A stretch of 64,000 bases of DNA from Niabella aurantiaca DSM 17617 (GTDB lineage: Bacteria > Bacteroidota > Bacteroidia > Chitinophagales > Chitinophagaceae), in contig NZ_KB893626.1 in the NCBI RefSeq assembly GCF_000374125.1, positions 1 to 64,000 of the forward strand, in the 5' to 3' direction. Of this stretch, positions 1-64,000 are shown in pieces. The notes under the pieces are model-generated. The model saw only the letters and a list, made by a program, of their open reading frames with translations, made no database searches and had not been told where the DNA came from. Made by a program: the position numbers and the translations under genes. The stretch's first letter is position 1; each line of letters opens with the position of its first letter.

Positions 1-2
1 CA

Positions 3-107
3 ACCCGTTTATACGTCCAAAAGAGCAACAGAGAGCCATGGGCCCGGGGCATAATGATCCGTGCCGATGGCACTTATGAAATTACGGCTTCGTTAGGGCC
101 GTGCTAA
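3..107 (+). CDS. possible C-terminal end of a gene running off the left edge
   Basis: Frame 3 is open from the window edge to a TAA at 105-107 and reads as plausible protein, ending RADGTYEITASLGPC. The other two forward frames are broken or poorer. No family is recognisable from about 34 residues, so no function is assigned. It could be a chance open frame. Confidence 0.3.
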   Translation, partial: TRLYVQKSNREPWARGIMIRADGTYEITASLGPC

Positions 108-248
108 AGCGCGGCTTTAACGACAACGACGCGCCGGATGGCGCTTATAAGGGGGACCAAATATTATTTTTAAACAGTTTCTTAGTAGCAAAAGCAATAA
201 AAATCCCCAAAAATGTTATACACCATTTTTGTACTGCTGCCGGCGTCA

Positions 249-671
249 TCAGCGTTTTCCGATCAGCTGGTCAACCGACCATCCGCCACTTCCGAGGAGG
301 ACAATACCGATACCTAAGCCTATTGCGAGAAGGTGGTATTCAAAACCTTCGCCTTTCTGGTTTCCGAACCAGTTCATAAAAAATCCATGCTGCCAGTGAT
401 GGCCCATAACAATGGCCCCTGCCATAAGCAGGATCAGCAGGAGCGCCATAAAGCGGGATCCGAAGCCAAGCAGTAAAAAAAGCGGGGCAATAAATTCTAT
501 CAGAATGACCAGGATGGCAAACAGCCAGGGAACATTATAATCCTGCTGTAAATGATACAGGGTGTTTCGGAAGTTGGAAAGCTTTTGCCAGCCATGTGGG
601 AGCATTACCAGGCCCAGGGTAAGCCGGAGGATTGCGGCAGCGATGCTGCCTGTTTGAACGGGAAATTCCAT
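249..671 (-). CDS. DoxX family membrane protein
   Basis: A 140-residue integral membrane protein of the DoxX family with about four hydrophobic segments. The family hallmarks are visible: an N-terminal helix with LRLTLGLVMLPHGWQKL, a central pair of helices and a C-terminal helix. DoxX-type proteins are quinone-linked or redox-stress-related inner-membrane proteins, and the exact role of this one is unknown. It lies 90 bp downstream of a Crp/Fnr-type regulator on the same strand, so the two may be co-transcribed. The arrangement is mirrored by the Crp-DoxX pair on the opposite strand at 1526-2597. Family assignment is firm; physiological role is not. Confidence 0.85.
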   Translation of the reverse strand: MEFPVQTGSIAAAILRLTLGLVMLPHGWQKLSNFRNTLYHLQQDYNVPWLFAILVILIEFIAPLFLLLGFGSRFMALLLILLMAGAIVMGHHWQHGFFMNWFGNQKGEGFEYHLLAIGLGIGIVLLGSGGWSVDQLIGKR

Positions 672-761
672 ATTTGTTTTTTTAAATGATTACAGGAACA
701 AAAATGCTCCGCTGCGCATTTAAAAAAAATGAAGCAGTACAAAAAAATTGCTTGAACTGGA

Positions 762-1352
762 TTAAGATTTTTTGGCAGCAATACCATGACGGATCTTACT
801 GAGAAATTCTGCAGTCATGCCCAGGTAAGCGGCCAGCTGGTATTGGGGCACACGGTGAACGATCTCGGGGTACCGTGCAGAAAAGTCCAGGTAGCGTTGT
901 TCCGCGGTCTGGCTCATGGCCGCGATCACTCTTTTTTGCAGCATGATAAAGCTGCGCTGATACAGGATGCGGAAAAAACGCTCCAGTTGCGGAATGTTTT
1001 TAAACAGGAGCTCCAGTGCAGGTTTGTCAATCTGCAGCAATACGGTGTCTTCGAGCGCTTCAATATTGAATGTTGAGGGCGTATCGAATAAAAAGCTTTC
1101 GTTATCATTGAGCCACCAGCCTTCTATGGCAAACTGGATGATGTATTCCTGTCCGTTGTCGTTGGTAAAATAAGAGCGCAGGCAGCCGCTGGTCACAAAA
1201 CTCAAAAAGCGGGACGCATCGCCCTCCTGTACCAGAAATTGCCGCCGCTTCAATTTTTTCTGGTGAAAAGCCACAGTGATCTGCTCCTCTTCCTCCCTGG
1301 TTAGCGGAACCAGCGCATGGATGTGTTGAATTAACAGTGGATGCATGTACAC
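762..1352 (-). CDS. Crp/Fnr family transcriptional regulator
   Basis: A 196-residue cyclic-nucleotide-binding-fold regulator of the short Bacteroidota Crp/Fnr type. Residues about 20-130 form the effector-sensing beta-barrel (LVQEGDASRFLSFVTSGCLRSY resembles the cNMP fold entry strands), followed by a dimer helix and a short C-terminal winged-helix region (YQLAAYLGMTAEFLSKIR). The classical cAMP phosphate-binding signature is not obvious, so the ligand is unknown. Two start candidates lie two codons apart (1352 and 1346). On the minus strand a TATCTTTA -7-like box lies about 20 bp upstream. It is divergent from the paralogous regulator at 1526 and upstream of a DoxX gene. Confidence 0.85.
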   Translation of the reverse strand: MYMHPLLIQHIHALVPLTREEEEQITVAFHQKKLKRRQFLVQEGDASRFLSFVTSGCLRSYFTNDNGQEYIIQFAIEGWWLNDNESFLFDTPSTFNIEALEDTVLLQIDKPALELLFKNIPQLERFFRILYQRSFIMLQKRVIAAMSQTAEQRYLDFSARYPEIVHRVPQYQLAAYLGMTAEFLSKIRHGIAAKKS

Positions 1353-1525
1353 GCGATTGCCGGTTTAAAGATAAAGGAATTGCAGGAAGCCGGCTATTGA
1401 AACCCTCTATTATTTTGCATATGGAATAAAGGGATCATAAAAAGAGGATAAGCTGTATTTTTAGCCCGGAGAAGGGCCACCGCTGTTGTGCAAAATGGTG
1501 TTGAACAAATCTGGCCCGTATACAA
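1353..1525. promoter_or_regulatory. divergent promoter region between two Crp-type regulators
   Basis: This 173-bp region separates the divergent Crp/Fnr genes. It contains TAnnTTTG-like boxes in both orientations (TATCTTTA reading left, TATTTTTA reading right) and is AT-rich in the middle. No symmetrical Crp half-site pair could be defined by eye. Shared autoregulation is an inference. Confidence 0.5.
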
Positions 1526-2092
1526 ATGGAAGAGATCCGGAGGCTTTTTGAAAAGAACGTGCAGCTGAGCAATGCTGACTGGGAGTTCTTTGCTTCAAAA
1601 CTGGCAAGGCGGTCCGAGAATAAAAAAACACTGCTTTTAAAGGCTGGCCAGACAGAGCATTATTTGTCGTTTATCGAAAAAGGAGTGGTGCGTTTTTATA
1701 TGGACCGGGAAGAACGGGAGCTTACCTTTTCATTTGCGTTTGTCAACGGGTTTGTAAGTGGCTATGACTCCTTCCTTACCCGGTCGCCTTCCCGCTACTA
1801 TATAGAAACTCTCACAGAAACGGTGCTCTGGCAGCTAACCTATGATGATCTGCAGGAAGTGTACCGGCAAACGGCCATTGGTAACGCCATCGGGCGATAT
1901 GCGGGGGAGGAGCTGTTCCTGAAAAAATCCCGGCGGGAACTTTCGCTGCTGAACGAAACAGCAGAACAGCGTTATCTGAATCTTTTTACCGAACAGCCTG
2001 AGCTCTTTCAGAAAATCCCTTTAAAATACATCGCATCCTATATTGGCATCACGCCCCAGGCATTGAGCCGCATCCGGAAGCGGATTTATTAA
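1526..2092 (+). CDS. Crp/Fnr family transcriptional regulator
   Basis: A 188-residue paralogue of the regulator at 762-1352 in the opposite orientation. The N-terminal cNMP-binding barrel is seen around residues 25-115 (LLLKAGQTEHYLSFIEKGVV), followed by a dimerisation helix and a C-terminal HTH (KYIASYIGITPQALSRIRKR), where SYIGITPQALSRIR is the typical recognition-helix pattern of this Bacteroidota subfamily. The effector is unknown. A DoxX-type gene follows 52 bp downstream, giving the same regulator-DoxX order as on the minus strand. An autoregulated redox- or nitrosative-stress response is a guess from family behaviour. Confidence 0.87.
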   Translation: MEEIRRLFEKNVQLSNADWEFFASKLARRSENKKTLLLKAGQTEHYLSFIEKGVVRFYMDREERELTFSFAFVNGFVSGYDSFLTRSPSRYYIETLTETVLWQLTYDDLQEVYRQTAIGNAIGRYAGEELFLKKSRRELSLLNETAEQRYLNLFTEQPELFQKIPLKYIASYIGITPQALSRIRKRIY

Positions 2093-2144
2093 CCCGGGTT
2101 CATTGTTTTCCATTTACCGCCAGCAGAACTTTGTAAAAAAAACA

Positions 2145-2597
2145 ATGAAACCATTAATGATCCTGATCCTTGTATTTGTGGCCGCTCTTGTGGCAGGGAA
2201 AGTATTTCAGGGGCAGTATTCCCCCGCATGGTCCGGAAGGATCGCCATGACCGCCATGTTGCTGTTTACCGCCGTTGGGCATTTTGTTTTTACAAAGGGG
2301 ATGTCGCTGATGCTTCCTGCCTTTGTTCCGGGCAGAACCGCGCTCGTATATATTACCGGCGGCCTGGAGATTGCGGCAGCAGTGGGCCTGCTTATTCCCG
2401 GTGTGAGGGTGCCCGCAGCCTGGTGCCTGGTGATCTTTTTTGCGCTGCTGCTTCCGGCAAATATCCATGCGGCCCTTATGCATGTGGATTATCAGAACGC
2501 TACCTTTAGGGGAAGCGGGCCCTCATACTTATGGTTCCGGGTACCGCTGCAACTGTTTTTTATTGCTTGGGTCTATTTGTCGGCAGTAAAGGCATAA
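2145..2597 (+). CDS. DoxX-like small membrane protein
   Basis: About 150 residues with four predicted membrane helices; PAFVPGRTALVYITGGLEIAAAVGLLIPGVR is the DoxX-like core (quoted in part: VYITGGLEIAAAVGLLIPG). The ATG at 2145 is preferred over the TTG 14 codons upstream because a hydrophobic N-terminus begins directly there. It sits 52 bp after the Crp-type regulator gene, most likely in one transcript. The protein differs clearly from the DoxX at 249-671, so the two pairs are not a recent duplication. Confidence 0.8.
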   Translation: MKPLMILILVFVAALVAGKVFQGQYSPAWSGRIAMTAMLLFTAVGHFVFTKGMSLMLPAFVPGRTALVYITGGLEIAAAVGLLIPGVRVPAAWCLVIFFALLLPANIHAALMHVDYQNATFRGSGPSYLWFRVPLQLFFIAWVYLSAVKA

Positions 2598-2603
2598 ACA
2601 GTT

Positions 2604-2611
2604 TATTTTTG
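2604..2611 (+). promoter_or_regulatory. -7 box for the GNAT gene
   Basis: TATTTTTG matches the Bacteroidota -7 consensus TAnnTTTG and lies 47 bp upstream of the acetyltransferase ATG at 2659. Confidence 0.5.
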
Positions 2612-2658
2612 TAATAAGGAACAGGGATCAGGAACGGATAAATTTTTAACCTCCGCTT

Positions 2659-3396
2659 ATGGCGCTCCATATAACAAGGACAACCGCTGATGTGATTGAG
2701 CCGTTACGGGTACTTTTTCTGAATGAGGGCGGTTTCCAGTTCATCTGCAACAAATGCCATACTTATGGGTGGGCCGATCTTTATCTTTTTACAGCAAAGG
2801 GAGCTGCAGTAGGGTATGGTGCTGTGTGGGGGTCGGAAAAAAGAACGGATCGTGACACTATTTTTGAATTTTACCTGATCCCGCCTTACCGGGAAATTGC
2901 CGGTGATGTCTTCAACGCCTTCCGGCGCGTCAGCAATGCCACGCTGGTGGAATGCCAGACCAATGACTGGTTACTGACTTCCATGTTTTATGAAAGCACC
3001 CACGACATCCGGGCTGAAGCAGTGCTTTTTGAAGACGGCCATCGTACCCTGCTGATGGTGCCTGGTGTTTCGTTCCGCACGCGGGCGGCAACAGATGACA
3101 TGGGCGATGATGATAGTACGCATGTGCTGGAACAAGAGGGGGTAATTGTTGCCAGCGGCGGATTGATGCTGAATTACAATATGCCGTATGCAGATATCTA
3201 CACGCAGGTAAGGGAACCTTTTCGCCGCCAGGGTCTGGGAGCGCTGATCGTTCAGGAACTGAAAAATGAAGCGTACAGCCTCAACCGGATGCCGGCTGCG
3301 CGGTGCAATATTGATAACCGGGCTTCCAGGGCAACACTGTTAAAAGCAGGCTTTAAGATCTGCGGCTATCGTCTTAAAGGAACCCTCAAACCATAA
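2659..3396 (+). CDS. GNAT family N-acetyltransferase
   Basis: 245 residues. The C-terminal third carries the acetyl-CoA-binding motif A of GNAT enzymes (VREPFRRQGLGALIVQELK, R-x-x-G-x-G/A) followed by the usual NxxSxxxxxKxGF element (NRASRATLLKAGF). The N-terminal half is a second, degenerate GNAT-like or substrate-binding domain beginning LRVLFLNEGGFQFICNKC. Substrate cannot be predicted. It is preceded by its own -7 box and followed by about 250 bp without a convincing gene. Confidence 0.82.
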   Translation: MALHITRTTADVIEPLRVLFLNEGGFQFICNKCHTYGWADLYLFTAKGAAVGYGAVWGSEKRTDRDTIFEFYLIPPYREIAGDVFNAFRRVSNATLVECQTNDWLLTSMFYESTHDIRAEAVLFEDGHRTLLMVPGVSFRTRAATDDMGDDDSTHVLEQEGVIVASGGLMLNYNMPYADIYTQVREPFRRQGLGALIVQELKNEAYSLNRMPAARCNIDNRASRATLLKAGFKICGYRLKGTLKP

Positions 3397-3642
3397 AGGG
3401 CATTCTGCTTCGTTCGAACGAGGCGTTGCAGGCAGGCTGGAAGCAGAAAAAATTGTTTATGAGATCCTCCGGGATCCGGCAGGACGACGGGCAAGCGAAC
3501 GATTATAAAAGGGACGTGGAGCGGCCCGAAAGCATGTTTATAGAAGCATTACAGTACTCTGGAGCAAACGGGCATAATCAGGTTAAGCGTGAATACCGTG
3601 GATTTTTTGTAAATTCGAAAATGGTGCGGAACAGAAAATGAC
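3397..3642. other. intergenic stretch, no convincing gene
   Basis: A 71-codon open frame (3426-3641) spans this gap and ends exactly at the terminator hairpin, but its composition is low-complexity and charged and it resembles no family. The region otherwise shows only the terminator at its right end. I treat it as non-coding. Confidence 0.4.
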
Positions 3643-3669
3643 ACCGGAACCAGGCCTTCCGGTTTTTTT
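3643..3669 (+). terminator. rho-independent terminator
   Basis: Perfect 7-bp stem ACCGGAA/TTCCGGT with a 7-nt loop followed by seven T. It ends directly at the first possible ATG (3670) of the next gene, which argues that the real start of that gene is the later ATG at 3697. Confidence 0.8.
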
Positions 3670-3696
3670 ATGGTAACCATCAAACAGGCGTCAGGT

Positions 3697-4434
3697 ATGC
3701 TGGACTCTCTTTGGGTGATCGGTCTTTACATTGTTTTATTATGCTGCAGCATTGCCGGAGGTATCTGGTATGCGGGGCGTTACCGGAAAAGATCCCGTTG
3801 GGAGAGTTCCGGTATCGAAAATTCCATTGTAGGCATATTCGGCCTGATCATTTCGTTCACGTTCCTCCAGGCGGGCAACGCCCACCGGGAACGGTATGCA
3901 TATTTACATAAAGAAGCAAATAATATAGATGCCCTTTACCGCCATAGCAGGGAAATGCCCGACTCATTCCGGCTTTACACGAAAAATATGCTGCAGGAGT
4001 TTTTGAGGAATCAGCTGGCTTATGAGCGATCCGGCGACATCCGTTTTTTTTACAATGCCAAGGAACAAAGTGATGCATACTGGGCGGACCTGGTGGCCCT
4101 GAAAAAACAAAACGATCAGCCTGCGATCGATAAAATAGCAACGTATTTTGACCAGTTGCAGGATACCGTGTCGCTTTTTGCCTACTCCAACTATGAGCGG
4201 ACGCCTGCATTTGTTATCTTCCTGCTCATCGTAGTATCCATACTGATCGGGTTTTTGGTCGGGTTTATGAATGGAGTAAGGGAAAAGGTCCACTATATGG
4301 TGCCGCTTATTTATTTTATAACGGTTTCGCTGACGATGCTGGTCATCAGTGATCTGAACAATCCCCGGCTGGGACTGATAAAGCCGAGCTATTATCATCT
4401 GCAACTAACGCTGGAATATATCCGGAACAACTAA
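3697..4434 (+). CDS. DUF4239 (bestrophin-like) membrane protein
   Basis: About 245 residues. One N-terminal helix (LWVIGLYIVLLCCSIAGGIW), a central soluble helical region rich in aromatic and charged residues, then two to three C-terminal helices (FVIFLLIVVSILIGFLVGFM and following). The layout and the motif IVGIFGLIISFTFLQAG match the DUF4239 family, related in fold to bestrophin-type channels. Ion transport is inferred from fold only. The start at 3697 is chosen because the earlier ATG abuts the poly-T of a terminator. It is followed by another membrane protein gene 40 bp downstream. Confidence 0.75.
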   Translation: MLDSLWVIGLYIVLLCCSIAGGIWYAGRYRKRSRWESSGIENSIVGIFGLIISFTFLQAGNAHRERYAYLHKEANNIDALYRHSREMPDSFRLYTKNMLQEFLRNQLAYERSGDIRFFYNAKEQSDAYWADLVALKKQNDQPAIDKIATYFDQLQDTVSLFAYSNYERTPAFVIFLLIVVSILIGFLVGFMNGVREKVHYMVPLIYFITVSLTMLVISDLNNPRLGLIKPSYYHLQLTLEYIRNN

Positions 4435-4474
4435 ACCCTATCCGGATAGTTAAAAACCCGGAACATCAATTGTT

Positions 4475-5110
4475 ATGAATCATACGATAAAAAAACGCGG
4501 GCTGGTGATCATGGTAGCGGTCATTGCCTGGTTTGCGGTCATCCTTCAGCTTTACCTGATGTTTCAGAACACAAAGAATCCGCCGGGGGAAACATTGCTG
4601 CGCTTTTTTAGTTATTACACGATCCTTACCAATATACTGGTTGCGGTTTATAGTACCCTGCTGCTCCTAAGCCCATCAGGCCGGCCGGGAATGTTCTTCT
4701 TACGACCGGCTACCGCTACGGCTGTTGCCGTTTATATAACCGTTGTGGGTCTTGTTTATAACCTGGTACTGCGCCATTTATGGAACCCCCATGGTTGGCA
4801 ATGGCTGGTGGATGAATTGCTTCATGTAGGGGTACCGTTGTTGTTTATCCTGTATTGGCTGATAGCTGTGCCCAAATCCGGGCTGCGTTACAAGGGCATT
4901 GGTGCATGGCTGATCTATCCTGCGGTATATGCTGTTTGTATCTTTTTCCGGGGAGCAGGATCCGGTTTTTATCCCTATCCTTTTGTGGATGTAGCATCGC
5001 TGGGCCTTCAGCGGACCCTGCTGAACAGTGTTGTACTGGCGGGAGGGTTCCTGCTGGTGTCTGCCTTATTTGTAGCGCTGGGACGGTTGCTATCCCGGAA
5101 CCACCTATGA
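4475..5110 (+). CDS. Pr6Pr family membrane protein
   Basis: 211 residues with six predicted transmembrane helices. RFFSYYTILTNILVAVYS, the histidine-containing ELLHVGVPLLFILYWL and a late YPYPFVD segment are typical of the Pr6Pr family, whose function is not established. It converges with the tail-tube gene at 5122, only 11 bp away, with no visible terminator between them. Family call is firm; role unknown. Confidence 0.8.
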   Translation: MNHTIKKRGLVIMVAVIAWFAVILQLYLMFQNTKNPPGETLLRFFSYYTILTNILVAVYSTLLLLSPSGRPGMFFLRPATATAVAVYITVVGLVYNLVLRHLWNPHGWQWLVDELLHVGVPLLFILYWLIAVPKSGLRYKGIGAWLIYPAVYAVCIFFRGAGSGFYPYPFVDVASLGLQRTLLNSVVLAGGFLLVSALFVALGRLLSRNHL

Positions 5111-5121
5111 TGAAAAATGGG

Positions 5122-5550
5122 TTACACTTTTACAACCGTCAGCCCCTCGTGGGTCAGCTCCAGACTTTCCATGGCCAGTTGCCCGGTTCCTGCATATAGA
5201 ATGGGGCCGGTATATTTTACCGGGAAGGCGTTTTTGGCCCGCCAGATAACGATGGGCTCATGATTTTCATTCAGCAGCGAGATGGTGATATCCCTCCGTT
5301 GGATATTGTTCATTTGTTTGGTATTGATCCAGTCAAAAAAATCGTTATCTCCTTTGAGGATATTTCTTTTCAGGACGATGTTGGAGTAGCTGCGCAGGCC
5401 GGGTATCTTCCGCATCTGGTCTTCCGGGCTGGCGCCCTCTCTGAAAAGAACGGGTTCTATTTCAATATTCAGACCGGATATTTCGGCAAAGCCGGCGCGG
5501 GATCCGCCCCAGTCGGCCATAAAATGGTATCGGGAAATGGGTTGTGACAT
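5122..5550 (-). CDS. phage tail / contractile-injection-system tube protein
   Basis: 142 residues matching the gp19-like inner-tube family (conserved phage tail region protein, TIGR02241 type): N-terminal SRYHFMADWGG, GFAEISGLNIEIEPVLFREG, and the C-terminal AFPVKYTGPILYAGTGQLAMESLELTHEGL. Such proteins stack as hexameric rings to form the inner tube of contractile tails, including the extracellular injection systems common in Bacteroidota. No sheath, baseplate, spike or AAA+ gene is visible within 64 kb, so this copy is isolated. It may be a remnant or a subunit supplied to a locus elsewhere. Confidence 0.82.
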   Translation of the reverse strand: MSQPISRYHFMADWGGSRAGFAEISGLNIEIEPVLFREGASPEDQMRKIPGLRSYSNIVLKRNILKGDNDFFDWINTKQMNNIQRRDITISLLNENHEPIVIWRAKNAFPVKYTGPILYAGTGQLAMESLELTHEGLTVVKV

Positions 5551-6192
5551 GATGTGCTGGTTTTTAGATCATTGATCAATGAGATCCCGGTGAGGATACA
5601 GGCTCAATGTACAACAAATGCAGGGCTGCTCCGATCGCTAATTTTATTGATAGGAACGCAACGCCTTGCAAATGGCGTAGATTTCTGCTGATTTGGTGGG
5701 ACACTGTGACCGGTGCGACTCACACCAGAGCTAAGGGTTCCCCCGGTCTCCCTGTCACCCGCAAGCTGCTACGGAATCGCAGGACCCCAGAATTTTTGCT
5801 TCACGGGTAATTCTGCTGGAGGAGATAATAAATTTTTTTTAGGGTTTATATCTGTCAGAGGCATAAAGTCTTCAGCGTTTCAGTGGTAATGCAGCCACAG
5901 GTGAATGGCAAAAGATCCACGATAGGTAAGTGCTGGGTGAAGTCTAAGCGGGGTAACCCATTTGTTACAAGAATGACTTTCCGCAAAAGGTCGCCCGGTC
6001 CTTGGAACAAAAGCGTTGAAATGGGCCGAACGGCTTGCCCCTGCGGGCAACACACCCGGGAATCATCTTCCGGCTCGGGAAAATTAAAAAGCCGGTGCCA
6101 GACTTCGTACCGGCGCATTATTTGCTACCTTTACAGCATCATTTCCGCAAGAGGCCGCTCTATTGCGCTATTACCGGAAAAACCGTTCATTC
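5551..6192. other. 640-bp gene-poor region with hairpins
   Basis: No frame here is convincingly coding. 5690-5810 is GC-rich and contains many short complementary words (GGTG..CACC at 5713-5727, GGGTTCCCCCGG nearby), suggesting a structured RNA or a decayed element; I could not match it to a known RNA family. 6091-6114 is an 8-bp hairpin (GCCGGTGC/GTACCGGC with one G-U) without a T tract. TACCTTTA at 6126-6133 is a probable -7 box for the following operon. Confidence 0.45.
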
Positions 6193-6636
6193 ATGGCCAC
6201 CGTAAAACTATCTTTAAATACCGATCAGATCACGGAGGAGTTTTTTGAAGACACCAAGCTCCTGGGGATCGTAACAACGGTAAAGGATTACAAGTTTTGC
6301 TGGAACCTGAACAATTTACTGGAACTGGATTTCCGGATCAATCACGATATCGAGATCAAATTAAAACGGAAAAAACGGCTTTACTTTTTCTCGGTGTATG
6401 AATACCGCGATCCCAACAGCTCCCTTTGTCATTATTTATATAATAACCTGTACGATGGGGAATTTTTACTGCCGGAATTCAAACATCTCGATTTTTTGTG
6501 GCTGATGAAAAATGACACGGTAACGGATGAGTACCTGGAGCAGGTAAAAGCCTGGCTTCGGGAGATCCCCGGGGTACAGCTGATCACCGAGCTTACGAAC
6601 GAAAAAATAAAGAATAAGGATTACCTGATCTTTTAA
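6193..6636 (+). CDS. IPExxxVDY family protein
   Basis: 147 residues. The name-giving motif appears here as [13 protein letters not shown], and the N-terminal [12 protein letters not shown] plus C-terminal [12 protein letters not shown] complete the family pattern. The family is confined to Bacteroidota and has no established function. The ATG at 6193 is used because homology begins at about [11 protein letters not shown]; the longer frame from 6163 lacks support. Pterin dehydratase follows 10 bp downstream, suggesting one transcript with the next two genes. Confidence 0.82.
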
Positions 6637-6646
6637 AAACAGTTAT

Positions 6647-6877
6647 ATGTGGACAGAAAACGACAACAAATTATACCGGAAGCTCACCTTTAAAGATTTT
6701 AATGAAGCTTTTGGTTTTATGACACGGGTGGCACTGGCCGCCGAAAAAATGGACCATCACCCCACCTGGACCAATACTTATAATACGGTAGAGATCTGGC
6801 TTTCGACCCACGATGCCGGGGATGTGGTTACGGAAAAGGATCATAAACTGGCAGAAAAAATAGATAAATGCCTTTAA
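6647..6877 (+). CDS. phhB: 4a-hydroxytetrahydrobiopterin dehydratase
   Basis: 76-residue pterin-4a-carbinolamine dehydratase. The catalytic signature [19 protein letters not shown] with His37-His38-Pro39, and His55-Asp56 in STHDAG, is complete. The enzyme dehydrates 4a-hydroxytetrahydropterin, recycling the cofactor of aromatic amino acid hydroxylases, or in some bacteria acts in molybdopterin metabolism. No phenylalanine hydroxylase gene is in the window. The protein is slightly short at the N-terminus (usual length 90-110), typical of Bacteroidota versions. Spacing of 10 and 19 bp to its neighbours suggests an operon. Confidence 0.88.
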
Positions 6878-6896
6878 TATTAAAACTTTTAGAATT

Positions 6897-7367
6897 ATGA
6901 GAAATATATGCCTGTTAATGGCCTGTCTGTTTGCAGGCATGCTCTTATACGCGCAACCTCCCGCAGGCGAAGCAAAAAAGGGAGATAGCTATGGTGAAAA
7001 GATCACTGCCCGCGGCGCGCTTTCGCTGAACGAACTGGCGTTGAAGCTCGATAAAAAAGATACCCTGAGCACTAAAATAAAAGGGACCATCCTGGCAGTT
7101 TGCCCGAAGAAAGGCTGCTGGATGACCATGGAGCTTCCGGACAGGACCAGGGTGCTGGTTAAATTCAAGGATTATGGCTTTTTTGTGCCCACAGCCATTG
7201 CCGGCAAAACCGTGGTACTGAACGGGGTGGCCCGTCAGAAGCTGGTTTCAGTAAACGAGCTCAAACATTATGCAGAGGACGCCAAAAAACCACAGGCGGA
7301 AATAGATGCCATTACGCAACCGGAAAAGCAGGTACGTTTTGTGGCTGAAGGGGTGCTGGTAATATAG
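6897..7367 (+). CDS. DUF4920 domain secreted protein
   Basis: 156 residues with a cleavable signal peptide (about residues 1-19, ending LLYAQ) and a compact domain containing GTILAVCPKKGCWMTMEL. The CPKKGCW motif is the DUF4920 hallmark, a CxxxxC pair that could bind a metal or form a disulfide; function is not known. It follows phhB by 19 bp. Predicted to be periplasmic. Confidence 0.8.
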   Translation: MRNICLLMACLFAGMLLYAQPPAGEAKKGDSYGEKITARGALSLNELALKLDKKDTLSTKIKGTILAVCPKKGCWMTMELPDRTRVLVKFKDYGFFVPTAIAGKTVVLNGVARQKLVSVNELKHYAEDAKKPQAEIDAITQPEKQVRFVAEGVLVI

Positions 7368-7503
7368 CGCGGAATCACCTGTTCCTGCCCTCAGGACCAC
7401 CGCGCAACCCTCCTGCTATGGTGCATCCGCTTATCCGGGAAGGTTTCCCGCTTCTCCGGGTAGCGGGCCCCACTATGTGCAAAAAATTTTCACTTCCTTA
7501 TTT

Positions 7504-7535
7504 TTTGTTAGGAATCCCGTAATACACTACTTTTG
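7504..7535 (+). promoter_or_regulatory. promoter of atpA
   Basis: TTTG at 7504-7507 (-33 element), a 20-nt spacer, then TACTTTTG at 7528-7535 (-7 element): an almost ideal Bacteroidota vegetative promoter. The predicted start is near 7541, giving a leader of about 55 nt. Confidence 0.8.
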
Positions 7536-7596
7536 CAGCCTGAAAACGGGCGTTAGGCCGTATTTCTATACAACAATGTATTAAATATCATTATTT

Positions 7597-9174
7597 ATGC
7601 CGGAAATAAAACCAGACGAAATAAGTGCCATCCTTCGGGAGCAGCTGAGCAATTTTAATGCCCAGGCAGATTTGGAGGAAATTGGTACCGTATTACAGGT
7701 GGGTGATGGAATTGCCCGCGTTTATGGCCTTGGAAATGTAAGGTATGGTGAACTTGTTGAGTTTGAGGACGGTGTACGAGCCATTGCCCTGAACCTGGAA
7801 GAAGACAATGTAGGGGTGGTATTGATGGGTGAAGGCAAGGATATTAAAGAAGGATCTAAAGTACGCCGTACCAACCAGATCGCTTCTATTAAAGTAGGTG
7901 AGGGAATGGCCGGCCGTGTGGTAAACACGCTGGGACAGCCGATCGATGGTAAAGGACCGATCTCCGGTGAACTGTATGAAATGCCGCTGGAGCGCAAAGC
8001 CCCCGGGGTTATTTTCCGGGAGCCGGTAAAAGAGCCACTGCAAACCGGTATTAAAGCGATCGATGCGATGATCCCCATTGGCCGTGGCCAGCGGGAACTG
8101 ATCATTGGCGACCGCCAGACCGGTAAGACCGCGATCGCCATTGACACCATTATCAATCAGAAAGAGTTTTTCAAAGCAGGGAAACCTGTATATTGTATCT
8201 ATGTGGCCATCGGGCAGAAAGCATCCACCATTGCCGGTGTGATGAAGACCCTGGAAGACAATGGCGCAATGGAATATACCACCATTGTTGCGGCTTCCGC
8301 CTCTGACCCGGCTCCGTTGCAGTTCTATGCTCCGTTTGCGGGCGCTGCCATTGGTGAGTACTTCCGCGATACCGGCCGCCCGGCGCTGATCATTTATGAT
8401 GATCTGTCCAAGCAGGCCGTGGCTTACCGTGAAGTATCCCTGCTGCTGCGCCGTCCCCCGGGCCGTGAAGCATATCCCGGAGACGTATTCTACCTGCACA
8501 GCCGTTTGCTGGAAAGAGCGGCAAAAGTGATCAACAACGATGAGATCGTTAAAGAAATGAACGATCTGCCGGATTCGATCAAACACCTGGTAAAAGGTGG
8601 CGGATCCTTAACGGCGCTGCCGATCATCGAAACACAGGCGGGTGACGTATCTGCGTATATCCCCACCAACGTGATCTCCATTACCGATGGTCAGATCTTC
8701 CTGGAATCTTCACTCTTCCTCTCCGGTATCCGTCCGGCGATCAACGTGGGTATTTCTGTAAGCCGTGTAGGTGGTAACGCACAGATCAAATCCATGAAAA
8801 AAGTTGCCGGTACCCTGAAGCTGGACCAGGCACTGTATCGGGAGCTCGAAGCGTTCTCAAAATTCGGGGGCGACCTGGATGCCGCTACCAAAAATGTAAT
8901 TGATAAAGGAGCGCGGAACGTAGAGATCCTGAAACAACCCCAGTACTCTCCTTACCCGGTAGAAAAGCAGGTAGCCATCATTTACCTGGGTACCAATGGT
9001 CTGATTAAAGATGTACCGGTAAATAAAGTAAAGGAATTTGAAGAGCATTTCCTGCTGGAAATGGAGAATAAATACCCTGAAGTGCTGGCGGAGTTCAAAA
9101 AAGGAAACCTGCCGGAAGAAGGAGTGAAACAAATGGTGGAACTGTCGAACAGCATCATTCCCCAGTTTAAATAG
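7597..9174 (+). CDS. atpA: F1F0 ATP synthase subunit alpha
   Basis: 525 residues, the full length for F1 alpha. N-terminal beta-barrel (about 25-95), nucleotide-binding domain with Walker A GDRQTGKT at 171-178, and the conserved stretch [12 protein letters not shown] containing the arginine finger that reaches into the beta-subunit site. It forms the alpha3beta3 hexamer of the membrane ATP synthase. Unusually, atpA has its own strong promoter and is closed by a terminator 25 bp after its stop. Neither the preceding nor the following gene encodes another ATP synthase subunit, so it is not in a classical atp operon here. Confidence 0.98.
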
Positions 9175-9198
9175 ACCGGTAAAAAATCATTTTTCCCA

Positions 9199-9226
9199 GG
9201 GCTGTCCTTTTGGACGGCCCTTTTTA
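9199..9226 (+). terminator. rho-independent terminator of atpA
   Basis: Stem GGGCTGTCC/GGACGGCCC (9 bp with one G-U), TTTT loop, then TTTTT. It insulates atpA from the downstream regulator gene. Confidence 0.93.
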
Positions 9227-9328
9227 TTGGGAATTCCGCTTATATAAAAAGTTTCTGTAATTTAAAAGGCCGTCAATTTCTGCAAATGATCAATTTTTCG
9301 TACTTTTAGGCAACCTTAGACTATATAA

Positions 9329-10042
9329 ATGAACGCGAACGGCCCTCTTATATGCTTATTGGTTGACGATAATAAAGTAGCGCGGGTTATTTTAAAAAAG
9401 ATTCTTCTAAATATAAATAATGTAAACGTTGTTGGCGAATGCGAAAGCGCGCTGGAAGCCAAAAGTTTTTTAGAAGCCAATCATGTAGATATTTTGTTTT
9501 TGGATGTTGAAATGCCGGAAATGAGTGGTCTGGATCTGCTGAAGCTGTTACCAAACCGGCCGCATACCATTTTAACAACGGCAAAGGAGCAATACGCCGT
9601 TGAAGCGTTTGAGCTGAATGTGCTGGATTACCTGGTAAAGCCGTTTACACTGACCCGGGTATTGGCCGCTATTGACAGGGTACAGGAGCTGATCCGGTTT
9701 AAGCAGTCGCAGCAACCGGATGCCATAACGCCCAAACACCTGTTTATAAAAGAAAATAAGGTGATCCGTAAGATCAACGTGGATGATATTTTATGGATGG
9801 AGGCAAAAGGGGATTATGTGCAGTTTAACCTGCCCGACAAAATGTATATGGTTCATGGGAGCCTTAAAACAATTGAGGATAAATTTTCGCCGGATAAGTT
9901 TGTAAGGGTCCACCGTAGTTATGTGATCGCTATTGATAAGGTGGAATACATTGAGAACCGGCTTGTTTATATTAAAAATCAACCGATACCCGTTTCCGAG
10001 AGTTATAAGGATGCCTTGCTTGCAAAGCTGCATCTTTTATAA
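9329..10042 (+). CDS. LytTR-type response regulator
   Basis: 237 residues. The receiver domain spans residues about 8-125 with acidic pocket LVDDN (13-14), phospho-acceptor Asp59 in ILFLDVEMPEMSG and the conserved Lys in YLVKPF. A LytTR DNA-binding domain covers about 140-237 (HLFIKENKVIRKINVDDILWMEA, VRVHRSYVI). It should bind imperfect direct repeats as a dimer. No sensor kinase is adjacent, but an Hpt-domain gene follows 110 bp downstream. A TACTTTTA -7-like box lies at 9301-9308, 20 bp before the start. Confidence 0.93.
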   Translation: MNANGPLICLLVDDNKVARVILKKILLNINNVNVVGECESALEAKSFLEANHVDILFLDVEMPEMSGLDLLKLLPNRPHTILTTAKEQYAVEAFELNVLDYLVKPFTLTRVLAAIDRVQELIRFKQSQQPDAITPKHLFIKENKVIRKINVDDILWMEAKGDYVQFNLPDKMYMVHGSLKTIEDKFSPDKFVRVHRSYVIAIDKVEYIENRLVYIKNQPIPVSESYKDALLAKLHLL

Positions 10043-10152
10043 AAAACAGACAAACAATTAGCATACTGCAGCAGGGGAGTGCCCTACCTTGCCTGTGGAA
10101 CGTAGCCCTGTCAGAAAAAGATACTCTTAACCGTCATAACAAATGGACAAAA

Positions 10153-10542
10153 ATGCTGGCGATCATGACTGAGCCCCTACCAAATAATGCCGAAGCCCCA
10201 TACAATAATCTTCAGTATTTAAGGGATCTGCTGGACCACGATATGAATGCGGTAAATGATATTGTGGCAGAGATAAAAGCGCAATGGAAAAAGGATCATC
10301 TTGAGTTGCAGCAAGCCGTGGATACAGGAGACGTGGCAGAAACAAGACGACTGCTGCACCGTATAAAATCTACGTTTTCACCATTAGGAGCGGGGCACCT
10401 TCTTTACCGACAGGTAGCAGACAATGGCGAAGCCTTCCTGGAAAAAAAGGGTACGCTGGAGGGCGATCATGCGTACTGGAAAAAACTGATCGGAGACATG
10501 GAACAAGTAGTGGAGGATTTGTCTAAGGAAACATCCCGTTAA
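10153..10542 (+). CDS. stand-alone Hpt (histidine phosphotransfer) protein
   Basis: 129 residues. LLHRIKSTFSPLGAGHL carries the phospho-acceptor His of an Hpt four-helix bundle, in the canonical H-x-[IL]-K-[SG] context. It would shuttle phosphate between a hybrid kinase and a receiver, plausibly the LytTR regulator just upstream. An alternative ATG four codons downstream (10165) is equally possible. No kinase is encoded nearby, so the partner must lie elsewhere. Confidence 0.8.
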   Translation: MLAIMTEPLPNNAEAPYNNLQYLRDLLDHDMNAVNDIVAEIKAQWKKDHLELQQAVDTGDVAETRRLLHRIKSTFSPLGAGHLLYRQVADNGEAFLEKKGTLEGDHAYWKKLIGDMEQVVEDLSKETSR

Positions 10543-10588
10543 CGCATTAAAAGCCGGAACATCGATCCAAAACGGCGGCCACAGCAGC

Positions 10589-11290
10589 CTATCGCCGGAT
10601 AAGGCGTTGGATGTCGCGGTCGGGTTTCAGAAAATTCATTTGCTGTACGATCTCCCGGGCGCGCTTTGATACTTCGGGCGACATGGGTTTTACCTTACGC
10701 TTTACCGGGTTGGGAAGCACCGCTGCAATGGCTGCCGCCTCAAAGGCTGTCAGTGATCTGGCCGGTTTATTAAAATAGGTTTGCGCCGCCTGCTCAATTC
10801 CAAAGATACCGCTGCCCATTTCTGCCACGTTCAGGTACACTTCCAGGATCCGTTTTTTACCCCAGATATTTTCGATCATAAAAGTAAAATAAGCTTCGAG
10901 GCTCTTCCGGATCCAGCCCCGGCCCTGCCACAGGAACACATTTTTTGCGGTCTGCTGGCTGATGGTGCTGGCGCCCCGGATCCTGCCCGGCTTCTTTTGA
11001 TTGTACTCAATGGCCTTCTGTATCTGTGTCCAGTCGAAACCATTATGATCGGGAAACAGCTGGTCTTCCGATGCGATCACCGCCAGGCGGGCGTTTTCAG
11101 AAACAGCTGCAGCCGGCCGGTTCTGCTGGTGAAACCCGCGGCCATGTAACAGGCTGCCGATCTGTGTAAAAGTAATGGGCGGGTTCACCCATTTCAGCAG
11201 TACGATATAGATCAACTGGCCCACAAACAGTACAACAAATAATCTTTTGCCCCACTTCCATATGCCTTTCAGAACCTTCATCTTATTCAA
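10589..11290 (-). CDS. mtgA: monofunctional peptidoglycan glycosyltransferase
   Basis: 233 residues. One N-terminal membrane anchor (LFVVLFVGQLIYIVLLKWV) and a GT51 domain. The catalytic glutamate is in VIASEDQLFPDHNGFDW (Glu75), and the second motif RGASTISQQTAKNVFLW and third motif KKRILEVYLNVAEMG are intact. It polymerises lipid II into glycan strands at the inner membrane. No transpeptidase domain is present, which matches MtgA and not a class A PBP. Confidence 0.95.
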   Translation of the reverse strand: MNKMKVLKGIWKWGKRLFVVLFVGQLIYIVLLKWVNPPITFTQIGSLLHGRGFHQQNRPAAAVSENARLAVIASEDQLFPDHNGFDWTQIQKAIEYNQKKPGRIRGASTISQQTAKNVFLWQGRGWIRKSLEAYFTFMIENIWGKKRILEVYLNVAEMGSGIFGIEQAAQTYFNKPARSLTAFEAAAIAAVLPNPVKRKVKPMSPEVSKRAREIVQQMNFLKPDRDIQRLIRR

Positions 11291-11314
11291 ACGGATCCTT
11301 TATTCATGCCAATC

Positions 11315-11355
11315 AAAAAGAGGCTAATTTCTTAATGATTCAAATACAGCCTCTT
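11315..11355 (-). terminator. terminator downstream of the LysE-type gene
   Basis: Reading the minus strand: AAGAGGCT, a 22-nt loop, AGCCTCTT, then a T run. It lies between the stop of the exporter gene (11424) and the start of mtgA (11290), so it ends the exporter transcript. Confidence 0.7.
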
Positions 11356-11423
11356 AACAAAAATAAGATTATTTGACCCCGGATATATGTTAAATGTATA
11401 AAAATACCAGGCGGGACAGCATT

Positions 11424-12044
11424 TTAGATCACCAGCCGTATGATGAGTGCGATACCAAAACACATCAGCACGAAACCGTTGATGCGGTTGAGCAGGTGAA
11501 TATTGCGGGGGGTAAGCCTTGTGCGGATCTTATTGGCCAGCATTACTTTTGCAATGTCCGTGCCCAAAACAATGAGCAGCGCTGTTACAAAAATAACAAT
11601 GCGTTCGTTAATGGTATGGGTAATGAAGGTGGTGGACGCCGTAAGCCAGAAAATAAAAATGCCGGGATTGAGCGTGTTCAGAAAAAATCCGGAAAGGAAC
11701 AGCTGGAGGTAATCGCGTTTGCGGAAAACCGGTGGTGTTCTTTTGATGCGGTCACGGATCCGGATCTTTTTAAAGAAAGCATAATAAATACCCAGCACAA
11801 TAAGGAAAGTGCTGCCAACGATACTGATGGCCACTTTTTGCGAACTGAGGCTGGTAAAGAACTGCGAAAAGAAATTACTGATAAAGGCCAGGGAAGTATC
11901 GCTGGCGGAAACACCGAGCACAAAGGCCAGCCCGCCCCTGTGTCCTACGTTAATGCTGTGCTTGATGACTGAGAAGAGTACGGGCCCTACTGCAATGCAG
12001 AGCAGCAAACCCATGGTTATTCCTTTAATAAAGGCTTCAATCAT
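11424..12044 (-). CDS. LysE/RhtB family amino-acid exporter
   Basis: 206 residues with six predicted transmembrane helices. The N-terminal GITMGLLLCIAVGPVLFSVIKHS is the LysE-family signature (G-x-x-x-G-P), and GFFLNTLNPGIFIFWL is the second conserved loop with NP. The family exports amino acids or related small molecules; the substrate cannot be assigned. It lies 39 bp downstream of the GH3 family gene on the same strand, so co-transcription is likely, and a terminator follows it. Confidence 0.88.
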   Translation of the reverse strand: MIEAFIKGITMGLLLCIAVGPVLFSVIKHSINVGHRGGLAFVLGVSASDTSLAFISNFFSQFFTSLSSQKVAISIVGSTFLIVLGIYYAFFKKIRIRDRIKRTPPVFRKRDYLQLFLSGFFLNTLNPGIFIFWLTASTTFITHTINERIVIFVTALLIVLGTDIAKVMLANKIRTRLTPRNIHLLNRINGFVLMCFGIALIIRLVI

Positions 12045-12083
12045 AATTGGATAACAATATAGCCGAAGTTTTTAAAAAGGGGA

Positions 12084-13613
12084 TCAAATTTTCCCTGTTT
12101 TTAAAAAATTTTCCCAGTCAAGGAGCATGCGGCCCTTCATCACCCGGGGAAATTTATGCTGGCTGCCCAGTTTGCCTTTTAGCTCCATAAACTTCATAAA
12201 TGTTTCCGGGGGCAATACTTCAATAAAGACTTCCTTTAAAGCACTGGTCCGTTCTGTTGCATAGTCGTCGTTGATCTCACGGAGCTTGTTATCTATAAAC
12301 GCGATCAGTTCCTCATGGTTTACCGGATCGCTGGTGGCTACATACCAGCGATGCGCAAAATAGCCTTCATAGGGAAAGCCGATAACCGTGTATTCATGTA
12401 TGCTGATGTTGAAGTGGTCATTGGCATCCTGGATCGCCCGGTTCATATTCTCAACGCTCAGGTGTTCGCCCACCAGGCTTAAAAAATGCTTGGTACGGCC
12501 GGTAATGATCAGCTCTGTTTTTTCTTTATCCAGGAATTTTATGGTATCTCCGATCAGGTAACGCCAGCTGCCGGCGTTGGTGCTCATCAAAAGGGCATAT
12601 TCCTTGCCGATCTCCACTTCATCGATGAGCTTGGCCTCCGGATGATCCACCATTGTGCCCTCTGCATCAAAATTGCAATTATCAAAGGGTACGAATTCAA
12701 AAAATATATTGTTGTCGGTCACCAGCTGGATGCCGCGGTCTTCCTTCATTTTATACCCAATAAACCCTTCGCTCGAGAGGTAGTTCTCTACATAAACGAT
12801 CGGTTTACCCAACAGTTTATCAAAGGACTTTTTATAGGGCTCAAATGCCACACCTCCGTGTACAAAAACGCCAAAATTCGGCCATATCTCGTGAATATTG
12901 GCCAGTTTATATCGCTCAATAACCATCTCCATACACATCTGGCACCAGGCCGGCACGCCTACAATATAGCCGATATCCCATTTGTGGGCATTGTCTACGA
13001 TCTCATTCAGCTTCTGGTTCCAGTCGGCAATGGCAGCGATCCGGCCGCCGGGCTTATAAAAGGTCTGGAACCAGAACGGGCGCTTTTTTGCAAGGATGCC
13101 ACTCAGATCGCCCGCAAACCAGCCGGCTTCTCCTTTTTGAAGGTTGGTAGCACCGCCGATGATCAGAAAATCTTTGGTCAATGATTTTTTATTCGCCTGC
13201 TTATAGCCGAAAACGCTGATCAATTGTTTGATATAGTTAATGGTATTGCTTTTCAGCAGGTCTTCCGTAACCGGGATGTATTTGCTGGAGGCTTCAGAAG
13301 TGCCGGAGCTGAGCGCATAGTACTTGATCTTTCCGGGCCAGGTAATATCGGGTTTCCCTTCCAGTGTTTTTACCCACCATCGTTCATAGATCTTATTGTA
13401 ATCATTTACCGGAACCAGCTGCTGAAAGCTTTTTTCAACGTTTTTTGAAAGAAGGATCTCGTCAAATCTGTATTCCTGGCCAAATTCTGTAAATCTTGCC
13501 TTTTTTAATAGTTTTTTTAATACTTTCTGTTGCTGTGTTTTTGCATTACGCTTAGGAAGTCGCAGCGCACTGGCAATCGATCGCGGTAATTTAATATCTA
13601 TTATTGATGCCAT
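12084..13613 (-). CDS. GH3 auxin-responsive-promoter-like acyl-adenylating protein
   Basis: 509 residues, full length for the bacterial GH3 family, which shares the fold of acyl-adenylate-forming enzymes. KYYALSSGTSEASSKYIPVT is the ATP-binding P-loop-like motif and YLIGDTIKF the later motif. Plant GH3 proteins conjugate amino acids to jasmonate or auxin; bacterial substrates are unknown. The minus-strand promoter has a perfect -7 box TATCTTTG at 13644-13637, giving a leader near 18 nt. An amino-acid exporter gene follows it, which may be relevant. Confidence 0.88.
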   Translation of the reverse strand: MASIIDIKLPRSIASALRLPKRNAKTQQQKVLKKLLKKARFTEFGQEYRFDEILLSKNVEKSFQQLVPVNDYNKIYERWWVKTLEGKPDITWPGKIKYYALSSGTSEASSKYIPVTEDLLKSNTINYIKQLISVFGYKQANKKSLTKDFLIIGGATNLQKGEAGWFAGDLSGILAKKRPFWFQTFYKPGGRIAAIADWNQKLNEIVDNAHKWDIGYIVGVPAWCQMCMEMVIERYKLANIHEIWPNFGVFVHGGVAFEPYKKSFDKLLGKPIVYVENYLSSEGFIGYKMKEDRGIQLVTDNNIFFEFVPFDNCNFDAEGTMVDHPEAKLIDEVEIGKEYALLMSTNAGSWRYLIGDTIKFLDKEKTELIITGRTKHFLSLVGEHLSVENMNRAIQDANDHFNISIHEYTVIGFPYEGYFAHRWYVATSDPVNHEELIAFIDNKLREINDDYATERTSALKEVFIEVLPPETFMKFMELKGKLGSQHKFPRVMKGRMLLDWENFLKTGKI

Positions 13614-13623
13614 ATTCTACTAA

Positions 13624-13857
13624 CTACTGTAACCAGCAAAGATACAATTTTGAACGCCGATCTACTAATATAAACATAAACTGTACCGTTTGTACATATG
13701 TTCCTATCAATTTTAACAAAGCAGTATCAGCCAGTGCTTTGTACCATGCGGGAGCCGCTTTTTTTAAGGATGGAACAGCTTGTTGCCAGTCATACATGTT
13801 CCCCTCAAAAGCGGAGTACAAGGCCTGCAAGGTAACCATAAAACCGATAGGAACCAT
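13624..13857 (-). CDS. small hypothetical protein or gene remnant
   Basis: A 77-codon frame, ATG to stop, lies just upstream of the GH3 family gene and covers its promoter. It reads like real protein (VPIGFMVTLQALYSAFEGN, then an AAPAWYKALAD segment) with ordinary codon use, but I recognise no family and see no promoter or ribosome site. It may be a fragment. The rest of 13614-14016 shows nothing beyond dispersed intergenic repeat words. Confidence 0.3.
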   Translation of the reverse strand: MVPIGFMVTLQALYSAFEGNMYDWQQAVPSLKKAAPAWYKALADTALLKLIGTYVQTVQFMFILVDRRSKLYLCWLQ

Positions 13858-14016
13858 ACAGTTGTTAGCGCCGCCCTGCAGCGTGTTTCATGTTTAAGGT
13901 TTAAAGTTCCACATCAATTCCCGTTTTGTGCCTGGTGCGGAATATCAACCGGCGGGAAGGCGATGGAATGGTAACGGATCTTTATTTCCGAATTCTCAAA
14001 TTTCCACATTGTTACT

Positions 14017-15156
14017 TCAGCCGCCGGTAATGATGCTGCTACCACTGTAAAAGTGCAGCTGCCGGTGGCAGGTCTTACGTACGATCCCGATCAGGGCAGC
14101 GAAGCTCAGGTCCTGTTCACAAAGATATACCAGGGCACGGGGTTGTGCCCTGAGGATGGCGATCAGTTGCTTTTCATCCGGCGACAGGACGGTGGTGCGG
14201 GCGTCGTTTCCGGGCAAATGCTGCATCAGGCTGCCGGCGGATATTGCGGAGCCAACAATGATCCGGGAGGGGGTTTCTGCCGGAGCCTTCGTTTTCCGGG
14301 GGCGGAGCTTTCCGGAAAGGTATCTTACGCAAGCATGCGTCCAGATGCCCGGGTGCGCCAGCAGGCGAAGTCCGATGCGTCCGGGCCCCTTGTGGTGCTT
14401 GCTTACAAAAATGCCCATGGCTGTATAAAAGTTCTTTATATAACTCAGGCTGTTTTTTGCAGTGCTTTCTCCCTTGAAGTGAAGGATCGGCGGGGCGGAC
14501 AGGTAGTAGTTTTTATACCCGGCTTTGTAAATACGGTAGCTGAGATCAATGTCTTCACCATACATAAAGAAGGCTTCATCAAAACTACCTGTTTTTTCAA
14601 GAACTTGCCGGGGAATGAGCATGAATGCTCCGGCCAGCACCTCGGCATACTGGTCCTGTTCCGCATCGAGGTGCCCCAAATAGTACCGGTCAAATATTCG
14701 CGAGCCGGGAAAAAGGCGGTGAATACCGGATAGTTTGAAGAAGGATGCGGATAAGGAAGGGAACCCGCGCTTGGACTCTTTCAAAAACAGGCCCTGACCA
14801 TTGAACATGCGTATGCCAAGGGCCCCCACTGCGGGGTCCTGTTCAAAAACGGCCAGGGTTTTTTTGAGGCAATCTTCGGGAATAAGGGTATCCGGGTTCA
14901 GGAACAGGACAAATTCTCCTGTTGCACGGGCAAGACCCTGGTTACAGGCCTTGCCGAAACCGGCATTTTCCTTATTGGCAATAAAGGATACCTGCGGAAA
15001 GAGAGGCAGCAGATACTCCAGGCTGCCATCTGAAGAACAATTGTCAACAACAATGATCTCTGTGCTTATCTTTTCTGAAGCGTGCAGCACGGACCGCAAG
15101 CAATGCTCTAAAAAATATTTAACGTTATAACTGACTATGATAATGGAAAGGGTCAT
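14017..15156 (-). CDS. family 2 glycosyltransferase (rhamnosyltransferase-like)
   Basis: 379 residues from the ATG at 15156, where the GT-A fold begins (TLSIIIVSYNVKYFLEHCL). The DxD-region is represented by VVDNCSSDGS and FLFLNPD-like VLFLNPDTLIP; MYGEDIDLSYRIYKAGYK is the acceptor/base region. It resembles WbbL-type enzymes that build surface polysaccharides. A C-terminal extension after about residue 290 (IIVGSAISAGSLMQHLPGN onward) is shared by Chitinophagaceae homologues and is uncharacterised. The longer frame from 15261 would add 35 unlikely residues. Inverted copies of an AT-rich intergenic repeat flank it. Confidence 0.88.
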   Translation of the reverse strand: MTLSIIIVSYNVKYFLEHCLRSVLHASEKISTEIIVVDNCSSDGSLEYLLPLFPQVSFIANKENAGFGKACNQGLARATGEFVLFLNPDTLIPEDCLKKTLAVFEQDPAVGALGIRMFNGQGLFLKESKRGFPSLSASFFKLSGIHRLFPGSRIFDRYYLGHLDAEQDQYAEVLAGAFMLIPRQVLEKTGSFDEAFFMYGEDIDLSYRIYKAGYKNYYLSAPPILHFKGESTAKNSLSYIKNFYTAMGIFVSKHHKGPGRIGLRLLAHPGIWTHACVRYLSGKLRPRKTKAPAETPSRIIVGSAISAGSLMQHLPGNDARTTVLSPDEKQLIAILRAQPRALVYLCEQDLSFAALIGIVRKTCHRQLHFYSGSSIITGG

Positions 15157-15315
15157 TTTAAAAAGCAGGAGCTGTGCACAAAAATAACTGAATTCCGTTC
15201 CGGATGATTTGAAAATTTGAGAGTGTGGAGATGTGAAAATAGGAATGCTGTAGCCACCCATCAGTTTTCACCCGTCGGCCTTTAGCAATAAAGGTCCGGC
15301 TGATGGCTAAATTGC

Positions 15316-15323
15316 TATCTTTG
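15316..15323 (+). promoter_or_regulatory. -7 box of suhB, close to the start codon
   Basis: TATCTTTG is a perfect Bacteroidota -7 element; only five bases separate it from the ATG, so the transcript may begin at or within the start codon. Confidence 0.7.
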
Positions 15324-15328
15324 GCCCT

Positions 15329-16105
15329 ATGTTAGCAACAGTTTTAGAAGAAGCAGTAAGGGCGGGCGCAGCAGAGCTGACCCGTTATTTTCAACAGTCG
15401 TTTTCCATACAACATAAGGAAGGTCGCAACAACCTGGTTACGGATGCAGATCATGCATCTGAAAAAGCCATCATTGAGGTGATCCGGCGCCATTACCCGG
15501 ATCATTTTATTTTAACGGAAGAAAGCGGGGAGCTGGCGGGAGACCCGGAATATAAATGGATCATCGACCCGCTGGACGGCACCATCAATTTTGCACATGG
15601 ATTGCCTCTCAACTGTGTGTCTGTTGGAGTAGAATATAAAAAGGAGATCATTTTAGGGATGGTCTACAACCCGCATATGAATGAGCTGTTTTTTGCGGAA
15701 AAAGGAAAGGGCGCAACCCTGAATGGAAAGCCTATAAAGGTGAGCATGGAAACAGAGGCGATGAAGTCCTGCCTGGTAACCGGTTTCCCGTATGTTTATA
15801 TTCATATGGAAAACGGTCCGCTGCAGGTATTTGACCGCCTGATCAAAGAAGGGGTGCCCGTGCGCCGTCTTGGAGCCGCGGCCATTGATCTGTGCTGGGT
15901 AGCTGCCGGCCGGTTCGACGGGTTTTATGAGCACAAGCTGGAGGCCTGGGATAGCGCCGCCGGTTTCCTGATTGTGGAAGAGGCCGGGGGAAAAGTGACT
16001 GATTTTAATGGAGACAACTATTCACCCTACCAGCATCGGATCCTTGCAACAAACGGGTTGATACACGAAGAAATGTTGAATATTATTAACGACAATAATC
16101 CGTAA
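15329..16105 (+). CDS. suhB: inositol monophosphatase family protein
   Basis: 258 residues. Metal-binding motif 1 WIIDPLDGTINFAHG (Asp80, Asp83), upstream glutamates in LTEESGE (64-65) and the C-terminal motif EAWDSAAGFLIVEEAGG are all intact. The enzyme dephosphorylates inositol or related sugar phosphates, and SuhB proteins may also modulate rRNA transcription. The toxin-antitoxin pair and thiL follow on the same strand but have separate promoters. Confidence 0.93.
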   Translation: MLATVLEEAVRAGAAELTRYFQQSFSIQHKEGRNNLVTDADHASEKAIIEVIRRHYPDHFILTEESGELAGDPEYKWIIDPLDGTINFAHGLPLNCVSVGVEYKKEIILGMVYNPHMNELFFAEKGKGATLNGKPIKVSMETEAMKSCLVTGFPYVYIHMENGPLQVFDRLIKEGVPVRRLGAAAIDLCWVAAGRFDGFYEHKLEAWDSAAGFLIVEEAGGKVTDFNGDNYSPYQHRILATNGLIHEEMLNIINDNNP

Positions 16106-16146
16106 AGATATATGATGCTTTCTGATAATGAGTAGCAGTAAGCCGC

Positions 16147-16185
16147 CTTTATACGTGGAAAAACATTATTTTTACACGTATAAAG
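16147..16185 (+). promoter_or_regulatory. operator-like inverted repeat around the antitoxin promoter
   Basis: CTTTATACGTG (16147-16157) and CACGTATAAAG (16175-16185) form a perfect 11-bp inverted repeat with a 17-bp spacer. The spacer contains TATTTTTA (16167-16174), a -7 box for the antitoxin gene 20 bp downstream. This is the expected geometry for autorepression by a toxin-antitoxin complex. Confidence 0.75.
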
Positions 16186-16193
16186 AGCGGGAT

Positions 16194-16433
16194 ATGAATG
16201 CGAAGCTGACATTGAATTTGAGCAAAGTGGTTATCGATCATGCAAAGGGGTATGCAAAAGATCATCATACAAGCCTTTCAAAGCTCATTGAAAATTACCT
16301 GGGGTCCTTAACAAAGAAGGAAAGTAAGAAGGCCAAAGTAAGCCCATTGGTGGAAAGCTTAACAGGTATTATTCCGAACGAGCCCGTAACCGCCGATCAT
16401 AAAAAAGAATATTTAGCAAAGAAATATTCATAA
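16194..16433 (+). CDS. DUF6364 family antitoxin
   Basis: 79 residues from the ATG at 16194: an N-terminal ribbon-helix-helix-like segment (KLTLNLSKVVIDHAKGYA) and a flexible C-terminal tail rich in Lys and Pro for toxin binding. The family is regularly paired with PIN toxins. The stop codon overlaps the toxin start by one base (TAATG). The longer frame from 16128 would run through the inverted-repeat operator and is rejected. Confidence 0.82.
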   Translation: MNAKLTLNLSKVVIDHAKGYAKDHHTSLSKLIENYLGSLTKKESKKAKVSPLVESLTGIIPNEPVTADHKKEYLAKKYS

Positions 16434-16840
16434 TGAAAAGGGTATTTATAGATACCAATATTGTAATAGACCTGCTTCAAAAACGGGATGGTTTTTATAT
16501 GGAAGCACAGGAATTATTTACGCTCGGCGATAATGGGGGTATCCGGTTGTATCTTTCGGCTTTAACTATAGCAAATGCGCACTATATTTTATTGAAGCAT
16601 TATAAGCCAGGGGAAGCTAAAAAAGTACTTGCAACATTTAAAGTATTGGTCAGTGTTTTGCCGGTCGATGATAAAATAATTGAGCTGGCACTTGCTTCGG
16701 ATTTTACAGGTTTTGAAGACGCTGTTCAGTATTTTACAGCATTGGAACACCACATGGATGTCATAATAACCCGGAGTAAAAAGGATTTTAAAGGGAGCTC
16801 GATCCCTTTGCTTACTGCAAAAGAATATTTACGCCGTTAA
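16433..16840 (+). CDS. PIN domain ribonuclease toxin (VapC-like)
   Basis: 135 residues with the PIN acidic tetrad visible: Asp7 in VFIDTNIVIDLL, Glu95/Asp96 in GFEDAVQYF, and IITRSKKDF with Thr113 and Asp118. PIN toxins cleave tRNA or rRNA to arrest translation; the target here is unknown. It is translationally coupled to the antitoxin. The module sits between suhB and thiL as an inserted cassette. Confidence 0.9.
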   Translation: MKRVFIDTNIVIDLLQKRDGFYMEAQELFTLGDNGGIRLYLSALTIANAHYILLKHYKPGEAKKVLATFKVLVSVLPVDDKIIELALASDFTGFEDAVQYFTALEHHMDVIITRSKKDFKGSSIPLLTAKEYLRR

Positions 16841-16920
16841 CAAAAACAATGAAACGCTGGTGATAAATCAGGAAAGCATATTTATAACAACAAAAGGGCT
16901 CCGATGCCGCGTCTTAAAAT

Positions 16921-17952
16921 ATGAGTACAGAACGTACAGAATTATCTGAACTGGGTGAATTTGGTCTGATTGACCATTTGACCAAGAACATAGAACTGCA
17001 GAATGTTTCCTCCCTGCTGGGCGTGGGAGATGATGCGGCCGTGATCGACCATTTTGGTAAACAGACGGTGATAACAACGGACCTGCTTTTGGAGGGCGTG
17101 CATTTTGACCTGATGTACACTCCCCTGAAACACCTCGGCTACAAATCCGTTGTGGTAAACCTGAGTGATGTGTATGCGATGAATGCCACGCCCACCCAGA
17201 TCACACTGAGCATTGGCATCAGCAACCGTTTTAGCCTGGAAGCGCTCGACGAATTTTATGAAGGGGTCTATACCGCCTGTGGTCATTACGGGGTCGACCT
17301 GGTTGGAGGCGACACCACCACCTCACAAAAAGGATTGGTGATCTCCATTACTGCGATCGGTGAGGTGGCCCCCGATAAATTTGTAAAGAGAAGCACTGCA
17401 AAAAAAGGCGACCTGCTTTGTGTGAGCGGCGATCTGGGCGCTGCTTATGTAGGATTGTTATTTTTAGAAAGGGAAAAAAAAATATTCCTGGAGAGCCCAA
17501 AGGTTCAACCCGATCTTGAAGGGGAGACCTACGTGATCGGCCGGCTGTTAAAACCCGAGGCCCGGAAGGATATCATTGAATTTTTTGCAGAAAGCTCCGT
17601 CATGCCAACGGCCATGATGGACATTAGTGACGGGCTGAGCTCCGAGATCCTTCATATTTGCAAAGACAGCCAGCTGGGATGTGTATTGTATGAGGACAAG
17701 ATCCCCGTAGCAGACGAAACCCGCAATGCCGCTTTTAAATTTGAGATCGATCCGACCGCCTGTGCTTTAAGCGGAGGGGAAGACTATGAACTATTGTTCA
17801 CCGTGCCCCAGTCGGATTATGAAAAGATCAATAGCAACCCGGCTATCAGCATTATCGGCTACATGGCCGATGCCGGTGAGGGCGCGCACATCATTACCAA
17901 AGGCGGCAGCCGGCATGAGATCACAGCCCAGGGCTGGAACCCGATCCGGTAG
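16921..17952 (+). CDS. thiL: thiamine-phosphate kinase
   Basis: 343 residues. LLGVGDDAAVI and TTDLLLEGVHF carry the aspartates that bind the Mg-ATP complex, DLVGGDTTTS and MDISDGLSSEI are the further ThiL signatures, and ALSGGEDYELLFTV the C-terminal one. The enzyme phosphorylates thiamine monophosphate to the diphosphate cofactor. No other thi genes are adjacent. Starts at ATG 16921; TATTTATA a few tens of bases upstream is a weak -7 candidate. Confidence 0.95.
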   Translation: MSTERTELSELGEFGLIDHLTKNIELQNVSSLLGVGDDAAVIDHFGKQTVITTDLLLEGVHFDLMYTPLKHLGYKSVVVNLSDVYAMNATPTQITLSIGISNRFSLEALDEFYEGVYTACGHYGVDLVGGDTTTSQKGLVISITAIGEVAPDKFVKRSTAKKGDLLCVSGDLGAAYVGLLFLEREKKIFLESPKVQPDLEGETYVIGRLLKPEARKDIIEFFAESSVMPTAMMDISDGLSSEILHICKDSQLGCVLYEDKIPVADETRNAAFKFEIDPTACALSGGEDYELLFTVPQSDYEKINSNPAISIIGYMADAGEGAHIITKGGSRHEITAQGWNPIR

Positions 17953-18000
17953 CCAAATAATATTGCGTACCTGGTTGAGCTGAAATAAAAAGCATTGAAT

Positions 18001-18896
18001 TTATTTAAAATTAAATCGCACACTGGCTACCAGTTGTCTTGGCCGCAGGTATAGTTCGCTATAAGAAAGCATGTAAGCGGAATTATACTGTCTAATAAAA
18101 TGTTGGGCATTGAAAATATTATTACAGGTTACTGATAAATCAGTCTTGGTTTTCGGCATTGTAAAAGTGTATTTCAGGTTCATAAACAACTGATCAGTTT
18201 GGGTATAAAGCCTGGATATGTAGTATCTTGTGTACACTGATAACGTGTGGCGAGGCAACGGGAAAATAGTTATGTCCAAAGCATGGTTCTGAATGGTTGA
18301 GGTGTTGATCGGTTTCCCAGTGTAATGCGATCCTGCAATACTTAGATTATATCTGTATTCAGCACTAATCCAGTTGGAAGATGAGTTGATAACTTCGCCG
18401 GATGCACCATAGGGTGTAGAATAAAATTTCACAAACGCATCATTAATTAAACGATCCGATTTGCCGGAAACCAGAAATCCTGATAGTTTTAGAACAGTTT
18501 TAATTGTACGGAAATATTGAGATAATGACGCATTAAAGTTCATAGACCTTCTCCTATTATTAAGTTCCAGCATTTCGCTATACGCCAGACCCAAGGAATC
18601 ATAACCAATTCGGTATAAATAATTATTATGACTTTGGGAATAGGAGCCAGAAATATTTGCAAACCTTGATTTCAAAGGGTTCTTAAATTTCAAATAAAGG
18701 TTTGCGGATTGCGCATAGCCCTCTGAAACACGGCGTGCTATAGAATGATCCAGGTTGTTATACCCGGTTAAAATATATCCGGTATATAATTGGGTTTGGC
18801 TGCCAAAATCATTATTGTGCCGCACATCACCACTTATCTCCCATTTTGATGAAATAGTATAGCGTATATTTAAAGAAGGATTTACTACAGTTTTAC
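18001..18896 (-). pseudogene. C-terminal fragment of an outer-membrane beta-barrel receptor
   Basis: About 298 codons read as the last third of a TonB-dependent receptor of the outer-membrane-beta-barrel (OMP_b-brl_3) type: alternating amphipathic strands, LFMNLKYTFTMPKTKTDLSV, CNNIFNAQHF, and a final strand ending VRFNFK with terminal Lys after Phe. The signal peptide, plug and first strands are missing. Its 5' end is fused in frame to a transposase remnant at about 18897. It has no start codon of its own, so it is a broken gene. Confidence 0.82.
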
Positions 18897-19060
18897 AGTC
18901 CTTTAGATCGGCATGGAAGAGTTTTTGGTCTTTCCATACCACATATTTGCAGGAATTGCGGATCTGATGCACAATGCAGAGCTGGGTAACTGTATCGGGG
19001 AATATGCCTAGCCTTTTCTTACGCAGGCATCCCCGGCGGGTGTGGTTACGTCATTTGATC
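18897..19060 (-). pseudogene. IS256-family transposase remnant
   Basis: Reading the minus strand, FPDTVTQLCIVHQIRNSCKY, then VVWKDQKLFHADLK is the unmistakable core of IS256/mutator-type transposases. Upstream, a frameshifted GDACVRKG with an in-frame stop corresponds to the preceding DILIACVDGLKG region. Only about 40-50 codons survive. The frame then continues directly into the receptor fragment, giving a chimeric ORF that starts at an internal GTG (18972). Confidence 0.75.
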
Positions 19061-19273
19061 CTACAGTGAGTAATAATGCTGCACACGCCGGCTGCCCGGC
19101 TACAGACCTAAGGGATAAAATAGTCACAGGGTAATTCGCAATAAAGACGAACAGCGCTTTTTAAAGAAGCTTCCGGCGATCATCGTTCCATTTGAGATAC
19201 AGCTTTATGATATATAAGGTATAAATTGTAGTTTGCAATTATTTGATGGGTTATCATAAAAGCGGCTTTCTGC
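19061..19273. other. intergenic, degenerate
   Basis: No gene or clear repeat seen. The part nearest 19061 may contain more decayed transposon sequence; the part nearest 19274 is AT-rich and probably holds the promoter of the S41 peptidase. Confidence 0.4.
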
Positions 19274-20767
19274 ATGAAATGGTGGATCGGTTTATTTATA
19301 GGCATTGTTCTGTACTCCTGTAAAACAGGGAAGATGACCTTTAACCCCAATAAAAAGTTCAGTCCGCAACAGCTGCGCTCCGATTACCATCTTTTCCGGA
19401 ACATCCTCGAAGAACGGCATCCGGGACTGTATTGGTACAATACGAAAGCACATATGGACCAGGCTTTTGATGAAGGGTTTAAGCAGTTAGGCGACAGTCT
19501 TACGGAGCAGGAGTTCCGCAGGGTATTGACAAAAGTGGCGGCACAGATCCGGTGTGGCCATACGTCTGTACGCGTATCAAAAAAATATACAAAATACCTG
19601 GACACGCTGAAGACAAAGGCTCTGTTCCCGGTGTATATAAAGACCTGGAATGATACGGTGGTAGTGGCCTATAATATTTTTAAGAATGACAGCAGTCTGA
19701 TACGGGGTGCACAGATCGATTCCATCGGAAATAAGCCGGTAAAAGAGGTGCTGGACAGCTTGCGCAGCTATATACCGGCAGACGGGGGAAACCGCATTGC
19801 GCAGGACCAGCGGCTGAGCACCGGCACCTACCTGGGCGTCTTATATACCTGGATCTATGGCTGGCCGAAAAGCCTGAGCGTTCATTTTCGTGACAGTACC
19901 GGTATTGCGCACAAGCGCGTGATCCGGCCTTACCGGCCACCGGTGGATACCACCCGGAAAGCAGGTCCCCGTTCAAAAAGGAAACCACGGGTGCCGCGCC
20001 GCGAACGGCTGCTGGAGGAGCGGTCGCTGCAAATAGACAGCAGCGGCCTTTTTGCCACGATGGAACTGAACAGCTTTTCTGAGCATCTGAAGTTACGCTC
20101 GTTTTTCAGGAGATCCTTCCGGAAACTGCGCCGGCAAAAGATCCGGAACCTGATCGTGGACCTGAGAAGCAACGGGGGCGGGCGGGTGAATAATGCGCAT
20201 CTTTTTATGAAATACCTGAGCGGACAACCATTTAAGCTGGCCGACTCGCTGTATGCTGTTACCCGCAGGTCTGCATACAGCCGCTATATCAGCGATGACT
20301 GGGTACAGAAATGGTTTATGCGTTTTGTAACGCATAAAAAGGCGGACGGCCGGTTTCATTTTACCTGGTATGAAAAGCATTATTTCCAGCCAAAGAAAAG
20401 AGATCATTATCAGGGCAGGACTTACCTGCTGAGCGGCGGCAATTCCTTTTCGGCCACGTCACTGGTGATCGGGGGACTGAAGGCCCGGGAAAATATTGTT
20501 ATACTGGGAGAGCCTACGGGTGGCGGTGCTTATGGGAACAGTGCCTTATTGATCCCGGACGTAACGCTGCCGGCTACAAAAATACGGTTCCGGCTTCCCT
20601 TGTTCCGGCTGGTAACGGATAAGGATATTCCTAAAGACGGACAGGGCGTACAGCCCGAGGTTCCTGTGCAACCCACGGTTGAAGATATCCGCCGGGGGCG
20701 GGACTATAAAATGGAAAAGGCAAAGGAACTGATAAAAGCCCGGGATGGGGGCATTACGGAGTATTGA
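19274..20767 (+). CDS. S41 family peptidase lipoprotein
   Basis: 497 residues. A lipoprotein signal ends LYSC (Cys16). A degenerate PDZ-like region (about 140-210) precedes the C-terminal processing peptidase core: NLIVDLRSNGGGRVNNA, then the nucleophile region YLLSGGNSFSATSLVIGGL with Ser at about 393, and GEPTGGGAYGN. An Arg/Lys-rich insert (RKAGPRSKRKPRVPRRERL) interrupts the middle. Likely a membrane-anchored periplasmic or surface protease. Its last 14 coding bases overlap the 3' end of the convergent redoxin gene. Confidence 0.88.
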   Translation: MKWWIGLFIGIVLYSCKTGKMTFNPNKKFSPQQLRSDYHLFRNILEERHPGLYWYNTKAHMDQAFDEGFKQLGDSLTEQEFRRVLTKVAAQIRCGHTSVRVSKKYTKYLDTLKTKALFPVYIKTWNDTVVVAYNIFKNDSSLIRGAQIDSIGNKPVKEVLDSLRSYIPADGGNRIAQDQRLSTGTYLGVLYTWIYGWPKSLSVHFRDSTGIAHKRVIRPYRPPVDTTRKAGPRSKRKPRVPRRERLLEERSLQIDSSGLFATMELNSFSEHLKLRSFFRRSFRKLRRQKIRNLIVDLRSNGGGRVNNAHLFMKYLSGQPFKLADSLYAVTRRSAYSRYISDDWVQKWFMRFVTHKKADGRFHFTWYEKHYFQPKKRDHYQGRTYLLSGGNSFSATSLVIGGLKARENIVILGEPTGGGAYGNSALLIPDVTLPATKIRFRLPLFRLVTDKDIPKDGQGVQPEVPVQPTVEDIRRGRDYKMEKAKELIKARDGGITEY

Positions 20768-21929
20768 GCAGGCCGCGGATCTTCTCCGTCAATGTTTTTT
20801 CTGTTTCCGGGTTCCAGCCGGTTTGCGCATAGGCTACTTTGCCTGCTTTATCCAGGATGTAAAAATAGGGTGTGCCCGGTGCATGAAATTTCTTTTTGAT
20901 CTCCTGGCCATCAAAAATTACAGGGTAGCTGATTGCATTCCGTTGAATATATGTTTCCAGGCTCTTTCTGCCGTCGGCGTAAATGCCAAAAACAGTAAAA
21001 GGCCGGGTTTTGTATTTCCCGGTAATATTGTTCACCGTCCGGATAGAGGCTTGTGCTGCCGGACAGCCGATGCCGGATAAATACAGTAATACTATTTTGC
21101 CCAAACTGCTTTCTGATGAAACGGAAGCTCCTTCCACCGTTATTCCGCTCCAGGCGGGCGCCGGTGTATGCTCACTTAAAAGCGCTTTCGATACATAGGG
21201 TTTAAATCCCTTCAGCACGGCGAGCCCCGAAAGATGATTGGTGGAAAGTTTATTGATCCGGATATTGGTATAGACGGCTTTCTCATAAACGTCGATAAAT
21301 GTGGGTTCTGTAATACCCGGCTTTTGCCCCCAGCCGCTGGCCACATACAGCTGCATCAGGGGTAAATACGTTTTTTTATCAATGATGAGGGTTTGATCGG
21401 TGAAGTTTCGCCGGCCGTCAATGACCGAGTCGAAGCTGTTCACAAGAACCACATAGTACGCCTTTTGACGAATGACGGTATCTTTTCGTAGCGATATACA
21501 ACCGGGTTTATCTGCAAGGAGCCTTTTTGCGGTTGACAGCAAGGCGCTGATACCGGAAATGGTTCCCGAATATCCGCCGGATCCGGGCTTGCGGGTATAG
21601 GTACGGTCTTCAAGATCATAAAAGTACATGGCGGAATCCGTTACGACTATCCTGTTTTTATAAAGAGCGGTACGGGTGGTTACATCTGCATTTTTTATGG
21701 TCCCTTGTTCATTAAAGAAAAAAGTGTACCGGCCATAAAGCGATGTGGTATCCGTATTGAACAGGCTTTTTGCTTCTTTTGTTTCTTCGAATTGCAGGTT
21801 TTTTGCGGTTGCAAATTTTGACAGCATTGTTTTTAGAACAGCAACTCCGTTCTTTGAGCGGTTTTGTGCAACGGCATTTTCAGCGCATACAAGCAGGAGC
21901 AATAAAAGGAAAAAGCAGCAAATTCTCAT
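20754..21929 (-). CDS. secreted redoxin-domain protein with a single active-site Cys
   Basis: 391 residues with a signal peptide (LLLLLVCAENAVAQ), a 230-residue N-terminal domain of the DUF4369/outer-membrane-lipoprotein-carrier-like kind, and a C-terminal thioredoxin fold with LLYLSGIGCPAAQASIRTVN. Where TlpA/ResA proteins have CxxC, this one has Cys289-Pro-Ala-Ala, so it cannot act as a classical dithiol reductase; a peroxiredoxin-like or purely structural role is possible. The cis-Pro loop (APGTPYFYILD) is present. A TATTTTTA -7 box ends four bases before the ATG. Confidence 0.8.
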   Translation of the reverse strand: MRICCFFLLLLLLVCAENAVAQNRSKNGVAVLKTMLSKFATAKNLQFEETKEAKSLFNTDTTSLYGRYTFFFNEQGTIKNADVTTRTALYKNRIVVTDSAMYFYDLEDRTYTRKPGSGGYSGTISGISALLSTAKRLLADKPGCISLRKDTVIRQKAYYVVLVNSFDSVIDGRRNFTDQTLIIDKKTYLPLMQLYVASGWGQKPGITEPTFIDVYEKAVYTNIRINKLSTNHLSGLAVLKGFKPYVSKALLSEHTPAPAWSGITVEGASVSSESSLGKIVLLYLSGIGCPAAQASIRTVNNITGKYKTRPFTVFGIYADGRKSLETYIQRNAISYPVIFDGQEIKKKFHAPGTPYFYILDKAGKVAYAQTGWNPETEKTLTEKIRGLLNTP

Positions 21930-21933
21930 TTCC

Positions 21934-21941
21934 TAAAAATA
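21934..21941 (-). promoter_or_regulatory. -7 box of the redoxin gene, four bases from ATG
   Basis: TATTTTTA on the minus strand, four bases before the start codon; predicts a leaderless or nearly leaderless mRNA. Confidence 0.5.
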
Positions 21942-21991
21942 ATGCGGTCCGTTAAACGATGCTTATGCCCCCGGCCTGGTTTAACAAACAT

Positions 21992-23365
21992 TTAAAAAGC
22001 CCCTTCAATTTTATAGACCCAGGCATAAGGGCTGGGATTATTGGCCGGGGTAATATGCGGTGCCCGGATCCGGATGCCGCCTTTGGTTGACTGGTAGCTG
22101 ATCCTGTCCGGCACGCCCAGCAGTTGCACCTTTGCCGGTTGCCGGATGCCCTTAATGGTCAGCACTTCCCGCCATTGAGTGGCGATGGCATAAAGGGTAG
22201 CACCTTTCTTTGTAAAACGGATGGTGGAATCGGGTTGCTTCGGAGCCTCCCTCCAGGCCGTAGTACCATAAATAGCATCCCCGTTCACCTTCTGCCAGTC
22301 GCCCATATCCTTTAACCGCTGCTGCATGATCACGGGAATGGTGCCGTCTGCTGCTGGTCCAATGTTCAGCAGCAGGTTGCCTCCGCGGGAAACGATGTCA
22401 ATAAGCATATGTACCAGGCTTTTGCTGGATTGGTATTGTTCCAGGTTTTCGTTGCGGTTATAACCAAAGGATTCCCCGATACCGCGGCACTCTTCCCAGG
22501 GCTTTTCCAGGCTTGCGGTTCCATGACCATATTCTGTGGTGTTGAAGCTGCCGTATTTTCTTCCGCCGCTTCCCCAGCGGTCATTCACCACCACCGTATT
22601 TTTTACCGGGGAGTCGTTATACAGCCAGGCAATGAACTCCCGGCTCCGCCAGATAGTGTCTGAGTGGTCCCATTCTCCATCGGGCCATACAATATCCGGC
22701 TGGTAGCGGGTTACCAGGTCCTTTAGCTGCGGCAGCATGTGCTGGGCTACATATTTTTTTACGTCTGTTTTGTACAGCGGGTTGTACCACTCATACAGCG
22801 AATAATAGAAGCCCATGTGCAAACCGGCGGCTTTCACTGCTTTCGAAAGGTCGCCGGCAAGGTCGCGGTGCGGGCCTGCATCCATCGCATTCCAGTTCCA
22901 GGATTCCCGGCTGGGCCAAAGGGCAAAGCCATCATGATGCTTGCTGGTAAGCACTACATATTTTGCCCCGGCATCTTTAAAGATCTGCGCCCATTTTGAA
23001 GGATCGAACAGTTCGGCCTTAAACATCGGCGCAAAGTCGGGGTATTTAAAATTGGGACCGTAAACCCGGTTCTGGAAGTCGACAAACTCTTTATGGATCT
23101 TCAGCTTGTCGTTGATCAGCCGCTGCCAGTACCACTCGGCGTAATTGCTGCCAAAGCCGTCGGCATTGGAGTTGGTGGCCCAGGCGGGAACGCTGTACAG
23201 CCCCCAGTGGATGAAGATCCCGAACTTGGCATTGGGGTACCATTGGGGGATAGGTCTCGATTCCAGCGATTCCCAGGTGGGCTGGTATTGCTGGCTGCTA
23301 ACTGTAAGGACCATCAGCATTGCCGGAAGCAAGAATAGTCTGGACAGGACCGTCGTTCTTTTCAT
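21992..23365 (-). CDS. alpha-L-fucosidase, family GH29
   Basis: 457 residues with a signal peptide (about 1-24, ending LTVSSQ). The GH29 barrel begins with WYPNAKFGIFIHWGLYSVPA; the His pair in LTSKHHDGFALWPS and the nucleophile Asp in PDIVWPDGEWDHSD are present. It removes terminal alpha-L-fucose from glycans in the periplasm or outside the cell. The gene stands alone; an aldo/keto reductase and alcohol dehydrogenase that could use fucose are about 30 kb away. TAACTTGC just before the ATG is a weak -7 candidate. Confidence 0.93.
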   Translation of the reverse strand: MKRTTVLSRLFLLPAMLMVLTVSSQQYQPTWESLESRPIPQWYPNAKFGIFIHWGLYSVPAWATNSNADGFGSNYAEWYWQRLINDKLKIHKEFVDFQNRVYGPNFKYPDFAPMFKAELFDPSKWAQIFKDAGAKYVVLTSKHHDGFALWPSRESWNWNAMDAGPHRDLAGDLSKAVKAAGLHMGFYYSLYEWYNPLYKTDVKKYVAQHMLPQLKDLVTRYQPDIVWPDGEWDHSDTIWRSREFIAWLYNDSPVKNTVVVNDRWGSGGRKYGSFNTTEYGHGTASLEKPWEECRGIGESFGYNRNENLEQYQSSKSLVHMLIDIVSRGGNLLLNIGPAADGTIPVIMQQRLKDMGDWQKVNGDAIYGTTAWREAPKQPDSTIRFTKKGATLYAIATQWREVLTIKGIRQPAKVQLLGVPDRISYQSTKGGIRIRAPHITPANNPSPYAWVYKIEGAF

Positions 23366-23387
23366 AAAGGCAAGTTAGGAAACCTCT

Positions 23388-23425
23388 GTGAGAATTTGAA
23401 AATGTGGAGATGTGGAAATTTGAAA
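23388..23425. repeat. dispersed AT-rich intergenic repeat copy
   Basis: GAGAATTTGAAAATGTGGAG followed by ATGTGGAAATTTGAAAA. Related copies occur at about 13995-14014 (inverted) and 15207-15240. All are intergenic. Confidence 0.5.
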
Positions 23426-23593
23426 AGGGAAATCCGTTACAGTTCGGTATTTTTCGCTCCGGCCGGGTCCTTTTCTATTTTGTAAAAAGGGAATGTCAAT
23501 AGTTAATGGACAATGGTCTTTCGAGCGTTTGCAACGGTATCCAGCACTAAATGTTGAACCTTAAACGTGGAACGGTAAAAGGCATGTCGGCAT

Positions 23594-23611
23594 CAGACCG
23601 GATCCGGTCTG
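23594..23611. repeat. 18-bp perfect palindrome
   Basis: CAGACCGGATCCGGTCTG is fully self-complementary and lies between two copies of an ACCTTAAAC[GC]TGGAAC word (near 23557 and 23621). No gene is present in 23366-23643 apart from promoter sequence of the fucosidase. Confidence 0.6.
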
Positions 23612-23643
23612 GAGCTATGAACCTTAAACCTGGAACAAATATG

Positions 23644-24330
23644 CTAGAATGCCAGGGGGTATTGCTCACGGGCATCTGTATAAATGGCTCTGTAAGCATG
23701 GAACCGGGCCAGCGTAAACAGGATCGCCAGGGTACAAAACGCTGCCATGACCTGGTTGAACCAGGGAGCATGATTGATGTCGACCTCAAAACCGTTGACT
23801 GCCAGGTTAAAATAGAGATTGGGCACCTGGAAGAGGCCTGCAAAAACGGTAAAGCTGCCGGTGTGTTTTAAAGACAGCAGTTTTTGGGCCGGACGTTTAA
23901 ACCGGATGCTCACAAAAAGGATGGCGAGAATGCTGAAGATGAATAAAAAGATGCAATAGGTTTTATAAACGGCCGATGCATCCTGTATGTTGAAGATCGG
24001 AACAGGGGCGCTCAGCAGCAGGAAGAGCAGCAGGGACAGCGCAACTTTTGGAAAGGTAAAATACGCTTTGAAATACTGAAATTCTTTTTTCCTGGAACTG
24101 CGCCGGGCTGCTTCTTCGCGTTGCTGCACGATCTTTGAAAAACCGGAGATCCCGAAAGCAGTGTAGGTTTGCCGGTGCGCTGTATGAAAATCCATGCCGG
24201 GGTCGGCAGCCATTTTTTCTTCAATGCCCGCGGCCAGATGGTCTACGATCTCCTGGCGCAGGTCGTAATAGCGGATCCCTTTCTTTTGGCAGAACTGATC
24301 TAATACCTGTATTTGGTGCTGGTCCAGCAT
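23644..24330 (-). CDS. membrane protein, paralogue B of a PadR-linked pair
   Basis: 228 residues: a soluble N-terminal helical domain (QIQVLDQFCQKKGIRYYDLR, EIVDHLAAGIEEKMA) followed by four hydrophobic segments. The N-terminal domain resembles the permease-prefix/DUF1700-like modules often encoded next to PadR regulators. It shares the whole N-terminal domain and general topology with the gene immediately upstream (24334-25017), so the two are tandem duplicates that have diverged in their membrane part. Function unknown. Confidence 0.75.
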   Translation of the reverse strand: MLDQHQIQVLDQFCQKKGIRYYDLRQEIVDHLAAGIEEKMAADPGMDFHTAHRQTYTAFGISGFSKIVQQREEAARRSSRKKEFQYFKAYFTFPKVALSLLLFLLLSAPVPIFNIQDASAVYKTYCIFLFIFSILAILFVSIRFKRPAQKLLSLKHTGSFTVFAGLFQVPNLYFNLAVNGFEVDINHAPWFNQVMAAFCTLAILFTLARFHAYRAIYTDAREQYPLAF

Positions 24331-24333
24331 CGT

Positions 24334-25017
24334 TTATTTTTTAAAAGCCAAAGGATAATTTTTTGCTGCTGTTTGATATAATTTTTTGTTTACACTGAAA
24401 TCGCATAGCTCAAAGACCAGGTAAACACCACCGATCGTTAAGAAGAGCGGCGCTGTTAAAGCCACCGCTTCTATTTTTTTATTCAAAACAAAAAGGATGA
24501 TCCGGTATGCGTTGAATAGAAAAAACAGGGTAAAATAAGGTTCCCAGTTCAGTCCGTACAGGAAGATCAGGGGCCTGCCGGGTTTAAACCGGTGGCGCAG
24601 ATACCGCCGCTGTGCAAAGTGAACGAGGACGGAAAACAGCATAATGCATAAGGTATAAGTAACCCTGTCGGTTTCCTGTATCATCAATGCCGGTGTGGCT
24701 ACGATGATCATTATGCATGCGCTCAGTAGCATATTGGGCAGCTGCATATAGCTGCGAACCAGTTCCCAGTATGCTTTTTTATGATTACGGGTAATGACCT
24801 CCCGCCGCTCGGCTATAATTTTTGAGAAACCGGGCATGCCAAAGTCTTTATATACGGCTTTTAATGCTTCATTGAAAGGCAGGTCCGGCTTTGCGGCCAT
24901 TTTTTCTTCAATGCCCGCGGCCAAATGGTCTACGATCTCCAGGCGCAGATCGTAATAGCGAACCCCGTTCTGTTCACAGAACTGATCAAGTGCCTGTATC
25001 TGTTCTTCTGTCAACAT
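24334..25017 (-). CDS. membrane protein, paralogue A of a PadR-linked pair
   Basis: 227 residues with the same domain order as its neighbour: helical prefix (QIQALDQFCEQNGVRYYDLR, EIVDHLAAGIEEKMA) and about four transmembrane helices. Three bases separate it from paralogue B and one base from the PadR gene, so all three form one operon. In PadR systems the membrane protein is commonly the regulated target. No catalytic motif is visible. Confidence 0.77.
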   Translation of the reverse strand: MLTEEQIQALDQFCEQNGVRYYDLRLEIVDHLAAGIEEKMAAKPDLPFNEALKAVYKDFGMPGFSKIIAERREVITRNHKKAYWELVRSYMQLPNMLLSACIMIIVATPALMIQETDRVTYTLCIMLFSVLVHFAQRRYLRHRFKPGRPLIFLYGLNWEPYFTLFFLFNAYRIILFVLNKKIEAVALTAPLFLTIGGVYLVFELCDFSVNKKLYQTAAKNYPLAFKK

Positions 25018-25018
25018 C

Positions 25019-25351
25019 TTATGCCAGCTTTGGGTTAAAGATCAGTTGCAGGGTATTTTTAAAGGCCTCCAGCTCTATCATCGATCTCGCCTGTTCTTTT
25101 TTCCCTGATGTGGTGAGTGTATAATATTTGCGTACCCGGTTGCCCATATTTTCCATCTCCACTTCCAGTATGCCTTCAGCTTCCAGCCGGTGCAGCAAGG
25201 GATATAATGCCCCTTCGGTGATCTTTAGTTCCCCGGCAGTCAGTTCCTTTACCTTCTGCGTGATCTCGTATCCATACATACGGCCGTTTTCTCTCAACAG
25301 CTTCAGCAGGATGGGCTCCAGGCAACCTTTGTATAAATTGGATTTATTCAC
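25019..25351 (-). CDS. PadR family transcriptional regulator
   Basis: About 110 residues: winged helix with GCLEPILLKLLRENGRMYGY, EITQKVKEL and the diagnostic LKITEGALYPLLHRLEAEGI, then a short C-terminal dimer helix. The GTG at 25351 is chosen as start: the longer frame begins with a TTG at 25390 that lies inside the direct repeats upstream, and the -7 box sits between. It heads an operon with two membrane-protein genes and probably represses itself. Confidence 0.85.
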   Translation of the reverse strand: MNKSNLYKGCLEPILLKLLRENGRMYGYEITQKVKELTAGELKITEGALYPLLHRLEAEGILEVEMENMGNRVRKYYTLTTSGKKEQARSMIELEAFKNTLQLIFNPKLA

Positions 25352-25369
25352 AGCGATCTTTTTCTTGTA

Positions 25370-25398
25370 TAAAGATACATAAGAAATCAATACATAAG
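25370..25398 (-). promoter_or_regulatory. promoter and candidate PadR operator
   Basis: Two direct copies of ATACATAAG (plus-strand reading) at 25375-25383 and 25390-25398, period 15 bp, overlap the minus-strand -7 box TATCTTTA (25377-25370). Binding there would block transcription of padR and the two membrane genes. Confidence 0.6.
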
Positions 25399-25416
25399 TA
25401 ATTTAGGTATATTTTT

Positions 25417-26220
25417 TTAGTAATGCTGATGGATCGTAAACCCATCCGCATCCCTCCAGAAGGGGAATTTTGTGCGGACCTCCTCTAGTTTTGCTTTATG
25501 CAGGGTGATCGTGCAAACATCTTCCTCGTCTGCTTTATGATAAAGTATTTCGCCCAACGGATCAATAACCATGCTGTCTCCGCCATGATAAATGCCATTG
25601 CCGTCATCACCTACCCGGTTAACACCTACCACGTAGCATTGATTTTCAATGGCCCGCGCCTGCAACAGCGTCTTCCAGGCCAGGCTGCGCCGCTGTGGCC
25701 AGTTGGCCACATTGATGAGCAGGTCATATTCGGGGGGCGTTTCCGGTACGGCGCCGGGGTTTTGCCGGGCCCAAACCGGAAAGCGGAGATCGTAGCAAAC
25801 CTGCAGGTTCACCTTCCAGCCATTTACAGATGCGATCAGCCGTTTGCTGCCCGCGGCATAATGCTGGTCCTCTCCAGCAAAGGCAAACCGGTGCCGCTTG
25901 TCGTACACGCCATATTGCCCGTTGGGCAACATCCAGACAAGCCGGTTAAAAAAATGACCGTCTTCCTGAATGATCAGGCTGCCGGTCAGGATGATCTTGT
26001 GCCGGGCGGCCATATCCTTCATCCACTGCACCGTTGGCCCCTCCATGGTTTCTGCCAGGGGTTCCGGCTGCATGGAGAACCCGGTGGAGAACATTTCAGG
26101 AACCACGACAACATGCGTTTTTCCGGAAATGCTTTGGATCTTTTGCTGCAGCATGGACCGGTTGGCTGCTTTGTCTTCCCAGTGCAGCCGGGTTTGTACC
26201 AGGGTAATGATCAGAGACAT
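25417..26220 (-). CDS. yafV: omega-amidase / carbon-nitrogen hydrolase
   Basis: 267 residues of the nitrilase superfamily. The catalytic triad is visible as Glu42 (VVVPEMFSTGFS), Lys108 (YDKRHRFAF) and Cys142 (LQVCYDLRFPVW). The RFAF and EDQHY context matches YafV/Nit2-type omega-amidases, which hydrolyse alpha-ketoglutaramate or alpha-ketosuccinamate left by transamination, including methionine salvage. It is the last gene of the minus-strand cluster starting at 29515. Confidence 0.9.
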   Translation of the reverse strand: MSLIITLVQTRLHWEDKAANRSMLQQKIQSISGKTHVVVVPEMFSTGFSMQPEPLAETMEGPTVQWMKDMAARHKIILTGSLIIQEDGHFFNRLVWMLPNGQYGVYDKRHRFAFAGEDQHYAAGSKRLIASVNGWKVNLQVCYDLRFPVWARQNPGAVPETPPEYDLLINVANWPQRRSLAWKTLLQARAIENQCYVVGVNRVGDDGNGIYHGGDSMVIDPLGEILYHKADEEDVCTITLHKAKLEEVRTKFPFWRDADGFTIHQHY

Positions 26221-26240
26221 ACAAAAAACCTAAAGGTCGG

Positions 26241-26566
26241 TTATTTTGAAGAAAGAAGCATTTCCGCTTCGTCTTTTTCCAGCTGCCTGCTGGTTTTGCG
26301 GCTGCCATTGTGGCTATAGCCCGGAGGACCAAAAAGGTAACCCCGCCGTTGTTTCCACGAAAGCCCCACAGATAGGACCACTTAAATGCCATATCAATAA
26401 GCCCGGTTGCCAGTGTCAGGTAAATATTGGTAAGGGTGTCCCGAACCGAATAGGCTTTTTTGTGAAAATGAAGGTTAGACAGCAGTACCTCCAGCCCGAT
26501 TACTATCATGTAAAACGGAGTGGAAAACAGCAGCAGTATTTGCTCCTCGTATCCGTAGCGGTGCAT
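26241..26566 (-). pseudogene. sterol desaturase family gene with core deleted
   Basis: The frame from 26566 gives a normal N-terminus (EEQILLLFSTPFYMIVIGLE, then LSNLHFHKKAYSVRDTLTN and IYLTLATGLIDMAFKWSYLW). In another frame, 26335-26241 encodes a normal C-terminus, FGPPGYSHNGSRKTSRQLEK ending in LLSSK and stop. About 200 central residues, including every metal-binding His motif, are missing, and the junction (about 26336-26362) shifts the frame. The ORF therefore cannot be an active enzyme. Both ends being intact points to a recent internal deletion within an otherwise functional operon. Confidence 0.8.
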
Positions 26567-26573
26567 GATCGTG

Positions 26574-27056
26574 TTATTTGATGGCCTGAAGCAGGGGCTG
26601 GAACAGGTCCGGCTCGTAGCCTCTCTGGATGAGGAAGGCGGCCGTTTTTTTCATTTTTACAAACCGGTTGCCCGTTCCCTTCAGGCTTTGCCATTTTTGC
26701 TGCAGCAGTCCGGTCAGGGTTTGTTCGTATGCTTCTTCATCGATCTCTTTCATCCCTGCTTTGATGCAATAGGGGCTGACCTGCTTTTGCTGCAATACCA
26801 TTTTTATTTTATTGCGGCCCCACTTTTTCTGGCGGAAATGGCCGCCGGCAAAGGCTTTTGCAAAGCGCTCCTCGTTTAAATAGTTTTCTTCGATCAGGGC
26901 AGCGATTATGGCAGCGTGCTCTTTCTTCCACACCCCCAGCTCAAACAATTTATTGACCACATCACTGTGGCAGCGTTCACTGTAAGCGCAGTAATGCTGC
27001 AATTTTTTGAGAGCCTGTTCCGGCGAAAGCCGGATGTTTGACGTTTCCTGTTTCAT
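26574..27056 (-). CDS. recX: regulatory protein RecX
   Basis: 160 residues made of three-helix repeats: LSPEQALKKLQHYCAYSERC, then EENYLNEERFAKAFAGGHFR with the conserved LNDxxFA-like motif, and KWGRNKIKMVLQQKQV. RecX modulates RecA filaments. No recA is adjacent. It sits 2 bp after the protease gene and 7 bp before the sterol desaturase remnant, so it belongs to a compact operon. Confidence 0.9.
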   Translation of the reverse strand: MKQETSNIRLSPEQALKKLQHYCAYSERCHSDVVNKLFELGVWKKEHAAIIAALIEENYLNEERFAKAFAGGHFRQKKWGRNKIKMVLQQKQVSPYCIKAGMKEIDEEAYEQTLTGLLQQKWQSLKGTGNRFVKMKKTAAFLIQRGYEPDLFQPLLQAIK

Positions 27057-27058
27057 GG

Positions 27059-28159
27059 CTATTCTTCCAGCCTTGCCGTACAGCCAAACTCGTTTTTCAG
27101 GTAGTCGTCATAATGGTCGGCCCGTTCAAAGAGACTCTTAAACTCTTCAACGCCCGATTCCCGGGTCATATCCAGGTCGTACAGCAGGCGGCTCAATACG
27201 ATATTGTTTTTATTGCAGCTAAGCACCAGTCCGGTTGATTTGTTATTCTCCTGCAGCAGGTACTGGTACAGGGGTTTTATCCGGGTGGCCTCCAGGGGCA
27301 TCTGGCAGAGGTAGGCATCACCGGCTATGAAAAAGTTATCGGAATTATAGCTGATATTGATCTTTGCTGATCCCTGCTTTACGCTCCATTGATTGGCGCC
27401 GTCGCGGGCCAGCCGCACATCTTTACCCAGATCCTTCAGGATATCCTCAATGAGCTTGGCAACCCCCATAAGCTCTGCCTCTTTTTTGGGGATCAGCAGC
27501 AGTGTTACCTCCGATCCGCAATTGGGGCAGTATTTGTTATTGTCGATGTTGGCAGCCGTTACCAGTGAATCGCAGCTGGGGCACCGGGTGGCTTCCTGCC
27601 CTTTATGCGGCAGGTACAGGTCGATGGCCTCCTGCAGGTAGCTGGCCGGGAGCGCAAATCCGAGATTGTCGCCCCCTTTAATAATAAAGGAGTTTACGCC
27701 AATGACATCGCCAACATAGTCTACCAGCGGTCCGCCGCTGTTTCCGGGATTGATGGCGGCATCCACCTGGATATATTTCAACCCTTCGCGGATGCGATCT
27801 ACCTTGGAAATAACACCCTGGGTGGCGGAGTAGCTCAGGTTATACGGGTGGCCGATGGCAATGACATTGTCCCCGTCCTTCATGGCATCGTAATGACCGA
27901 TGTTCACCTCAGGCAGATCAACACCCGAAGGGGGCTGCAAAAATGCCAGGTCGTGTTTGGTATCGGTATAGAAGACCCTCGAAAGCTGTTTTTCGAACAG
28001 TTTACCCTGTATGGTCACCTCGGGAGTATTGTTGACCACGTGGTTGTTGGTCACGATCAGGTCGTATGCTTTCAGGTAAAACCCGGTGCCCGTACCGGTT
28101 TGTGTGGCGATCTGGATAATGGCCTGCTGGTATTTATTGATGATTTCCTGCGTGTTCAT
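27059..28159 (-). CDS. cytoplasmic trypsin-like protease with zinc ribbon and YbjN-like domain
   Basis: 366 residues without a signal peptide. Residues 1-185 are an S1C trypsin-like domain with the full triad: His40 (VTNNHVV), Asp70 (TKHDLAFL), Ser141 (AAINPGNSGGPLV). A zinc ribbon follows (Cys193, Cys196, Cys211, Cys214; CPSC and CPNC). Residues about 230-350 resemble the YbjN / type III secretion chaperone-like fold. There is no PDZ domain, unlike DegP/HtrA. The gene upstream (28184) also shows a chaperone-like segment and is 24 bp away. Substrate unknown; recycling or activation of a cytoplasmic partner is possible. Confidence 0.83.
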   Translation of the reverse strand: MNTQEIINKYQQAIIQIATQTGTGTGFYLKAYDLIVTNNHVVNNTPEVTIQGKLFEKQLSRVFYTDTKHDLAFLQPPSGVDLPEVNIGHYDAMKDGDNVIAIGHPYNLSYSATQGVISKVDRIREGLKYIQVDAAINPGNSGGPLVDYVGDVIGVNSFIIKGGDNLGFALPASYLQEAIDLYLPHKGQEATRCPSCDSLVTAANIDNNKYCPNCGSEVTLLLIPKKEAELMGVAKLIEDILKDLGKDVRLARDGANQWSVKQGSAKINISYNSDNFFIAGDAYLCQMPLEATRIKPLYQYLLQENNKSTGLVLSCNKNNIVLSRLLYDLDMTRESGVEEFKSLFERADHYDDYLKNEFGCTARLEE

Positions 28160-28183
28160 AAATGTTCCGTTAATCTGTGGGCC

Positions 28184-29515
28184 CTATGCGGGTATGTCCA
28201 TATTCAGTTTTTCTATTTGTGTGGTAAAACTGTAATTAAAAGCCAGCAGACCGGAAAAGTTCAGCCCTTCCGTCCTGAAGCTCATATACGGGTAACGTTC
28301 CTTCCACTGCCCTTCCACCATACGGATGTACTTTATGATCGCTTCTTCCCTGAAGCGTCCTGAGGCCGGATCATAATAGTCATCCTGGTATCCAAGCGCC
28401 CTGAAGAACGCCGGGTAGTTGACCTGCATGAACAGCCGCACCAGCAGGGTAATGGGTTTGGGAAGGCTGTAAGAATACTGGCAGTAGGATAAACCGTATT
28501 CCATCAGCTTATTGGCAAAGTACTCGTGCCCGTTATCCCGGTACCAGAGCATGTTCTCGTTGGCCTCATGGATAGCGTCTGCGGTTACTTTATGCACCTG
28601 TGGTGTAACAATAGAAAAAGTGTATTTGGACCGGAACAGGTTTTTAACGACCTCTTCCTTTGGCCTGGCCTGCAGTTCGCGTAATGCTTCGATCATTTCC
28701 CGGTTCTTATCTACAATGGAGCGTTCGTCCTTTTTAAAATAGATGGCCCCGATCTTCTCCAGCTGGTTCAGCAGCAGCCCTTCAGGGGTGACCAGGAAAT
28801 CAATGCGATACACAAGGTTCAGCAGCAGGTATGAAATGCCGCCAGAGAATTTGTCTGCATCCACCTCCGCTATTTTTCCGAGGGTATCTGTAAGCCAGCT
28901 TTGCAGGAACTCATATTTTACATTTTTTTCCGCGTCGGAAAGCGGGGTAACATGCTCCTGGTCCACGGCTTCCAGATGGGTGAAGTCCTCAATTAAAAGA
29001 TCGTCCTGCTTATCGGACTTTGTGGCCAGTTCCTTCAGGCCATAGTACAGCTTATTGGGGTTGGCCGTATTCAGGTCTGTATCAAACCGCATACAGAGCT
29101 CATTGTTGTTCAGCGCAAAACGGCTGTAATAAAGGCCAAAGTTCATTTCCAGCAAACGGCGCATGACCGGTATGGAGGGCTCGGGCATCAGCGCCAGCTT
29201 TACGTCTGCAGAGAGCCGGTTCTCCCGGATCTCACCCCGGATGATCTTGGAGCCCTGGTACAGCTCGAAGGTAGCAGTATCTCCATCCCGGCTGTAACGC
29301 ACATTCTGTATGGCATCGTCCCGGAGGTAGTCAAAAAAGGCATCTACGGATGCAACGTAATTCTTTTCTTTAAACAGGTTATCGGCTTCTTTCCAACGGC
29401 GAACCTTTCCGGGAACTTTGTTGTTATCGGAATACCGGCCAAATTCCAGGGACGGGTTCCCCCGGGCGGCAGGCTCTTCTTTACCTCTGACCCAATTTAA
29501 AAATTTATTCAACAT
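28184..29515 (-). CDS. conserved hypothetical protein paired with the trypsin-like protease
   Basis: 443 residues, soluble, no signal peptide. The N-terminal half (about 50-190: VDAFFDYLRDDAIQNVRYSR, LLEMNFGLYYSRFALNNNEL, FDTDLNTANPNKLYYGLKEL) has the alternating strand-helix pattern of YbjN/CesT-like chaperone domains; the C-terminal half is mainly helical and unrecognised. It is the first gene of the cluster ending at 25417 and is 24 bp upstream of the protease. Both encode a YbjN-like module, which suggests they act on the same target or on each other. Confidence 0.65.
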   Translation of the reverse strand: MLNKFLNWVRGKEEPAARGNPSLEFGRYSDNNKVPGKVRRWKEADNLFKEKNYVASVDAFFDYLRDDAIQNVRYSRDGDTATFELYQGSKIIRGEIRENRLSADVKLALMPEPSIPVMRRLLEMNFGLYYSRFALNNNELCMRFDTDLNTANPNKLYYGLKELATKSDKQDDLLIEDFTHLEAVDQEHVTPLSDAEKNVKYEFLQSWLTDTLGKIAEVDADKFSGGISYLLLNLVYRIDFLVTPEGLLLNQLEKIGAIYFKKDERSIVDKNREMIEALRELQARPKEEVVKNLFRSKYTFSIVTPQVHKVTADAIHEANENMLWYRDNGHEYFANKLMEYGLSYCQYSYSLPKPITLLVRLFMQVNYPAFFRALGYQDDYYDPASGRFREEAIIKYIRMVEGQWKERYPYMSFRTEGLNFSGLLAFNYSFTTQIEKLNMDIPA

Positions 29516-29717
29516 AGGCCTTTTTTTAAGTCGGGGAAGTTACTAAACCTTATCAAACTACCTAAAAAAATTTGCTTCGGGGTAAATCATCGCTTTTCCC
29601 CCTATATTTACCGAAAATGGGCATAGATTTTTCGAAACATTATCCAATAAAATAGTAGTTTCGCTACCATCATTTTGCTTAACAGGGAACAGAAACGTAA
29701 AAATTAATATATAACAG

Positions 29718-30833
29718 ATGAAATTTATTGCATCGTCATCGGCTTTGCTGAAACAGCTTCAAAATATTTCAGGAGTCATTAATGCGAATAATGTATTGCC
29801 CATTTTAGAGGATTTCTTGTTTGACATTGATAAAAATCGTCTGACCATCGTGGCTACCGACCTGGAAACCGTTATGAAAACAGAGATGCAGGTAGAAGCA
29901 AAGGACAACGGCCGCGTTTGTATTCCCGCAAAGATCCTGATCGATTCCTTAAAGAACATTCCCGAGCAACCCCTCACGTTTAATATTGATAAAAATTACA
30001 GCGTTGAAATTACCAGCGATAATGGGAAGTATAAGGTAATGGGCGAAAACCCGGACAATTTTCCCAAGGACCCCACGGCTGATGATGCCTCCGGTTTTAC
30101 GATGACCTCTTCCGCCCTGGTAACGGCTATTAATAAGACCCTTTTTGCCACCAGTACCGATGACCTGCGTCCGGCAATGACCGGTGTTTACTTTGAACTG
30201 GATAAAAAGGGGATCCAGTTTGTGGCTACAGATGCACACCGGCTGGTGCGGTATAAAAGAACCGATGTGAGCTCGCCCAATACGGATACATTTATTGTTC
30301 CGCGCAAACCGCTCAACCTGTTAAAGTCTGCCCTGCCGGACAATGAGGATGAAATCACCATCAACTACAATACCAACCATTTTTTTGTAATACATGGAAC
30401 CACGCAGATGAGCTGCCGGCTGATCGATGCCCGTTTCCCGGATTATAAAGTGGTGATCCCCTCGGAAAACCCCTACAGGCTGACGGTTAACCGTACCGAA
30501 TTCCTGGGGGCATTGCGCCGGGTAAGCGTATTCAGTAATAAAAGTACCTATCAGGTAGCGCTGAACATCAGCGGCAGCGAGCTGCAGCTGGCAGCACAGG
30601 ATGTGGACTTTAGCTTTGAAGGAAATGAGCGCATGAAATGCCAGTACAATGGCGAGGACCTCGTGATTGCCTTTAATGCCAAATTCCTGATTGAAATGCT
30701 GAATGCTACGGATAGTGATGAAGTATATATGGAGCTGAGCACCCCCACAAAAGCGGGGTTGATCAAGCCGGTGGACCAGGAAGAGAACGAAGAGCAGCTG
30801 ATGCTGGTAATGCCGCTGATGCTGAACCAATAA
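29718..30833 (+). CDS. dnaN: DNA polymerase III subunit beta (sliding clamp)
   Basis: 371 residues, full length, three clamp folds. MKFIASSSALLKQLQNISGV, NPDNFPKDPTADD, and the C-terminal PVDQEENEEQLMLVMPLML are characteristic. It forms a dimeric ring that tethers replicative polymerase. It is not next to dnaA or gyrB here. A near-consensus -7 box (TAGTTTCG, 29656-29663) lies about 55 bp upstream. Confidence 0.97.
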   Translation: MKFIASSSALLKQLQNISGVINANNVLPILEDFLFDIDKNRLTIVATDLETVMKTEMQVEAKDNGRVCIPAKILIDSLKNIPEQPLTFNIDKNYSVEITSDNGKYKVMGENPDNFPKDPTADDASGFTMTSSALVTAINKTLFATSTDDLRPAMTGVYFELDKKGIQFVATDAHRLVRYKRTDVSSPNTDTFIVPRKPLNLLKSALPDNEDEITINYNTNHFFVIHGTTQMSCRLIDARFPDYKVVIPSENPYRLTVNRTEFLGALRRVSVFSNKSTYQVALNISGSELQLAAQDVDFSFEGNERMKCQYNGEDLVIAFNAKFLIEMLNATDSDEVYMELSTPTKAGLIKPVDQEENEEQLMLVMPLMLNQ

Positions 30834-30934
30834 GGAAACATGATATTTTTTAAATCTGCCTTTGGGCGGTTGAGCCTGACTAATTTTTGCCGGCGGCGGG
30901 AGTGGTCAGGCTTACTTTATTAGAGCCTTCTATA

Positions 30935-32182
30935 ATGATTACTACCCAAGTTTGTATCATCGGCGCCGGACCTGCCGGGACTACCGCGGCCTTACAATTG
31001 AATAAGGAAGGGATCGACTGCGTGCTGGTGGATAAGGCCGTTTTTCCGAGGGACAAAGTATGTGGCGACGGCCTGAGCGGAAAAGTGCTGACCTGCCTGA
31101 AAAAAATCGATCCTGCTGTGGCCGGACGCCTGAAGCAGGCGGGGTTTAAACTGAACAGCTGGGGGGTCAGTTTTATTGCGCCCAACCGCAGGGAACTGGA
31201 GGTGGGCTACCGTCCTGATTTTAACGCGCAAGATGAGCGGCACAAAGAAGTACCGATCGGGTATGTATGCAAGCGCCTGGATTTTGACCATTTCCTGGTT
31301 GAGGAAGTAAAGCAGTGCCCCCACGTACAGGTGTATGAGGGCTTGGCGATCGATCAATATATATTGGAAGATGACGGGTACCGGGTCAGCGATGGGAAGG
31401 ATTTTACCGTAAGGGCAGCAGTGCTCATTATAGCCAACGGCGCGCATTCCGCCTTCACAAAAAAAGTGGCGGGTATTCATATGGAACCCCGGCACTATAT
31501 TGCCGGATTGCGTGCGTATTATAAAAATGTGGAGGGAACACATGCCCAAAACTTTATTGAGCTGCATTTTTTAAAAGACCTGCTGCCCGGCTATTTCTGG
31601 ATCTTTCCCTTGCCCAACGGCGAGGCAAATGTAGGAGTGGGTATGCTCAGTGAGGCGGTGCACCGGAAAAAGGTGAACCTGAAAAAGGAGCTGCTCCATA
31701 TAGTAACCCATGATCCTGTGTTTAAAGAGCGGTTTAAAAATGCCCGCCTGGAGGGCCCCATTGAAGGATACGGGCTGCCATTGGGAAGTAAAAAAAGAAA
31801 ATTGAGCGGAGAGCGTTACCTGCTTACCGGGGATGCCGCTTTTCTCATAGACCCGTTTACCGGTGAGGGGATCGGGAATGCCATGAACTCCGGCAGACTG
31901 GCCGCTCAACAGGCAGCCCGGGCCATTGCCGCCAACGATTATTCGGCAGCAGGACTGGCTTTATATGATGCGGAGATTGAGCGGGTCTTTGGAGCAGAGT
32001 TGCGGCTGAGCACCCGGCTTCAGAAACTGGTCCGGTATCCCCGCCTGTTTAACCTGCTGATCAATATCAGCGCACGGAATAAAAAAGTACAGGAGCTCTT
32101 ATCCTGCATGTTTTATGAAGTGGACCTGCGGAAAAAACTAACAAAGCCTTCGTTTTATATCGGGTTGTTGCTCAATAAATAA
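30935..32182 (+). CDS. geranylgeranyl-reductase-type FAD oxidoreductase
   Basis: 415 residues from the ATG at 30935, where the FAD-binding Rossmann motif begins (VCIIGAGPAGTTAALQLNKE). VCGDGLSGKVL is the geranylgeranyl reductase family signature after the first helix and LTGDAAFLIDPFTGEGIGNA the second FAD contact. Such enzymes saturate isoprenoid chains or act as halogenase-like monooxygenases. The frame from 30887 adds 16 unlikely residues. Not obviously in an operon with dnaN. Confidence 0.88.
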   Translation: MITTQVCIIGAGPAGTTAALQLNKEGIDCVLVDKAVFPRDKVCGDGLSGKVLTCLKKIDPAVAGRLKQAGFKLNSWGVSFIAPNRRELEVGYRPDFNAQDERHKEVPIGYVCKRLDFDHFLVEEVKQCPHVQVYEGLAIDQYILEDDGYRVSDGKDFTVRAAVLIIANGAHSAFTKKVAGIHMEPRHYIAGLRAYYKNVEGTHAQNFIELHFLKDLLPGYFWIFPLPNGEANVGVGMLSEAVHRKKVNLKKELLHIVTHDPVFKERFKNARLEGPIEGYGLPLGSKKRKLSGERYLLTGDAAFLIDPFTGEGIGNAMNSGRLAAQQAARAIAANDYSAAGLALYDAEIERVFGAELRLSTRLQKLVRYPRLFNLLINISARNKKVQELLSCMFYEVDLRKKLTKPSFYIGLLLNK

Positions 32183-32191
32183 AAACGGCGC

Positions 32192-32199
32192 TAATTTTG
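32192..32199 (+). promoter_or_regulatory. -7 box of the TPM-domain gene
   Basis: TAATTTTG, perfect consensus, with a TTG 21 bp upstream (32168-32170), 28 bp before the ATG at 32228. Confidence 0.65.
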
Positions 32200-32227
32200 C
32201 AGTACTACTGTAAATTAAAAAGATCCT

Positions 32228-32800
32228 ATGCTACAAAGAATGTTCCCGGGTATGTTGCTTTTAACAACGGTATTGCTGTTTGCCTGCAATTCCGGCAGGA
32301 ACCTGAATACACAGGTACATAAAAGGGATGCAGACGGAAGGGAGACGAACATCAAATATCCGCAGCAGCAAACTGTAACGCCACAGAATATCAATATGTC
32401 CTATGATTTTGAACAGCTGTTTACTGCTGCGCAAAACAAACAGATCGACAGCCTGGTACGGGTGTTTGAAAAAAGCAACCTCATCGCTGTTAAAGTAATA
32501 ACACTTCCGGCAGATAAGGTTACGGCCGGCTCGTTTGAAAACAATAATAAAAATCTCCTGAAAGAGTGGGCAGGTGTGCACGGCAATACCGATAAGGCTA
32601 TGGTTATCTCCATCAGTAAGGGGTTGAATAAGGTAGCGATCGATTATGGCCCGTTTGTAGGTAAGTTACTATCCCGTGCGGAAGCCGATCAGATCATCAG
32701 CAATGACTTTTTGCCTGCGCTCCAAAGCGGGAACATTTTTGATGGCGCCTGGAAGGGGCTGAATGATCTTATGGACACCATACGCAGAAATATTCAGTAA
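32228..32800 (+). CDS. TPM domain lipoprotein
   Basis: 190 residues. Lipoprotein signal ending LLFAC (Cys20). The remainder is a TPM domain (QIDSLVRVFEKSNLIAVKVI, DKAMVISISKGLNKVAIDYG, LLSRAEADQIISNDFLPAL), a fold found in thylakoid and bacterial membrane-associated proteins and sometimes reported as a phosphatase. Anchored in a membrane facing the periplasm. Convergent with metE and the CWC gene. Confidence 0.85.
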   Translation: MLQRMFPGMLLLTTVLLFACNSGRNLNTQVHKRDADGRETNIKYPQQQTVTPQNINMSYDFEQLFTAAQNKQIDSLVRVFEKSNLIAVKVITLPADKVTAGSFENNNKNLLKEWAGVHGNTDKAMVISISKGLNKVAIDYGPFVGKLLSRAEADQIISNDFLPALQSGNIFDGAWKGLNDLMDTIRRNIQ

Positions 32801-32809
32801 ACCGAAAGA

Positions 32810-32844
32810 GAGACCTGCTAGGGTTCTAAAATCTAACAGGTCTC
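32810..32844. terminator. probable bidirectional terminator hairpin
   Basis: GAGACCTG (32810-32817) and CAGGTCTC (32837-32844) pair perfectly, with three more inner pairs. It separates the convergent TPM and CWC genes. No strong T tract on either side. Confidence 0.5.
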
Positions 32845-33097
32845 AGGAGCCGGGAGGGGGTTTATAGAGCACCCCCAGAATCCCTTTGAGCTTGCCCTGG
32901 AATTTTTGTTGATGATATTGGGCCTTCAGCTCCTTTAAACAGGTAGCACAAAGACAATCTTCATATTGTTTACTGACAAAATCCCGTTCTGCATCATTCA
33001 GGATTACGGTACTGCATTGGCAAAGAAGAATACTGCCCACTTTGCATTCAAAGGGCTGTTTACAGCGTGGACAGTATTTATCTTCATGTTTGCACAT
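32843..33097 (-). CDS. cysteine-rich CWC family protein
   Basis: 84 residues with nine Cys, arranged as CPRCKQPFECKVGSILLCQCS and later CLCATCLKEL: the cysteine-rich CWC family, a small zinc-binding fold. It starts 2 bp after the metE stop codon and thus lies under the same cobalamin riboswitch. Function unknown; a role in handling zinc for MetE is an inference. Confidence 0.85.
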   Translation of the reverse strand: MCKHEDKYCPRCKQPFECKVGSILLCQCSTVILNDAERDFVSKQYEDCLCATCLKELKAQYHQQKFQGKLKGILGVLYKPPPGS

Positions 33098-33099
33098 AT

Positions 33100-35433
33100 C
33101 TATTCCGGCACCGGAGCATTTACTTTTTTGCGTAATTTTTTTGCCGCCTGGATCATTGCGCTCAGCGCCTCGGTGGTTTCCTCCCAGTTACGGGTCTTTA
33201 AGCCGCAGTCGGGGTTCACCCAAAGCCGCTCCGCCGGGATATGGTCCAGTGCTTTTTCCATCAGCGCCACCATCTCTTCTTTTGAAGGAACGCGGGGCGA
33301 ATGAATGTCGTACACACCCGGCCCGATATCGTTCGGGTATGCAAACGAAGTAAAGGCATCCAGCAGCTCCATTTGAGAGCGGGAGGTTTCTATCGTAATC
33401 ACATCTGCATCCATGGCGGCAATGGAAGGAATGATATCATTGAATTCCGAATAGCACATATGCGTGTGGATCTGTGTTTCGTCCCGGACACCGCTGGCTG
33501 CAATGCGAAAAGCATTTACCGCCCAGTCGAGGTACTGCGGCTGGGCTTCCTTTCTTAAAGGTAATCCTTCCCGGATGGCCGGCTCGTCGATCTGTATGAT
33601 CTTTATACCCGCTTTTTCCAGATCCGTTACTTCATCCCGGATCGCGAGCGCTATCTGGTTGCAGGTAGTGCTGCGCGGCTGATCATTCCGCACAAAGCTC
33701 CATTGCAAAATGGTTACAGGGCCCGTAAGCATTCCTTTTACATGCCTGGTGGTTAACGATTGGGCATAGGTAGTCCAGGCTACGGTCATCGGTTCTGTAC
33801 GGAATACATCGCCGTAGATCACCGGCGGCTTCACACAGCGGCTGCCATAGCTCTGCACCCATCCGTTTTGGGTAAAGGCGAACCCATTCAGCCGTTCGCC
33901 AAAATACTCCACCATATCGTTGCGCTCAAATTCGCCGTGCACCAGCACATCCAACCCTATTGCTTCCTGCCATTGCACCGCCCGGGAGGTTTCTTCCCTG
34001 ATGAGAAGCTCGTATGCTTCATCAGAAAGCAGCTGCTTTTTCCATTGAGCCCGCCAGGCACGTACTTCTTTTGTTTGCGGAAAAGAGCCGATGGTTGTGG
34101 TTGGGAAAAGGGGAAGCCGGAGTGTATGCTGTTGTTTTTCCTTTCTTACGGAAAACGGACTGGTTCTTTTTGCGTCTGCTGCGGCTATGACTGCAGCCCG
34201 CGCTTTCACCTGCGGCTGATGGATCAGCAGGGAAGTATCCCGGGCCCGGATGGCTTTTGCATTCTCTTCCAGGAGTGCTTTTGATAGAGCATCTCCGGGA
34301 TCGCCGGCGATCTGTTTCAGCGCGGCAACCTCCGCCAGCTTCTGGCGGGCAAAGGCCATCCACTGTTTTATTTCGGGGAGGAAGCTTTTTTCACCGGCTT
34401 CCAGCTCCAGGTCGCAGGGCACGTGCAGCAGCGAACAGGAGGGGGCGATCCAGATGCGCTCCGGCCCGGTTTTTTGTATGGCTTTTTGGATCAGGGGCAG
34501 CGATCTTTGAAAATCATTTTTCCAGATATTCCTTCCGTCTACAACGCCTAAGGACAGCCCGGTCCTTCCATTTACAAATTCTGGAACGGCCAGTATATCA
34601 TCCAGCTGTGAGGGACAGCGGACCAGGTCCAGGTGCAATATGTGCACCGGAAGCTCCAGGGCTGTTTTCAGATTTGCGCCCGGGCATTCGAAATAATTTG
34701 CCAGGATGATCCTGAGGTTGGGAAACCGCTGCCGGATGGCCGTATAAGTTGTTCTGAGGGCCTGCCGCTCCTTTTCCGTGAGGTCCAGCGCCAGGCAGGG
34801 CTCGTCCATCTGTATATAATAGGCGCCATGCTGATCCAGCCTGGCCAGTATCTCAAAATAAACCGGCAACAGGTTTTTCAAAAGATCGATCCGGTGAAAC
34901 CCGGGTTCCTTTTCCTTGCCCAGCAGCAAAAAGCTTACCGGGCCGATCAGCACAGGCTTACATAGGTAGCCTTCCTTTTTGGCTTCAAGGAACTGGTGGA
35001 GCACCGTATCGTTAAAGAAGGAGAACTGCTGGTCCCTTTTAAATTCCGGAACGATATAATGATAATTGGTATCAAACCATTTGGTCATTTCCATCGCAGT
35101 AAGGTCGTACCCGTTTTTCTGGTATCCCCGGGCCATCGAAAAAAGCAGGTCCAGCGCGGACAATTGCGCTTTTTCAACAAGCGGATGAAAACGTTCCGGT
35201 ATGGCACCCGTCATGATGCAGGTGTCCAGGACCTGGTCGTAAAACGAAAAATCATTAACGGGGATCAGGTCAATACCGCTCTTTTTTTGCAACTGCCAGT
35301 TTTGATTCCGGATGCTGCGGGCTGTTTGTTCCAGTGCTGCTGCAGCTGTTTTGCCGGCCCAGTACTGTTCGCAGGCCTTCTTCAGCTCCCTGTTGCTACC
35401 AATGCGCGGGTAGCCGAGATTGTGTGTTTGCAT
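33100..35433 (-). CDS. metE: cobalamin-independent methionine synthase
   Basis: 777 residues, full length. Duplicated barrels: N-terminal folate domain (GYPRIGSNRELKKACEQYW) and C-terminal catalytic domain starting PLFPTTTIGSFPQTKEVR. Zinc ligands are present in IHTHMCYSEF (His, Cys) and WVNPDCGLKTRNW (Cys). It transfers methyl from 5-methyltetrahydropteroyl-triglutamate to homocysteine. A cobalamin riboswitch precedes it, so it should be off when B12 is available, implying that a B12-dependent MetH is also encoded elsewhere. Confidence 0.98.
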   Translation of the reverse strand: MQTHNLGYPRIGSNRELKKACEQYWAGKTAAAALEQTARSIRNQNWQLQKKSGIDLIPVNDFSFYDQVLDTCIMTGAIPERFHPLVEKAQLSALDLLFSMARGYQKNGYDLTAMEMTKWFDTNYHYIVPEFKRDQQFSFFNDTVLHQFLEAKKEGYLCKPVLIGPVSFLLLGKEKEPGFHRIDLLKNLLPVYFEILARLDQHGAYYIQMDEPCLALDLTEKERQALRTTYTAIRQRFPNLRIILANYFECPGANLKTALELPVHILHLDLVRCPSQLDDILAVPEFVNGRTGLSLGVVDGRNIWKNDFQRSLPLIQKAIQKTGPERIWIAPSCSLLHVPCDLELEAGEKSFLPEIKQWMAFARQKLAEVAALKQIAGDPGDALSKALLEENAKAIRARDTSLLIHQPQVKARAAVIAAADAKRTSPFSVRKEKQQHTLRLPLFPTTTIGSFPQTKEVRAWRAQWKKQLLSDEAYELLIREETSRAVQWQEAIGLDVLVHGEFERNDMVEYFGERLNGFAFTQNGWVQSYGSRCVKPPVIYGDVFRTEPMTVAWTTYAQSLTTRHVKGMLTGPVTILQWSFVRNDQPRSTTCNQIALAIRDEVTDLEKAGIKIIQIDEPAIREGLPLRKEAQPQYLDWAVNAFRIAASGVRDETQIHTHMCYSEFNDIIPSIAAMDADVITIETSRSQMELLDAFTSFAYPNDIGPGVYDIHSPRVPSKEEMVALMEKALDHIPAERLWVNPDCGLKTRNWEETTEALSAMIQAAKKLRKKVNAPVPE

Positions 35434-35633
35434 TTCTTTTAACTTTTTTAATGAAAGAATAAGCTAAAAGCCCTTGCAGGTTTCGCAATGCTACTGCGGT
35501 AAAAATAAAAAGGCAGACAGATGTGTGAGATCCGGCCGGATGTGAGGAAGCCTTTCCGGATAGTGAAGGAGAAGAATAAAGACATCGTGCAAACCATTGC
35601 TTCAAACCGCGAAAGCATTGTTTCATACAGAAA

Positions 35634-35798
35634 AGGCAGGTCTCCTGGCTTACAGCAGCTTTTACCATCCTTCCCATGGCGCCGGGGCACCACAGTGGAC
35701 ATACAGGGGTAAAACTTTCAATACTGTTTACAGTTGCGCGACAGCTCGTGACTTACACACGATTCCCTATTATCCTTAATTTTCATTAAGGACCTCTT
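35634..35798 (-). ncRNA. cobalamin riboswitch controlling metE
   Basis: On the minus strand in order: GAGGTCC near 35797, AGGGAATCGTGTGTAAGTCA, the core GCTGTCGCGCAACTGTAAAC, a variable arm, and the B12 box AAGCCAGGAGACCTGCC at about 35650-35634. These are the invariant elements of the AdoCbl riboswitch. It lies 200 bp upstream of metE, ending in a leader that could form an alternative structure. Confidence 0.95.
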
Positions 35799-36018
35799 CC
35801 GGTTGATGAAAAATGAAAGAACTTATCAGTCCTGCAAATTTAGCGGAAAGAATACAATTTCCGGGGAATGGGTGCCGGACATTTTTTCGCCATAGTGACC
35901 TGCTATGCCTGCAAAATTTGCCTTGTTTCGCTCCAAAATAGGTTCATAATAAATTCCACCGATGAAATTTAAACAGGCTCTAAAAGGACCGGGGCTTTTT
36001 TTATCCGTGATCCTGCAA

Positions 36019-36026
36019 TAACTTTA
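36019..36026 (+). promoter_or_regulatory. -7 box four bases from the DUF2007 start codon
   Basis: TAACTTTA followed by AGGT and the ATG at 36031; a leaderless transcript is predicted. Confidence 0.5.
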
Positions 36027-36030
36027 AGGT

Positions 36031-36447
36031 ATGAACTTTGTTATTGCGGCTACGTATGACAGCTATATTGACGCGCACCTGGCGATGGGGAACCTGCTGA
36101 GCGAGAACATAAACTGTTGGCTGAAAGATGAGAACACGATTGCCATTCATCCTGGGTTGATCAATGCCATTGGTGGTATTAAACTGATGGTGGCCGAGCC
36201 GCAGGCAGAACGGGCACTGGAAATATTGCGGAACACAAAGCGGCGGTACCAGGAGCAGAACCCCTGTCCCAACTGCGGATCTATAAACGTGGAATACATC
36301 AGTACTCCAAAAAAAGCGTCCAACTGGCTGGTAACTTTTGTGAATGTGGTACGGCATGGAGGAGCACAGATGGCTGTTGAAAAAGTATATCATTGCTTTG
36401 ACTGTGGTTTTGAGTTTGAAGACGCCGGGAGCAATACAAAAACGTAA
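36031..36447 (+). CDS. DUF2007 protein with zinc ribbon
   Basis: 138 residues. The N-terminal DUF2007 fold (FVIAATYDSYIDAHLAMGNL, LSENINCWLKDENTIAIHPG) resembles PII/ACT-like signal proteins, and the C-terminal half carries a zinc ribbon (CPNCGS ... CFDCGFEFE). Its stop overlaps the next ATG by one base, so it is coupled to the sterol desaturase gene. Confidence 0.82.
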   Translation: MNFVIAATYDSYIDAHLAMGNLLSENINCWLKDENTIAIHPGLINAIGGIKLMVAEPQAERALEILRNTKRRYQEQNPCPNCGSINVEYISTPKKASNWLVTFVNVVRHGGAQMAVEKVYHCFDCGFEFEDAGSNTKT

Positions 36448-37274
36448 TGGAATCGATCGTTGCATATTTTTCAACCCTGGAACAGCGTCCGCTGGAGCGT
36501 ATGGCATTGCTGGTGGGCGGGCTTTTGTTGTTTTGGATCATTGAAGGGGCCATCCCTTTGTTCCGGTTGCAGTACCGGAAGTCGAAATTTTCGCATGCCC
36601 TGGTGAACTTCGGGTTTACGGTCATGCACCTGATCATTCATACCGCGCTGGCAGTATTGATCGTGCTGCTATCGGATTGGTGCCGTGCTGCAGATTTTGG
36701 ATTGGTGTACTGGCTGCATGCAAAGGTGTGGGGAGCGATCGCCATCGGTGTGCTTGCGCTGGATTTCAGCAGCTGGCTGGTGCATTGGATCATGCACCGG
36801 CAAGCCTGGCTGTGGCGGTATCACCTCATCCACCACAGCGATAATAAGGTGGATGTGACCACGGGGCTGCGGCACCACCCTGGGGATAGCCTGTTGCGCG
36901 GCATTTTCTTCCTGCTGCTGATCTTTGTAAGCGGCGCTCCGATGTACAGTGTGATGATCTACCAGACCCTGGTGGTGATCACTACTGCGTTTACCCATGC
37001 CAATATCCGTCTCCATCCAAAGCTGGATAAGTGGATCAGCTATGTACTGATCTCCCCCAATATGCATAAGGTACATCATCACTGGAAGCAGCCGTTTACC
37101 GACAGCAATTACGGAGCGGTGTTTTCCATATGGGACCGTGTCCTGGGAACCTATAAAGAACTGGATCCTTCAAAGATCCGGTATGGATTGGACGGGTATT
37201 ATGATAATGAAAAGGACGAGAACTTTCTGCTGCTGCTGAAGGACCCTTTTGTAAAAAAGAAATCTTCAAAATAA
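36447..37274 (+). CDS. sterol desaturase / fatty acid hydroxylase family protein
   Basis: 275 residues, membrane protein with four to five helices and the di-iron His motifs: HWIMHRQAWLWRYHLIHHSD (HxxxH and HxxHH) and NMHKVHHHWKQP (HxxHH). Such enzymes hydroxylate or desaturate lipids. It is intact, unlike the deleted paralogue at 26241-26566. One-base overlap with the DUF2007 gene. Confidence 0.92.
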   Translation: MESIVAYFSTLEQRPLERMALLVGGLLLFWIIEGAIPLFRLQYRKSKFSHALVNFGFTVMHLIIHTALAVLIVLLSDWCRAADFGLVYWLHAKVWGAIAIGVLALDFSSWLVHWIMHRQAWLWRYHLIHHSDNKVDVTTGLRHHPGDSLLRGIFFLLLIFVSGAPMYSVMIYQTLVVITTAFTHANIRLHPKLDKWISYVLISPNMHKVHHHWKQPFTDSNYGAVFSIWDRVLGTYKELDPSKIRYGLDGYYDNEKDENFLLLLKDPFVKKKSSK

Positions 37275-37322
37275 AAGAAAGCAATACTGAAAGAGGAGTA
37301 ACGGAAACCTGGAAGAGTTTCC

Positions 37323-37330
37323 TACTTTTG
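37323..37330 (+). promoter_or_regulatory. -7 box four bases from the kdsB start codon
   Basis: TACTTTTG, perfect consensus, then AAAA and ATG at 37335. Confidence 0.65.
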
Positions 37331-37334
37331 AAAA

Positions 37335-38066
37335 ATGAGGAAGCAAAAAATTATAGCAGTGATTCCCGCACGCTATGCTGCAACCCGGTTTCCGGCTAAG
37401 TTGATGAAACCGCTGGGCGATAAGCCGGTGATCGCGCATACCTACGAGGCAGTGGCTGCAAGCGGCTTGTTTAGCGATGTATTTGTGGTAACCGACAGCG
37501 ATATCATTTTTAATGAGATCGCAACACGCGGCGGCAAAGCCATTATGAGCACTGCAGAACATGAAAGCGGAACCGACCGTATTGCTGAAGCGGTGAGAGA
37601 TATGGACGTGGATATTATTGTAAATGTCCAGGGAGATGAGCCCTTTATGCAACAGGAGCCATTGCAGAAAATTGTAAGCCTCTTTGACACAGAACAGGTA
37701 CAGGTAGGATCCCTGATGCGGAAATTTGCCTCGGAAAATGAAGCGCAAAACCCCAACGCGGTAAAAGTTGTGACCAATAAAGCGGGCAGGGCCCTTTATT
37801 TCAGCCGCAGCGTGATCCCTTACCGGAGGGATACAGACATCCCCGTGCCGTATTATCTGCACATTGGTGTTTATGCCTTCCGTAAAAATGCCCTGCTGGA
37901 TTTTACCGGATGGCCGCCTTCTTTACTGGAACAAACGGAGAAGCTGGAGCAGCTGCGTTTTCTTGACAACGGAGTGGATATCTATTTGGCGGAAACCAGT
38001 TATGAAACCGTGGCGATTGACACACCGGAAGATCTTGAAAGAGCCATCACTATTTTAAATCAATAA
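37335..38066 (+). CDS. kdsB: 3-deoxy-manno-octulosonate cytidylyltransferase
   Basis: 243 residues. N-terminal nucleotide-binding motif AVIPARYAATRFPAKLMKPL, central VNVQGDEPFM and C-terminal ETSYETVAIDTPEDLERA are diagnostic. It activates Kdo with CTP for incorporation into lipopolysaccharide inner core. A small membrane protein gene follows 11 bp downstream. Confidence 0.97.
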   Translation: MRKQKIIAVIPARYAATRFPAKLMKPLGDKPVIAHTYEAVAASGLFSDVFVVTDSDIIFNEIATRGGKAIMSTAEHESGTDRIAEAVRDMDVDIIVNVQGDEPFMQQEPLQKIVSLFDTEQVQVGSLMRKFASENEAQNPNAVKVVTNKAGRALYFSRSVIPYRRDTDIPVPYYLHIGVYAFRKNALLDFTGWPPSLLEQTEKLEQLRFLDNGVDIYLAETSYETVAIDTPEDLERAITILNQ

Positions 38067-38077
38067 AAACGATCATT

Positions 38078-38509
38078 ATGTTGTACGGGATTTTGCTGAT
38101 ACTATTGGGGATCCTGGCGGTTCCTTCCCTGGTGCTTTCGAGGAAGCCGGAGGCAAAAGCGCTTTTAGACAAGATAACGCCCTACCAGGGCTGGATCGGA
38201 ATTGTTTTTTGTATCTGGGGCCTTTGGGGCATCATTAGCGCGCTGTTGCATATCGGGTGGCTTTCCATTGTTCCGGTTACCTGGCTGTTGTGGCTGGCAA
38301 CGGCGGGGGTAACGGCCGCACTGGGCTTTATTCTGGGCTATGGGCTGATCCAGCAGTATGCGCTTTCGAAGAATAAAGAAGCTTCGGAAAAAGGACAGCG
38401 GCTGCTGGAAAAGCTGCGCCCGCAACAAGGCCGGCTGGGTATTGCGGCCATTGTGATCGGTATTTTATCCATCATTGCTGCTATTGTATGGCGTATGCCG
38501 GTAGCTTAG
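38078..38509 (+). CDS. small membrane protein with internal duplication
   Basis: 143 residues, about five hydrophobic segments. The two halves are repeats: AKALLDKITPYQGWIGIVFC in the first and GQRLLEKLRPQQGRLGIAAI in the second, each followed by a long helix. A LL[DE]K[IL][RT]PxQGxxG motif lies before each helix. No family recognised. Gap to kdsB is 11 bp, so probably co-transcribed. Confidence 0.75.
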   Translation: MLYGILLILLGILAVPSLVLSRKPEAKALLDKITPYQGWIGIVFCIWGLWGIISALLHIGWLSIVPVTWLLWLATAGVTAALGFILGYGLIQQYALSKNKEASEKGQRLLEKLRPQQGRLGIAAIVIGILSIIAAIVWRMPVA

Positions 38510-38606
38510 CAGGGGCCGGTCTGCAGAAACCGGCGGGCAGGTTCCGGTTTGAGATACACCGGCGCGGGTCATTGCCGTTATGCGCTAAAAAGAGTATCTT
38601 TCCTCA

Positions 38607-39719
38607 ATGAAGATGCGCCCGGAAAAATATTTACGCTATCTTTTCCTGCCCAACCTTTTTGAGCTGTTTGGTACCCAGCGCACCAAAGAGATCCTTTCTG
38701 TGAACCCCACCATTGTTCCGCGGCGGGAGGAAGCACAGCAGGTGGTCATCACAGCGTATTGCTACAATAAAGAAACGATAGAGGAGCGGAAGGATCTTTT
38801 ACTGAACGAGGCGCTGGCGCTCAGAGACTCGGGAAAAATAGTCTGGATCAATATAGACGGGCTTCGTAAATCGGATGTGGAGGCCATCGGAAACTGCTTT
38901 GGTATTCACCCGCTTTTACAGGAAGATATCTTAAGCGTCAACCAGCGGGCGAAAATGGATGAAGCGGACGATATCCTTTTCAGCCTGATGAATATGCTCT
39001 ATTACAACGAGCAAAAAAAATCCGTTGACCAGGAACAGATCAGCCTGGTACTGGGAAAGAATTTTGTCATTACCTTCCAGGAAGACCTGGACCGGGATGT
39101 TTTTACGGCACTCCGGGAGCGGTTGAAGCTGCCAACCAGTAAAACACGCACCAAAGAGGTTGATTACTTATATTATACGCTGCTGGACACCATCGTAGAC
39201 CATTATTTTATTGTAATGGACAAGCTGGGCGATGAGATCGAAGACCTGGAAGAGGAGATCATCAAAAGTGCCAGCAAGCGCACCCTGGCCTATATCAATT
39301 CCCTAAGGAAGGAATTGATCGTTTTAAAAAGGACCATTTACCCGGTGCGGGAAGTGATCAGCGGCCTGATAAAAAGCGAAAACGAACTGCTTACGGAGCA
39401 GAATGAGCGCTATTATAAAGACGTGTACGATCATATTGTGCAGGCCATTGACCTGGTGGACAACTACCGGGATATGCTCACGGGCATGCAGGATCTTTAC
39501 CTGAGCAATGTAAACCTGAAGATGAACGAGGTGATGAAAGTGATGGCTATTGTAACCTGTGTGCTGGCCCCGGCCACTGTTATCGGGGGCATCTTTGGCA
39601 TGAACTTTAACGTGATCCCCCTGTCTAACCACCACTGGGGCTTCTGGATCGCAGTAGGTGCAATGGTCCTGATCCCGCTTTGGATGCTGCTGATCTTTAA
39701 GAGGAAGGGGTGGTTTTAG
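38607..39719 (+). CDS. corA: CorA-type magnesium/cobalt transporter
   Basis: 370 residues: large cytoplasmic N-terminal domain, a long stalk helix region, and two C-terminal transmembrane helices with the signature GGIFGMNFNV (GMN) between them. It forms a pentameric Mg2+ channel in the inner membrane. The start may be Met1 or Met3. Confidence 0.95.
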   Translation: MKMRPEKYLRYLFLPNLFELFGTQRTKEILSVNPTIVPRREEAQQVVITAYCYNKETIEERKDLLLNEALALRDSGKIVWINIDGLRKSDVEAIGNCFGIHPLLQEDILSVNQRAKMDEADDILFSLMNMLYYNEQKKSVDQEQISLVLGKNFVITFQEDLDRDVFTALRERLKLPTSKTRTKEVDYLYYTLLDTIVDHYFIVMDKLGDEIEDLEEEIIKSASKRTLAYINSLRKELIVLKRTIYPVREVISGLIKSENELLTEQNERYYKDVYDHIVQAIDLVDNYRDMLTGMQDLYLSNVNLKMNEVMKVMAIVTCVLAPATVIGGIFGMNFNVIPLSNHHWGFWIAVGAMVLIPLWMLLIFKRKGWF

Positions 39720-39773
39720 AGGACACTATGGAATTTTTCCGACCTGTGTCTTAAGAGAATAATAAAAAAACAA

Positions 39774-40193
39774 TTGCTGTTCGTATTTGCGCTCTGTTGC
39801 AGTTATCCCCTGTTTGCCCAGGTTAGCTGGAATCATGTTCCGATACATTCGGTAGCCCCTCCGCGGTCTTATCACGAAGGATTTGAAACCCCGGCTTGTA
39901 TTGACACTGCTCTCTGGAGCAGTTATTTGGACTGGGGCTTGCTTTTAGATAGTTCGAAAAGGAAGGAGATCCCTGAAGGGATCTATAAAATACGCATGCA
40001 ATTTGCGGTGGATACTGGAGGAAAAATAGTGCTGGTAAAAGCGTTGGAAAACCCGTTTGAGCTGGGTGATCTTGTTCAAAAAAGGATAACCGCTTTTCCC
40101 TATAGATGGTCACCTGCTACCCGAAATGGCAGGACAGTAAAGTCGTACCACCGGGTAATGGTTGTATTTGATTTAAGAAAGACCAATCATTAG
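39774..40193 (+). CDS. TonB C-terminal-like secreted protein, start uncertain
   Basis: About 139 residues from a TTG at 39774. Signal-peptide-like start (KRIIKKQLLFVFALCCSYPL then FAQ) and a TonB-C-like domain: YKIRMQFAVDTGGKIVLVKA ... FPYRWSPATRNGRTV ... RVMVVFDL. No ATG exists in frame; the frame is open all the way back to the corA stop codon. Either a TTG/CTG start is used or the gene has lost its start. Confidence 0.55.
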   Translation: MLFVFALCCSYPLFAQVSWNHVPIHSVAPPRSYHEGFETPACIDTALWSSYLDWGLLLDSSKRKEIPEGIYKIRMQFAVDTGGKIVLVKALENPFELGDLVQKRITAFPYRWSPATRNGRTVKSYHRVMVVFDLRKTNH

Positions 40194-40257
40194 CATATCA
40201 GGAGCGGGGTGTTAGCTGTTAATAATGGACCGGTATTCATTTTTTTAAAATGTGTAT

Positions 40258-40297
40258 CGCCTTAAATGGTTTGTAGATATACAAACCATTTAAGGCG
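40258..40297. repeat. 18-bp perfect inverted repeat with 4-nt loop
   Basis: CGCCTTAAATGGTTTGTA, loop GATA, then its exact complement TACAAACCATTTAAGGCG. It lies between convergent genes. A second, imperfect hairpin (GCCAGGGTCAG...CTGACTGGC) follows immediately. The remainder of 40194-40486 holds nothing else I can identify. Confidence 0.85.
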
Positions 40298-40486
40298 CCA
40301 GGGTCAGTGTCCCCGCTGACTGGCATTAAGTTTATAAAAAGATGGCTGGTACCGGCTCATTATAAAAGCAAAGCGCTGCTATAGCAAAGTTTTATATTTT
40401 ACCGGGAGATCGGAAACTCGTTTTAAAATCTGATTACAAACCGCTCAGGAAGGGATCTGTATTGGGGATCTATTTGACAGGAGAGG

Positions 40487-40993
40487 CTATTTCCGTTTAT
40501 ACACCGGTACCGTACTGCAGGGTTCTCCATACATCAGGCTTTTTACCACCGGCAATAATTTTAAGGAGATCTGTGCATAAGCTTCTTCTGATACCGGAAT
40601 ATCGCCGCAACCTTTGATCACCACACGCGCATCGGCAAATGTCAGGGCGTCTATGGCCTCAATATTTTTGAGCAGCCATTTGTTTTTAACGGCGGCTTCG
40701 TCACCGAGGGCTACGAACTTTGCTACCGGTTGCAGATAGCTTACAATAAGCATATAGGCCCAAAGCGGAATGATGGCATCTGCGGAGCATACAATACCCA
40801 CCAGCTGGTTTTCATAGGCCAACCAGTCCTGCTCCTTCAGGGCACTGCGAAAGTCCTTTTCTCTAAGGATCATGCCCATAAAAAGATAATCTTTGATATC
40901 GAACAGTTTAACCGGATCTACGGGATAATACGATTCCAGGTTAAGCGTAATGATCCCGCTTTCCGCTACTTTATTTCTGATAACAGGCTCCAT
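40487..40993 (-). CDS. DUF2480 family protein
   Basis: 168 residues; NLESYYPVDPVKLFDIKDYL, IVCSADAIIPLWAYMLIVSY and GCGDIPVSEEAYAQISLKLL match this Bacteroidota-restricted family, whose function is unknown. Cytoplasmic, single gene. The minus-strand -7 box TAACTTTG (41011-41004) is 10 bases from the ATG, so the leader is only a few bases long. Confidence 0.82.
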   Translation of the reverse strand: MEPVIRNKVAESGIITLNLESYYPVDPVKLFDIKDYLFMGMILREKDFRSALKEQDWLAYENQLVGIVCSADAIIPLWAYMLIVSYLQPVAKFVALGDEAAVKNKWLLKNIEAIDALTFADARVVIKGCGDIPVSEEAYAQISLKLLPVVKSLMYGEPCSTVPVYKRK

Positions 40994-41003
40994 GATAATG
41001 AAA

Positions 41004-41011
41004 CAAAGTTA
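41004..41011 (-). promoter_or_regulatory. -7 box of the DUF2480 gene
   Basis: TAACTTTG on the minus strand, perfect consensus, ten bases before the start codon. Confidence 0.6.
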
Positions 41012-41073
41012 AGCGGACTTCGGTTCACTTCCGTAACGGAAAGGTCAATTGTCTGTCCGGAAGTAGCAGGAAC

Positions 41074-41100
41074 AAAAAGCCCGCTTCTGACAAGCGGGCT
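41074..41100 (-). terminator. terminator of ppiD
   Basis: Minus-strand stem AGCCCGCTT/AAGCGGGCT (9 bp) with 5-nt loop, then TTTTT, 24 bp after the ppiD stop codon. Confidence 0.9.
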
Positions 41101-41124
41101 GTAAAAAAGATATGGAACGGTCGG

Positions 41125-43263
41125 TTAATAGAACTTACTCCTGTAGTCTTTAATGGTGGCTGCTTCCTGCAGTGCCTGCAGCGACTGGAACCGGGCCTGT
41201 TGTTTAGCCTGCATATAACGCATTTTGCGTATTTCATCCAGGTTTTGAGCGGGAGCCGGAGTGCTCATTAGATTGTCTACGCGTATCACATAAACGCTCT
41301 GTGACCCGGCGATCGCTTCCGGCACTACTTTTTGCAGGTTGGCCTTGTTAAAGGAAGCTCCGATCACTTTGGGCTCAAAGCCAACAGCAGAAGGTGTCTG
41401 GCCGTTAAAGCGGAGGCTGTCGGCGGTCTCTACCTGCTTTTTCAGTTTGGTGGCTACCGCTTCGAGGGTTGTGATCTTACCGATCTTGTCGCTGATGATC
41501 TTTGCTTTTTTCTGGTTTACCAGCAGGGGTTCTACCATCATGCGGGCTTTAGCCGGGGTCATGGTGCCTTCTTTATTGATCTCGGTAACCAATCCCACTA
41601 CATAGTAATCGCCTACTCTTTCCGGTTGGATCACTTCTCCCAGGTCGGATTTGTAAATGCTTTTTACAAAATTCCGGGATGCTCCCAGGCCTTGGATCAT
41701 AGCACCTGTGGGCGGAATATCGGTGGCGATAGACTTTAAAATGCCTTTTTCTGCCTGCAGTTTTTCGGCCGCGGCATTAAAGGTTTTCTGACTGGTGGCC
41801 TTAGCGGCAAACCGGGTGGCGGCATTGCTGGCCATATTATCGGTTTCCTGGCTGGCCTCGATCGGTTTGGTCACATAAGCGATCTTATAACCGGTAGTGC
41901 TGCCTTTGGTGCCCAGCACTTCAATAATGTGATAGCCGTAGTCCGTTTTTACAACGCCCTTGCTGCCTGCCGGGTGCGTAAAAATATAATCGTTGAAGGC
42001 GGGCGTCATCTGCCCGGAAGGCACACTTTCATAAACGCCGCCGGTTTGTACGCTGCCCGCATCGGTAGAAAACTTTGTAACGAGGGTATCAAAGTTAGCG
42101 CCGTTCTGTAAGGCTATGAATAAGCTGTCGGCCAGTTTACGCGCTGTGGCAGAATCTCTTAAAGGAATTTGCTGCCCGCTTTGGGGGTCCTGTGTGGTCA
42201 GCCCGATAAGGATATGCCGCACTTTTACAGTATCCGGCATGCTGGTGCTTGCAACGATTTTAGCCAGCGCATAACTATTCGCATCCACATAGGGTCCATA
42301 TATATTTCCGGTGCCTACTTTAAGGATGGAATCCTTCATGGGCACCTGGATGCGATTGCTGCTGATAAAGCCGTCGTAGTAGTTATTGATGCCTTCGCTT
42401 ACCAGGAAGTCTTTTATGTTATGGGCACTGTCGAAGGCCGGTTTCAGGTCCAGCAGGCGCTGCCGGGCCGCTACACTGTCTGCTCCGCTGGGCTGCGCAT
42501 TAAAAGCCACATAGGAAATGCCGCGGTTTTCGTGTTGTTTGAAATCGCTTTTGTGCTTGTTGATAAAATCCTGTATATCACTGTCCGTGACCTTTACTGT
42601 TGAGTCCGGAATGCTGGTATAGGGTTCTCTTACAAAAGAGATCCTGGACATCAGGGCTTCGTCTGCGTTTTGCTTCTCCAGCATCCACTTTGGAAAATTG
42701 ATGCTGGTGGTCAGCAGCGCATCGTATTTCTCGGCCTTGCGCTGAAGGATCAGCTGATCCAGGAACATGTTGATCTGTGCCTTTTGTTCCGGAGTACCTT
42801 TTGATTTGATCTGGTTGATCTGGGTTTGTGCGGCGACGGCATCAAATTTCCCGGTTTGCGGATCGGTAAATCCCTGTGCCAGCTCCTGGGGGGGATTGGC
42901 TCCAAAAAGCAGGTCGTTCAGTTCCTTCCGGCCTACTTCAAGCCCCAGTTTCTTTGATTCCTGCGAAAGTAAGATGCGCGACACTTCCTGACCCCAGGCC
43001 ATTTCGTTGGCTTGCTGTGCGGAACCTTCGCCGTTGCTCATTCCGCGAGCCTGCATCATTTGTGTTTGTTGCTCCACCAGAGCGCTGAATTCCTGGAACT
43101 CAACTTTTTCTCCGTTAATTTTTCCTATGGTCCGGACATCCCCGGTAAAGAGGCTGCCTCCGTTCTCAAAAGCTAGCATGATAACAAATATGACCAACGC
43201 AAGCCCAATGATTACAGCCATCACTTTGCCATACTTGTCCTGGATCTTCTGTATTACTGACAT
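41125..43263 (-). CDS. ppiD: membrane-anchored SurA/PpiD-type peptidyl-prolyl isomerase
   Basis: 712 residues. N-terminal anchor helix (KVMAVIIGLALVIFVIMLAF), a SurA-like chaperone domain, a parvulin domain (KVRHILIGLTTQ ... PSGQMTPAFNDYIF ... GVVKTDYGYHIIEV) and a long C-terminal region with a second parvulin-like part. It assists folding of outer-membrane proteins in the periplasm. A TATTTTTG -7 box lies about 40 bp upstream on the minus strand; a strong terminator follows. Confidence 0.92.
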   Translation of the reverse strand: MSVIQKIQDKYGKVMAVIIGLALVIFVIMLAFENGGSLFTGDVRTIGKINGEKVEFQEFSALVEQQTQMMQARGMSNGEGSAQQANEMAWGQEVSRILLSQESKKLGLEVGRKELNDLLFGANPPQELAQGFTDPQTGKFDAVAAQTQINQIKSKGTPEQKAQINMFLDQLILQRKAEKYDALLTTSINFPKWMLEKQNADEALMSRISFVREPYTSIPDSTVKVTDSDIQDFINKHKSDFKQHENRGISYVAFNAQPSGADSVAARQRLLDLKPAFDSAHNIKDFLVSEGINNYYDGFISSNRIQVPMKDSILKVGTGNIYGPYVDANSYALAKIVASTSMPDTVKVRHILIGLTTQDPQSGQQIPLRDSATARKLADSLFIALQNGANFDTLVTKFSTDAGSVQTGGVYESVPSGQMTPAFNDYIFTHPAGSKGVVKTDYGYHIIEVLGTKGSTTGYKIAYVTKPIEASQETDNMASNAATRFAAKATSQKTFNAAAEKLQAEKGILKSIATDIPPTGAMIQGLGASRNFVKSIYKSDLGEVIQPERVGDYYVVGLVTEINKEGTMTPAKARMMVEPLLVNQKKAKIISDKIGKITTLEAVATKLKKQVETADSLRFNGQTPSAVGFEPKVIGASFNKANLQKVVPEAIAGSQSVYVIRVDNLMSTPAPAQNLDEIRKMRYMQAKQQARFQSLQALQEAATIKDYRSKFY

Positions 43264-43387
43264 GTTAAATAAGATAGTTAATTAAAAGGTTGGCAAAAAT
43301 AGCGTTTTTAAAGATATCAACAAACTGTGGAAAAAACGCTGGAAACGGCTTGAAAACAGAAGATCCGGAAACGGAAGATGTTGTTTT

Positions 43388-44911
43388 TTAGCTTTTCCGG
43401 ATCACTTCATATACATCATTCCTGCGATCTGACAGGTTTTTAACGCTTCCGAATTTGTGGAGATGCCGCAGCAGGTCGATGTCTACATCGCCGATCACGA
43501 CCATTTCTGTATTGGGTGTGGCTTCCGCTTCGATGCCGTTGGAAGGGAAGGAAAAATCGCAGGGGGTCAGGATCATGGACTGGGCATACTGAATGTCCAT
43601 ATTTTGTACCTGAGGGAGGTTGCCCACATTGCCGGCGATCGCTACATAACATTCATTTTCAATGGCTCTTGCCTGGGCGCAGTGCCGTACCCGGAAGTAG
43701 GCGTTCTGCGTATCGGTAAGGAAAGGGACAAATAAAATATCCATTCCCTCATCTGCCAGCAGCCGGCTCAGCTCCGGGAATTCTGAATCATAGCAAACGA
43801 GGATGCCCACTTTGCCGCAATCCGTATCAAAGGCCTTTACCTGGCTGCCGCCCACCATGCCCCAAACGCGCTCTTCATCCGGTGTTATATGGATTTTTTC
43901 GTATTTGTCCACCGATCCGTCGCGGCGGCACAGGTATCCTACGTTGTAAAGCCGCCCATCCGCTACCTCCGGCATACTGCCGGTAATGATATTGATATTG
44001 TAACTGACGGCCAGGGCGACGAACCGGTCCCGTATCACCGCGGTATATTTAGAGACTTCCTTTACCGCATCGGCGGCGGAAAGATGGTTGTACTCCGCCA
44101 TCAGCGGGGCGTTAAAAAACTCCGGGAATACGGCAAAGTCGCATCGGTAGCCGGAAACGGTGTCCACAAAATACTCCACCTGGGTCATCATTTCTTCCAG
44201 GTTCTTATAAAGCCGCATCTGCCACTGTACCAGCCCCAGCCGCACCACACGCTTGAGGGGAAAGGCCTGCTCGCTCCGGTCCTCATAATAAATATTGTCC
44301 CATTTCAGCAACACCCCGTATTCGTTCGACTGCACATCTCCATGTAAGTAGTTTTTTATGATGCGTACAGGGTGAAAGTCGTTGGCAAGCTGAAAGTCCA
44401 GCACCGGATCATGCAACTCCTTTTGCTTTACCTTCTGGATGTACTGGCTGGGGGTCATTTCCCGGGCGTAGTTATGGTATCCCGGTATCCGGCCGCCAAA
44501 CACGATGCCTTTCAGGTTCAGGCGTTCTGCCAGTTCCTTCCTGTAATCGTACAGCCGGCGCCCCAGGCGCATACCGCGGTATTTGGGTTTTATAAAAACG
44601 TCGATCCCGTAAAGGATCTCGCCTTCCGGATCGTGCGAGTTAAACGAATAATTGCCGGTAATACTTTTATAGTTGTGCCGGTTGTTCACTTTTTTTTCAT
44701 CTACAATGATCGAAAGTGCGCATGCAGCCATGACACCGTTTATATAGATGACCACCTGCCCCTCCGGAAAAAGATTGACCAGCCGGTTGATCTGCTCCCG
44801 CTGCCAGTAACTTTCCGGCATGCTGGGATAGCAGGCGATCATGGTTTCTTTAAGCGCGTCGTACTGGTCCTTTTCGAGTGTTTTTATTTCAATATTGATG
44901 GGGTCTGTCAT
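43388..44911 (-). CDS. GNAT-nitrilase fusion protein
   Basis: 507 residues from the ATG at 44911. Residues 1-205 form a GNAT domain (GIDVFIKPKYRGMRLGRRLY) and about 225-507 a carbon-nitrogen hydrolase with Glu in FAVFPEFFNAPLM, Lys in KYEKIHITPDEE and Cys in GILVCYDSEFPEL. This bifunctional architecture is conserved in several phyla; its reaction is not known. The frame from 45112 would add 67 residues without homology. A TAAATTTG -7 box (44924-44917) is five bases from the ATG. Confidence 0.9.
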   Translation of the reverse strand: MTDPINIEIKTLEKDQYDALKETMIACYPSMPESYWQREQINRLVNLFPEGQVVIYINGVMAACALSIIVDEKKVNNRHNYKSITGNYSFNSHDPEGEILYGIDVFIKPKYRGMRLGRRLYDYRKELAERLNLKGIVFGGRIPGYHNYAREMTPSQYIQKVKQKELHDPVLDFQLANDFHPVRIIKNYLHGDVQSNEYGVLLKWDNIYYEDRSEQAFPLKRVVRLGLVQWQMRLYKNLEEMMTQVEYFVDTVSGYRCDFAVFPEFFNAPLMAEYNHLSAADAVKEVSKYTAVIRDRFVALAVSYNINIITGSMPEVADGRLYNVGYLCRRDGSVDKYEKIHITPDEERVWGMVGGSQVKAFDTDCGKVGILVCYDSEFPELSRLLADEGMDILFVPFLTDTQNAYFRVRHCAQARAIENECYVAIAGNVGNLPQVQNMDIQYAQSMILTPCDFSFPSNGIEAEATPNTEMVVIGDVDIDLLRHLHKFGSVKNLSDRRNDVYEVIRKS

Positions 44912-44916
44912 ACGAA

Positions 44917-44924
44917 CAAATTTA
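44917..44924 (-). promoter_or_regulatory. -7 box five bases from the GNAT-nitrilase start
   Basis: TAAATTTG, perfect consensus, then TTCGT and ATG. This also decides for the 44911 start. Confidence 0.65.
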
Positions 44925-45157
44925 ATATAAATAATCCGCCTGTGGCCGGATGAGGTCCCGGGTATATAGATTGCTGCAGATGCACCGGAGAACGCGCTCT
45001 TCCCGGTCTGCGTATCGCTGGCCGTTGCGTCATTGCCTCTTTGCTTCGCTGCGTGAACCCGGACATTGTGCCCTTCCTGCAGCGAATGCAATCGGTTGTG
45101 CAGCCGAATCACCGGGTTTCACAATATATTCGCATACACACAAAAAAATTACGCTTT

Positions 45158-46435
45158 ATGAACTGTTCCGCAAAAGGATTGCTTGCTGTGTTGCTGCTTT
45201 TTTCATCTGTTATCAATGCCCAGTCCATAACAGTGCCCACGGGTGGCAATGCATGGGCGTTGGAAAGAACCGGGGAGGGCATACGGGTCCGCAACAATGG
45301 AATTACCAACTGGACAAAGATCAATGAGGGCTTTACCGCTTATATTCGGGTAACACAGCCGGGAACCCTTAAAGTATGGCTGGAAACCGGTACTGTTACC
45401 GGTAACCCGGAAATTGCTGTTTCTATATTCAAACAAACAAAAAATGCGGTATTAAAAGGAGCGGGGCCTTCTTTTTATATTGGAGAATGGAGCATAAAGG
45501 ACAGCGGCTATGTGCCGGTGGTGGTGAAGGGAATCAAAAAAGAGGGTTGTTGCTTTCCGGATGTAGTAGCGTTAAAGCTGGAAGGCACTGCGCTTACCGA
45601 TAAAGCCAGCTATACAAAGAACAATGAAGGCAATTTCTTTCATTGGGGAAGAAGAGGACCTTCTGTACATATGGGGTACCAGTTGCCAAAAGATGTGGAT
45701 GCGGAATGGTTTTATAATGAGGTAACCGTGCCGGCGGGCAATGATGTGGTCGGCTCTTATTTTATGGCCAATGGTTTTGGCGAAGGTTATTTCGGTATGC
45801 AGGTGAACTCTGCAACCGAGCGCCGTATCCTGTTTTCCGTCTGGAGCCCTTATCAAACCGATGATCCGAAACAGATCCCCGAAGATCATAAGATCAAAAT
45901 GCTGAAAAAGGGTGAAGACGTTTATACCGGTGAGTTTGGAAATGAAGGATCGGGTGGCCAAAGCATCCTGCGGTATCCCTGGAAGGCGGGCACTACCAAT
46001 AAATTCCTGCTGCATGTGGTTCCGGATGGAGATAGCCATACCGTTTATACAGCCTATTTTTATGATGGAGCAAAAAATACCTGGCTGCTGGTGGCCAGTT
46101 TCCGGCGTCCGAAATTGTCTACGTATTTGAAACGGCCACATTCCTTCCTCGAGAACTTCAGTCCCAACCAGGGGGATATTGAGCGCAAAGTGTTTTTCGG
46201 AAACCAATGGGTACGGGACACCAGAGGCAACTGGCATGAGCTTACCAAAGCGCGCTTTACTGCTGATAATACGGCGCGCGTGGGATACCGGAAAGATTAT
46301 GCAGGCGGTGTAAAGGGGCAACAGTTCTACCTGAGGAATTGCGGGTTCTTTAATGATTTTGTTCCTTATGATACCATGGTAGAGCGCCAGCCCACCGGCA
46401 AAACGCCACAGGTGGATCTCGATGCGCTGCCATAG
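45158..46435 (+). CDS. secreted DUF3472 protein (with DUF5077)
   Basis: 425 residues from ATG 45158, with a signal peptide (LLAVLLLFSSVINAQ). N-terminal DUF5077 (WTKINEGFTAYIRVTQPGTL) and a C-terminal DUF3472 jelly-roll-like domain (HWGRRGPSVHMGYQLP, FSVWSPYQTDDP, RYPWKAGTTNKFLL). Families of this kind occur among polysaccharide-utilisation genes; carbohydrate binding is inferred. The longer frame from 45041 would place 39 residues before the signal peptide. Confidence 0.85.
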   Translation: MNCSAKGLLAVLLLFSSVINAQSITVPTGGNAWALERTGEGIRVRNNGITNWTKINEGFTAYIRVTQPGTLKVWLETGTVTGNPEIAVSIFKQTKNAVLKGAGPSFYIGEWSIKDSGYVPVVVKGIKKEGCCFPDVVALKLEGTALTDKASYTKNNEGNFFHWGRRGPSVHMGYQLPKDVDAEWFYNEVTVPAGNDVVGSYFMANGFGEGYFGMQVNSATERRILFSVWSPYQTDDPKQIPEDHKIKMLKKGEDVYTGEFGNEGSGGQSILRYPWKAGTTNKFLLHVVPDGDSHTVYTAYFYDGAKNTWLLVASFRRPKLSTYLKRPHSFLENFSPNQGDIERKVFFGNQWVRDTRGNWHELTKARFTADNTARVGYRKDYAGGVKGQQFYLRNCGFFNDFVPYDTMVERQPTGKTPQVDLDALP

Positions 46436-46456
46436 CAGGATCATCATATTTTTAAC

Positions 46457-46488
46457 GCCATCTCTTTTTTTTAAGGGATGGCTTTTTT
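46457..46488 (+). terminator. terminator of the DUF3472 gene
   Basis: GCCATC ... GATGGC with a T-rich loop followed by TTTTTT. Confidence 0.75.
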
Positions 46489-46618
46489 GATAATAGTATC
46501 CCTTGCTCCCGGTGTCCCTTGCAGGAAACATCGTGACCAAGGGCGTATCTATTCCTCGCCACGTTTCCCGCAGAGGACCCGGTGTCTGCAATAGTCTACC
46601 TACCTTGTAGAAATTTAT

Positions 46619-46649
46619 TTTGTTGATAATATTTTAGCAATTACCTTTG
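46619..46649 (+). promoter_or_regulatory. promoter of the SAM riboswitch-susCD transcript
   Basis: TTTG (46619-46622), 19-nt spacer, TACCTTTG (46642-46649): exact match to the Bacteroidota consensus. Transcription should begin near 46655, about 12 bases before the riboswitch. Confidence 0.88.
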
Positions 46650-46666
46650 CTTTGTCTTCACAGACA

Positions 46667-46763
46667 ACTTATCAAGAAAGACTGAGGGAAATGGCCCGGG
46701 GAAGTCTTAGCAACCACCATCATAGGAGCGGTGCTACATCCATCCAAAAAAGGAAAGATAAGT
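46667..46763 (+). ncRNA. SAM-I (S-box) riboswitch
   Basis: P1 helix ACTTATC (46667-46673) with GATAAGT (46757-46763), then AAGAAAGACTGAGGGAAATG, GGCCCGGGGAAGTCTTAGCA, ACC, and GGTGCTACATCC: the invariant S-box elements in the right order. It should bind S-adenosylmethionine and lower expression of the downstream genes when SAM is abundant. No classical terminator follows, so the output may be translational or act on the leader peptide. Confidence 0.92.
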
Positions 46764-46841
46764 GGTCGTCAATGTACCCGCATTGTCTTCTATCCGCGAT
46801 TTTCTTTCCATAACCGATTTTTTAAACGGCAATTTTTGAAC

Positions 46842-46967
46842 ATGAACACAAAGATGCAATCATTGGGATATGGCTACGCGTCTTCCAATGGCCGACAGGC
46901 GAGCTGTCGTAACGTACAACTACTGCAACCCACCACCATGATGATGGAGTGCTGTTGCTGCTGCTGA
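46842..46967 (+). CDS. Met/Cys-rich leader peptide
   Basis: 41 codons, ATG at 46842 (alternative ATG 46854), ending TTMMMECCCCC and TGA. Three consecutive Met codons, Glu, then five Cys codons before the stop is far outside normal composition. It lies between a SAM riboswitch and susC, 108 bp before the susC ATG. The body contains NGRQASCRNVQLLQP, reminiscent in style of cysteine-type leader peptides. I infer a ribosome-mediated sensor of Met and Cys supply. A metal- or thiol-binding peptide is the alternative. Confidence 0.75.
   Translation: MNTKMQSLGYGYASSNGRQASCRNVQLLQPTTMMMECCCCC
46925..46958 (+). promoter_or_regulatory. hairpin enclosing the Met/Cys codons
   Basis: Pairs GCAAC/GTTGC, CAC/GTG and CCAT/ATGG around a GATG loop, 12 bp with small internal mismatches. 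The Met codons are in loop and stem, the first Cys codons in the 3' arm, so ribosome position would decide whether it forms. A T-rich run follows only after 16 more bases, so it is not a standard terminator. Confidence 0.55.
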
Positions 46968-47075
46968 TCTTACCTGTTTTTTAATTCGTTTTTATTTAAT
47001 TGACGGCCTGAAGCCGAACGGGACCCGTATGTTTCAGCCGCAACCATCCGAATACTTTAAAACATATACATAACG

Positions 47076-50000
47076 ATGAATCAATTTCTAAGACAAATGA
47101 TTTTTGCAGCGGTCTTTCTTTTACCTGTATGGGGTGCTGCACAATCTGCAACGATCACGGGCACTGTAGAGGAACTTCAGTCCGGCACTCCCCTGGCCGG
47201 TGTAACCATAGAAGTATCCGGAACCAACCGGCGTACGCTTACTAACGGGCAGGGAAACTTTTCGATAGCGGCCGGACCGCATGCCATCCTGCTTTTTTCT
47301 TATGTGGGATATGCCAATCATCAGGTGAATACCGATACCATACGGGGAAACCTGAGGGTACAGCTGCAAAGTTCCAATACCGCGCTCGACGAAGTAGTGG
47401 TAACGGCATTGGGTGTAACCAAGGCCAAAAAATCCCTGGGGTATGCCACGCAGGAGTTAAAGGCAAAGGATATTTCCGAAGCGAAGGAAACCAATATCGT
47501 AAATGCGCTGGCAGGAAAGATCGCCGGGGTACGTATCACCAATACCCAGGGAGATATGGGGTCATCCCGCATCGTGATCCGCGGTGAAACTTCCATTGCC
47601 GGGAACAATCAGCCGCTTTTTGTAGTGGATGGTATCCCGGTAGATAATTCACAGCTGGGCGCCGGAGGCTCGCGGGATTACCGCAATGCGATCGCGGATC
47701 TGAACCCGGAAGACATTGAGACCATCAGTGTGCTGAAAGGACCGAATGCCGCGGCGCTTTATGGTTCGCGTGCAGCACAGGGCGTGGTATTGATCAAAAC
47801 AAAAACCGGCCGGGGCAAAAAAGGGCTGGGAATCACCTTAAATTCCAATGTGAACATTGCCAGCCTGCTGATCCTTCCGGAGTATCAGAATGTTTTCGGA
47901 CAGGGCTCCGAAGGAAAGTTCAGCTATGTGGATGGCAAGGGCAGCGGTGATAACGATGGCGTGGATGAGAGCTGGGGCCCAAAAATGGATGGCCGGCTGA
48001 TCCCGCAGTTCTATTCCAACGGGGAGCCGGTGCCTTTTGTACCGCATCCCAACAATGTGCGGGATTATTTCCGGACCGGCATTACTTACAGCAATGGCAT
48101 CGCATTGGCCAATGCCGGCGATAATTATGATTACCGTATTTCTTACAACAATGAAAAGCAGCTGGGTGTGGTACCCAATAGTGAAGCGAAGAAAGACAAC
48201 CTGTCTTTTAATGCCAACTATAATGTAACGTCCAAATTAAAAGTGGGCGTAAGCGCAAATTATATTCTGAATAATGCGCCCAATCTTCCGGGTGCCGGCG
48301 GTAAACGGGCTACCAGTACCATGCTCCAGTTTACCTGGTTTGGCCGGCAGGTAGATATCGGCCAGCTGAAGAATTATAAGGACGCCGATGGCAACGGCAT
48401 TAACTGGAACAATAGTTATTACAGCAACCCGTACTGGATCGCCTATGAAAATACGGTAAGCCAGCGGCGGAACCGGATCATCGGGAATGTGAATATCAAC
48501 TATACCATTCTCGACGGGCTCAGTGCCAACTTCCGTACCGGTACTGACTATTATAACGACCGTCGTAAGCTCCGGGTGGCGTATGGTACCAATGGCACGC
48601 CTTTTGGCTCTTACGAAGAAGATGCATATGGTGTAAATGAAAATAATACAGAAGCCACACTCCGGTATAATAAAAATATCAATGGCAACTTTAGCCTGGA
48701 TGCCCTGGGTGGATGGAACGCGCGCACAAAAATTTATGAGGAAAATATCCAACAGGCGCCCCGCCTGGCAGTGCCGGATGTATATACCCTGGCCAATTCA
48801 AGAGATCCTCTGGTGTCTTCCAGTTTTTATTCCAAATCGAAGATCTATAGTGCCTTTGCATCCGCGCAGGTGGGATATAAGAACATTGCCTTTGTGAACT
48901 TAACGGCCCGTAACGACTGGTCATCTTCGTTGCCGGAGCAGAACCTTTCCTATTTTTATCCGTCGGTAAATGCCAGCCTGATCCTGTCGGATGCGTTGAA
49001 CATAAGAAGCAATACGCTGAATTTTCTGAAACTGAGAGGCGGGTGGTCAAAAGTGGGGAGCTCCGCGGATCCTTACCAGCTGATCAATATCTTTAATTTT
49101 AACGCGCCTTTCCTCGGCAACCCGCAGCTGATCACTTCAACAGTTGATCTGAATCCCGAGCTCAGATCGGAAACGACCAACTCTGCAGAGGCCGGGCTGG
49201 AAGCGGCGCTCTTTAACAACCGGGTACGGCTGGACCTGAGTGTGTACAATACCAATAGCATTGACCAGATCTTAAAGGTAGATGTAACTGCCGCAACCGG
49301 CTATAATCAAAAACTGATGAATGCGGGTAAGATCAACAATAAAGGCATTGAAGTACAGCTGGGGCTGATCCCTGTAAAGAACAACGACCTTCAATGGAAC
49401 GTAGATCTGAATTATGCGGCCAACCGGAGCCGGGTACTGATACTGGATTACGAACAGCGGCTGCAGAATTATGTACTGGGCTCCTACCGTAGCGTACAGG
49501 TGCTTGCTTCTGTAGGAAAACCCTACGGTACTCTGTTTGGGAATGCATACCTGCGGGATGCACAGGGCAATATCGTGGTAAACAGCAGCGGCATCCCCTT
49601 ATCAGACCCCAATAAGAAGGTGCTGGGTAAGTTTACTCCGGACTGGGTAGGCGGTATCAGCAACAGCCTTACATATAAAAATTTCAGTGTTTCCTTCCTG
49701 GTGGATGCCAGCATTGGCGGATCCCTGTTCGCCGGCACCAACTCCACCGGCAGCTACACCGGTGTGCTGGCGCTTACGCTACCGGGCCGGGATGCGGAAC
49801 TTGGGGGGCTTAGCTATTATTATCCTGATGATAAAAAGATCAATGGTACCAGGGCCGGTACCAGCGGGCCCAACGGGGAAACCGTGTATGACGATGGTAT
49901 GATCTTTAAGGGCGTGACCGCCGATGGTCAGCAAAACACTGCCATTATACCGGCCTCCCAGTATTACAAAGCAGCCCGGAGCATTGAGGAAGAGTATGTG

Positions 50001-50249
50001 TACGATGCTTCCTATGTAAAGCTGAGGGAAGTAAAGCTGGGGTATAATCTGCCCGCACAGTGGATCCGGAAGATCGGTTTTCAGGGAGCATCCTTTTCTG
50101 TAGTCGGCCGTAACCTCTGGATCATTCATAAAAATGTACCGAATATCGATCCCGAAGTGGCCTTTAATACCGGCAATGCACAGGGGCTGGAGGATTTGAC
50201 GCTTCCTACCGTACGGAACATCGGATTTAACCTGAACTTAAAATTTTAA
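47076..50249 (+). CDS. susC: SusC/RagA family TonB-dependent outer-membrane transporter
   Basis: 1057 residues. Signal peptide (1-22), carboxypeptidase-regulatory-like domain (about 25-100), TonB-box-like DEVVVTALG (105-113), plug domain with VRITNTQGDMGSSRIVIRGE and VVDGIPVDN, and a 22-stranded barrel ending in NIGFNLNLKF. It imports a ligand captured by the SusD lipoprotein with TonB energy. Being downstream of a SAM riboswitch and a Met/Cys leader, it probably takes up a sulfur-containing compound or peptide, not a glycan; no glycoside hydrolase is linked. Confidence 0.95.
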   Translation: MNQFLRQMIFAAVFLLPVWGAAQSATITGTVEELQSGTPLAGVTIEVSGTNRRTLTNGQGNFSIAAGPHAILLFSYVGYANHQVNTDTIRGNLRVQLQSSNTALDEVVVTALGVTKAKKSLGYATQELKAKDISEAKETNIVNALAGKIAGVRITNTQGDMGSSRIVIRGETSIAGNNQPLFVVDGIPVDNSQLGAGGSRDYRNAIADLNPEDIETISVLKGPNAAALYGSRAAQGVVLIKTKTGRGKKGLGITLNSNVNIASLLILPEYQNVFGQGSEGKFSYVDGKGSGDNDGVDESWGPKMDGRLIPQFYSNGEPVPFVPHPNNVRDYFRTGITYSNGIALANAGDNYDYRISYNNEKQLGVVPNSEAKKDNLSFNANYNVTSKLKVGVSANYILNNAPNLPGAGGKRATSTMLQFTWFGRQVDIGQLKNYKDADGNGINWNNSYYSNPYWIAYENTVSQRRNRIIGNVNINYTILDGLSANFRTGTDYYNDRRKLRVAYGTNGTPFGSYEEDAYGVNENNTEATLRYNKNINGNFSLDALGGWNARTKIYEENIQQAPRLAVPDVYTLANSRDPLVSSSFYSKSKIYSAFASAQVGYKNIAFVNLTARNDWSSSLPEQNLSYFYPSVNASLILSDALNIRSNTLNFLKLRGGWSKVGSSADPYQLINIFNFNAPFLGNPQLITSTVDLNPELRSETTNSAEAGLEAALFNNRVRLDLSVYNTNSIDQILKVDVTAATGYNQKLMNAGKINNKGIEVQLGLIPVKNNDLQWNVDLNYAANRSRVLILDYEQRLQNYVLGSYRSVQVLASVGKPYGTLFGNAYLRDAQGNIVVNSSGIPLSDPNKKVLGKFTPDWVGGISNSLTYKNFSVSFLVDASIGGSLFAGTNSTGSYTGVLALTLPGRDAELGGLSYYYPDDKKINGTRAGTSGPNGETVYDDGMIFKGVTADGQQNTAIIPASQYYKAARSIEEEYVYDASYVKLREVKLGYNLPAQWIRKIGFQGASFSVVGRNLWIIHKNVPNIDPEVAFNTGNAQGLEDLTLPTVRNIGFNLNLKF

Positions 50250-50260
50250 AAACGGCAGTC

Positions 50261-51703
50261 ATGTATAAAAATATATTTTCACTCGTTGTTATAGCATTTA
50301 TTCTTTCGTTTACTGCCTGCAAAAAGAACCTGGCGGAGATCAACCGGAACCCCAATGCCGTGGAGGACCCACAGCCGGATTATTTGTTGACGGCGGCAGA
50401 AAAAACAGCTGCGGATAGTTACTGGGGCGCAGACAATAACTTCAATTCCAGTTTGCTGATCATCCAGCACTGGGCAAAGATCCAATATACAGAACCCGAT
50501 CGCTATATCTTCAGCAACAGCAGCTTTACCTCGCTCTGGAACACCGGCTATGCGCAGGTGATCACCAACCTGAATACGATCATCCAGTTCCCGGACGGGA
50601 AGGCCAACGCTAATTACAAAGCCGTAGCAACCATTTTGCGATCCTGGATATTTCAGTTGCTTACAGACGCTTACGGGGCAATACCCTATAGCGAGTCCGG
50701 AAAGATCAAGCAGACCCTTACACCCGTATATGATACGCAGAAGGATGTGTACTTTGGTTTGCTCGATGAGCTGAAATCGGCCACGGCCACACTGAACCCG
50801 GCTGCCGGCAGTATTTCCGGGGATGTCTTGTATGGCGGTAGTCTGGATAGCTGGAGAAAGTTTGCAGGAGCGCTCCGGCTGCGCATCGCCCTTCGTATTA
50901 CCGACCGCGAACCGGAAAAGGCCCGGGAAGTGATCAGCGAGGTAACGGCCAACCCTTCCCTGCTAATCGCCGGCAACGGGGAGGCCGCCCGGTTGATCTA
51001 CGATAAGCCGCCCTTACAAAACCCGATGGCCGCCTGGTTTTCTACAAGGGATGACTACCGGGTGGGCAAAACCATCATCGATAAATTATATGCGCTGAAT
51101 GATCCCCGTCTGGCGGCATTTGCTGATAAGCCCACGGACCCTTCTGTTACCAGTTATGTAGGGGTACCCAGCGGGCTCACCAATAGTGACGCCAACAACC
51201 TGGGGTTTTCAAAAACGTCAAAACCCGGTCTTGTGTTTTTCCGTTCGGATGCCAATCCTGCCGTGATCCTGAGTTATCCGGAGGTATTGTTTAACCTGGC
51301 TGAAGCTGCGGCGCGGGGGCTGTACAATGGCAATGCAGCAGATCTGTACAAACAGGCTATAACGGCCTCCCTGCAGCAATACCAGATCGCAGATAACACG
51401 GTGATCAATACGTATCTCAATCAGCCGGCGGTAACCTACAACCCTGCAAACTATAAGAAGTCCATTGGCGAGCAAAAATGGATCGCATTGTATGGTCAGG
51501 GACTGGAGGCGTTTGCCGAATGGCGCCGGCTGGATTATCCCCAACTGATGCCGGGGGCATCCGGGGTGCTGGATGGAAAGATACCGGTGCGGTTTATCTA
51601 TCCGGGTACGGAGCAATCACTCAATGGGGTCAATTATAAGGCAGCCGTGGCCGCCCAGGGTACGGATAACCTGTTGACAAAGCTATGGTTTGATGTAAAT
51701 TGA
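50261..51703 (+). CDS. susD: SusD/RagB family lipoprotein
   Basis: 480 residues, lipoprotein signal ending SFTAC (Cys20). Starts 11 bp after susC. The sequence matches the SusD-like_2 branch (NRNPNAVEDPQPDYLLTAAE, WNTGYAQVITNLNTII, FQLLTDAYGAIPYSES, ILSYPEVLFNLAEAAARG, WIALYGQGLEAFAEWRRLDY). It forms the lid on the SusC barrel at the cell surface and binds the substrate. Confidence 0.95.
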   Translation: MYKNIFSLVVIAFILSFTACKKNLAEINRNPNAVEDPQPDYLLTAAEKTAADSYWGADNNFNSSLLIIQHWAKIQYTEPDRYIFSNSSFTSLWNTGYAQVITNLNTIIQFPDGKANANYKAVATILRSWIFQLLTDAYGAIPYSESGKIKQTLTPVYDTQKDVYFGLLDELKSATATLNPAAGSISGDVLYGGSLDSWRKFAGALRLRIALRITDREPEKAREVISEVTANPSLLIAGNGEAARLIYDKPPLQNPMAAWFSTRDDYRVGKTIIDKLYALNDPRLAAFADKPTDPSVTSYVGVPSGLTNSDANNLGFSKTSKPGLVFFRSDANPAVILSYPEVLFNLAEAAARGLYNGNAADLYKQAITASLQQYQIADNTVINTYLNQPAVTYNPANYKKSIGEQKWIALYGQGLEAFAEWRRLDYPQLMPGASGVLDGKIPVRFIYPGTEQSLNGVNYKAAVAAQGTDNLLTKLWFDVN

Positions 51704-51754
51704 TCATTTAATATCCGTTTCGTCACCTGGAATTTTCTATTAGCGGTGTAAAAT

Positions 51755-51921
51755 CTACACGGCTATGGAGTCATCGCCTTCCATCATTCTGCGCATCATC
51801 CGGAAGCCTTCGGTAAGGGGCCGAAGAATGTTGCGGTTACCGGCCAATGCATCATACAATCTGTTATTGGCGGTGTAATTGAAAGATTTTCCGAATTGAA
51901 GGGTGACCCGGCTGCGCCGGC
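51755..51921 (-). pseudogene. C-terminal gene fragment on the minus strand
   Basis: An open minus-strand frame without start reads VTLQFGKSFNYTANNRLYDA, LAGNRNILRPLTEGFRMMRR, MMEGDDSIAV and stop, with protein-like composition. Family not recognised. It lies between susD and the redoxin gene, so the region has been rearranged. The rest of 51704-52028 shows a small hairpin (GTGTA/TACAC at 51746-51760) and the upstream region of the redoxin gene. Confidence 0.4.
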
Positions 51922-52028
51922 ATGACGATCATTAAAACTCCGGACTCATATTTAAACTTCATGACGGACTTTGCAGTTCAACCAAATAACTGGAAACATT
52001 GTTTTAACTTCAACAGATCTAAAAGAAC

Positions 52029-53273
52029 ATGCGGAAAACATATTTATACCTTCTTTTTTCGTTCCTGGTGCTGGCCCCGGTGGCCGGCCGTGCACAGGGC
52101 ATAAAGCCCGGTATCTGGCAGGGCGTGTTACAGCGGCCGGACGGGCAGCACATCATTTTTAATTTCGAATCGGCCACGCTGAAGGGCCGGCCGGTGTTGT
52201 ACGTCATCAACGCGGGCGAGCGTTTGCTGGTAGATGCCATCCGGCAGAAAGGAGATTCCGTCTGGATACAGATGCCCTTTTTTGCCTCCGGATTTGCATT
52301 GCGGGTTGAAAAAAATGGAAACCTCAAAGGGGTATATATAAAAAATTATGGTACACGTAAGGAGGAAATTCCGTTCTATGCACTGCAGGGTGTGGCCGAG
52401 CGGTACCCGCTCACCAAACCGGCGGCGGTGGATATCAGCGGTCGGTGGGCCGTGTCCTTTAGCTCCGGCAATGGTAAGACGCTGCAGGCCATTGGTGAGT
52501 TTGCGCAGGAAGCCGGCGGCCGGATCACAGGTACCTTTCTGACGCCTTCGGGTGATTACCGCTACCTGGAAGGATCGGTGAGCGGAGATTCGCTGCACCT
52601 TTCCGGTTTTGACGGGGGACATGCCTTTGTATTTACAGCGCTGCTGAATGATAAGGACAGCATTCGCGATGCAGCAGTATATTCGGGGTTAAGGGCGCCG
52701 CAAAGCTGGACTGCCCGGAGGAATGATACGGCGGCGCTTCCGGATGAAAATACTTATACCAAATTAAGGGAGGGCGAGAGCCGGCTGAACTTCCGGTTCC
52801 GGTCTACCTCAGGGGAGTGGATCTCCATTAATGATGCCCGGTATAAAAATAAAGTGATCATCGTACAGATCCTGGGCTCCTGGTGTCCCAATTGTATGGA
52901 TGAAACCGCCTTCCTGAGCGAATATTACACCCGCAACAAAGCACGGGGTGTGGAGATCATCGGGCTGGCCTATGAGCGTACCGGGGATTTTGAGGCTTCC
53001 CGCAAAGCGCTGATCCCTTTTCAAAAACGGTACAATGTAAAATATCCTTTCCTGGTAACGGGGGTTTCTGTTTCGGACGAGCAACGGACGGAGAAAACAC
53101 TGCCCCAGCTGGAAAGCATCAGGGCCTTTCCAACATCCATTATAATTGATAAAAAAGGCAATGTCCGGAAGATACACTCCGGTTTTAATGGCCCCGGCAC
53201 GGGGAAGCATTACGAGGAATTTAAAAAAGAGTTTGAGTCTTTTATAGACGGGTTGCTGAAGGAACCCTCTTAG
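52029..53273 (+). CDS. TlpA-type thiol-disulfide oxidoreductase
   Basis: 414 residues with a signal peptide (LLFSFLVLAPVAGRAQ). N-terminal beta-rich domain to about 235 and a C-terminal thioredoxin-fold domain with active site GSWCPNCMDE (Cys286, Cys289) and cis-Pro loop RAFPTSIIIDKKGN. It would reduce disulfides in the periplasm. It follows susCD by 325 bp on the same strand; a periplasmic reductant fits import of an oxidised sulfur compound such as cystine or disulfide peptides, but this is inference. Confidence 0.87.
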   Translation: MRKTYLYLLFSFLVLAPVAGRAQGIKPGIWQGVLQRPDGQHIIFNFESATLKGRPVLYVINAGERLLVDAIRQKGDSVWIQMPFFASGFALRVEKNGNLKGVYIKNYGTRKEEIPFYALQGVAERYPLTKPAAVDISGRWAVSFSSGNGKTLQAIGEFAQEAGGRITGTFLTPSGDYRYLEGSVSGDSLHLSGFDGGHAFVFTALLNDKDSIRDAAVYSGLRAPQSWTARRNDTAALPDENTYTKLREGESRLNFRFRSTSGEWISINDARYKNKVIIVQILGSWCPNCMDETAFLSEYYTRNKARGVEIIGLAYERTGDFEASRKALIPFQKRYNVKYPFLVTGVSVSDEQRTEKTLPQLESIRAFPTSIIIDKKGNVRKIHSGFNGPGTGKHYEEFKKEFESFIDGLLKEPS

Positions 53274-53440
53274 AAACTGTTTAAAAACAGAGCCATTAAC
53301 CATTAAGGCATTGAGCATCATTAGGCGGTTACAATTCTTAATGGATCTGAATTTCTTAATACCTGCCAGAACGATCATTTGGACAGGTTTTGGGCTTCTT
53401 AATATTTATATTCTAATAATTGAAATTTAAACAGCAGTTC

Positions 53441-54454
53441 TTAAAATTGCACCATCGCTTTGATCACGCCTGTGGCAGGGTTAAGCCAGCTCTCGAACTG
53501 TTCGGGCACTTCATCAAAAGCAACGGTATGGGTGATGTAGGTTTGCGGCCGGATGCTGCCTGTCTTCATATTTAGGATAACGTGCTCAAAGTCTTCCCTT
53601 ACCGCGTTGCGACTGCTCATTAAAGTGCTTTCCCGTTTGTGAAATTCCGGGTGGCTGAAGGAAAAAGCTTCTTTTTGCAGACCGATCAGTACATAACGGC
53701 CTCCGTGCGCCAGGTATTGAATACCGTTGTTGATCGCCTTCAGGTTACCGGTAGCATCGACGACCACGGTAGGAAAATCACCATTGGTGATGGCTTTCAC
53801 CTGCCCGATGGCATCCGCGCCTGACCCATTCACAACAGCATGTACGCCCAGATGCTCTTTGCAGAAACGCAGCCGGTCTGCATTGATATCCAGGGCAATT
53901 ACTTGAGCCCCGGCTATACGGGCCAGTTCCATAGTGCCCAGCCCGATGGGGCCTGCACCGATCACCAGCACATACTCACCCGGTTGCACCCCGGCCCGGC
54001 GTACGCCATGTGCCCCGATCGCCAGGGGCTCTACGAGTGCCAGCTCATCCGCATTAAGGCCCTGACCCTGCAGCAGGCTGCCGACCGGCACCAGGATCTC
54101 TTCCCGCATGCCACCGTCGATGTGCACGCCAAATACCTTGATCGCAGCGCAGCAATTCGGCTTACCGGTCCGGCAGGCGATGCAGGTACCGCAGCTGAAA
54201 TAGGGCATGATGGTAACGGTTTCGCCCGGTTCAAAACCTTCGGCTCCGCCGGTATCGGTCAATACTCCGGATAGCTCATGCCCCAGGATGCGGGGATAGC
54301 TGAAGAACGGCTGGGAGCCTTCAAAGGCATGCAGATCTGTACCGCAGATACCTACCCGCTTCAGGCGGATGCGGGCCATGTCATGTGTGGCTTCAGGAAA
54401 AGCATCTTCCCGGAACTCAAAATGGCCGGGGGCCGTGCAAACTAAACTTTTCAT
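53441..54454 (-). CDS. zinc-dependent alcohol dehydrogenase (sugar dehydrogenase type)
   Basis: 337 residues, MDR superfamily. Catalytic zinc site with Cys in VGICGTDLHAFEG and GHE in ILGHELSG; structural zinc cysteines in YFSCGTCIACRTGKPNCC; NAD-binding VLVIGAGPIGLGTMELA. It resembles galactonate/fuconate-type dehydrogenases. The neighbouring aldo/keto reductase on the same strand, 95 bp upstream, and a GH29 fucosidase in the window support a role in L-fucose or related sugar-acid catabolism; not proven. Confidence 0.88.
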   Translation of the reverse strand: MKSLVCTAPGHFEFREDAFPEATHDMARIRLKRVGICGTDLHAFEGSQPFFSYPRILGHELSGVLTDTGGAEGFEPGETVTIMPYFSCGTCIACRTGKPNCCAAIKVFGVHIDGGMREEILVPVGSLLQGQGLNADELALVEPLAIGAHGVRRAGVQPGEYVLVIGAGPIGLGTMELARIAGAQVIALDINADRLRFCKEHLGVHAVVNGSGADAIGQVKAITNGDFPTVVVDATGNLKAINNGIQYLAHGGRYVLIGLQKEAFSFSHPEFHKRESTLMSSRNAVREDFEHVILNMKTGSIRPQTYITHTVAFDEVPEQFESWLNPATGVIKAMVQF

Positions 54455-54511
54455 TATTTAAATAATTGTCAAAATAACAATTAACTGTTGAGTTGAGCAA
54501 TTTTAGCTTTG

Positions 54512-54550
54512 AGCGATCAGCTAATAACTGACAGCTAAAAGCTAATCGCT
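54512..54550 (-). repeat. 3' hairpin after the aldo/keto reductase gene
   Basis: AGCGATCAGCT and AGCTAATCGCT pair (10 bp, one mismatch) around a loop containing ACTGACAGCT, a word shared with the hairpin at 62155-62210. It overlaps the stop codon of the reductase gene. No T tract. Confidence 0.5.
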
Positions 54551-55569
54551 TACAGGTAAGGATAATCCGCGGCGATCAGTCCGTCTTCTTTCAAAAGTTT
54601 CCAGAAATCGACGGGGATCTCCATATGCCCCATTTCTACATTTTTACGCACACGGGCCGGGTTGCTGCTGTTTAAGGCAATGCTTTTTACGCCCGGCACA
54701 TGAAGTCCAAAATAAATGGCTGCCGCGGCAGGGTCGATCTCAAACGCGCGGCAGATCTCATAATAGCGGTCGCGCCACTGGTAATAACGCGCATGCTCCG
54801 GGTTGTTGCGATCCAGCAGGATGTAATTAAAATAATCGCTGCCCATCAGGAATCCGCCATGGAACACCGCGGAGTTAATAATAGCAATACCCTGTTGATA
54901 CAGGCTATCCATAAATGCGATCAGGTCCCGGGGGTGCTGGTATATGGTAAAACTGTTGGCGATCATGACCCAGTCCAGTTTTACATCCCTGGCAATTTTT
55001 TCAATTGCCCTCCAGTCTTTAGCCCCGATGCCGATGCCGGCCACTTCGCCCTTTTCTTTTAGTTCGGTAAGCGCCCGGTATGCACCCAGGATATCCTCGT
55101 ACCGTTTCCGGTAATCGGCATCGTCCGCGGCCGCTGCCAGGTATTCATCCGGGTCATGCACAGAAACCAATTGTGGTATATAACCGCCCAATAGCTCGTT
55201 TCCCTGCCGGAAACACTCTAAAATACCCTCGTAGCTGATCTTCTGCTCCGCATCATTCTTCAGGTTATGCCAGATACCTTTTTCAAAAGTAGGTTCGGAT
55301 GTGATAAGCGGTTTTTGTACCCAGGCCAGTTTATTGCTGATCAAGACTTCGTTCCTGGCAATGCCCAGATCCTTCAGACATTTTCCCAGTTCTTCCAGGG
55401 CCAGCCCTGCACCATATTTACCGGCAGAATCAAACAGGGGAATATCCCCGGCCGGCGTAGCGGCAATGTATTCTTTTACAATGGCAAGTTTCTCTTCATA
55501 AGGCAATGCCCGGTACAGGTTGCCCAGCAGACTGGTTCCGGAACACACAACAGGTAACTTTATTTGCAT
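54550..55569 (-). CDS. aldo/keto reductase (D-threo-aldose/L-fucose dehydrogenase type)
   Basis: 339 residues. PLFDSAGKYGAGLALEELGK carries the AKR catalytic Asp-Tyr region, and later NKLAWV, LVSVHDPDEYL and GIAIINSAVFHGGFL match the D-threo-aldose 1-dehydrogenase / L-fucose dehydrogenase subfamily. It would oxidise L-fucose to its lactone. The minus-strand -7 box TAATTTTG is four bases from the ATG. Followed by an alcohol dehydrogenase gene. Confidence 0.88.
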   Translation of the reverse strand: MQIKLPVVCSGTSLLGNLYRALPYEEKLAIVKEYIAATPAGDIPLFDSAGKYGAGLALEELGKCLKDLGIARNEVLISNKLAWVQKPLITSEPTFEKGIWHNLKNDAEQKISYEGILECFRQGNELLGGYIPQLVSVHDPDEYLAAAADDADYRKRYEDILGAYRALTELKEKGEVAGIGIGAKDWRAIEKIARDVKLDWVMIANSFTIYQHPRDLIAFMDSLYQQGIAIINSAVFHGGFLMGSDYFNYILLDRNNPEHARYYQWRDRYYEICRAFEIDPAAAAIYFGLHVPGVKSIALNSSNPARVRKNVEMGHMEIPVDFWKLLKEDGLIAADYPYL

Positions 55570-55573
55570 GGGT

Positions 55574-55581
55574 CAAAATTA
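55574..55581 (-). promoter_or_regulatory. -7 box four bases from the aldo/keto reductase start
   Basis: TAATTTTG, perfect consensus, then ACCC and ATG. Confidence 0.65.
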
Positions 55582-55673
55582 TCTGAAATGAAGAACATTC
55601 ATCATTCTATATTGGCGGATTTCTATATTTTATTAACCGGTTTTAACAGTTTGGAAGGGTGGGTGTGCTTCGC

Positions 55674-56711
55674 TTATTCTTCATTATGAAAATACAACTT
55701 ATAAAACCGCCCTTTATCGTCCTCTCCATGCTCGATCATGTTCCGGTCGCCGTGGATGTAGATATGAAAATTCTTATCCAGTTTGATCACGCTTTTATAA
55801 GCCCGGTTCTGCCGTTTTACCGCTGCAGGTGAAATGGAGAAGTTATCCGCGATCTCAATATCCCGCTCGGCGGAATAGTGTTGCTTATAACGATCAAAGC
55901 TTTCCACGTATTCTTTATGGTGCAGTACTTCGTTGTTGAAGGTTTCCTGGTCAAAATGCTGTTTCTCTTTAAAGAAGCTGAGGCTCCGGTTCAGCAGGTC
56001 TGCCTGATCGGCCTTCGTCACGTTATATTGCTCCGGCAAATGATCCACTACATATGATTTGTACAAGGCCATGGTACTTTCTGTATTAAAATACTGGTCC
56101 TGCCGCTGCTGGATCCGCAGAAAGCTATCGGTCCAGTAACGGGCCTCCGGCGATTTATTTTTGGTATCCACAACGGAAATGATATAGCCGTTTTCCTTAT
56201 CCGTATTAAAGATCATACAGCCTTTGTCCAGCTTGTTGATGTTGATGCCCTCTTCGCTTTCCACTTCAAACGCATCTTCTACAGGGAACACTTTTAAAAA
56301 TGGCTCCTTGTTTTCCGATTTGAACAGCCCGATGGCGTCCACGGTTTCACCATTCAGCAGCCCTTCTTTAAAATACACCACGTAAAATTCCCCGCCTTTA
56401 ATGCTGGGATGGGTGCCCTGGTTGTAGAGGTGCTGGGCCAGGTTTTTGGATTGGGCCAGGGTTTGCTCCGGCTTTTCAAAAATGGCGGAAACATAGTTCC
56501 AGGCCTCATTGGAGCTGATATGGCCTTCGGCGTAAAACTGGAAATATTCTTCCGACTTAAAAGGATTCAGAAAATAGCGGGTCATCAGTTCCTTCACTTC
56601 CGGGTCTACCGCCAGCTCTTTTTTAGAAAGCGTCAGGTACTCGTCTTCCGATTGATTGCCCACTTTATGTACGGCGATATGGGTGATTGCCGATCCTTCA
56701 AAATACTGCAT
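55674..56711 (-). CDS. nucleoid-associated protein (NdpA family)
   Basis: 345 residues starting at the ATG at 56711, where the family begins (MQYFEGSAITHIAVHKVGN). LKYFL-like MTRYFLNPFKSEEYFQF and the ending GRFYKLYFHNEE fit the 37-kD nucleoid-associated protein family. It binds DNA and copurifies with the nucleoid. The frame from 56786 adds 25 residues without homology. Confidence 0.85.
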   Translation of the reverse strand: MQYFEGSAITHIAVHKVGNQSEDEYLTLSKKELAVDPEVKELMTRYFLNPFKSEEYFQFYAEGHISSNEAWNYVSAIFEKPEQTLAQSKNLAQHLYNQGTHPSIKGGEFYVVYFKEGLLNGETVDAIGLFKSENKEPFLKVFPVEDAFEVESEEGININKLDKGCMIFNTDKENGYIISVVDTKNKSPEARYWTDSFLRIQQRQDQYFNTESTMALYKSYVVDHLPEQYNVTKADQADLLNRSLSFFKEKQHFDQETFNNEVLHHKEYVESFDRYKQHYSAERDIEIADNFSISPAAVKRQNRAYKSVIKLDKNFHIYIHGDRNMIEHGEDDKGRFYKLYFHNEE

Positions 56712-56782
56712 GCTGCTGTTTTTAAAACGGCTGCAAAGTAATGCAAAACCCGGGAAACCGTCGCGGTAAGGGTTGAACATTT

Positions 56783-57112
56783 TCAACGCCTGTTATACCA
56801 ATTTGCGGGGTTGAAAATCATATATTGTGCAATGTGCTGGTATTCCGTGTTATTACGGATAATGTGGTCGAAATAATTGCGTTGCGATATTTTGGCCCTG
56901 GACGCGAAATCATTCTCATACCAGCGAAACCACTTGGTAATGCCTATTTTAGACCCGCGGACGATGGGTCCGACTATTTGTGATGGGGAACGAAACGGGG
57001 AAACCCGTTGGGGCGAATCAATATCCGTCTCATTTTCGGGCGAAATGTTTTTCGCCTTACAGTTATTGCAATAATACCGTGAATGCGATTGGGCATTATT
57101 GCGGAAAATCAC
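56783..57112 (-). pseudogene. REP-associated tyrosine transposase remnant
   Basis: 109 codons covering the C-terminal half of a Y1/RAYT transposase: SQIVGPIVRGSKIGITKWF, then YFDHIIRNNTEYQHIAQYM and IFNPANWYNRR correspond to the FHDHIIRNE...ISDYIINNPxxW signature. The N-terminal half with the His-hydrophobic-His motif is absent, so it is inactive. No flanking REP hairpins were seen. Confidence 0.75.
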
Positions 57113-57230
57113 CAGGCCGGTTAATCCCCTCGCTTTCCTCCCCCAAAATTGTCGTATTTACACTGCAAAAACACGGATTTTATGGGCGAGCTTCGTATTG
57201 TAAAAAATCATTTTTGGGCAACTTTAAAAA

Positions 57231-57235
57231 AGGAG
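57231..57235 (+). promoter_or_regulatory. strong Shine-Dalgarno sequence
   Basis: AGGAG nine bases before the ATG at 57245. Canonical ribosome sites are rare in this window, so this one stands out and decides the start of the next gene. Confidence 0.7.
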
Positions 57236-57244
57236 ATACATATC

Positions 57245-57838
57245 ATGCGGAACATAATCGTATCAGAAATGATCACATTGGATGGAGTGATGCAAGGCCC
57301 CGGAGGCCCGGAAGAAGATGTGTCCGGCGGGTTTAAATATGGCGGCTGGACAGCGGCTTACGGGGATGAGGAATCCGGCAGGGTCTTCCAAAAACAGATG
57401 CAACCTGCCGATTATCTTTTGGGTAGGAAAACATTTGAGATATGGGAAGACTATTGGCCACAACATAACGATTTCTGGCCGGCTGTCAATGCGGGTACCA
57501 AATATGTGCTGTCTGCCACCCGGAAAAGTTCGGATTGGAGAAACTCCGTTTTTCTCGAAAGCCTGGATGGGATCAGGAAACTTAAGGATACAAGCGGCCC
57601 GGACATACAGGTCTGGGGAAGTGGCAAACTCGTACAACTGTTACTGCACCAGGATCTGGTGGATGAACTCTGGCTCAAGATTTTTCCGGTGACGCTTGGT
57701 ACGGGTAAAAAGCTGTTTGAAGACGGTCCTATTCCTGCAGCATTTACATTAACGGAGAGCACCATTAGCCCGGGCGGCGTGATTTTTGCTAATTACAAAC
57801 GGGCGGGGGCGGTGAAGACGGGGAATGCTGGCGTGTAA
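57245..57838 (+). CDS. dihydrofolate reductase family (RibD C-terminal) protein
   Basis: 197 residues from ATG 57245. RNIIVSEMITLDGVMQGPGG, LLGRKTFEIWEDYWP, DIQVWGSGKLVQLLL and KIFPVTLGTGKKLFEDG are the landmarks of the RibD-C/YyaP group. These use NADPH in reductions of unknown substrate, not in folate synthesis as a rule. Strong ribosome site upstream; flanked by a transposase remnant, so it may have been acquired. Confidence 0.87.
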   Translation: MRNIIVSEMITLDGVMQGPGGPEEDVSGGFKYGGWTAAYGDEESGRVFQKQMQPADYLLGRKTFEIWEDYWPQHNDFWPAVNAGTKYVLSATRKSSDWRNSVFLESLDGIRKLKDTSGPDIQVWGSGKLVQLLLHQDLVDELWLKIFPVTLGTGKKLFEDGPIPAAFTLTESTISPGGVIFANYKRAGAVKTGNAGV

Positions 57839-57973
57839 AAGAACAGTTGTCGTAATCATTCGGATACCAACTGGAAGAAAAGCAGGATTGCTGTATAGAT
57901 TTGCGTGATTTCGAAAAATATTAAGAGCGTAATGTGTTATCGGCATATTTGTAGATAGCCTTTATCCTAACAA

Positions 57974-58456
57974 ATGATAATGGAAAACAAAATACTATTG
58001 CAGCCGACAGTGGTTGCTGATCTGGAGCAATTCTTTATCTTTCAGCTGGACAAAGAAGCCAATTACCTGGCGGCTTTTACTGCTAAAGATCCGGCAAACA
58101 AAACGGCGTATTTAAATAAGTACACAAAATTATTGAGCGAACCTACAGTGCATATGCGTACCATCGTGGTAGGCAATGCTATTGCCGGCAGTATCTCAAA
58201 ATTTGAAATGGAGGGCAATGCAGAGATCACCTACTGGATCGGCCGGGATTTCTGGGGCAAAGGGATCGGCACCGCGGCGCTTAAGAACTTTCTGGTCATT
58301 GAAAATGCCCGGCCCATTTTTGGACGGGTTGCTTTTGATAATATCGGTTCTCAAAAGGTTTTGGAAAAGTGTGGTTTTGTAAGAACCGGCAAGGATAAAG
58401 GCTTTGCCAATGCACGGCAGCAAGAGATAGAAGAGTTTATTTATAAGCTGGCGTAA
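57974..58456 (+). CDS. GNAT family N-acetyltransferase (RimJ/RimL-like)
   Basis: 160 residues. ITYWIGRDFWGKGIGTAALK is the acetyl-CoA motif (GxGxA-like) and RVAFDNIGSQKVLEKCGFV the C-terminal GNAT hallmark. Probably modifies an amino group on a small molecule or protein N-terminus. Monocistronic. Confidence 0.85.
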   Translation: MIMENKILLQPTVVADLEQFFIFQLDKEANYLAAFTAKDPANKTAYLNKYTKLLSEPTVHMRTIVVGNAIAGSISKFEMEGNAEITYWIGRDFWGKGIGTAALKNFLVIENARPIFGRVAFDNIGSQKVLEKCGFVRTGKDKGFANARQQEIEEFIYKLA

Positions 58457-58810
58457 TGGCATCGCATAAAATACATGGGTTCATCCGGGGGCGCTATCTG
58501 ATATATCAAAGAACGATAAAGCTGCTGAATCGTTAATGCCCATAATCGTAATCAACATTGTTGCCGGCGGTACACGGAGCATCTTAAAGGCGGACTCCCT
58601 TTGAGAAAACCACTTATCCGGTGAACGTAGCCGGCACCCTATGTTGCAAGGGTAGCCCTGCCCTGCCGGCTTATTGGGTTATTTTCTTTATTTTTACGGC
58701 TATCTATTTAAAAACTACGACCCAAGCCTCGTTATAAACCGCGCTATTTATGGAATCACACAGCCTCCATTAATTGGGTTTAACCAGGCATACCGTTAAA
58801 CAACAATGCA
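58457..58810. other. intergenic region with nested hairpin
   Basis: AGCCGGCA (58629-58636) pairs with TGCCGGCT (58664-58671), enclosing a smaller CCCT...AGGG hairpin, and is followed within 20 bases by T-rich sequence. It may terminate the acetyltransferase transcript. No gene seen. Confidence 0.5.
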
Positions 58811-61684
58811 ATGATAAACATGATGCCCCCGGCCAAAAAGCTTATGAAACCCTTCGTGTGCATGATCGTCCTGTGCCTGTGCCTGCCTTCGGCAGCGCAG
58901 GTGGTATTTTCAAAAGCCGGTTACCAGGCCGGCCTGGTGGGCAAAAAGGTAATTGCTGCCGATTTTAACGGCGATGGTAAGCCGGACCTGGCCATTGCAA
59001 ATGGTTTCTGGAACCCGGCGGCAGATAATGGCGTAAACGTATTGCTCAATAAGGGCAACGGAGCCTTTAACGCAGCGGTGGTATACCTGCCGGGCAGTGA
59101 AACAAACGACCTGGCTGTTGGCGACCTGGATAATGATGGCCACCAGGATATCGTTGCAGTAATCGATACCGTAAACGCCCAGGGCGCCTTTCCGGGCGGG
59201 CAACTGGTGCTGTTGCGCAATAATGGCAGTGGCGTTTTTGCCGCAGCAGCGCATTACCCGATCGACAATAATATTTTAGCCGTAGCCGCCGGCGATTTTA
59301 ACGGTGATGGAAGGGCCGATGTGGTGGTAGAAAAAGATGGGGACATCGTATCCGTTTATCTGAATACCGGCAACGGTACCCTGGCCGCCCCGGTAGCTGT
59401 TGATGCCGGTGGCACCCGGCAGCTGGCGGTGGCCGATCTTAATAATGACGGCCGCCCGGACATAGCAGCCGCCAGCGGAGCGGGTAACGCGGTTTCGGTA
59501 ATATTCAATACCGGCAATGGAACCTTTGGCTCTCCTGTCCGCTACCCCGTGGGGCGGTATGCGCATTACGTTACCATTGCGGATGTGGACGGCAACGGGT
59601 ATAAGGACCTGGTGGTATCCAATCGCGCCGATGGCTCCATATCTGTATTACGCAATGACGGCAGCGGAGCCTTTGGTCCGCAGGCCGTTTACAGGGCGGG
59701 GCAGAGCCCGTCAGCGGTAGCAGTGGGCGACCTGGATGGGGATGGTAATGCCGATATTGCCGTGGCAAACGTATCCTCAAGCAACCTGTCTATTTTAACC
59801 GGTAACGGCAACGGCACCTTTCGCACGGGGTATTCTGCGGGGCTTATGAGCAATCTATACTCGGTTGCTATGGCCGATTTTAACGGCGATGGCAAGCAGG
59901 ACCTGGCCACAAATTCAGATATCAATGCCATGCATCTTTGGGTATGGCTCAATGCCGGCAGCTATGCACCCAATGCCGCCAATATCCTGTATGTAAACCA
60001 GGCGGTGGACCAAATGGCCGCGGGGTATACCGGCAACGGATCTTCCTGGGAAAATGCCGTTCCCGATCTGGCAGATGCGCTGCAATGGGCCGCTGCGCAC
60101 AAAAGCAGCTGGACAACAAACGCCCCGTTAAAGATCTATGTAGCCAAAGGCCGGTACCTGCCGGGGTACACACCGGAGGATAACCATACGGACCCGGCCA
60201 ACCCGGCCGACAGCCGGGACAGGGCCTTTTTGCTGGTACCCAATGTAAAGCTTTATGGCGGCTTTGACCCGGAAGGCGGCATTACGGAGCCGTGGCAGGC
60301 CCGTATTTTTGATGCAGGCGGCAGCATTTTAAGCGGCGATTTTAATAATAATGATGTGGTAAGCGGCAGTGGCGCCTCTTTAATTATTACCGGTAACAAT
60401 GAAAATGCCTATCACGTGGTGGTGGCCTCCGGTAATGCCGGCAGCGCCGGTATGGATGGGTTTACCATCAGCGGCGGTCATACCAACAGTGCAAACCCTG
60501 CTTCAACAATAGCGGTAAATGCAAAGAACATTGTGCGGGGCGATGGGGGTGGCATGTACAGCGGCGAAGCATCGCCCCAGCTTACCAAACTTATCATTCA
60601 AAGCAATACGGCTGCTGCTAGAGGCGGTGGTATCTTTATTTGCGATGGTGCCCAGCCGGTATTTACCAACAGCCGCATCAGCGGCAATAAAGCGGGTAAG
60701 GGGGGCGGCATCGGCAACCAGAACACCGGCTCCCCTGTTTTCAGGAACCTGGCCATCAGCGGCAATAGCGCAAACGAGGGTGGTGGTGTGTACAATGCCA
60801 ATGCCGCGCCTGTTTTTGCCAATGCTACGATTACCGGCAACAGTGCTGCTACCGGCGGCGGGTTCAATAACCGGGTGTTTGCGGCGCCCGCGGTATACAA
60901 CAGTATTATATGGGGCAACCAAAAGAACGGGGATGCTGCCGCAGCCGGGGCCGATGTTGAAAACGCCCCCAATGCCTCCATCGTTGTAAAAAACAGCATT
61001 ACACAGATTTTTAACACCGGTAATGGTGCGGATAATAACTTAACCGGTATTGACCCGCTTTTTACAAATGCGGCCAACGGGCAGTATACACTGCAGCCAG
61101 GCAGCCCGGCGCAAAACAGCGGCAGCAATGCATTGTATACCAGCGCTGGCGGCACCATCAGCAACGACCGCGACCTGGCCGACAACATACGCCTGTCGGG
61201 CAGCAATATCGATATGGGCGCTTATGAAAGTCAGAGTGTGCTGCCGGTATCGTTTGGCGTCTTTACCGCGGTTATAAAAGATGGCCGGCTGCTGGTAAAC
61301 TGGAGCACGGAAACAGAAACCAATAATGATCATTTTTTAATACAGCTTTCTGCAGACGGCACGAACTGGCGAACCGTTCAAACGGTACAAAGCAAGGCCG
61401 CAGATGGTAACAGCAACACCTCGCTGGAGTACAGCAGTTCCATTCCGTTAACGGCATTGGGTGTAAGCGCCGGGTTCTTATTGCTGGGACTAGTGGTTTC
61501 CAGTCGCAAAAAAAAGAAAACGCTTATAATGGCAGCAGTCCTGCTTTGTGCACTGGCCTTCTCCTGCAGTAAAAGGGATATTGCCAAAACCATCGAAAGC
61601 GGTAAGCTGTTTGTACGCATCGTACAGGTGGATAAGGATGGCACGCAGCGGGTATCAAAAGTGATTCGCGCGGTGCAGGAGTAA
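58811..61684 (+). CDS. large surface protein with FG-GAP repeats and beta-helix
   Basis: 957 residues. Signal peptide (KPFVCMIVLCLCLPSAAQ; starts at 58811, 58823 or 58844 are possible). Seven FG-GAP/VCBS repeats with Ca-binding loops (DFNGDGKPDLAIAN, DLDNDGHQDIVAV and so on) to about residue 385, then a right-handed parallel beta-helix (GGGIFICDG ... GGGVYNANA) of the choice-of-anchor Q kind. The C-terminal region is a fibronectin-like domain (NHFLIQLSADGTNWRTVQTV ... KLFVRIVQVDKDGTQRVSKV) split by two hydrophobic segments. Likely adhesive or glycan-binding. Confidence 0.85.
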   Translation: MINMMPPAKKLMKPFVCMIVLCLCLPSAAQVVFSKAGYQAGLVGKKVIAADFNGDGKPDLAIANGFWNPAADNGVNVLLNKGNGAFNAAVVYLPGSETNDLAVGDLDNDGHQDIVAVIDTVNAQGAFPGGQLVLLRNNGSGVFAAAAHYPIDNNILAVAAGDFNGDGRADVVVEKDGDIVSVYLNTGNGTLAAPVAVDAGGTRQLAVADLNNDGRPDIAAASGAGNAVSVIFNTGNGTFGSPVRYPVGRYAHYVTIADVDGNGYKDLVVSNRADGSISVLRNDGSGAFGPQAVYRAGQSPSAVAVGDLDGDGNADIAVANVSSSNLSILTGNGNGTFRTGYSAGLMSNLYSVAMADFNGDGKQDLATNSDINAMHLWVWLNAGSYAPNAANILYVNQAVDQMAAGYTGNGSSWENAVPDLADALQWAAAHKSSWTTNAPLKIYVAKGRYLPGYTPEDNHTDPANPADSRDRAFLLVPNVKLYGGFDPEGGITEPWQARIFDAGGSILSGDFNNNDVVSGSGASLIITGNNENAYHVVVASGNAGSAGMDGFTISGGHTNSANPASTIAVNAKNIVRGDGGGMYSGEASPQLTKLIIQSNTAAARGGGIFICDGAQPVFTNSRISGNKAGKGGGIGNQNTGSPVFRNLAISGNSANEGGGVYNANAAPVFANATITGNSAATGGGFNNRVFAAPAVYNSIIWGNQKNGDAAAAGADVENAPNASIVVKNSITQIFNTGNGADNNLTGIDPLFTNAANGQYTLQPGSPAQNSGSNALYTSAGGTISNDRDLADNIRLSGSNIDMGAYESQSVLPVSFGVFTAVIKDGRLLVNWSTETETNNDHFLIQLSADGTNWRTVQTVQSKAADGNSNTSLEYSSSIPLTALGVSAGFLLLGLVVSSRKKKKTLIMAAVLLCALAFSCSKRDIAKTIESGKLFVRIVQVDKDGTQRVSKVIRAVQE

Positions 61685-61918
61685 ATAAATACGCAATCGG
61701 AAGGCAGCCGGAACAAAGATCGCCACGGAATGCAAATGAACAAAAACTGATTTAGACGCACTACCCGGATTGTGGATTGAAGGGGTAGATGCCACCTGGG
61801 GATACACGCCGTGGCGGGGAAGTGCTAAGTGTTTTTACGCTGCGCCATTGGCGCAGCGCCGTGTATTTGTGACATAAAAATAGCGGTGATCAATTACATG
61901 CATACGGTGCACCAGGTA

Positions 61919-62077
61919 CTACCGCAGCAGATCCAGCAGCACATAGATGAATAGCGCGACTGTTGCCACCGTGCCACAGATAAAAAAGCCACCTAAGAAT
62001 TGCAGGTATCCGCTTTTTTTTTGCTTTAACGGGAGTTCATGTTTGAGGGACATATGCTTCTGTTTTGTTTCAGACAT
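61919..62077 (-). CDS. small single-pass membrane protein
   Basis: 52 residues from the ATG at 62077: a Lys-rich N-terminus and one transmembrane helix (FLGGFFICGTVATVALFIYV). Unknown family. The next start, eight codons later, is also possible. Open frame plus clear helix support it, but no homologue is recognised. Confidence 0.45.
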   Translation of the reverse strand: MSETKQKHMSLKHELPLKQKKSGYLQFLGGFFICGTVATVALFIYVLLDLLR

Positions 62078-62154
62078 AAAGTTCCCCTCATGAACAGGCG
62101 TATCAAAGCGTAAAAGCACGGGTTTTTTACAGGGTTTTTACGGTAGCGCGATAA

Positions 62155-62210
62155 AGCTGTCAGCCATTAGCGGTAGACTTCTGATGGCTCAAAACTCAAA
62201 GCTGACAGCT
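62155..62210. repeat. 10-bp inverted repeat downstream of the alpha-galactosidase
   Basis: AGCTGTCAGC (62155-62164) and GCTGACAGCT (62201-62210), extended inward by CAT/ATG pairs. Shares its core word with the repeat at 54512-54550; both lie just 3' of minus-strand genes. Confidence 0.6.
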
Positions 62211-62215
62211 CGCTT

Positions 62216-64000
62216 CTACAACGCCTCGATGCTCAGCACCACGCTGGAGCGGCTGGATGTTACATTGGGATTGAATCCGATGGTCATCAGAAAATCACCG
62301 CTGTAAATTTTGCTTTCATCGAGGGTGGTCTTTTGCTTGTCGTAGAGATTGAGCTCTTTTATCCGGTATTTTTTTGCGGGATCGAGCCCCTGTAATGGAA
62401 TGGGGTTTACAGCGGCTTCGCTGATATACCGCGCGTTTGTAAGATAATTGAACATGACCGCCCGGTTTTTGTCCTTGTCGACAAACATCAGGGATGCAAG
62501 GTCTTTTTCATAAGGATTGGCCAGCCGGTACAGATCACCATGCCAGACGATATCCTTAAATCCGTTGTAGTTCTTAACCGCCTGCTGGCAAAAAGAGCGG
62601 TCTTCCGGCTTGAGCTCGTTGGCGCGGATGTCGAACCCAAGCTTGCCCATAGAAGCTACGTCCACCTTGTATTTTAAAGGTTGTTTTCCCCAGTCCGTCA
62701 CGTGGTTGCACATGGTAATGGCCGGGTAGTAATAGGAGTAGTTCCATTGAATGAATACCCGCTCCAGCGGATCGGTATCATCGCTGAGCCAGAACTCGGT
62801 AAAGTATTTTAATAATCCGTAATCCGAACGTCCCCCGCCGCCGGAGCACAGCATCATGGGCACCGTGGGATATTTGGCGCGGATGCGTTGGAGTACCTTT
62901 TCAAGTCCGCGGGTGTATTCTACATACAAATGCGATTGCGGGATCTTGCTTTGCTCCAGGTATTTGGAGTGCCCGTTAAAAATGGGGGCGTTGCAATCCC
63001 ATTTGATAAAAGCCAGGTCCGGGTTCTTTTTAAATAAACCATCCACTACACCAAACACAAAATCCTGTACCCGCGGGTTGGTAAGATCCAGTACCAGCTG
63101 GTTGCGGTAATAGATCTCCGGGCGCTTTTCTTCCCGCAGTACCCAGTCCAGGTGTTTTTCATACAATTCACTTTTTGGATTGACCATTTCCGGCTCGATC
63201 CAGATGCCGAATTTGATGCCTTGCTTCCTTGCTTCATTTACCAGGTAGGGGATACCATCCGGCAGTTTCTTTTTGTTTTCCTGCCAGTCGCCCAGCCCGG
63301 CCTTATCTCCGTTCCGGGGATACTTATTGGCAAACCAGCCGTCATCCAGTAAGAAAAGATCCACCCCCAGGTCTTTTGCTCCTTTGAAGAGCCCTACCAG
63401 TTTTTCCTGGTCAAAGTCAAAATAAGTAGCTTCCCAGTTATTCAGCAGGGTAAGGCGCTGGCCTTTTCCATCCAGCAACTGGTGATTGCGCAGCCAGGCC
63501 TGCAGGTTGCGGCTTCCGGTGCCGGTTCCGGTAAATGAAAGAGTATAGGTGAACCGTGGTGTTTCAAAAGATGTATCGGGCTGCAGATCGTAGGCCGACT
63601 GGTAGGGGTTAATGCCCGCCACCAGGTGCATTTTTTTGTTGATGTCGGTTTCAAACTGGATGGAGTAGTTGCCGTTCCAGGCGATCTGACCCAGCATTAC
63701 CGTTCCACTGGTTTCTGTAGCAGGTGCATCCAGCGCCAGCATAAAATTGGGGGAGCCGATCAGGTTTTCGCGGGTGCCCAGTCGAGATTGGATGGTATGC
63801 ATGCCCTGTTTCAGCTGTGTGTGCTCCGGCTGCATCTCTTTTGCCCAGCTGCCGTTATAGCTGGTGAGATAATAGTCCTTATTGTAAAAGTAAAGATTGG
63901 CAGAGGCGTATTTGTTCAGTGTTACTTTTCCTTTTTCCGTATGCCGGATCACGCTCCATTGCTCAATGACGTCTTCCTGCTTCCATGCCTTGAAAAAAAG
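62216..64000 (-). CDS. alpha-galactosidase, family GH36 (5' end beyond the window)
   Basis: At least 594 codons; the frame continues past the right edge (the GTG at 63952 is internal, preceded by KAWKQEDVIEQWS). Catalytic motifs: LFLLDDGWFANKY, the nucleophile Asp in FIKWDCNAPIF and the acid/base Asp in FWLSDDTDPLER; GGGGRSDYGLLKYF and DWGKQPLKYKVDVA complete the GH36 pattern. It hydrolyses alpha-galactosides such as raffinose or melibiose. Full-length relatives are about 720 residues. Confidence 0.94.
   Translation of the reverse strand, partial: LFFKAWKQEDVIEQWSVIRHTEKGKVTLNKYASANLYFYNKDYYLTSYNGSWAKEMQPEHTQLKQGMHTIQSRLGTRENLIGSPNFMLALDAPATETSGTVMLGQIAWNGNYSIQFETDINKKMHLVAGINPYQSAYDLQPDTSFETPRFTYTLSFTGTGTGSRNLQAWLRNHQLLDGKGQRLTLLNNWEATYFDFDQEKLVGLFKGAKDLGVDLFLLDDGWFANKYPRNGDKAGLGDWQENKKKLPDGIPYLVNEARKQGIKFGIWIEPEMVNPKSELYEKHLDWVLREEKRPEIYYRNQLVLDLTNPRVQDFVFGVVDGLFKKNPDLAFIKWDCNAPIFNGHSKYLEQSKIPQSHLYVEYTRGLEKVLQRIRAKYPTVPMMLCSGGGGRSDYGLLKYFTEFWLSDDTDPLERVFIQWNYSYYYPAITMCNHVTDWGKQPLKYKVDVASMGKLGFDIRANELKPEDRSFCQQAVKNYNGFKDIVWHGDLYRLANPYEKDLASLMFVDKDKNRAVMFNYLTNARYISEAAVNPIPLQGLDPAKKYRIKELNLYDKQKTTLDESKIYSGDFLMTIGFNPNVTSSRSSVVLSIEAL

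Follow-up and report, generated by a model that had tools for sequence, protein, structure and literature searches.

Poly-Cys leader peptides have reportedly been the subject of experimental work by Canestrari et al. in 2020, and the described systems closest to the locus discussed here are compared with it below. In Mycobacterium, Propionibacterium acnes and Bifidobacterium longum, poly-Cys leaders have been described (PMC1262725) that resemble ours in consisting of a short open reading frame (ORF) with a Cys run near its stop, in standing before cys genes and, for Mycobacterium, in having no conserved terminator hairpin; they differ in belonging to another phylum, and the accessible text mentions no SAM riboswitch in the same leader. 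The Rhodobacterales element uORFC-8-2, before cysS (PMC8632094), is similar in that the Cys codons of an upstream ORF lie inside an RNA structure for which ribosome-mediated attenuation was proposed. It differs in having two Cys codons, a cysteinyl-tRNA synthetase gene behind it and a terminator in its consensus model, and its account, as far as accessible, mentions no tandem riboswitch. In Streptomyces lividans, metL before metNIQ (PMC8079986) has an end that mixes Met and Cys codons (RCMCRRMCAF, then the stop), as does ours; it stands before a methionine import system and, as at our locus, a typical Rho-independent terminator is absent, the difference being that the accessible part of the paper mentions no SAM riboswitch in front. 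The tandem attenuators of Salmonella mgtCBR (PMC3641672) offer the precedent of a single leader RNA that holds two sensors for different signals, an amino-acid codon run being one of the sensors, although there, according to the accessible text, both sensors are ORFs and the signals are ATP and proline. The S-box (SAM-I) riboswitch family (RF00162) counts our first sensor among its members by score; alone, it differs in sensing SAM only, and it occurs without a Cys leader at metB/C-type genes of the same bacterial family.

Leader-peptide attenuation has been suspected in Bacteroidota, in papers whose accessible portions do not name Cys (PMC9723704, PMC7366714). What, then, of the two kinds of sensor in series? 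We found no description of a SAM riboswitch paired with a Cys leader in the openly licensed literature, and the accessible part of PMC1273637 describes no such series; an earlier, sequence-only reading of this DNA likewise knew of no described system with this layout. What appears to be new is the serial combination of known parts, together with a hairpin where the Cys run ends; the poly-Cys leader and the SAM riboswitch were each known before, by themselves.

The locus lies within the first 64,000 nucleotides of contig NZ_KB893626.1 of Niabella aurantiaca DSM 17617 (Bacteroidota; Chitinophagaceae), and we call this whole stretch the window. On its forward strand, positions 46842-46967 encode the 41-residue peptide MNTKMQSLGYGYASSNGRQASCRNVQLLQPTTMMMECCCCC, which begins MNTKMQ, ends MMMECCCCC and is closed by TGA; translation, the RF00162 score and the coordinates all agree with the earlier description of this ORF as standing between a SAM riboswitch and susC. 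The aptamer (46666-46764) reaches 70.5 bits in cmscan (E 1.9e-14) against a gathering score of 44.4 bits and covers model positions 1-108 of 108. Just before it is a candidate promoter, TTTG-N19-TAccTTTG (46619-46649), part of which, TACCTTTG, is kept in the 8 aligned leaders of the genus. An upstream TTTG box is part of the Bacteroidota promoter. A TAnnTTTG consensus is named for promoters of this phylum in the accessible part of PMC9723704. Because the pattern has 4 matches in the window, with 2.75 expected, only the position of this one directly before the aptamer is telling. The leader is preceded by a DUF3472 gene (45041-46435) with a terminator-like hairpin and T6 tail directly behind it (46457-46482, forward strand), and the window also holds a Cobalamin riboswitch on the reverse strand (35618-35812, 111.4 bits).

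Directly 3' of the aptamer, folds of 60 nt from nine susC leaders place a hairpin followed by TTTCTTTCC (46765-46800); in the window it is weak and has a T-rich tail, and it may be the output element of the riboswitch, as distinct from a canonical terminator. The leader ATG follows 77 nt behind the aptamer. Near the end of the ORF come three Met codons (46938-46946), which the ortholog alignment does not keep as a run, and five Cys codons (46950-46964), which are its conserved core. Folding suggests a possible hairpin, GCAAC...GUUGC (46925-46958), with Cys codons forming its 3' arm, and a hairpin region (47004-47040) in the spacer of 108 nt between the leader stop and the ATG of susC. The genes behind are susC (47076-50249), for a SusC/RagA TonB-linked outer membrane protein (Pfam; NCBIfam TIGR04056, OMP_RagA_SusC, above cut-off), susD (50261-51703; SusD-like_2, Pfam PF12771) and, possibly in the same operon, a gene for a redoxin / AhpC-TSA domain protein (52029-53273; Pfam, with NCBIfam matches below cut-off only).

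How much can be made of five consecutive Cys codons? By itself such a run is poor evidence, because stretches of four TGY codons (TGYTGYTGYTGY) are not rare in this genome: 129 matches, against 29 for the reversed control pattern. For the same reason, the case for the ORF has to rest on conservation. Database families and simple motif searches are silent here, with no leader family for the ORF in Rfam, Pfam or NCBIfam and, among the 10 matches to ATGATGGAR(TGY)5 (at most 2 mismatches) in 294 genomes of the family, nine besides the window's, each of which falls within a long ORF or on the strand opposite one. The sequence-only reading had named lack of conservation among the things that would refute its proposal, and the ORF is conserved. 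Orthologous susCD genes occur in 8 of 17 genomes of the genus, the window's included (susD identity at least 82%; L075, L077 and L078 are the same loci as L031, L037 and L036 and are counted once), and all eight loci have a SAM aptamer before susC and a short ORF with 3-5 Cys codons at its end or two codons before its end. These ORFs finish, each at a stop, with MMMECCCCC, MMMACCCCC, MRLACCCC (twice), MKMACCCCRS, MGIGCCCC, RMQLCCC and RMQPCCC; in the last of these (L037), the ATG has become ATA and one base is lost, and a later in-frame ATG still leads into the three Cys codons and the stop.

The remainder of the ORF behaves quite differently from its end. In the body, across six close orthologs, 15, 12 and 16 columns vary at codon positions 1, 2 and 3, and the codon pairs with a single difference comprise 63 that are synonymous and 72 that are not, so that, judged by substitution pattern, the body is under no protein-like constraint. 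In the last six codons (one Glu, Ala or Gly codon plus the Cys run), 0, 1 and 3 columns vary, and the corresponding pairs are 17 synonymous and 7 not. That the Cys codons and the frame are kept while the rest drifts is as expected of a leader peptide, and two features of poly-Cys leader peptides are found here: a Cys run near the ORF end, with its codons kept and the remaining peptide variable.

Is the layout peculiar to a transporter operon, as was initially supposed? It is not, and the gene most commonly found behind a Cys leader is metY, for O-acetylhomoserine aminocarboxypropyltransferase/cysteine synthase. Our sample consisted of SAM riboswitches from 17 genomes of the genus and 146 of the family, in 182 stretches (175 from the window's family and 7 from other families; one riboswitch of the family set, G073, at a contig end, was left out). 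To pass the strict test, a leader needed a complete ORF, from start to stop codon, that lay between aptamer and gene and had at least 4 Cys among its last 12 residues; expectations were taken from dinucleotide shuffles. Gene classes were set by short sequence signatures of our own, and for the scanned examples NCBIfam supports them above cut-off (TIGR01326 for metY; phosphoadenylyl-sulfate reductase for cysH); eight stretches were left unclassed, four for unclear orientation (L163, L191, L236, L238) and four for want of a 130-codon gene (L118, L166, L195, L212). A strict Cys leader precedes metY in 29 of 47 cases (0.11 expected), susC in 8 of 11 (0.02), cysH in 2 of 2 (0.03), metX in 1 of 9 (0.01) and other genes in 2 of 14 (0.04), where one of the "other" genes, L035, is a metY whose start was missed by the gene rule; the 30 metY leaders of the hairpin and folding counts below are the 29 plus L035. 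The same test finds none before 74 metB/C-type genes (0.04 expected), 13 hom genes (0.01) or 4 metH genes, and no metB/C-type leader has more than 2 Cys.

Counts of this kind are inflated by related genomes, but even outside the genus 16 of 32 metY leaders pass. Fifteen of the 18 metY leaders that fail have 0 or 1 Cys at the end of their best ORF; the susC failures are L036 and L037, with their 3-Cys ORFs, and L252, a susC locus of another family that has no poly-Cys leader. A looser test (3 Cys in 9 residues, start codon unneeded) gives 34 of 46 for metY and 7 of 70 for metB/C-type genes. Outside the family, two sets of SAM-riboswitch stretches have a Cys leader in 0 of 28 and 0 of 20. The pattern looks functional, with a Cys leader at genes that fix, or possibly import, reduced sulfur and only the SAM riboswitch at other methionine-branch genes; as in known poly-Cys leaders, the gene behind belongs to cysteine metabolism at metY and cysH. 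The same division appears within the window's own genome, where susC and metY have a Cys leader (that of metY ends VMCCPVCCMP) and the metB/C-type gene has none. No Cys leader appears in the 3.5-kb stretch around this genome's cysH, ahead of which is a gene for what we take, by resemblance, to be a peroxiredoxin.

The association can also be approached by a search blind to riboswitches. A DNA pattern for CCxCCMP followed by a stop, scanned through GTDB species genomes, gave 83 stretches, and among the 80 matches listed we tested all 36 labelled Bacteroidota and 19 of the 44 others. In 23 of the 36 Bacteroidota matches listed, a SAM aptamer lies on the same strand, 141-569 nt upstream, and L314 has one about 1.5 kb upstream; in the 19 others tested, no SAM aptamer was found anywhere in the stretch. 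Twenty of the 23 aptamer-linked matches lie 85-105 nt before metY, 1 lies before susC and 2 are in stretches that end before a gene; in L262, L272, L273 and L309, the stretch ends too near the motif to judge. The susC case, L301 of Arcticibacter eurypsychrophilus, has a leader ending MCCCCCMP and then stop, 61 nt before the SusC start; the stretch breaks off within this susC gene, whose score stays under the full-length cut-off. In three Chitinophagaceae stretches (L257, L268 and L285), a DUF805b RNA motif occurs 4.9-5.7 kb upstream of the metY leader motif, on the same strand.

Could the ORF nonetheless be a coincidence, a TGC- and TGT-rich stretch in frame by accident? TGY runs are common enough in this genome to raise the thought, but an ORF kept in all eight orthologs and a strict leader at so many metY genes, against 0.11 expected, make it scarcely credible. 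Nor do we think much of the idea, which five adjacent Cys residues naturally invite, that the ORF is a functional Cys-rich small protein, perhaps for metal binding or thiol chemistry, located in the leader by accident: this is very improbable, given that no Pfam or NCBIfam family covers it, that its body lacks protein-like constraint, and that Cys stands at the ORF end before several kinds of gene and is tied at metY to an RNA hairpin. Methionine is a closer call. The sequence-only reading took the ORF to be a translation-based sensor of both Met and Cys behind a SAM sensor, and it suggested looking upstream of susCD in Chitinophagaceae for short ORFs ending in Met and Cys runs. The Cys half of both ideas fares well, through the kept codons and the recurrence at susC and other sulfur genes, and the Met half poorly, for MMM is kept in only 2 of 8 orthologs (the window and L072), the other six having MRLA, MRLA, MKMA, MGIG, RMQL and RMQP, with Arg, Leu, Lys, Gly or Ile codons in place of Met codons. 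A leader with three inputs (Met codons, Cys codons and a SAM riboswitch) can still point to the ten susC leaders with a Cys run, all with 1-4 Met in the last 15 residues, among them leaders from other genera that end MQLMCMHMRSMRCCCC (L204) and MCQLMPHSMQRCCCCCCMG (L240), and to the Met/Cys leader before the Met importer of Streptomyces lividans (metL, in the accessible part of PMC8079986). The Met of the metY CCMP ending, however, sits in a conserved RNA stem and is thereby explained without Met sensing. We regard Met reading at susC leaders as possible and a three-input leader that also senses methionine as rather unlikely.

That RNA stem deserves description. In metY leaders, the AUGCC after the Cys run pairs with a GGCAU a few bases on, and the loop is often GUAA, in which case it holds the stop codon. 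By direct search with a shuffled control, 28 of 30 leaders have a hairpin with 5 of 5 pairs immediately after the last Cys codon, against 0.39 expected. The stem has the same letters in 26 of the 28; L114 and L119 keep it with changed pairs, and the loops vary in length and sequence. Covariation is therefore thin. The change in L114 replaces Pro by Ala, suggesting that what is kept is the RNA and not the peptide. Segments of 45 nt from these leaders have a mean folding z of -1.58, below -1 in 20 of 30. RNAalifold found no pairs in the metY alignment, presumably because loop length differs between sequences, and the hairpin has no Rfam match at gathering scores.

Intrinsic terminators were sought with a strict scan; the stretch from aptamer to leader was taken to run up to the start of the ORF, except that for long ORFs it was closed 40 codons ahead of the stop. 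In that stretch, 27 of 29 metY leaders have a terminator-like hairpin (3.1 expected), as do 66 of 74 metB/C-type leaders (7.6 expected) downstream of the aptamer. Downstream of the Cys ORF, such a hairpin is present in 6 of the 29 metY leaders (1.4 expected), most clearly in L176, L110 and L114, and the scan finds none in the other 23. At susC, the same scan gives 0 of 10 between aptamer and ORF and 0 of 10 between ORF and gene, the window included; given the second of these results, we do not count the window's leader among classical transcription attenuators. Over 10 susC leaders, the final 54 nt of the ORF have a mean folding z of -1.27 (-0.73 in the window), and the hairpin at the Cys codons (46925-46958) and that of the spacer are only weakly predicted to form there; for 47004-47040, the consensus fold of 6 orthologs is two short stems with 0 pairs changed on both sides. 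The metY spacers are poor in G (mean about 0.09, versus 0.18 in the 100 nt immediately upstream of metB/C-type genes), a composition that might favour Rho; the spacer at susC is not G-poor. At one locus of Saprospiraceae (L305:1991-2340), with no SAM riboswitch in the 8 kb, tandem poly-Cys ORFs, MQNHINIQSSCCCNMMCCCCCMP and MKSYFTTNLSCTCCCCCCMCCYMPTSRLPLVHQDDGR, each have a strong terminator behind them, and the gene that follows is NirA/sulfite-reductase-like (NCBIfam matches below cut-off). The anatomy of this single locus suggests that poly-Cys leaders in Bacteroidota can act by transcription attenuation.

What might such a leader do? We propose, as the probable reading, that the susCD 5' leader is a control RNA with two checkpoints, SAM first and charged Cys-tRNA second, the latter through ribosome stalling. 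The SAM riboswitch would restrict the making, or the use, of the message to conditions of low SAM. A ribosome would then translate the leader ORF and, where cysteinyl-tRNA is scarce, stall on the Cys codons at its end, so that susC expression continues; where Cys is plentiful, it would reach the stop and susC expression would be damped. We imagine the second read-out as transcriptional, though at susC Rho-dependent termination or a translational step would be as likely. The sequences establish the order of the elements, the conservation of the Cys codons and their frame, the recurrence at metY, cysH and susC, the absence at metB/C-type, hom and metH genes, and the terminator between aptamer and ORF at metY. 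The machinery of the SAM step is visible at metY and we infer it at susC, as we do, at every gene, the stalling and its consequence.

The main rival to a transcriptional second step is translational: the region of the Cys codons would pair with the start region of the gene behind it, and ribosome stalling would free that start. It draws on the missing terminator at susC, on the minimum-energy folds of L031, L073 and L074, in which Cys codons pair with the start codon of susC or with bases immediately ahead of it, and on the translation attenuation reported for cysteine genes of M. smegmatis (accessible part of PMC13236596). The start region, however, shows weaker pairing with the Cys region than do other segments of the same stretch (means of -10.3 versus -14.5 kcal/mol at metY, n=29; -12.6 versus -16.8 at susC, n=10; -8.7 versus -11.9 at cysH, n=2), in a test that is weak because its control segments include coding DNA, and some relatives have terminators behind the ORF. 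We think this alternative somewhat unlikely. In its simple form, in which the Cys codons mask the downstream start region, we set it aside, pairing being not enriched relative to controls that include coding DNA.

If the two-checkpoint reading is true, this is a naturally occurring two-input logic element: a single RNA joins a riboswitch that binds a ligand to a translation-based sensor of an amino acid, and one bacterial family employs it at several sulfur genes. The reading predicts which genes should respond to SAM alone and which to SAM together with Cys. It also hints that the SusCD of the window imports a sulfur compound or peptide, and it offers Bacteroidota systems in which the coupling of translation to gene expression can be tested. 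One can go further, to a regulon of Chitinophagaceae in which genes for the import or fixation of reduced sulfur would carry the serial SAM-then-Cys leader and other methionine-branch genes SAM control alone; the second checkpoint would mostly work without an intrinsic terminator, at metY through the hairpin behind the last Cys codon (often with the stop in its loop), and at susC by reading Met too, as a three-input sulfur gate. We offer this full scheme as speculation, and doubt that it will prove right.

The SusC of L240, with its SAM riboswitch and Met-containing Cys leader, is quite different in sequence from the window's, and the layout may have originated, or been moved, repeatedly. In five genomes (L186, L193, L205, L207 and L217), a SAM riboswitch precedes a gene whose product is of the type MKEQYRQLYEKMLVEME. 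In L159, a SAM riboswitch is followed by a Cys leader ending AACPCLCCPQACCCCN and then by a further gene, whose product is, we assume from its resemblance, an outer-membrane porin.
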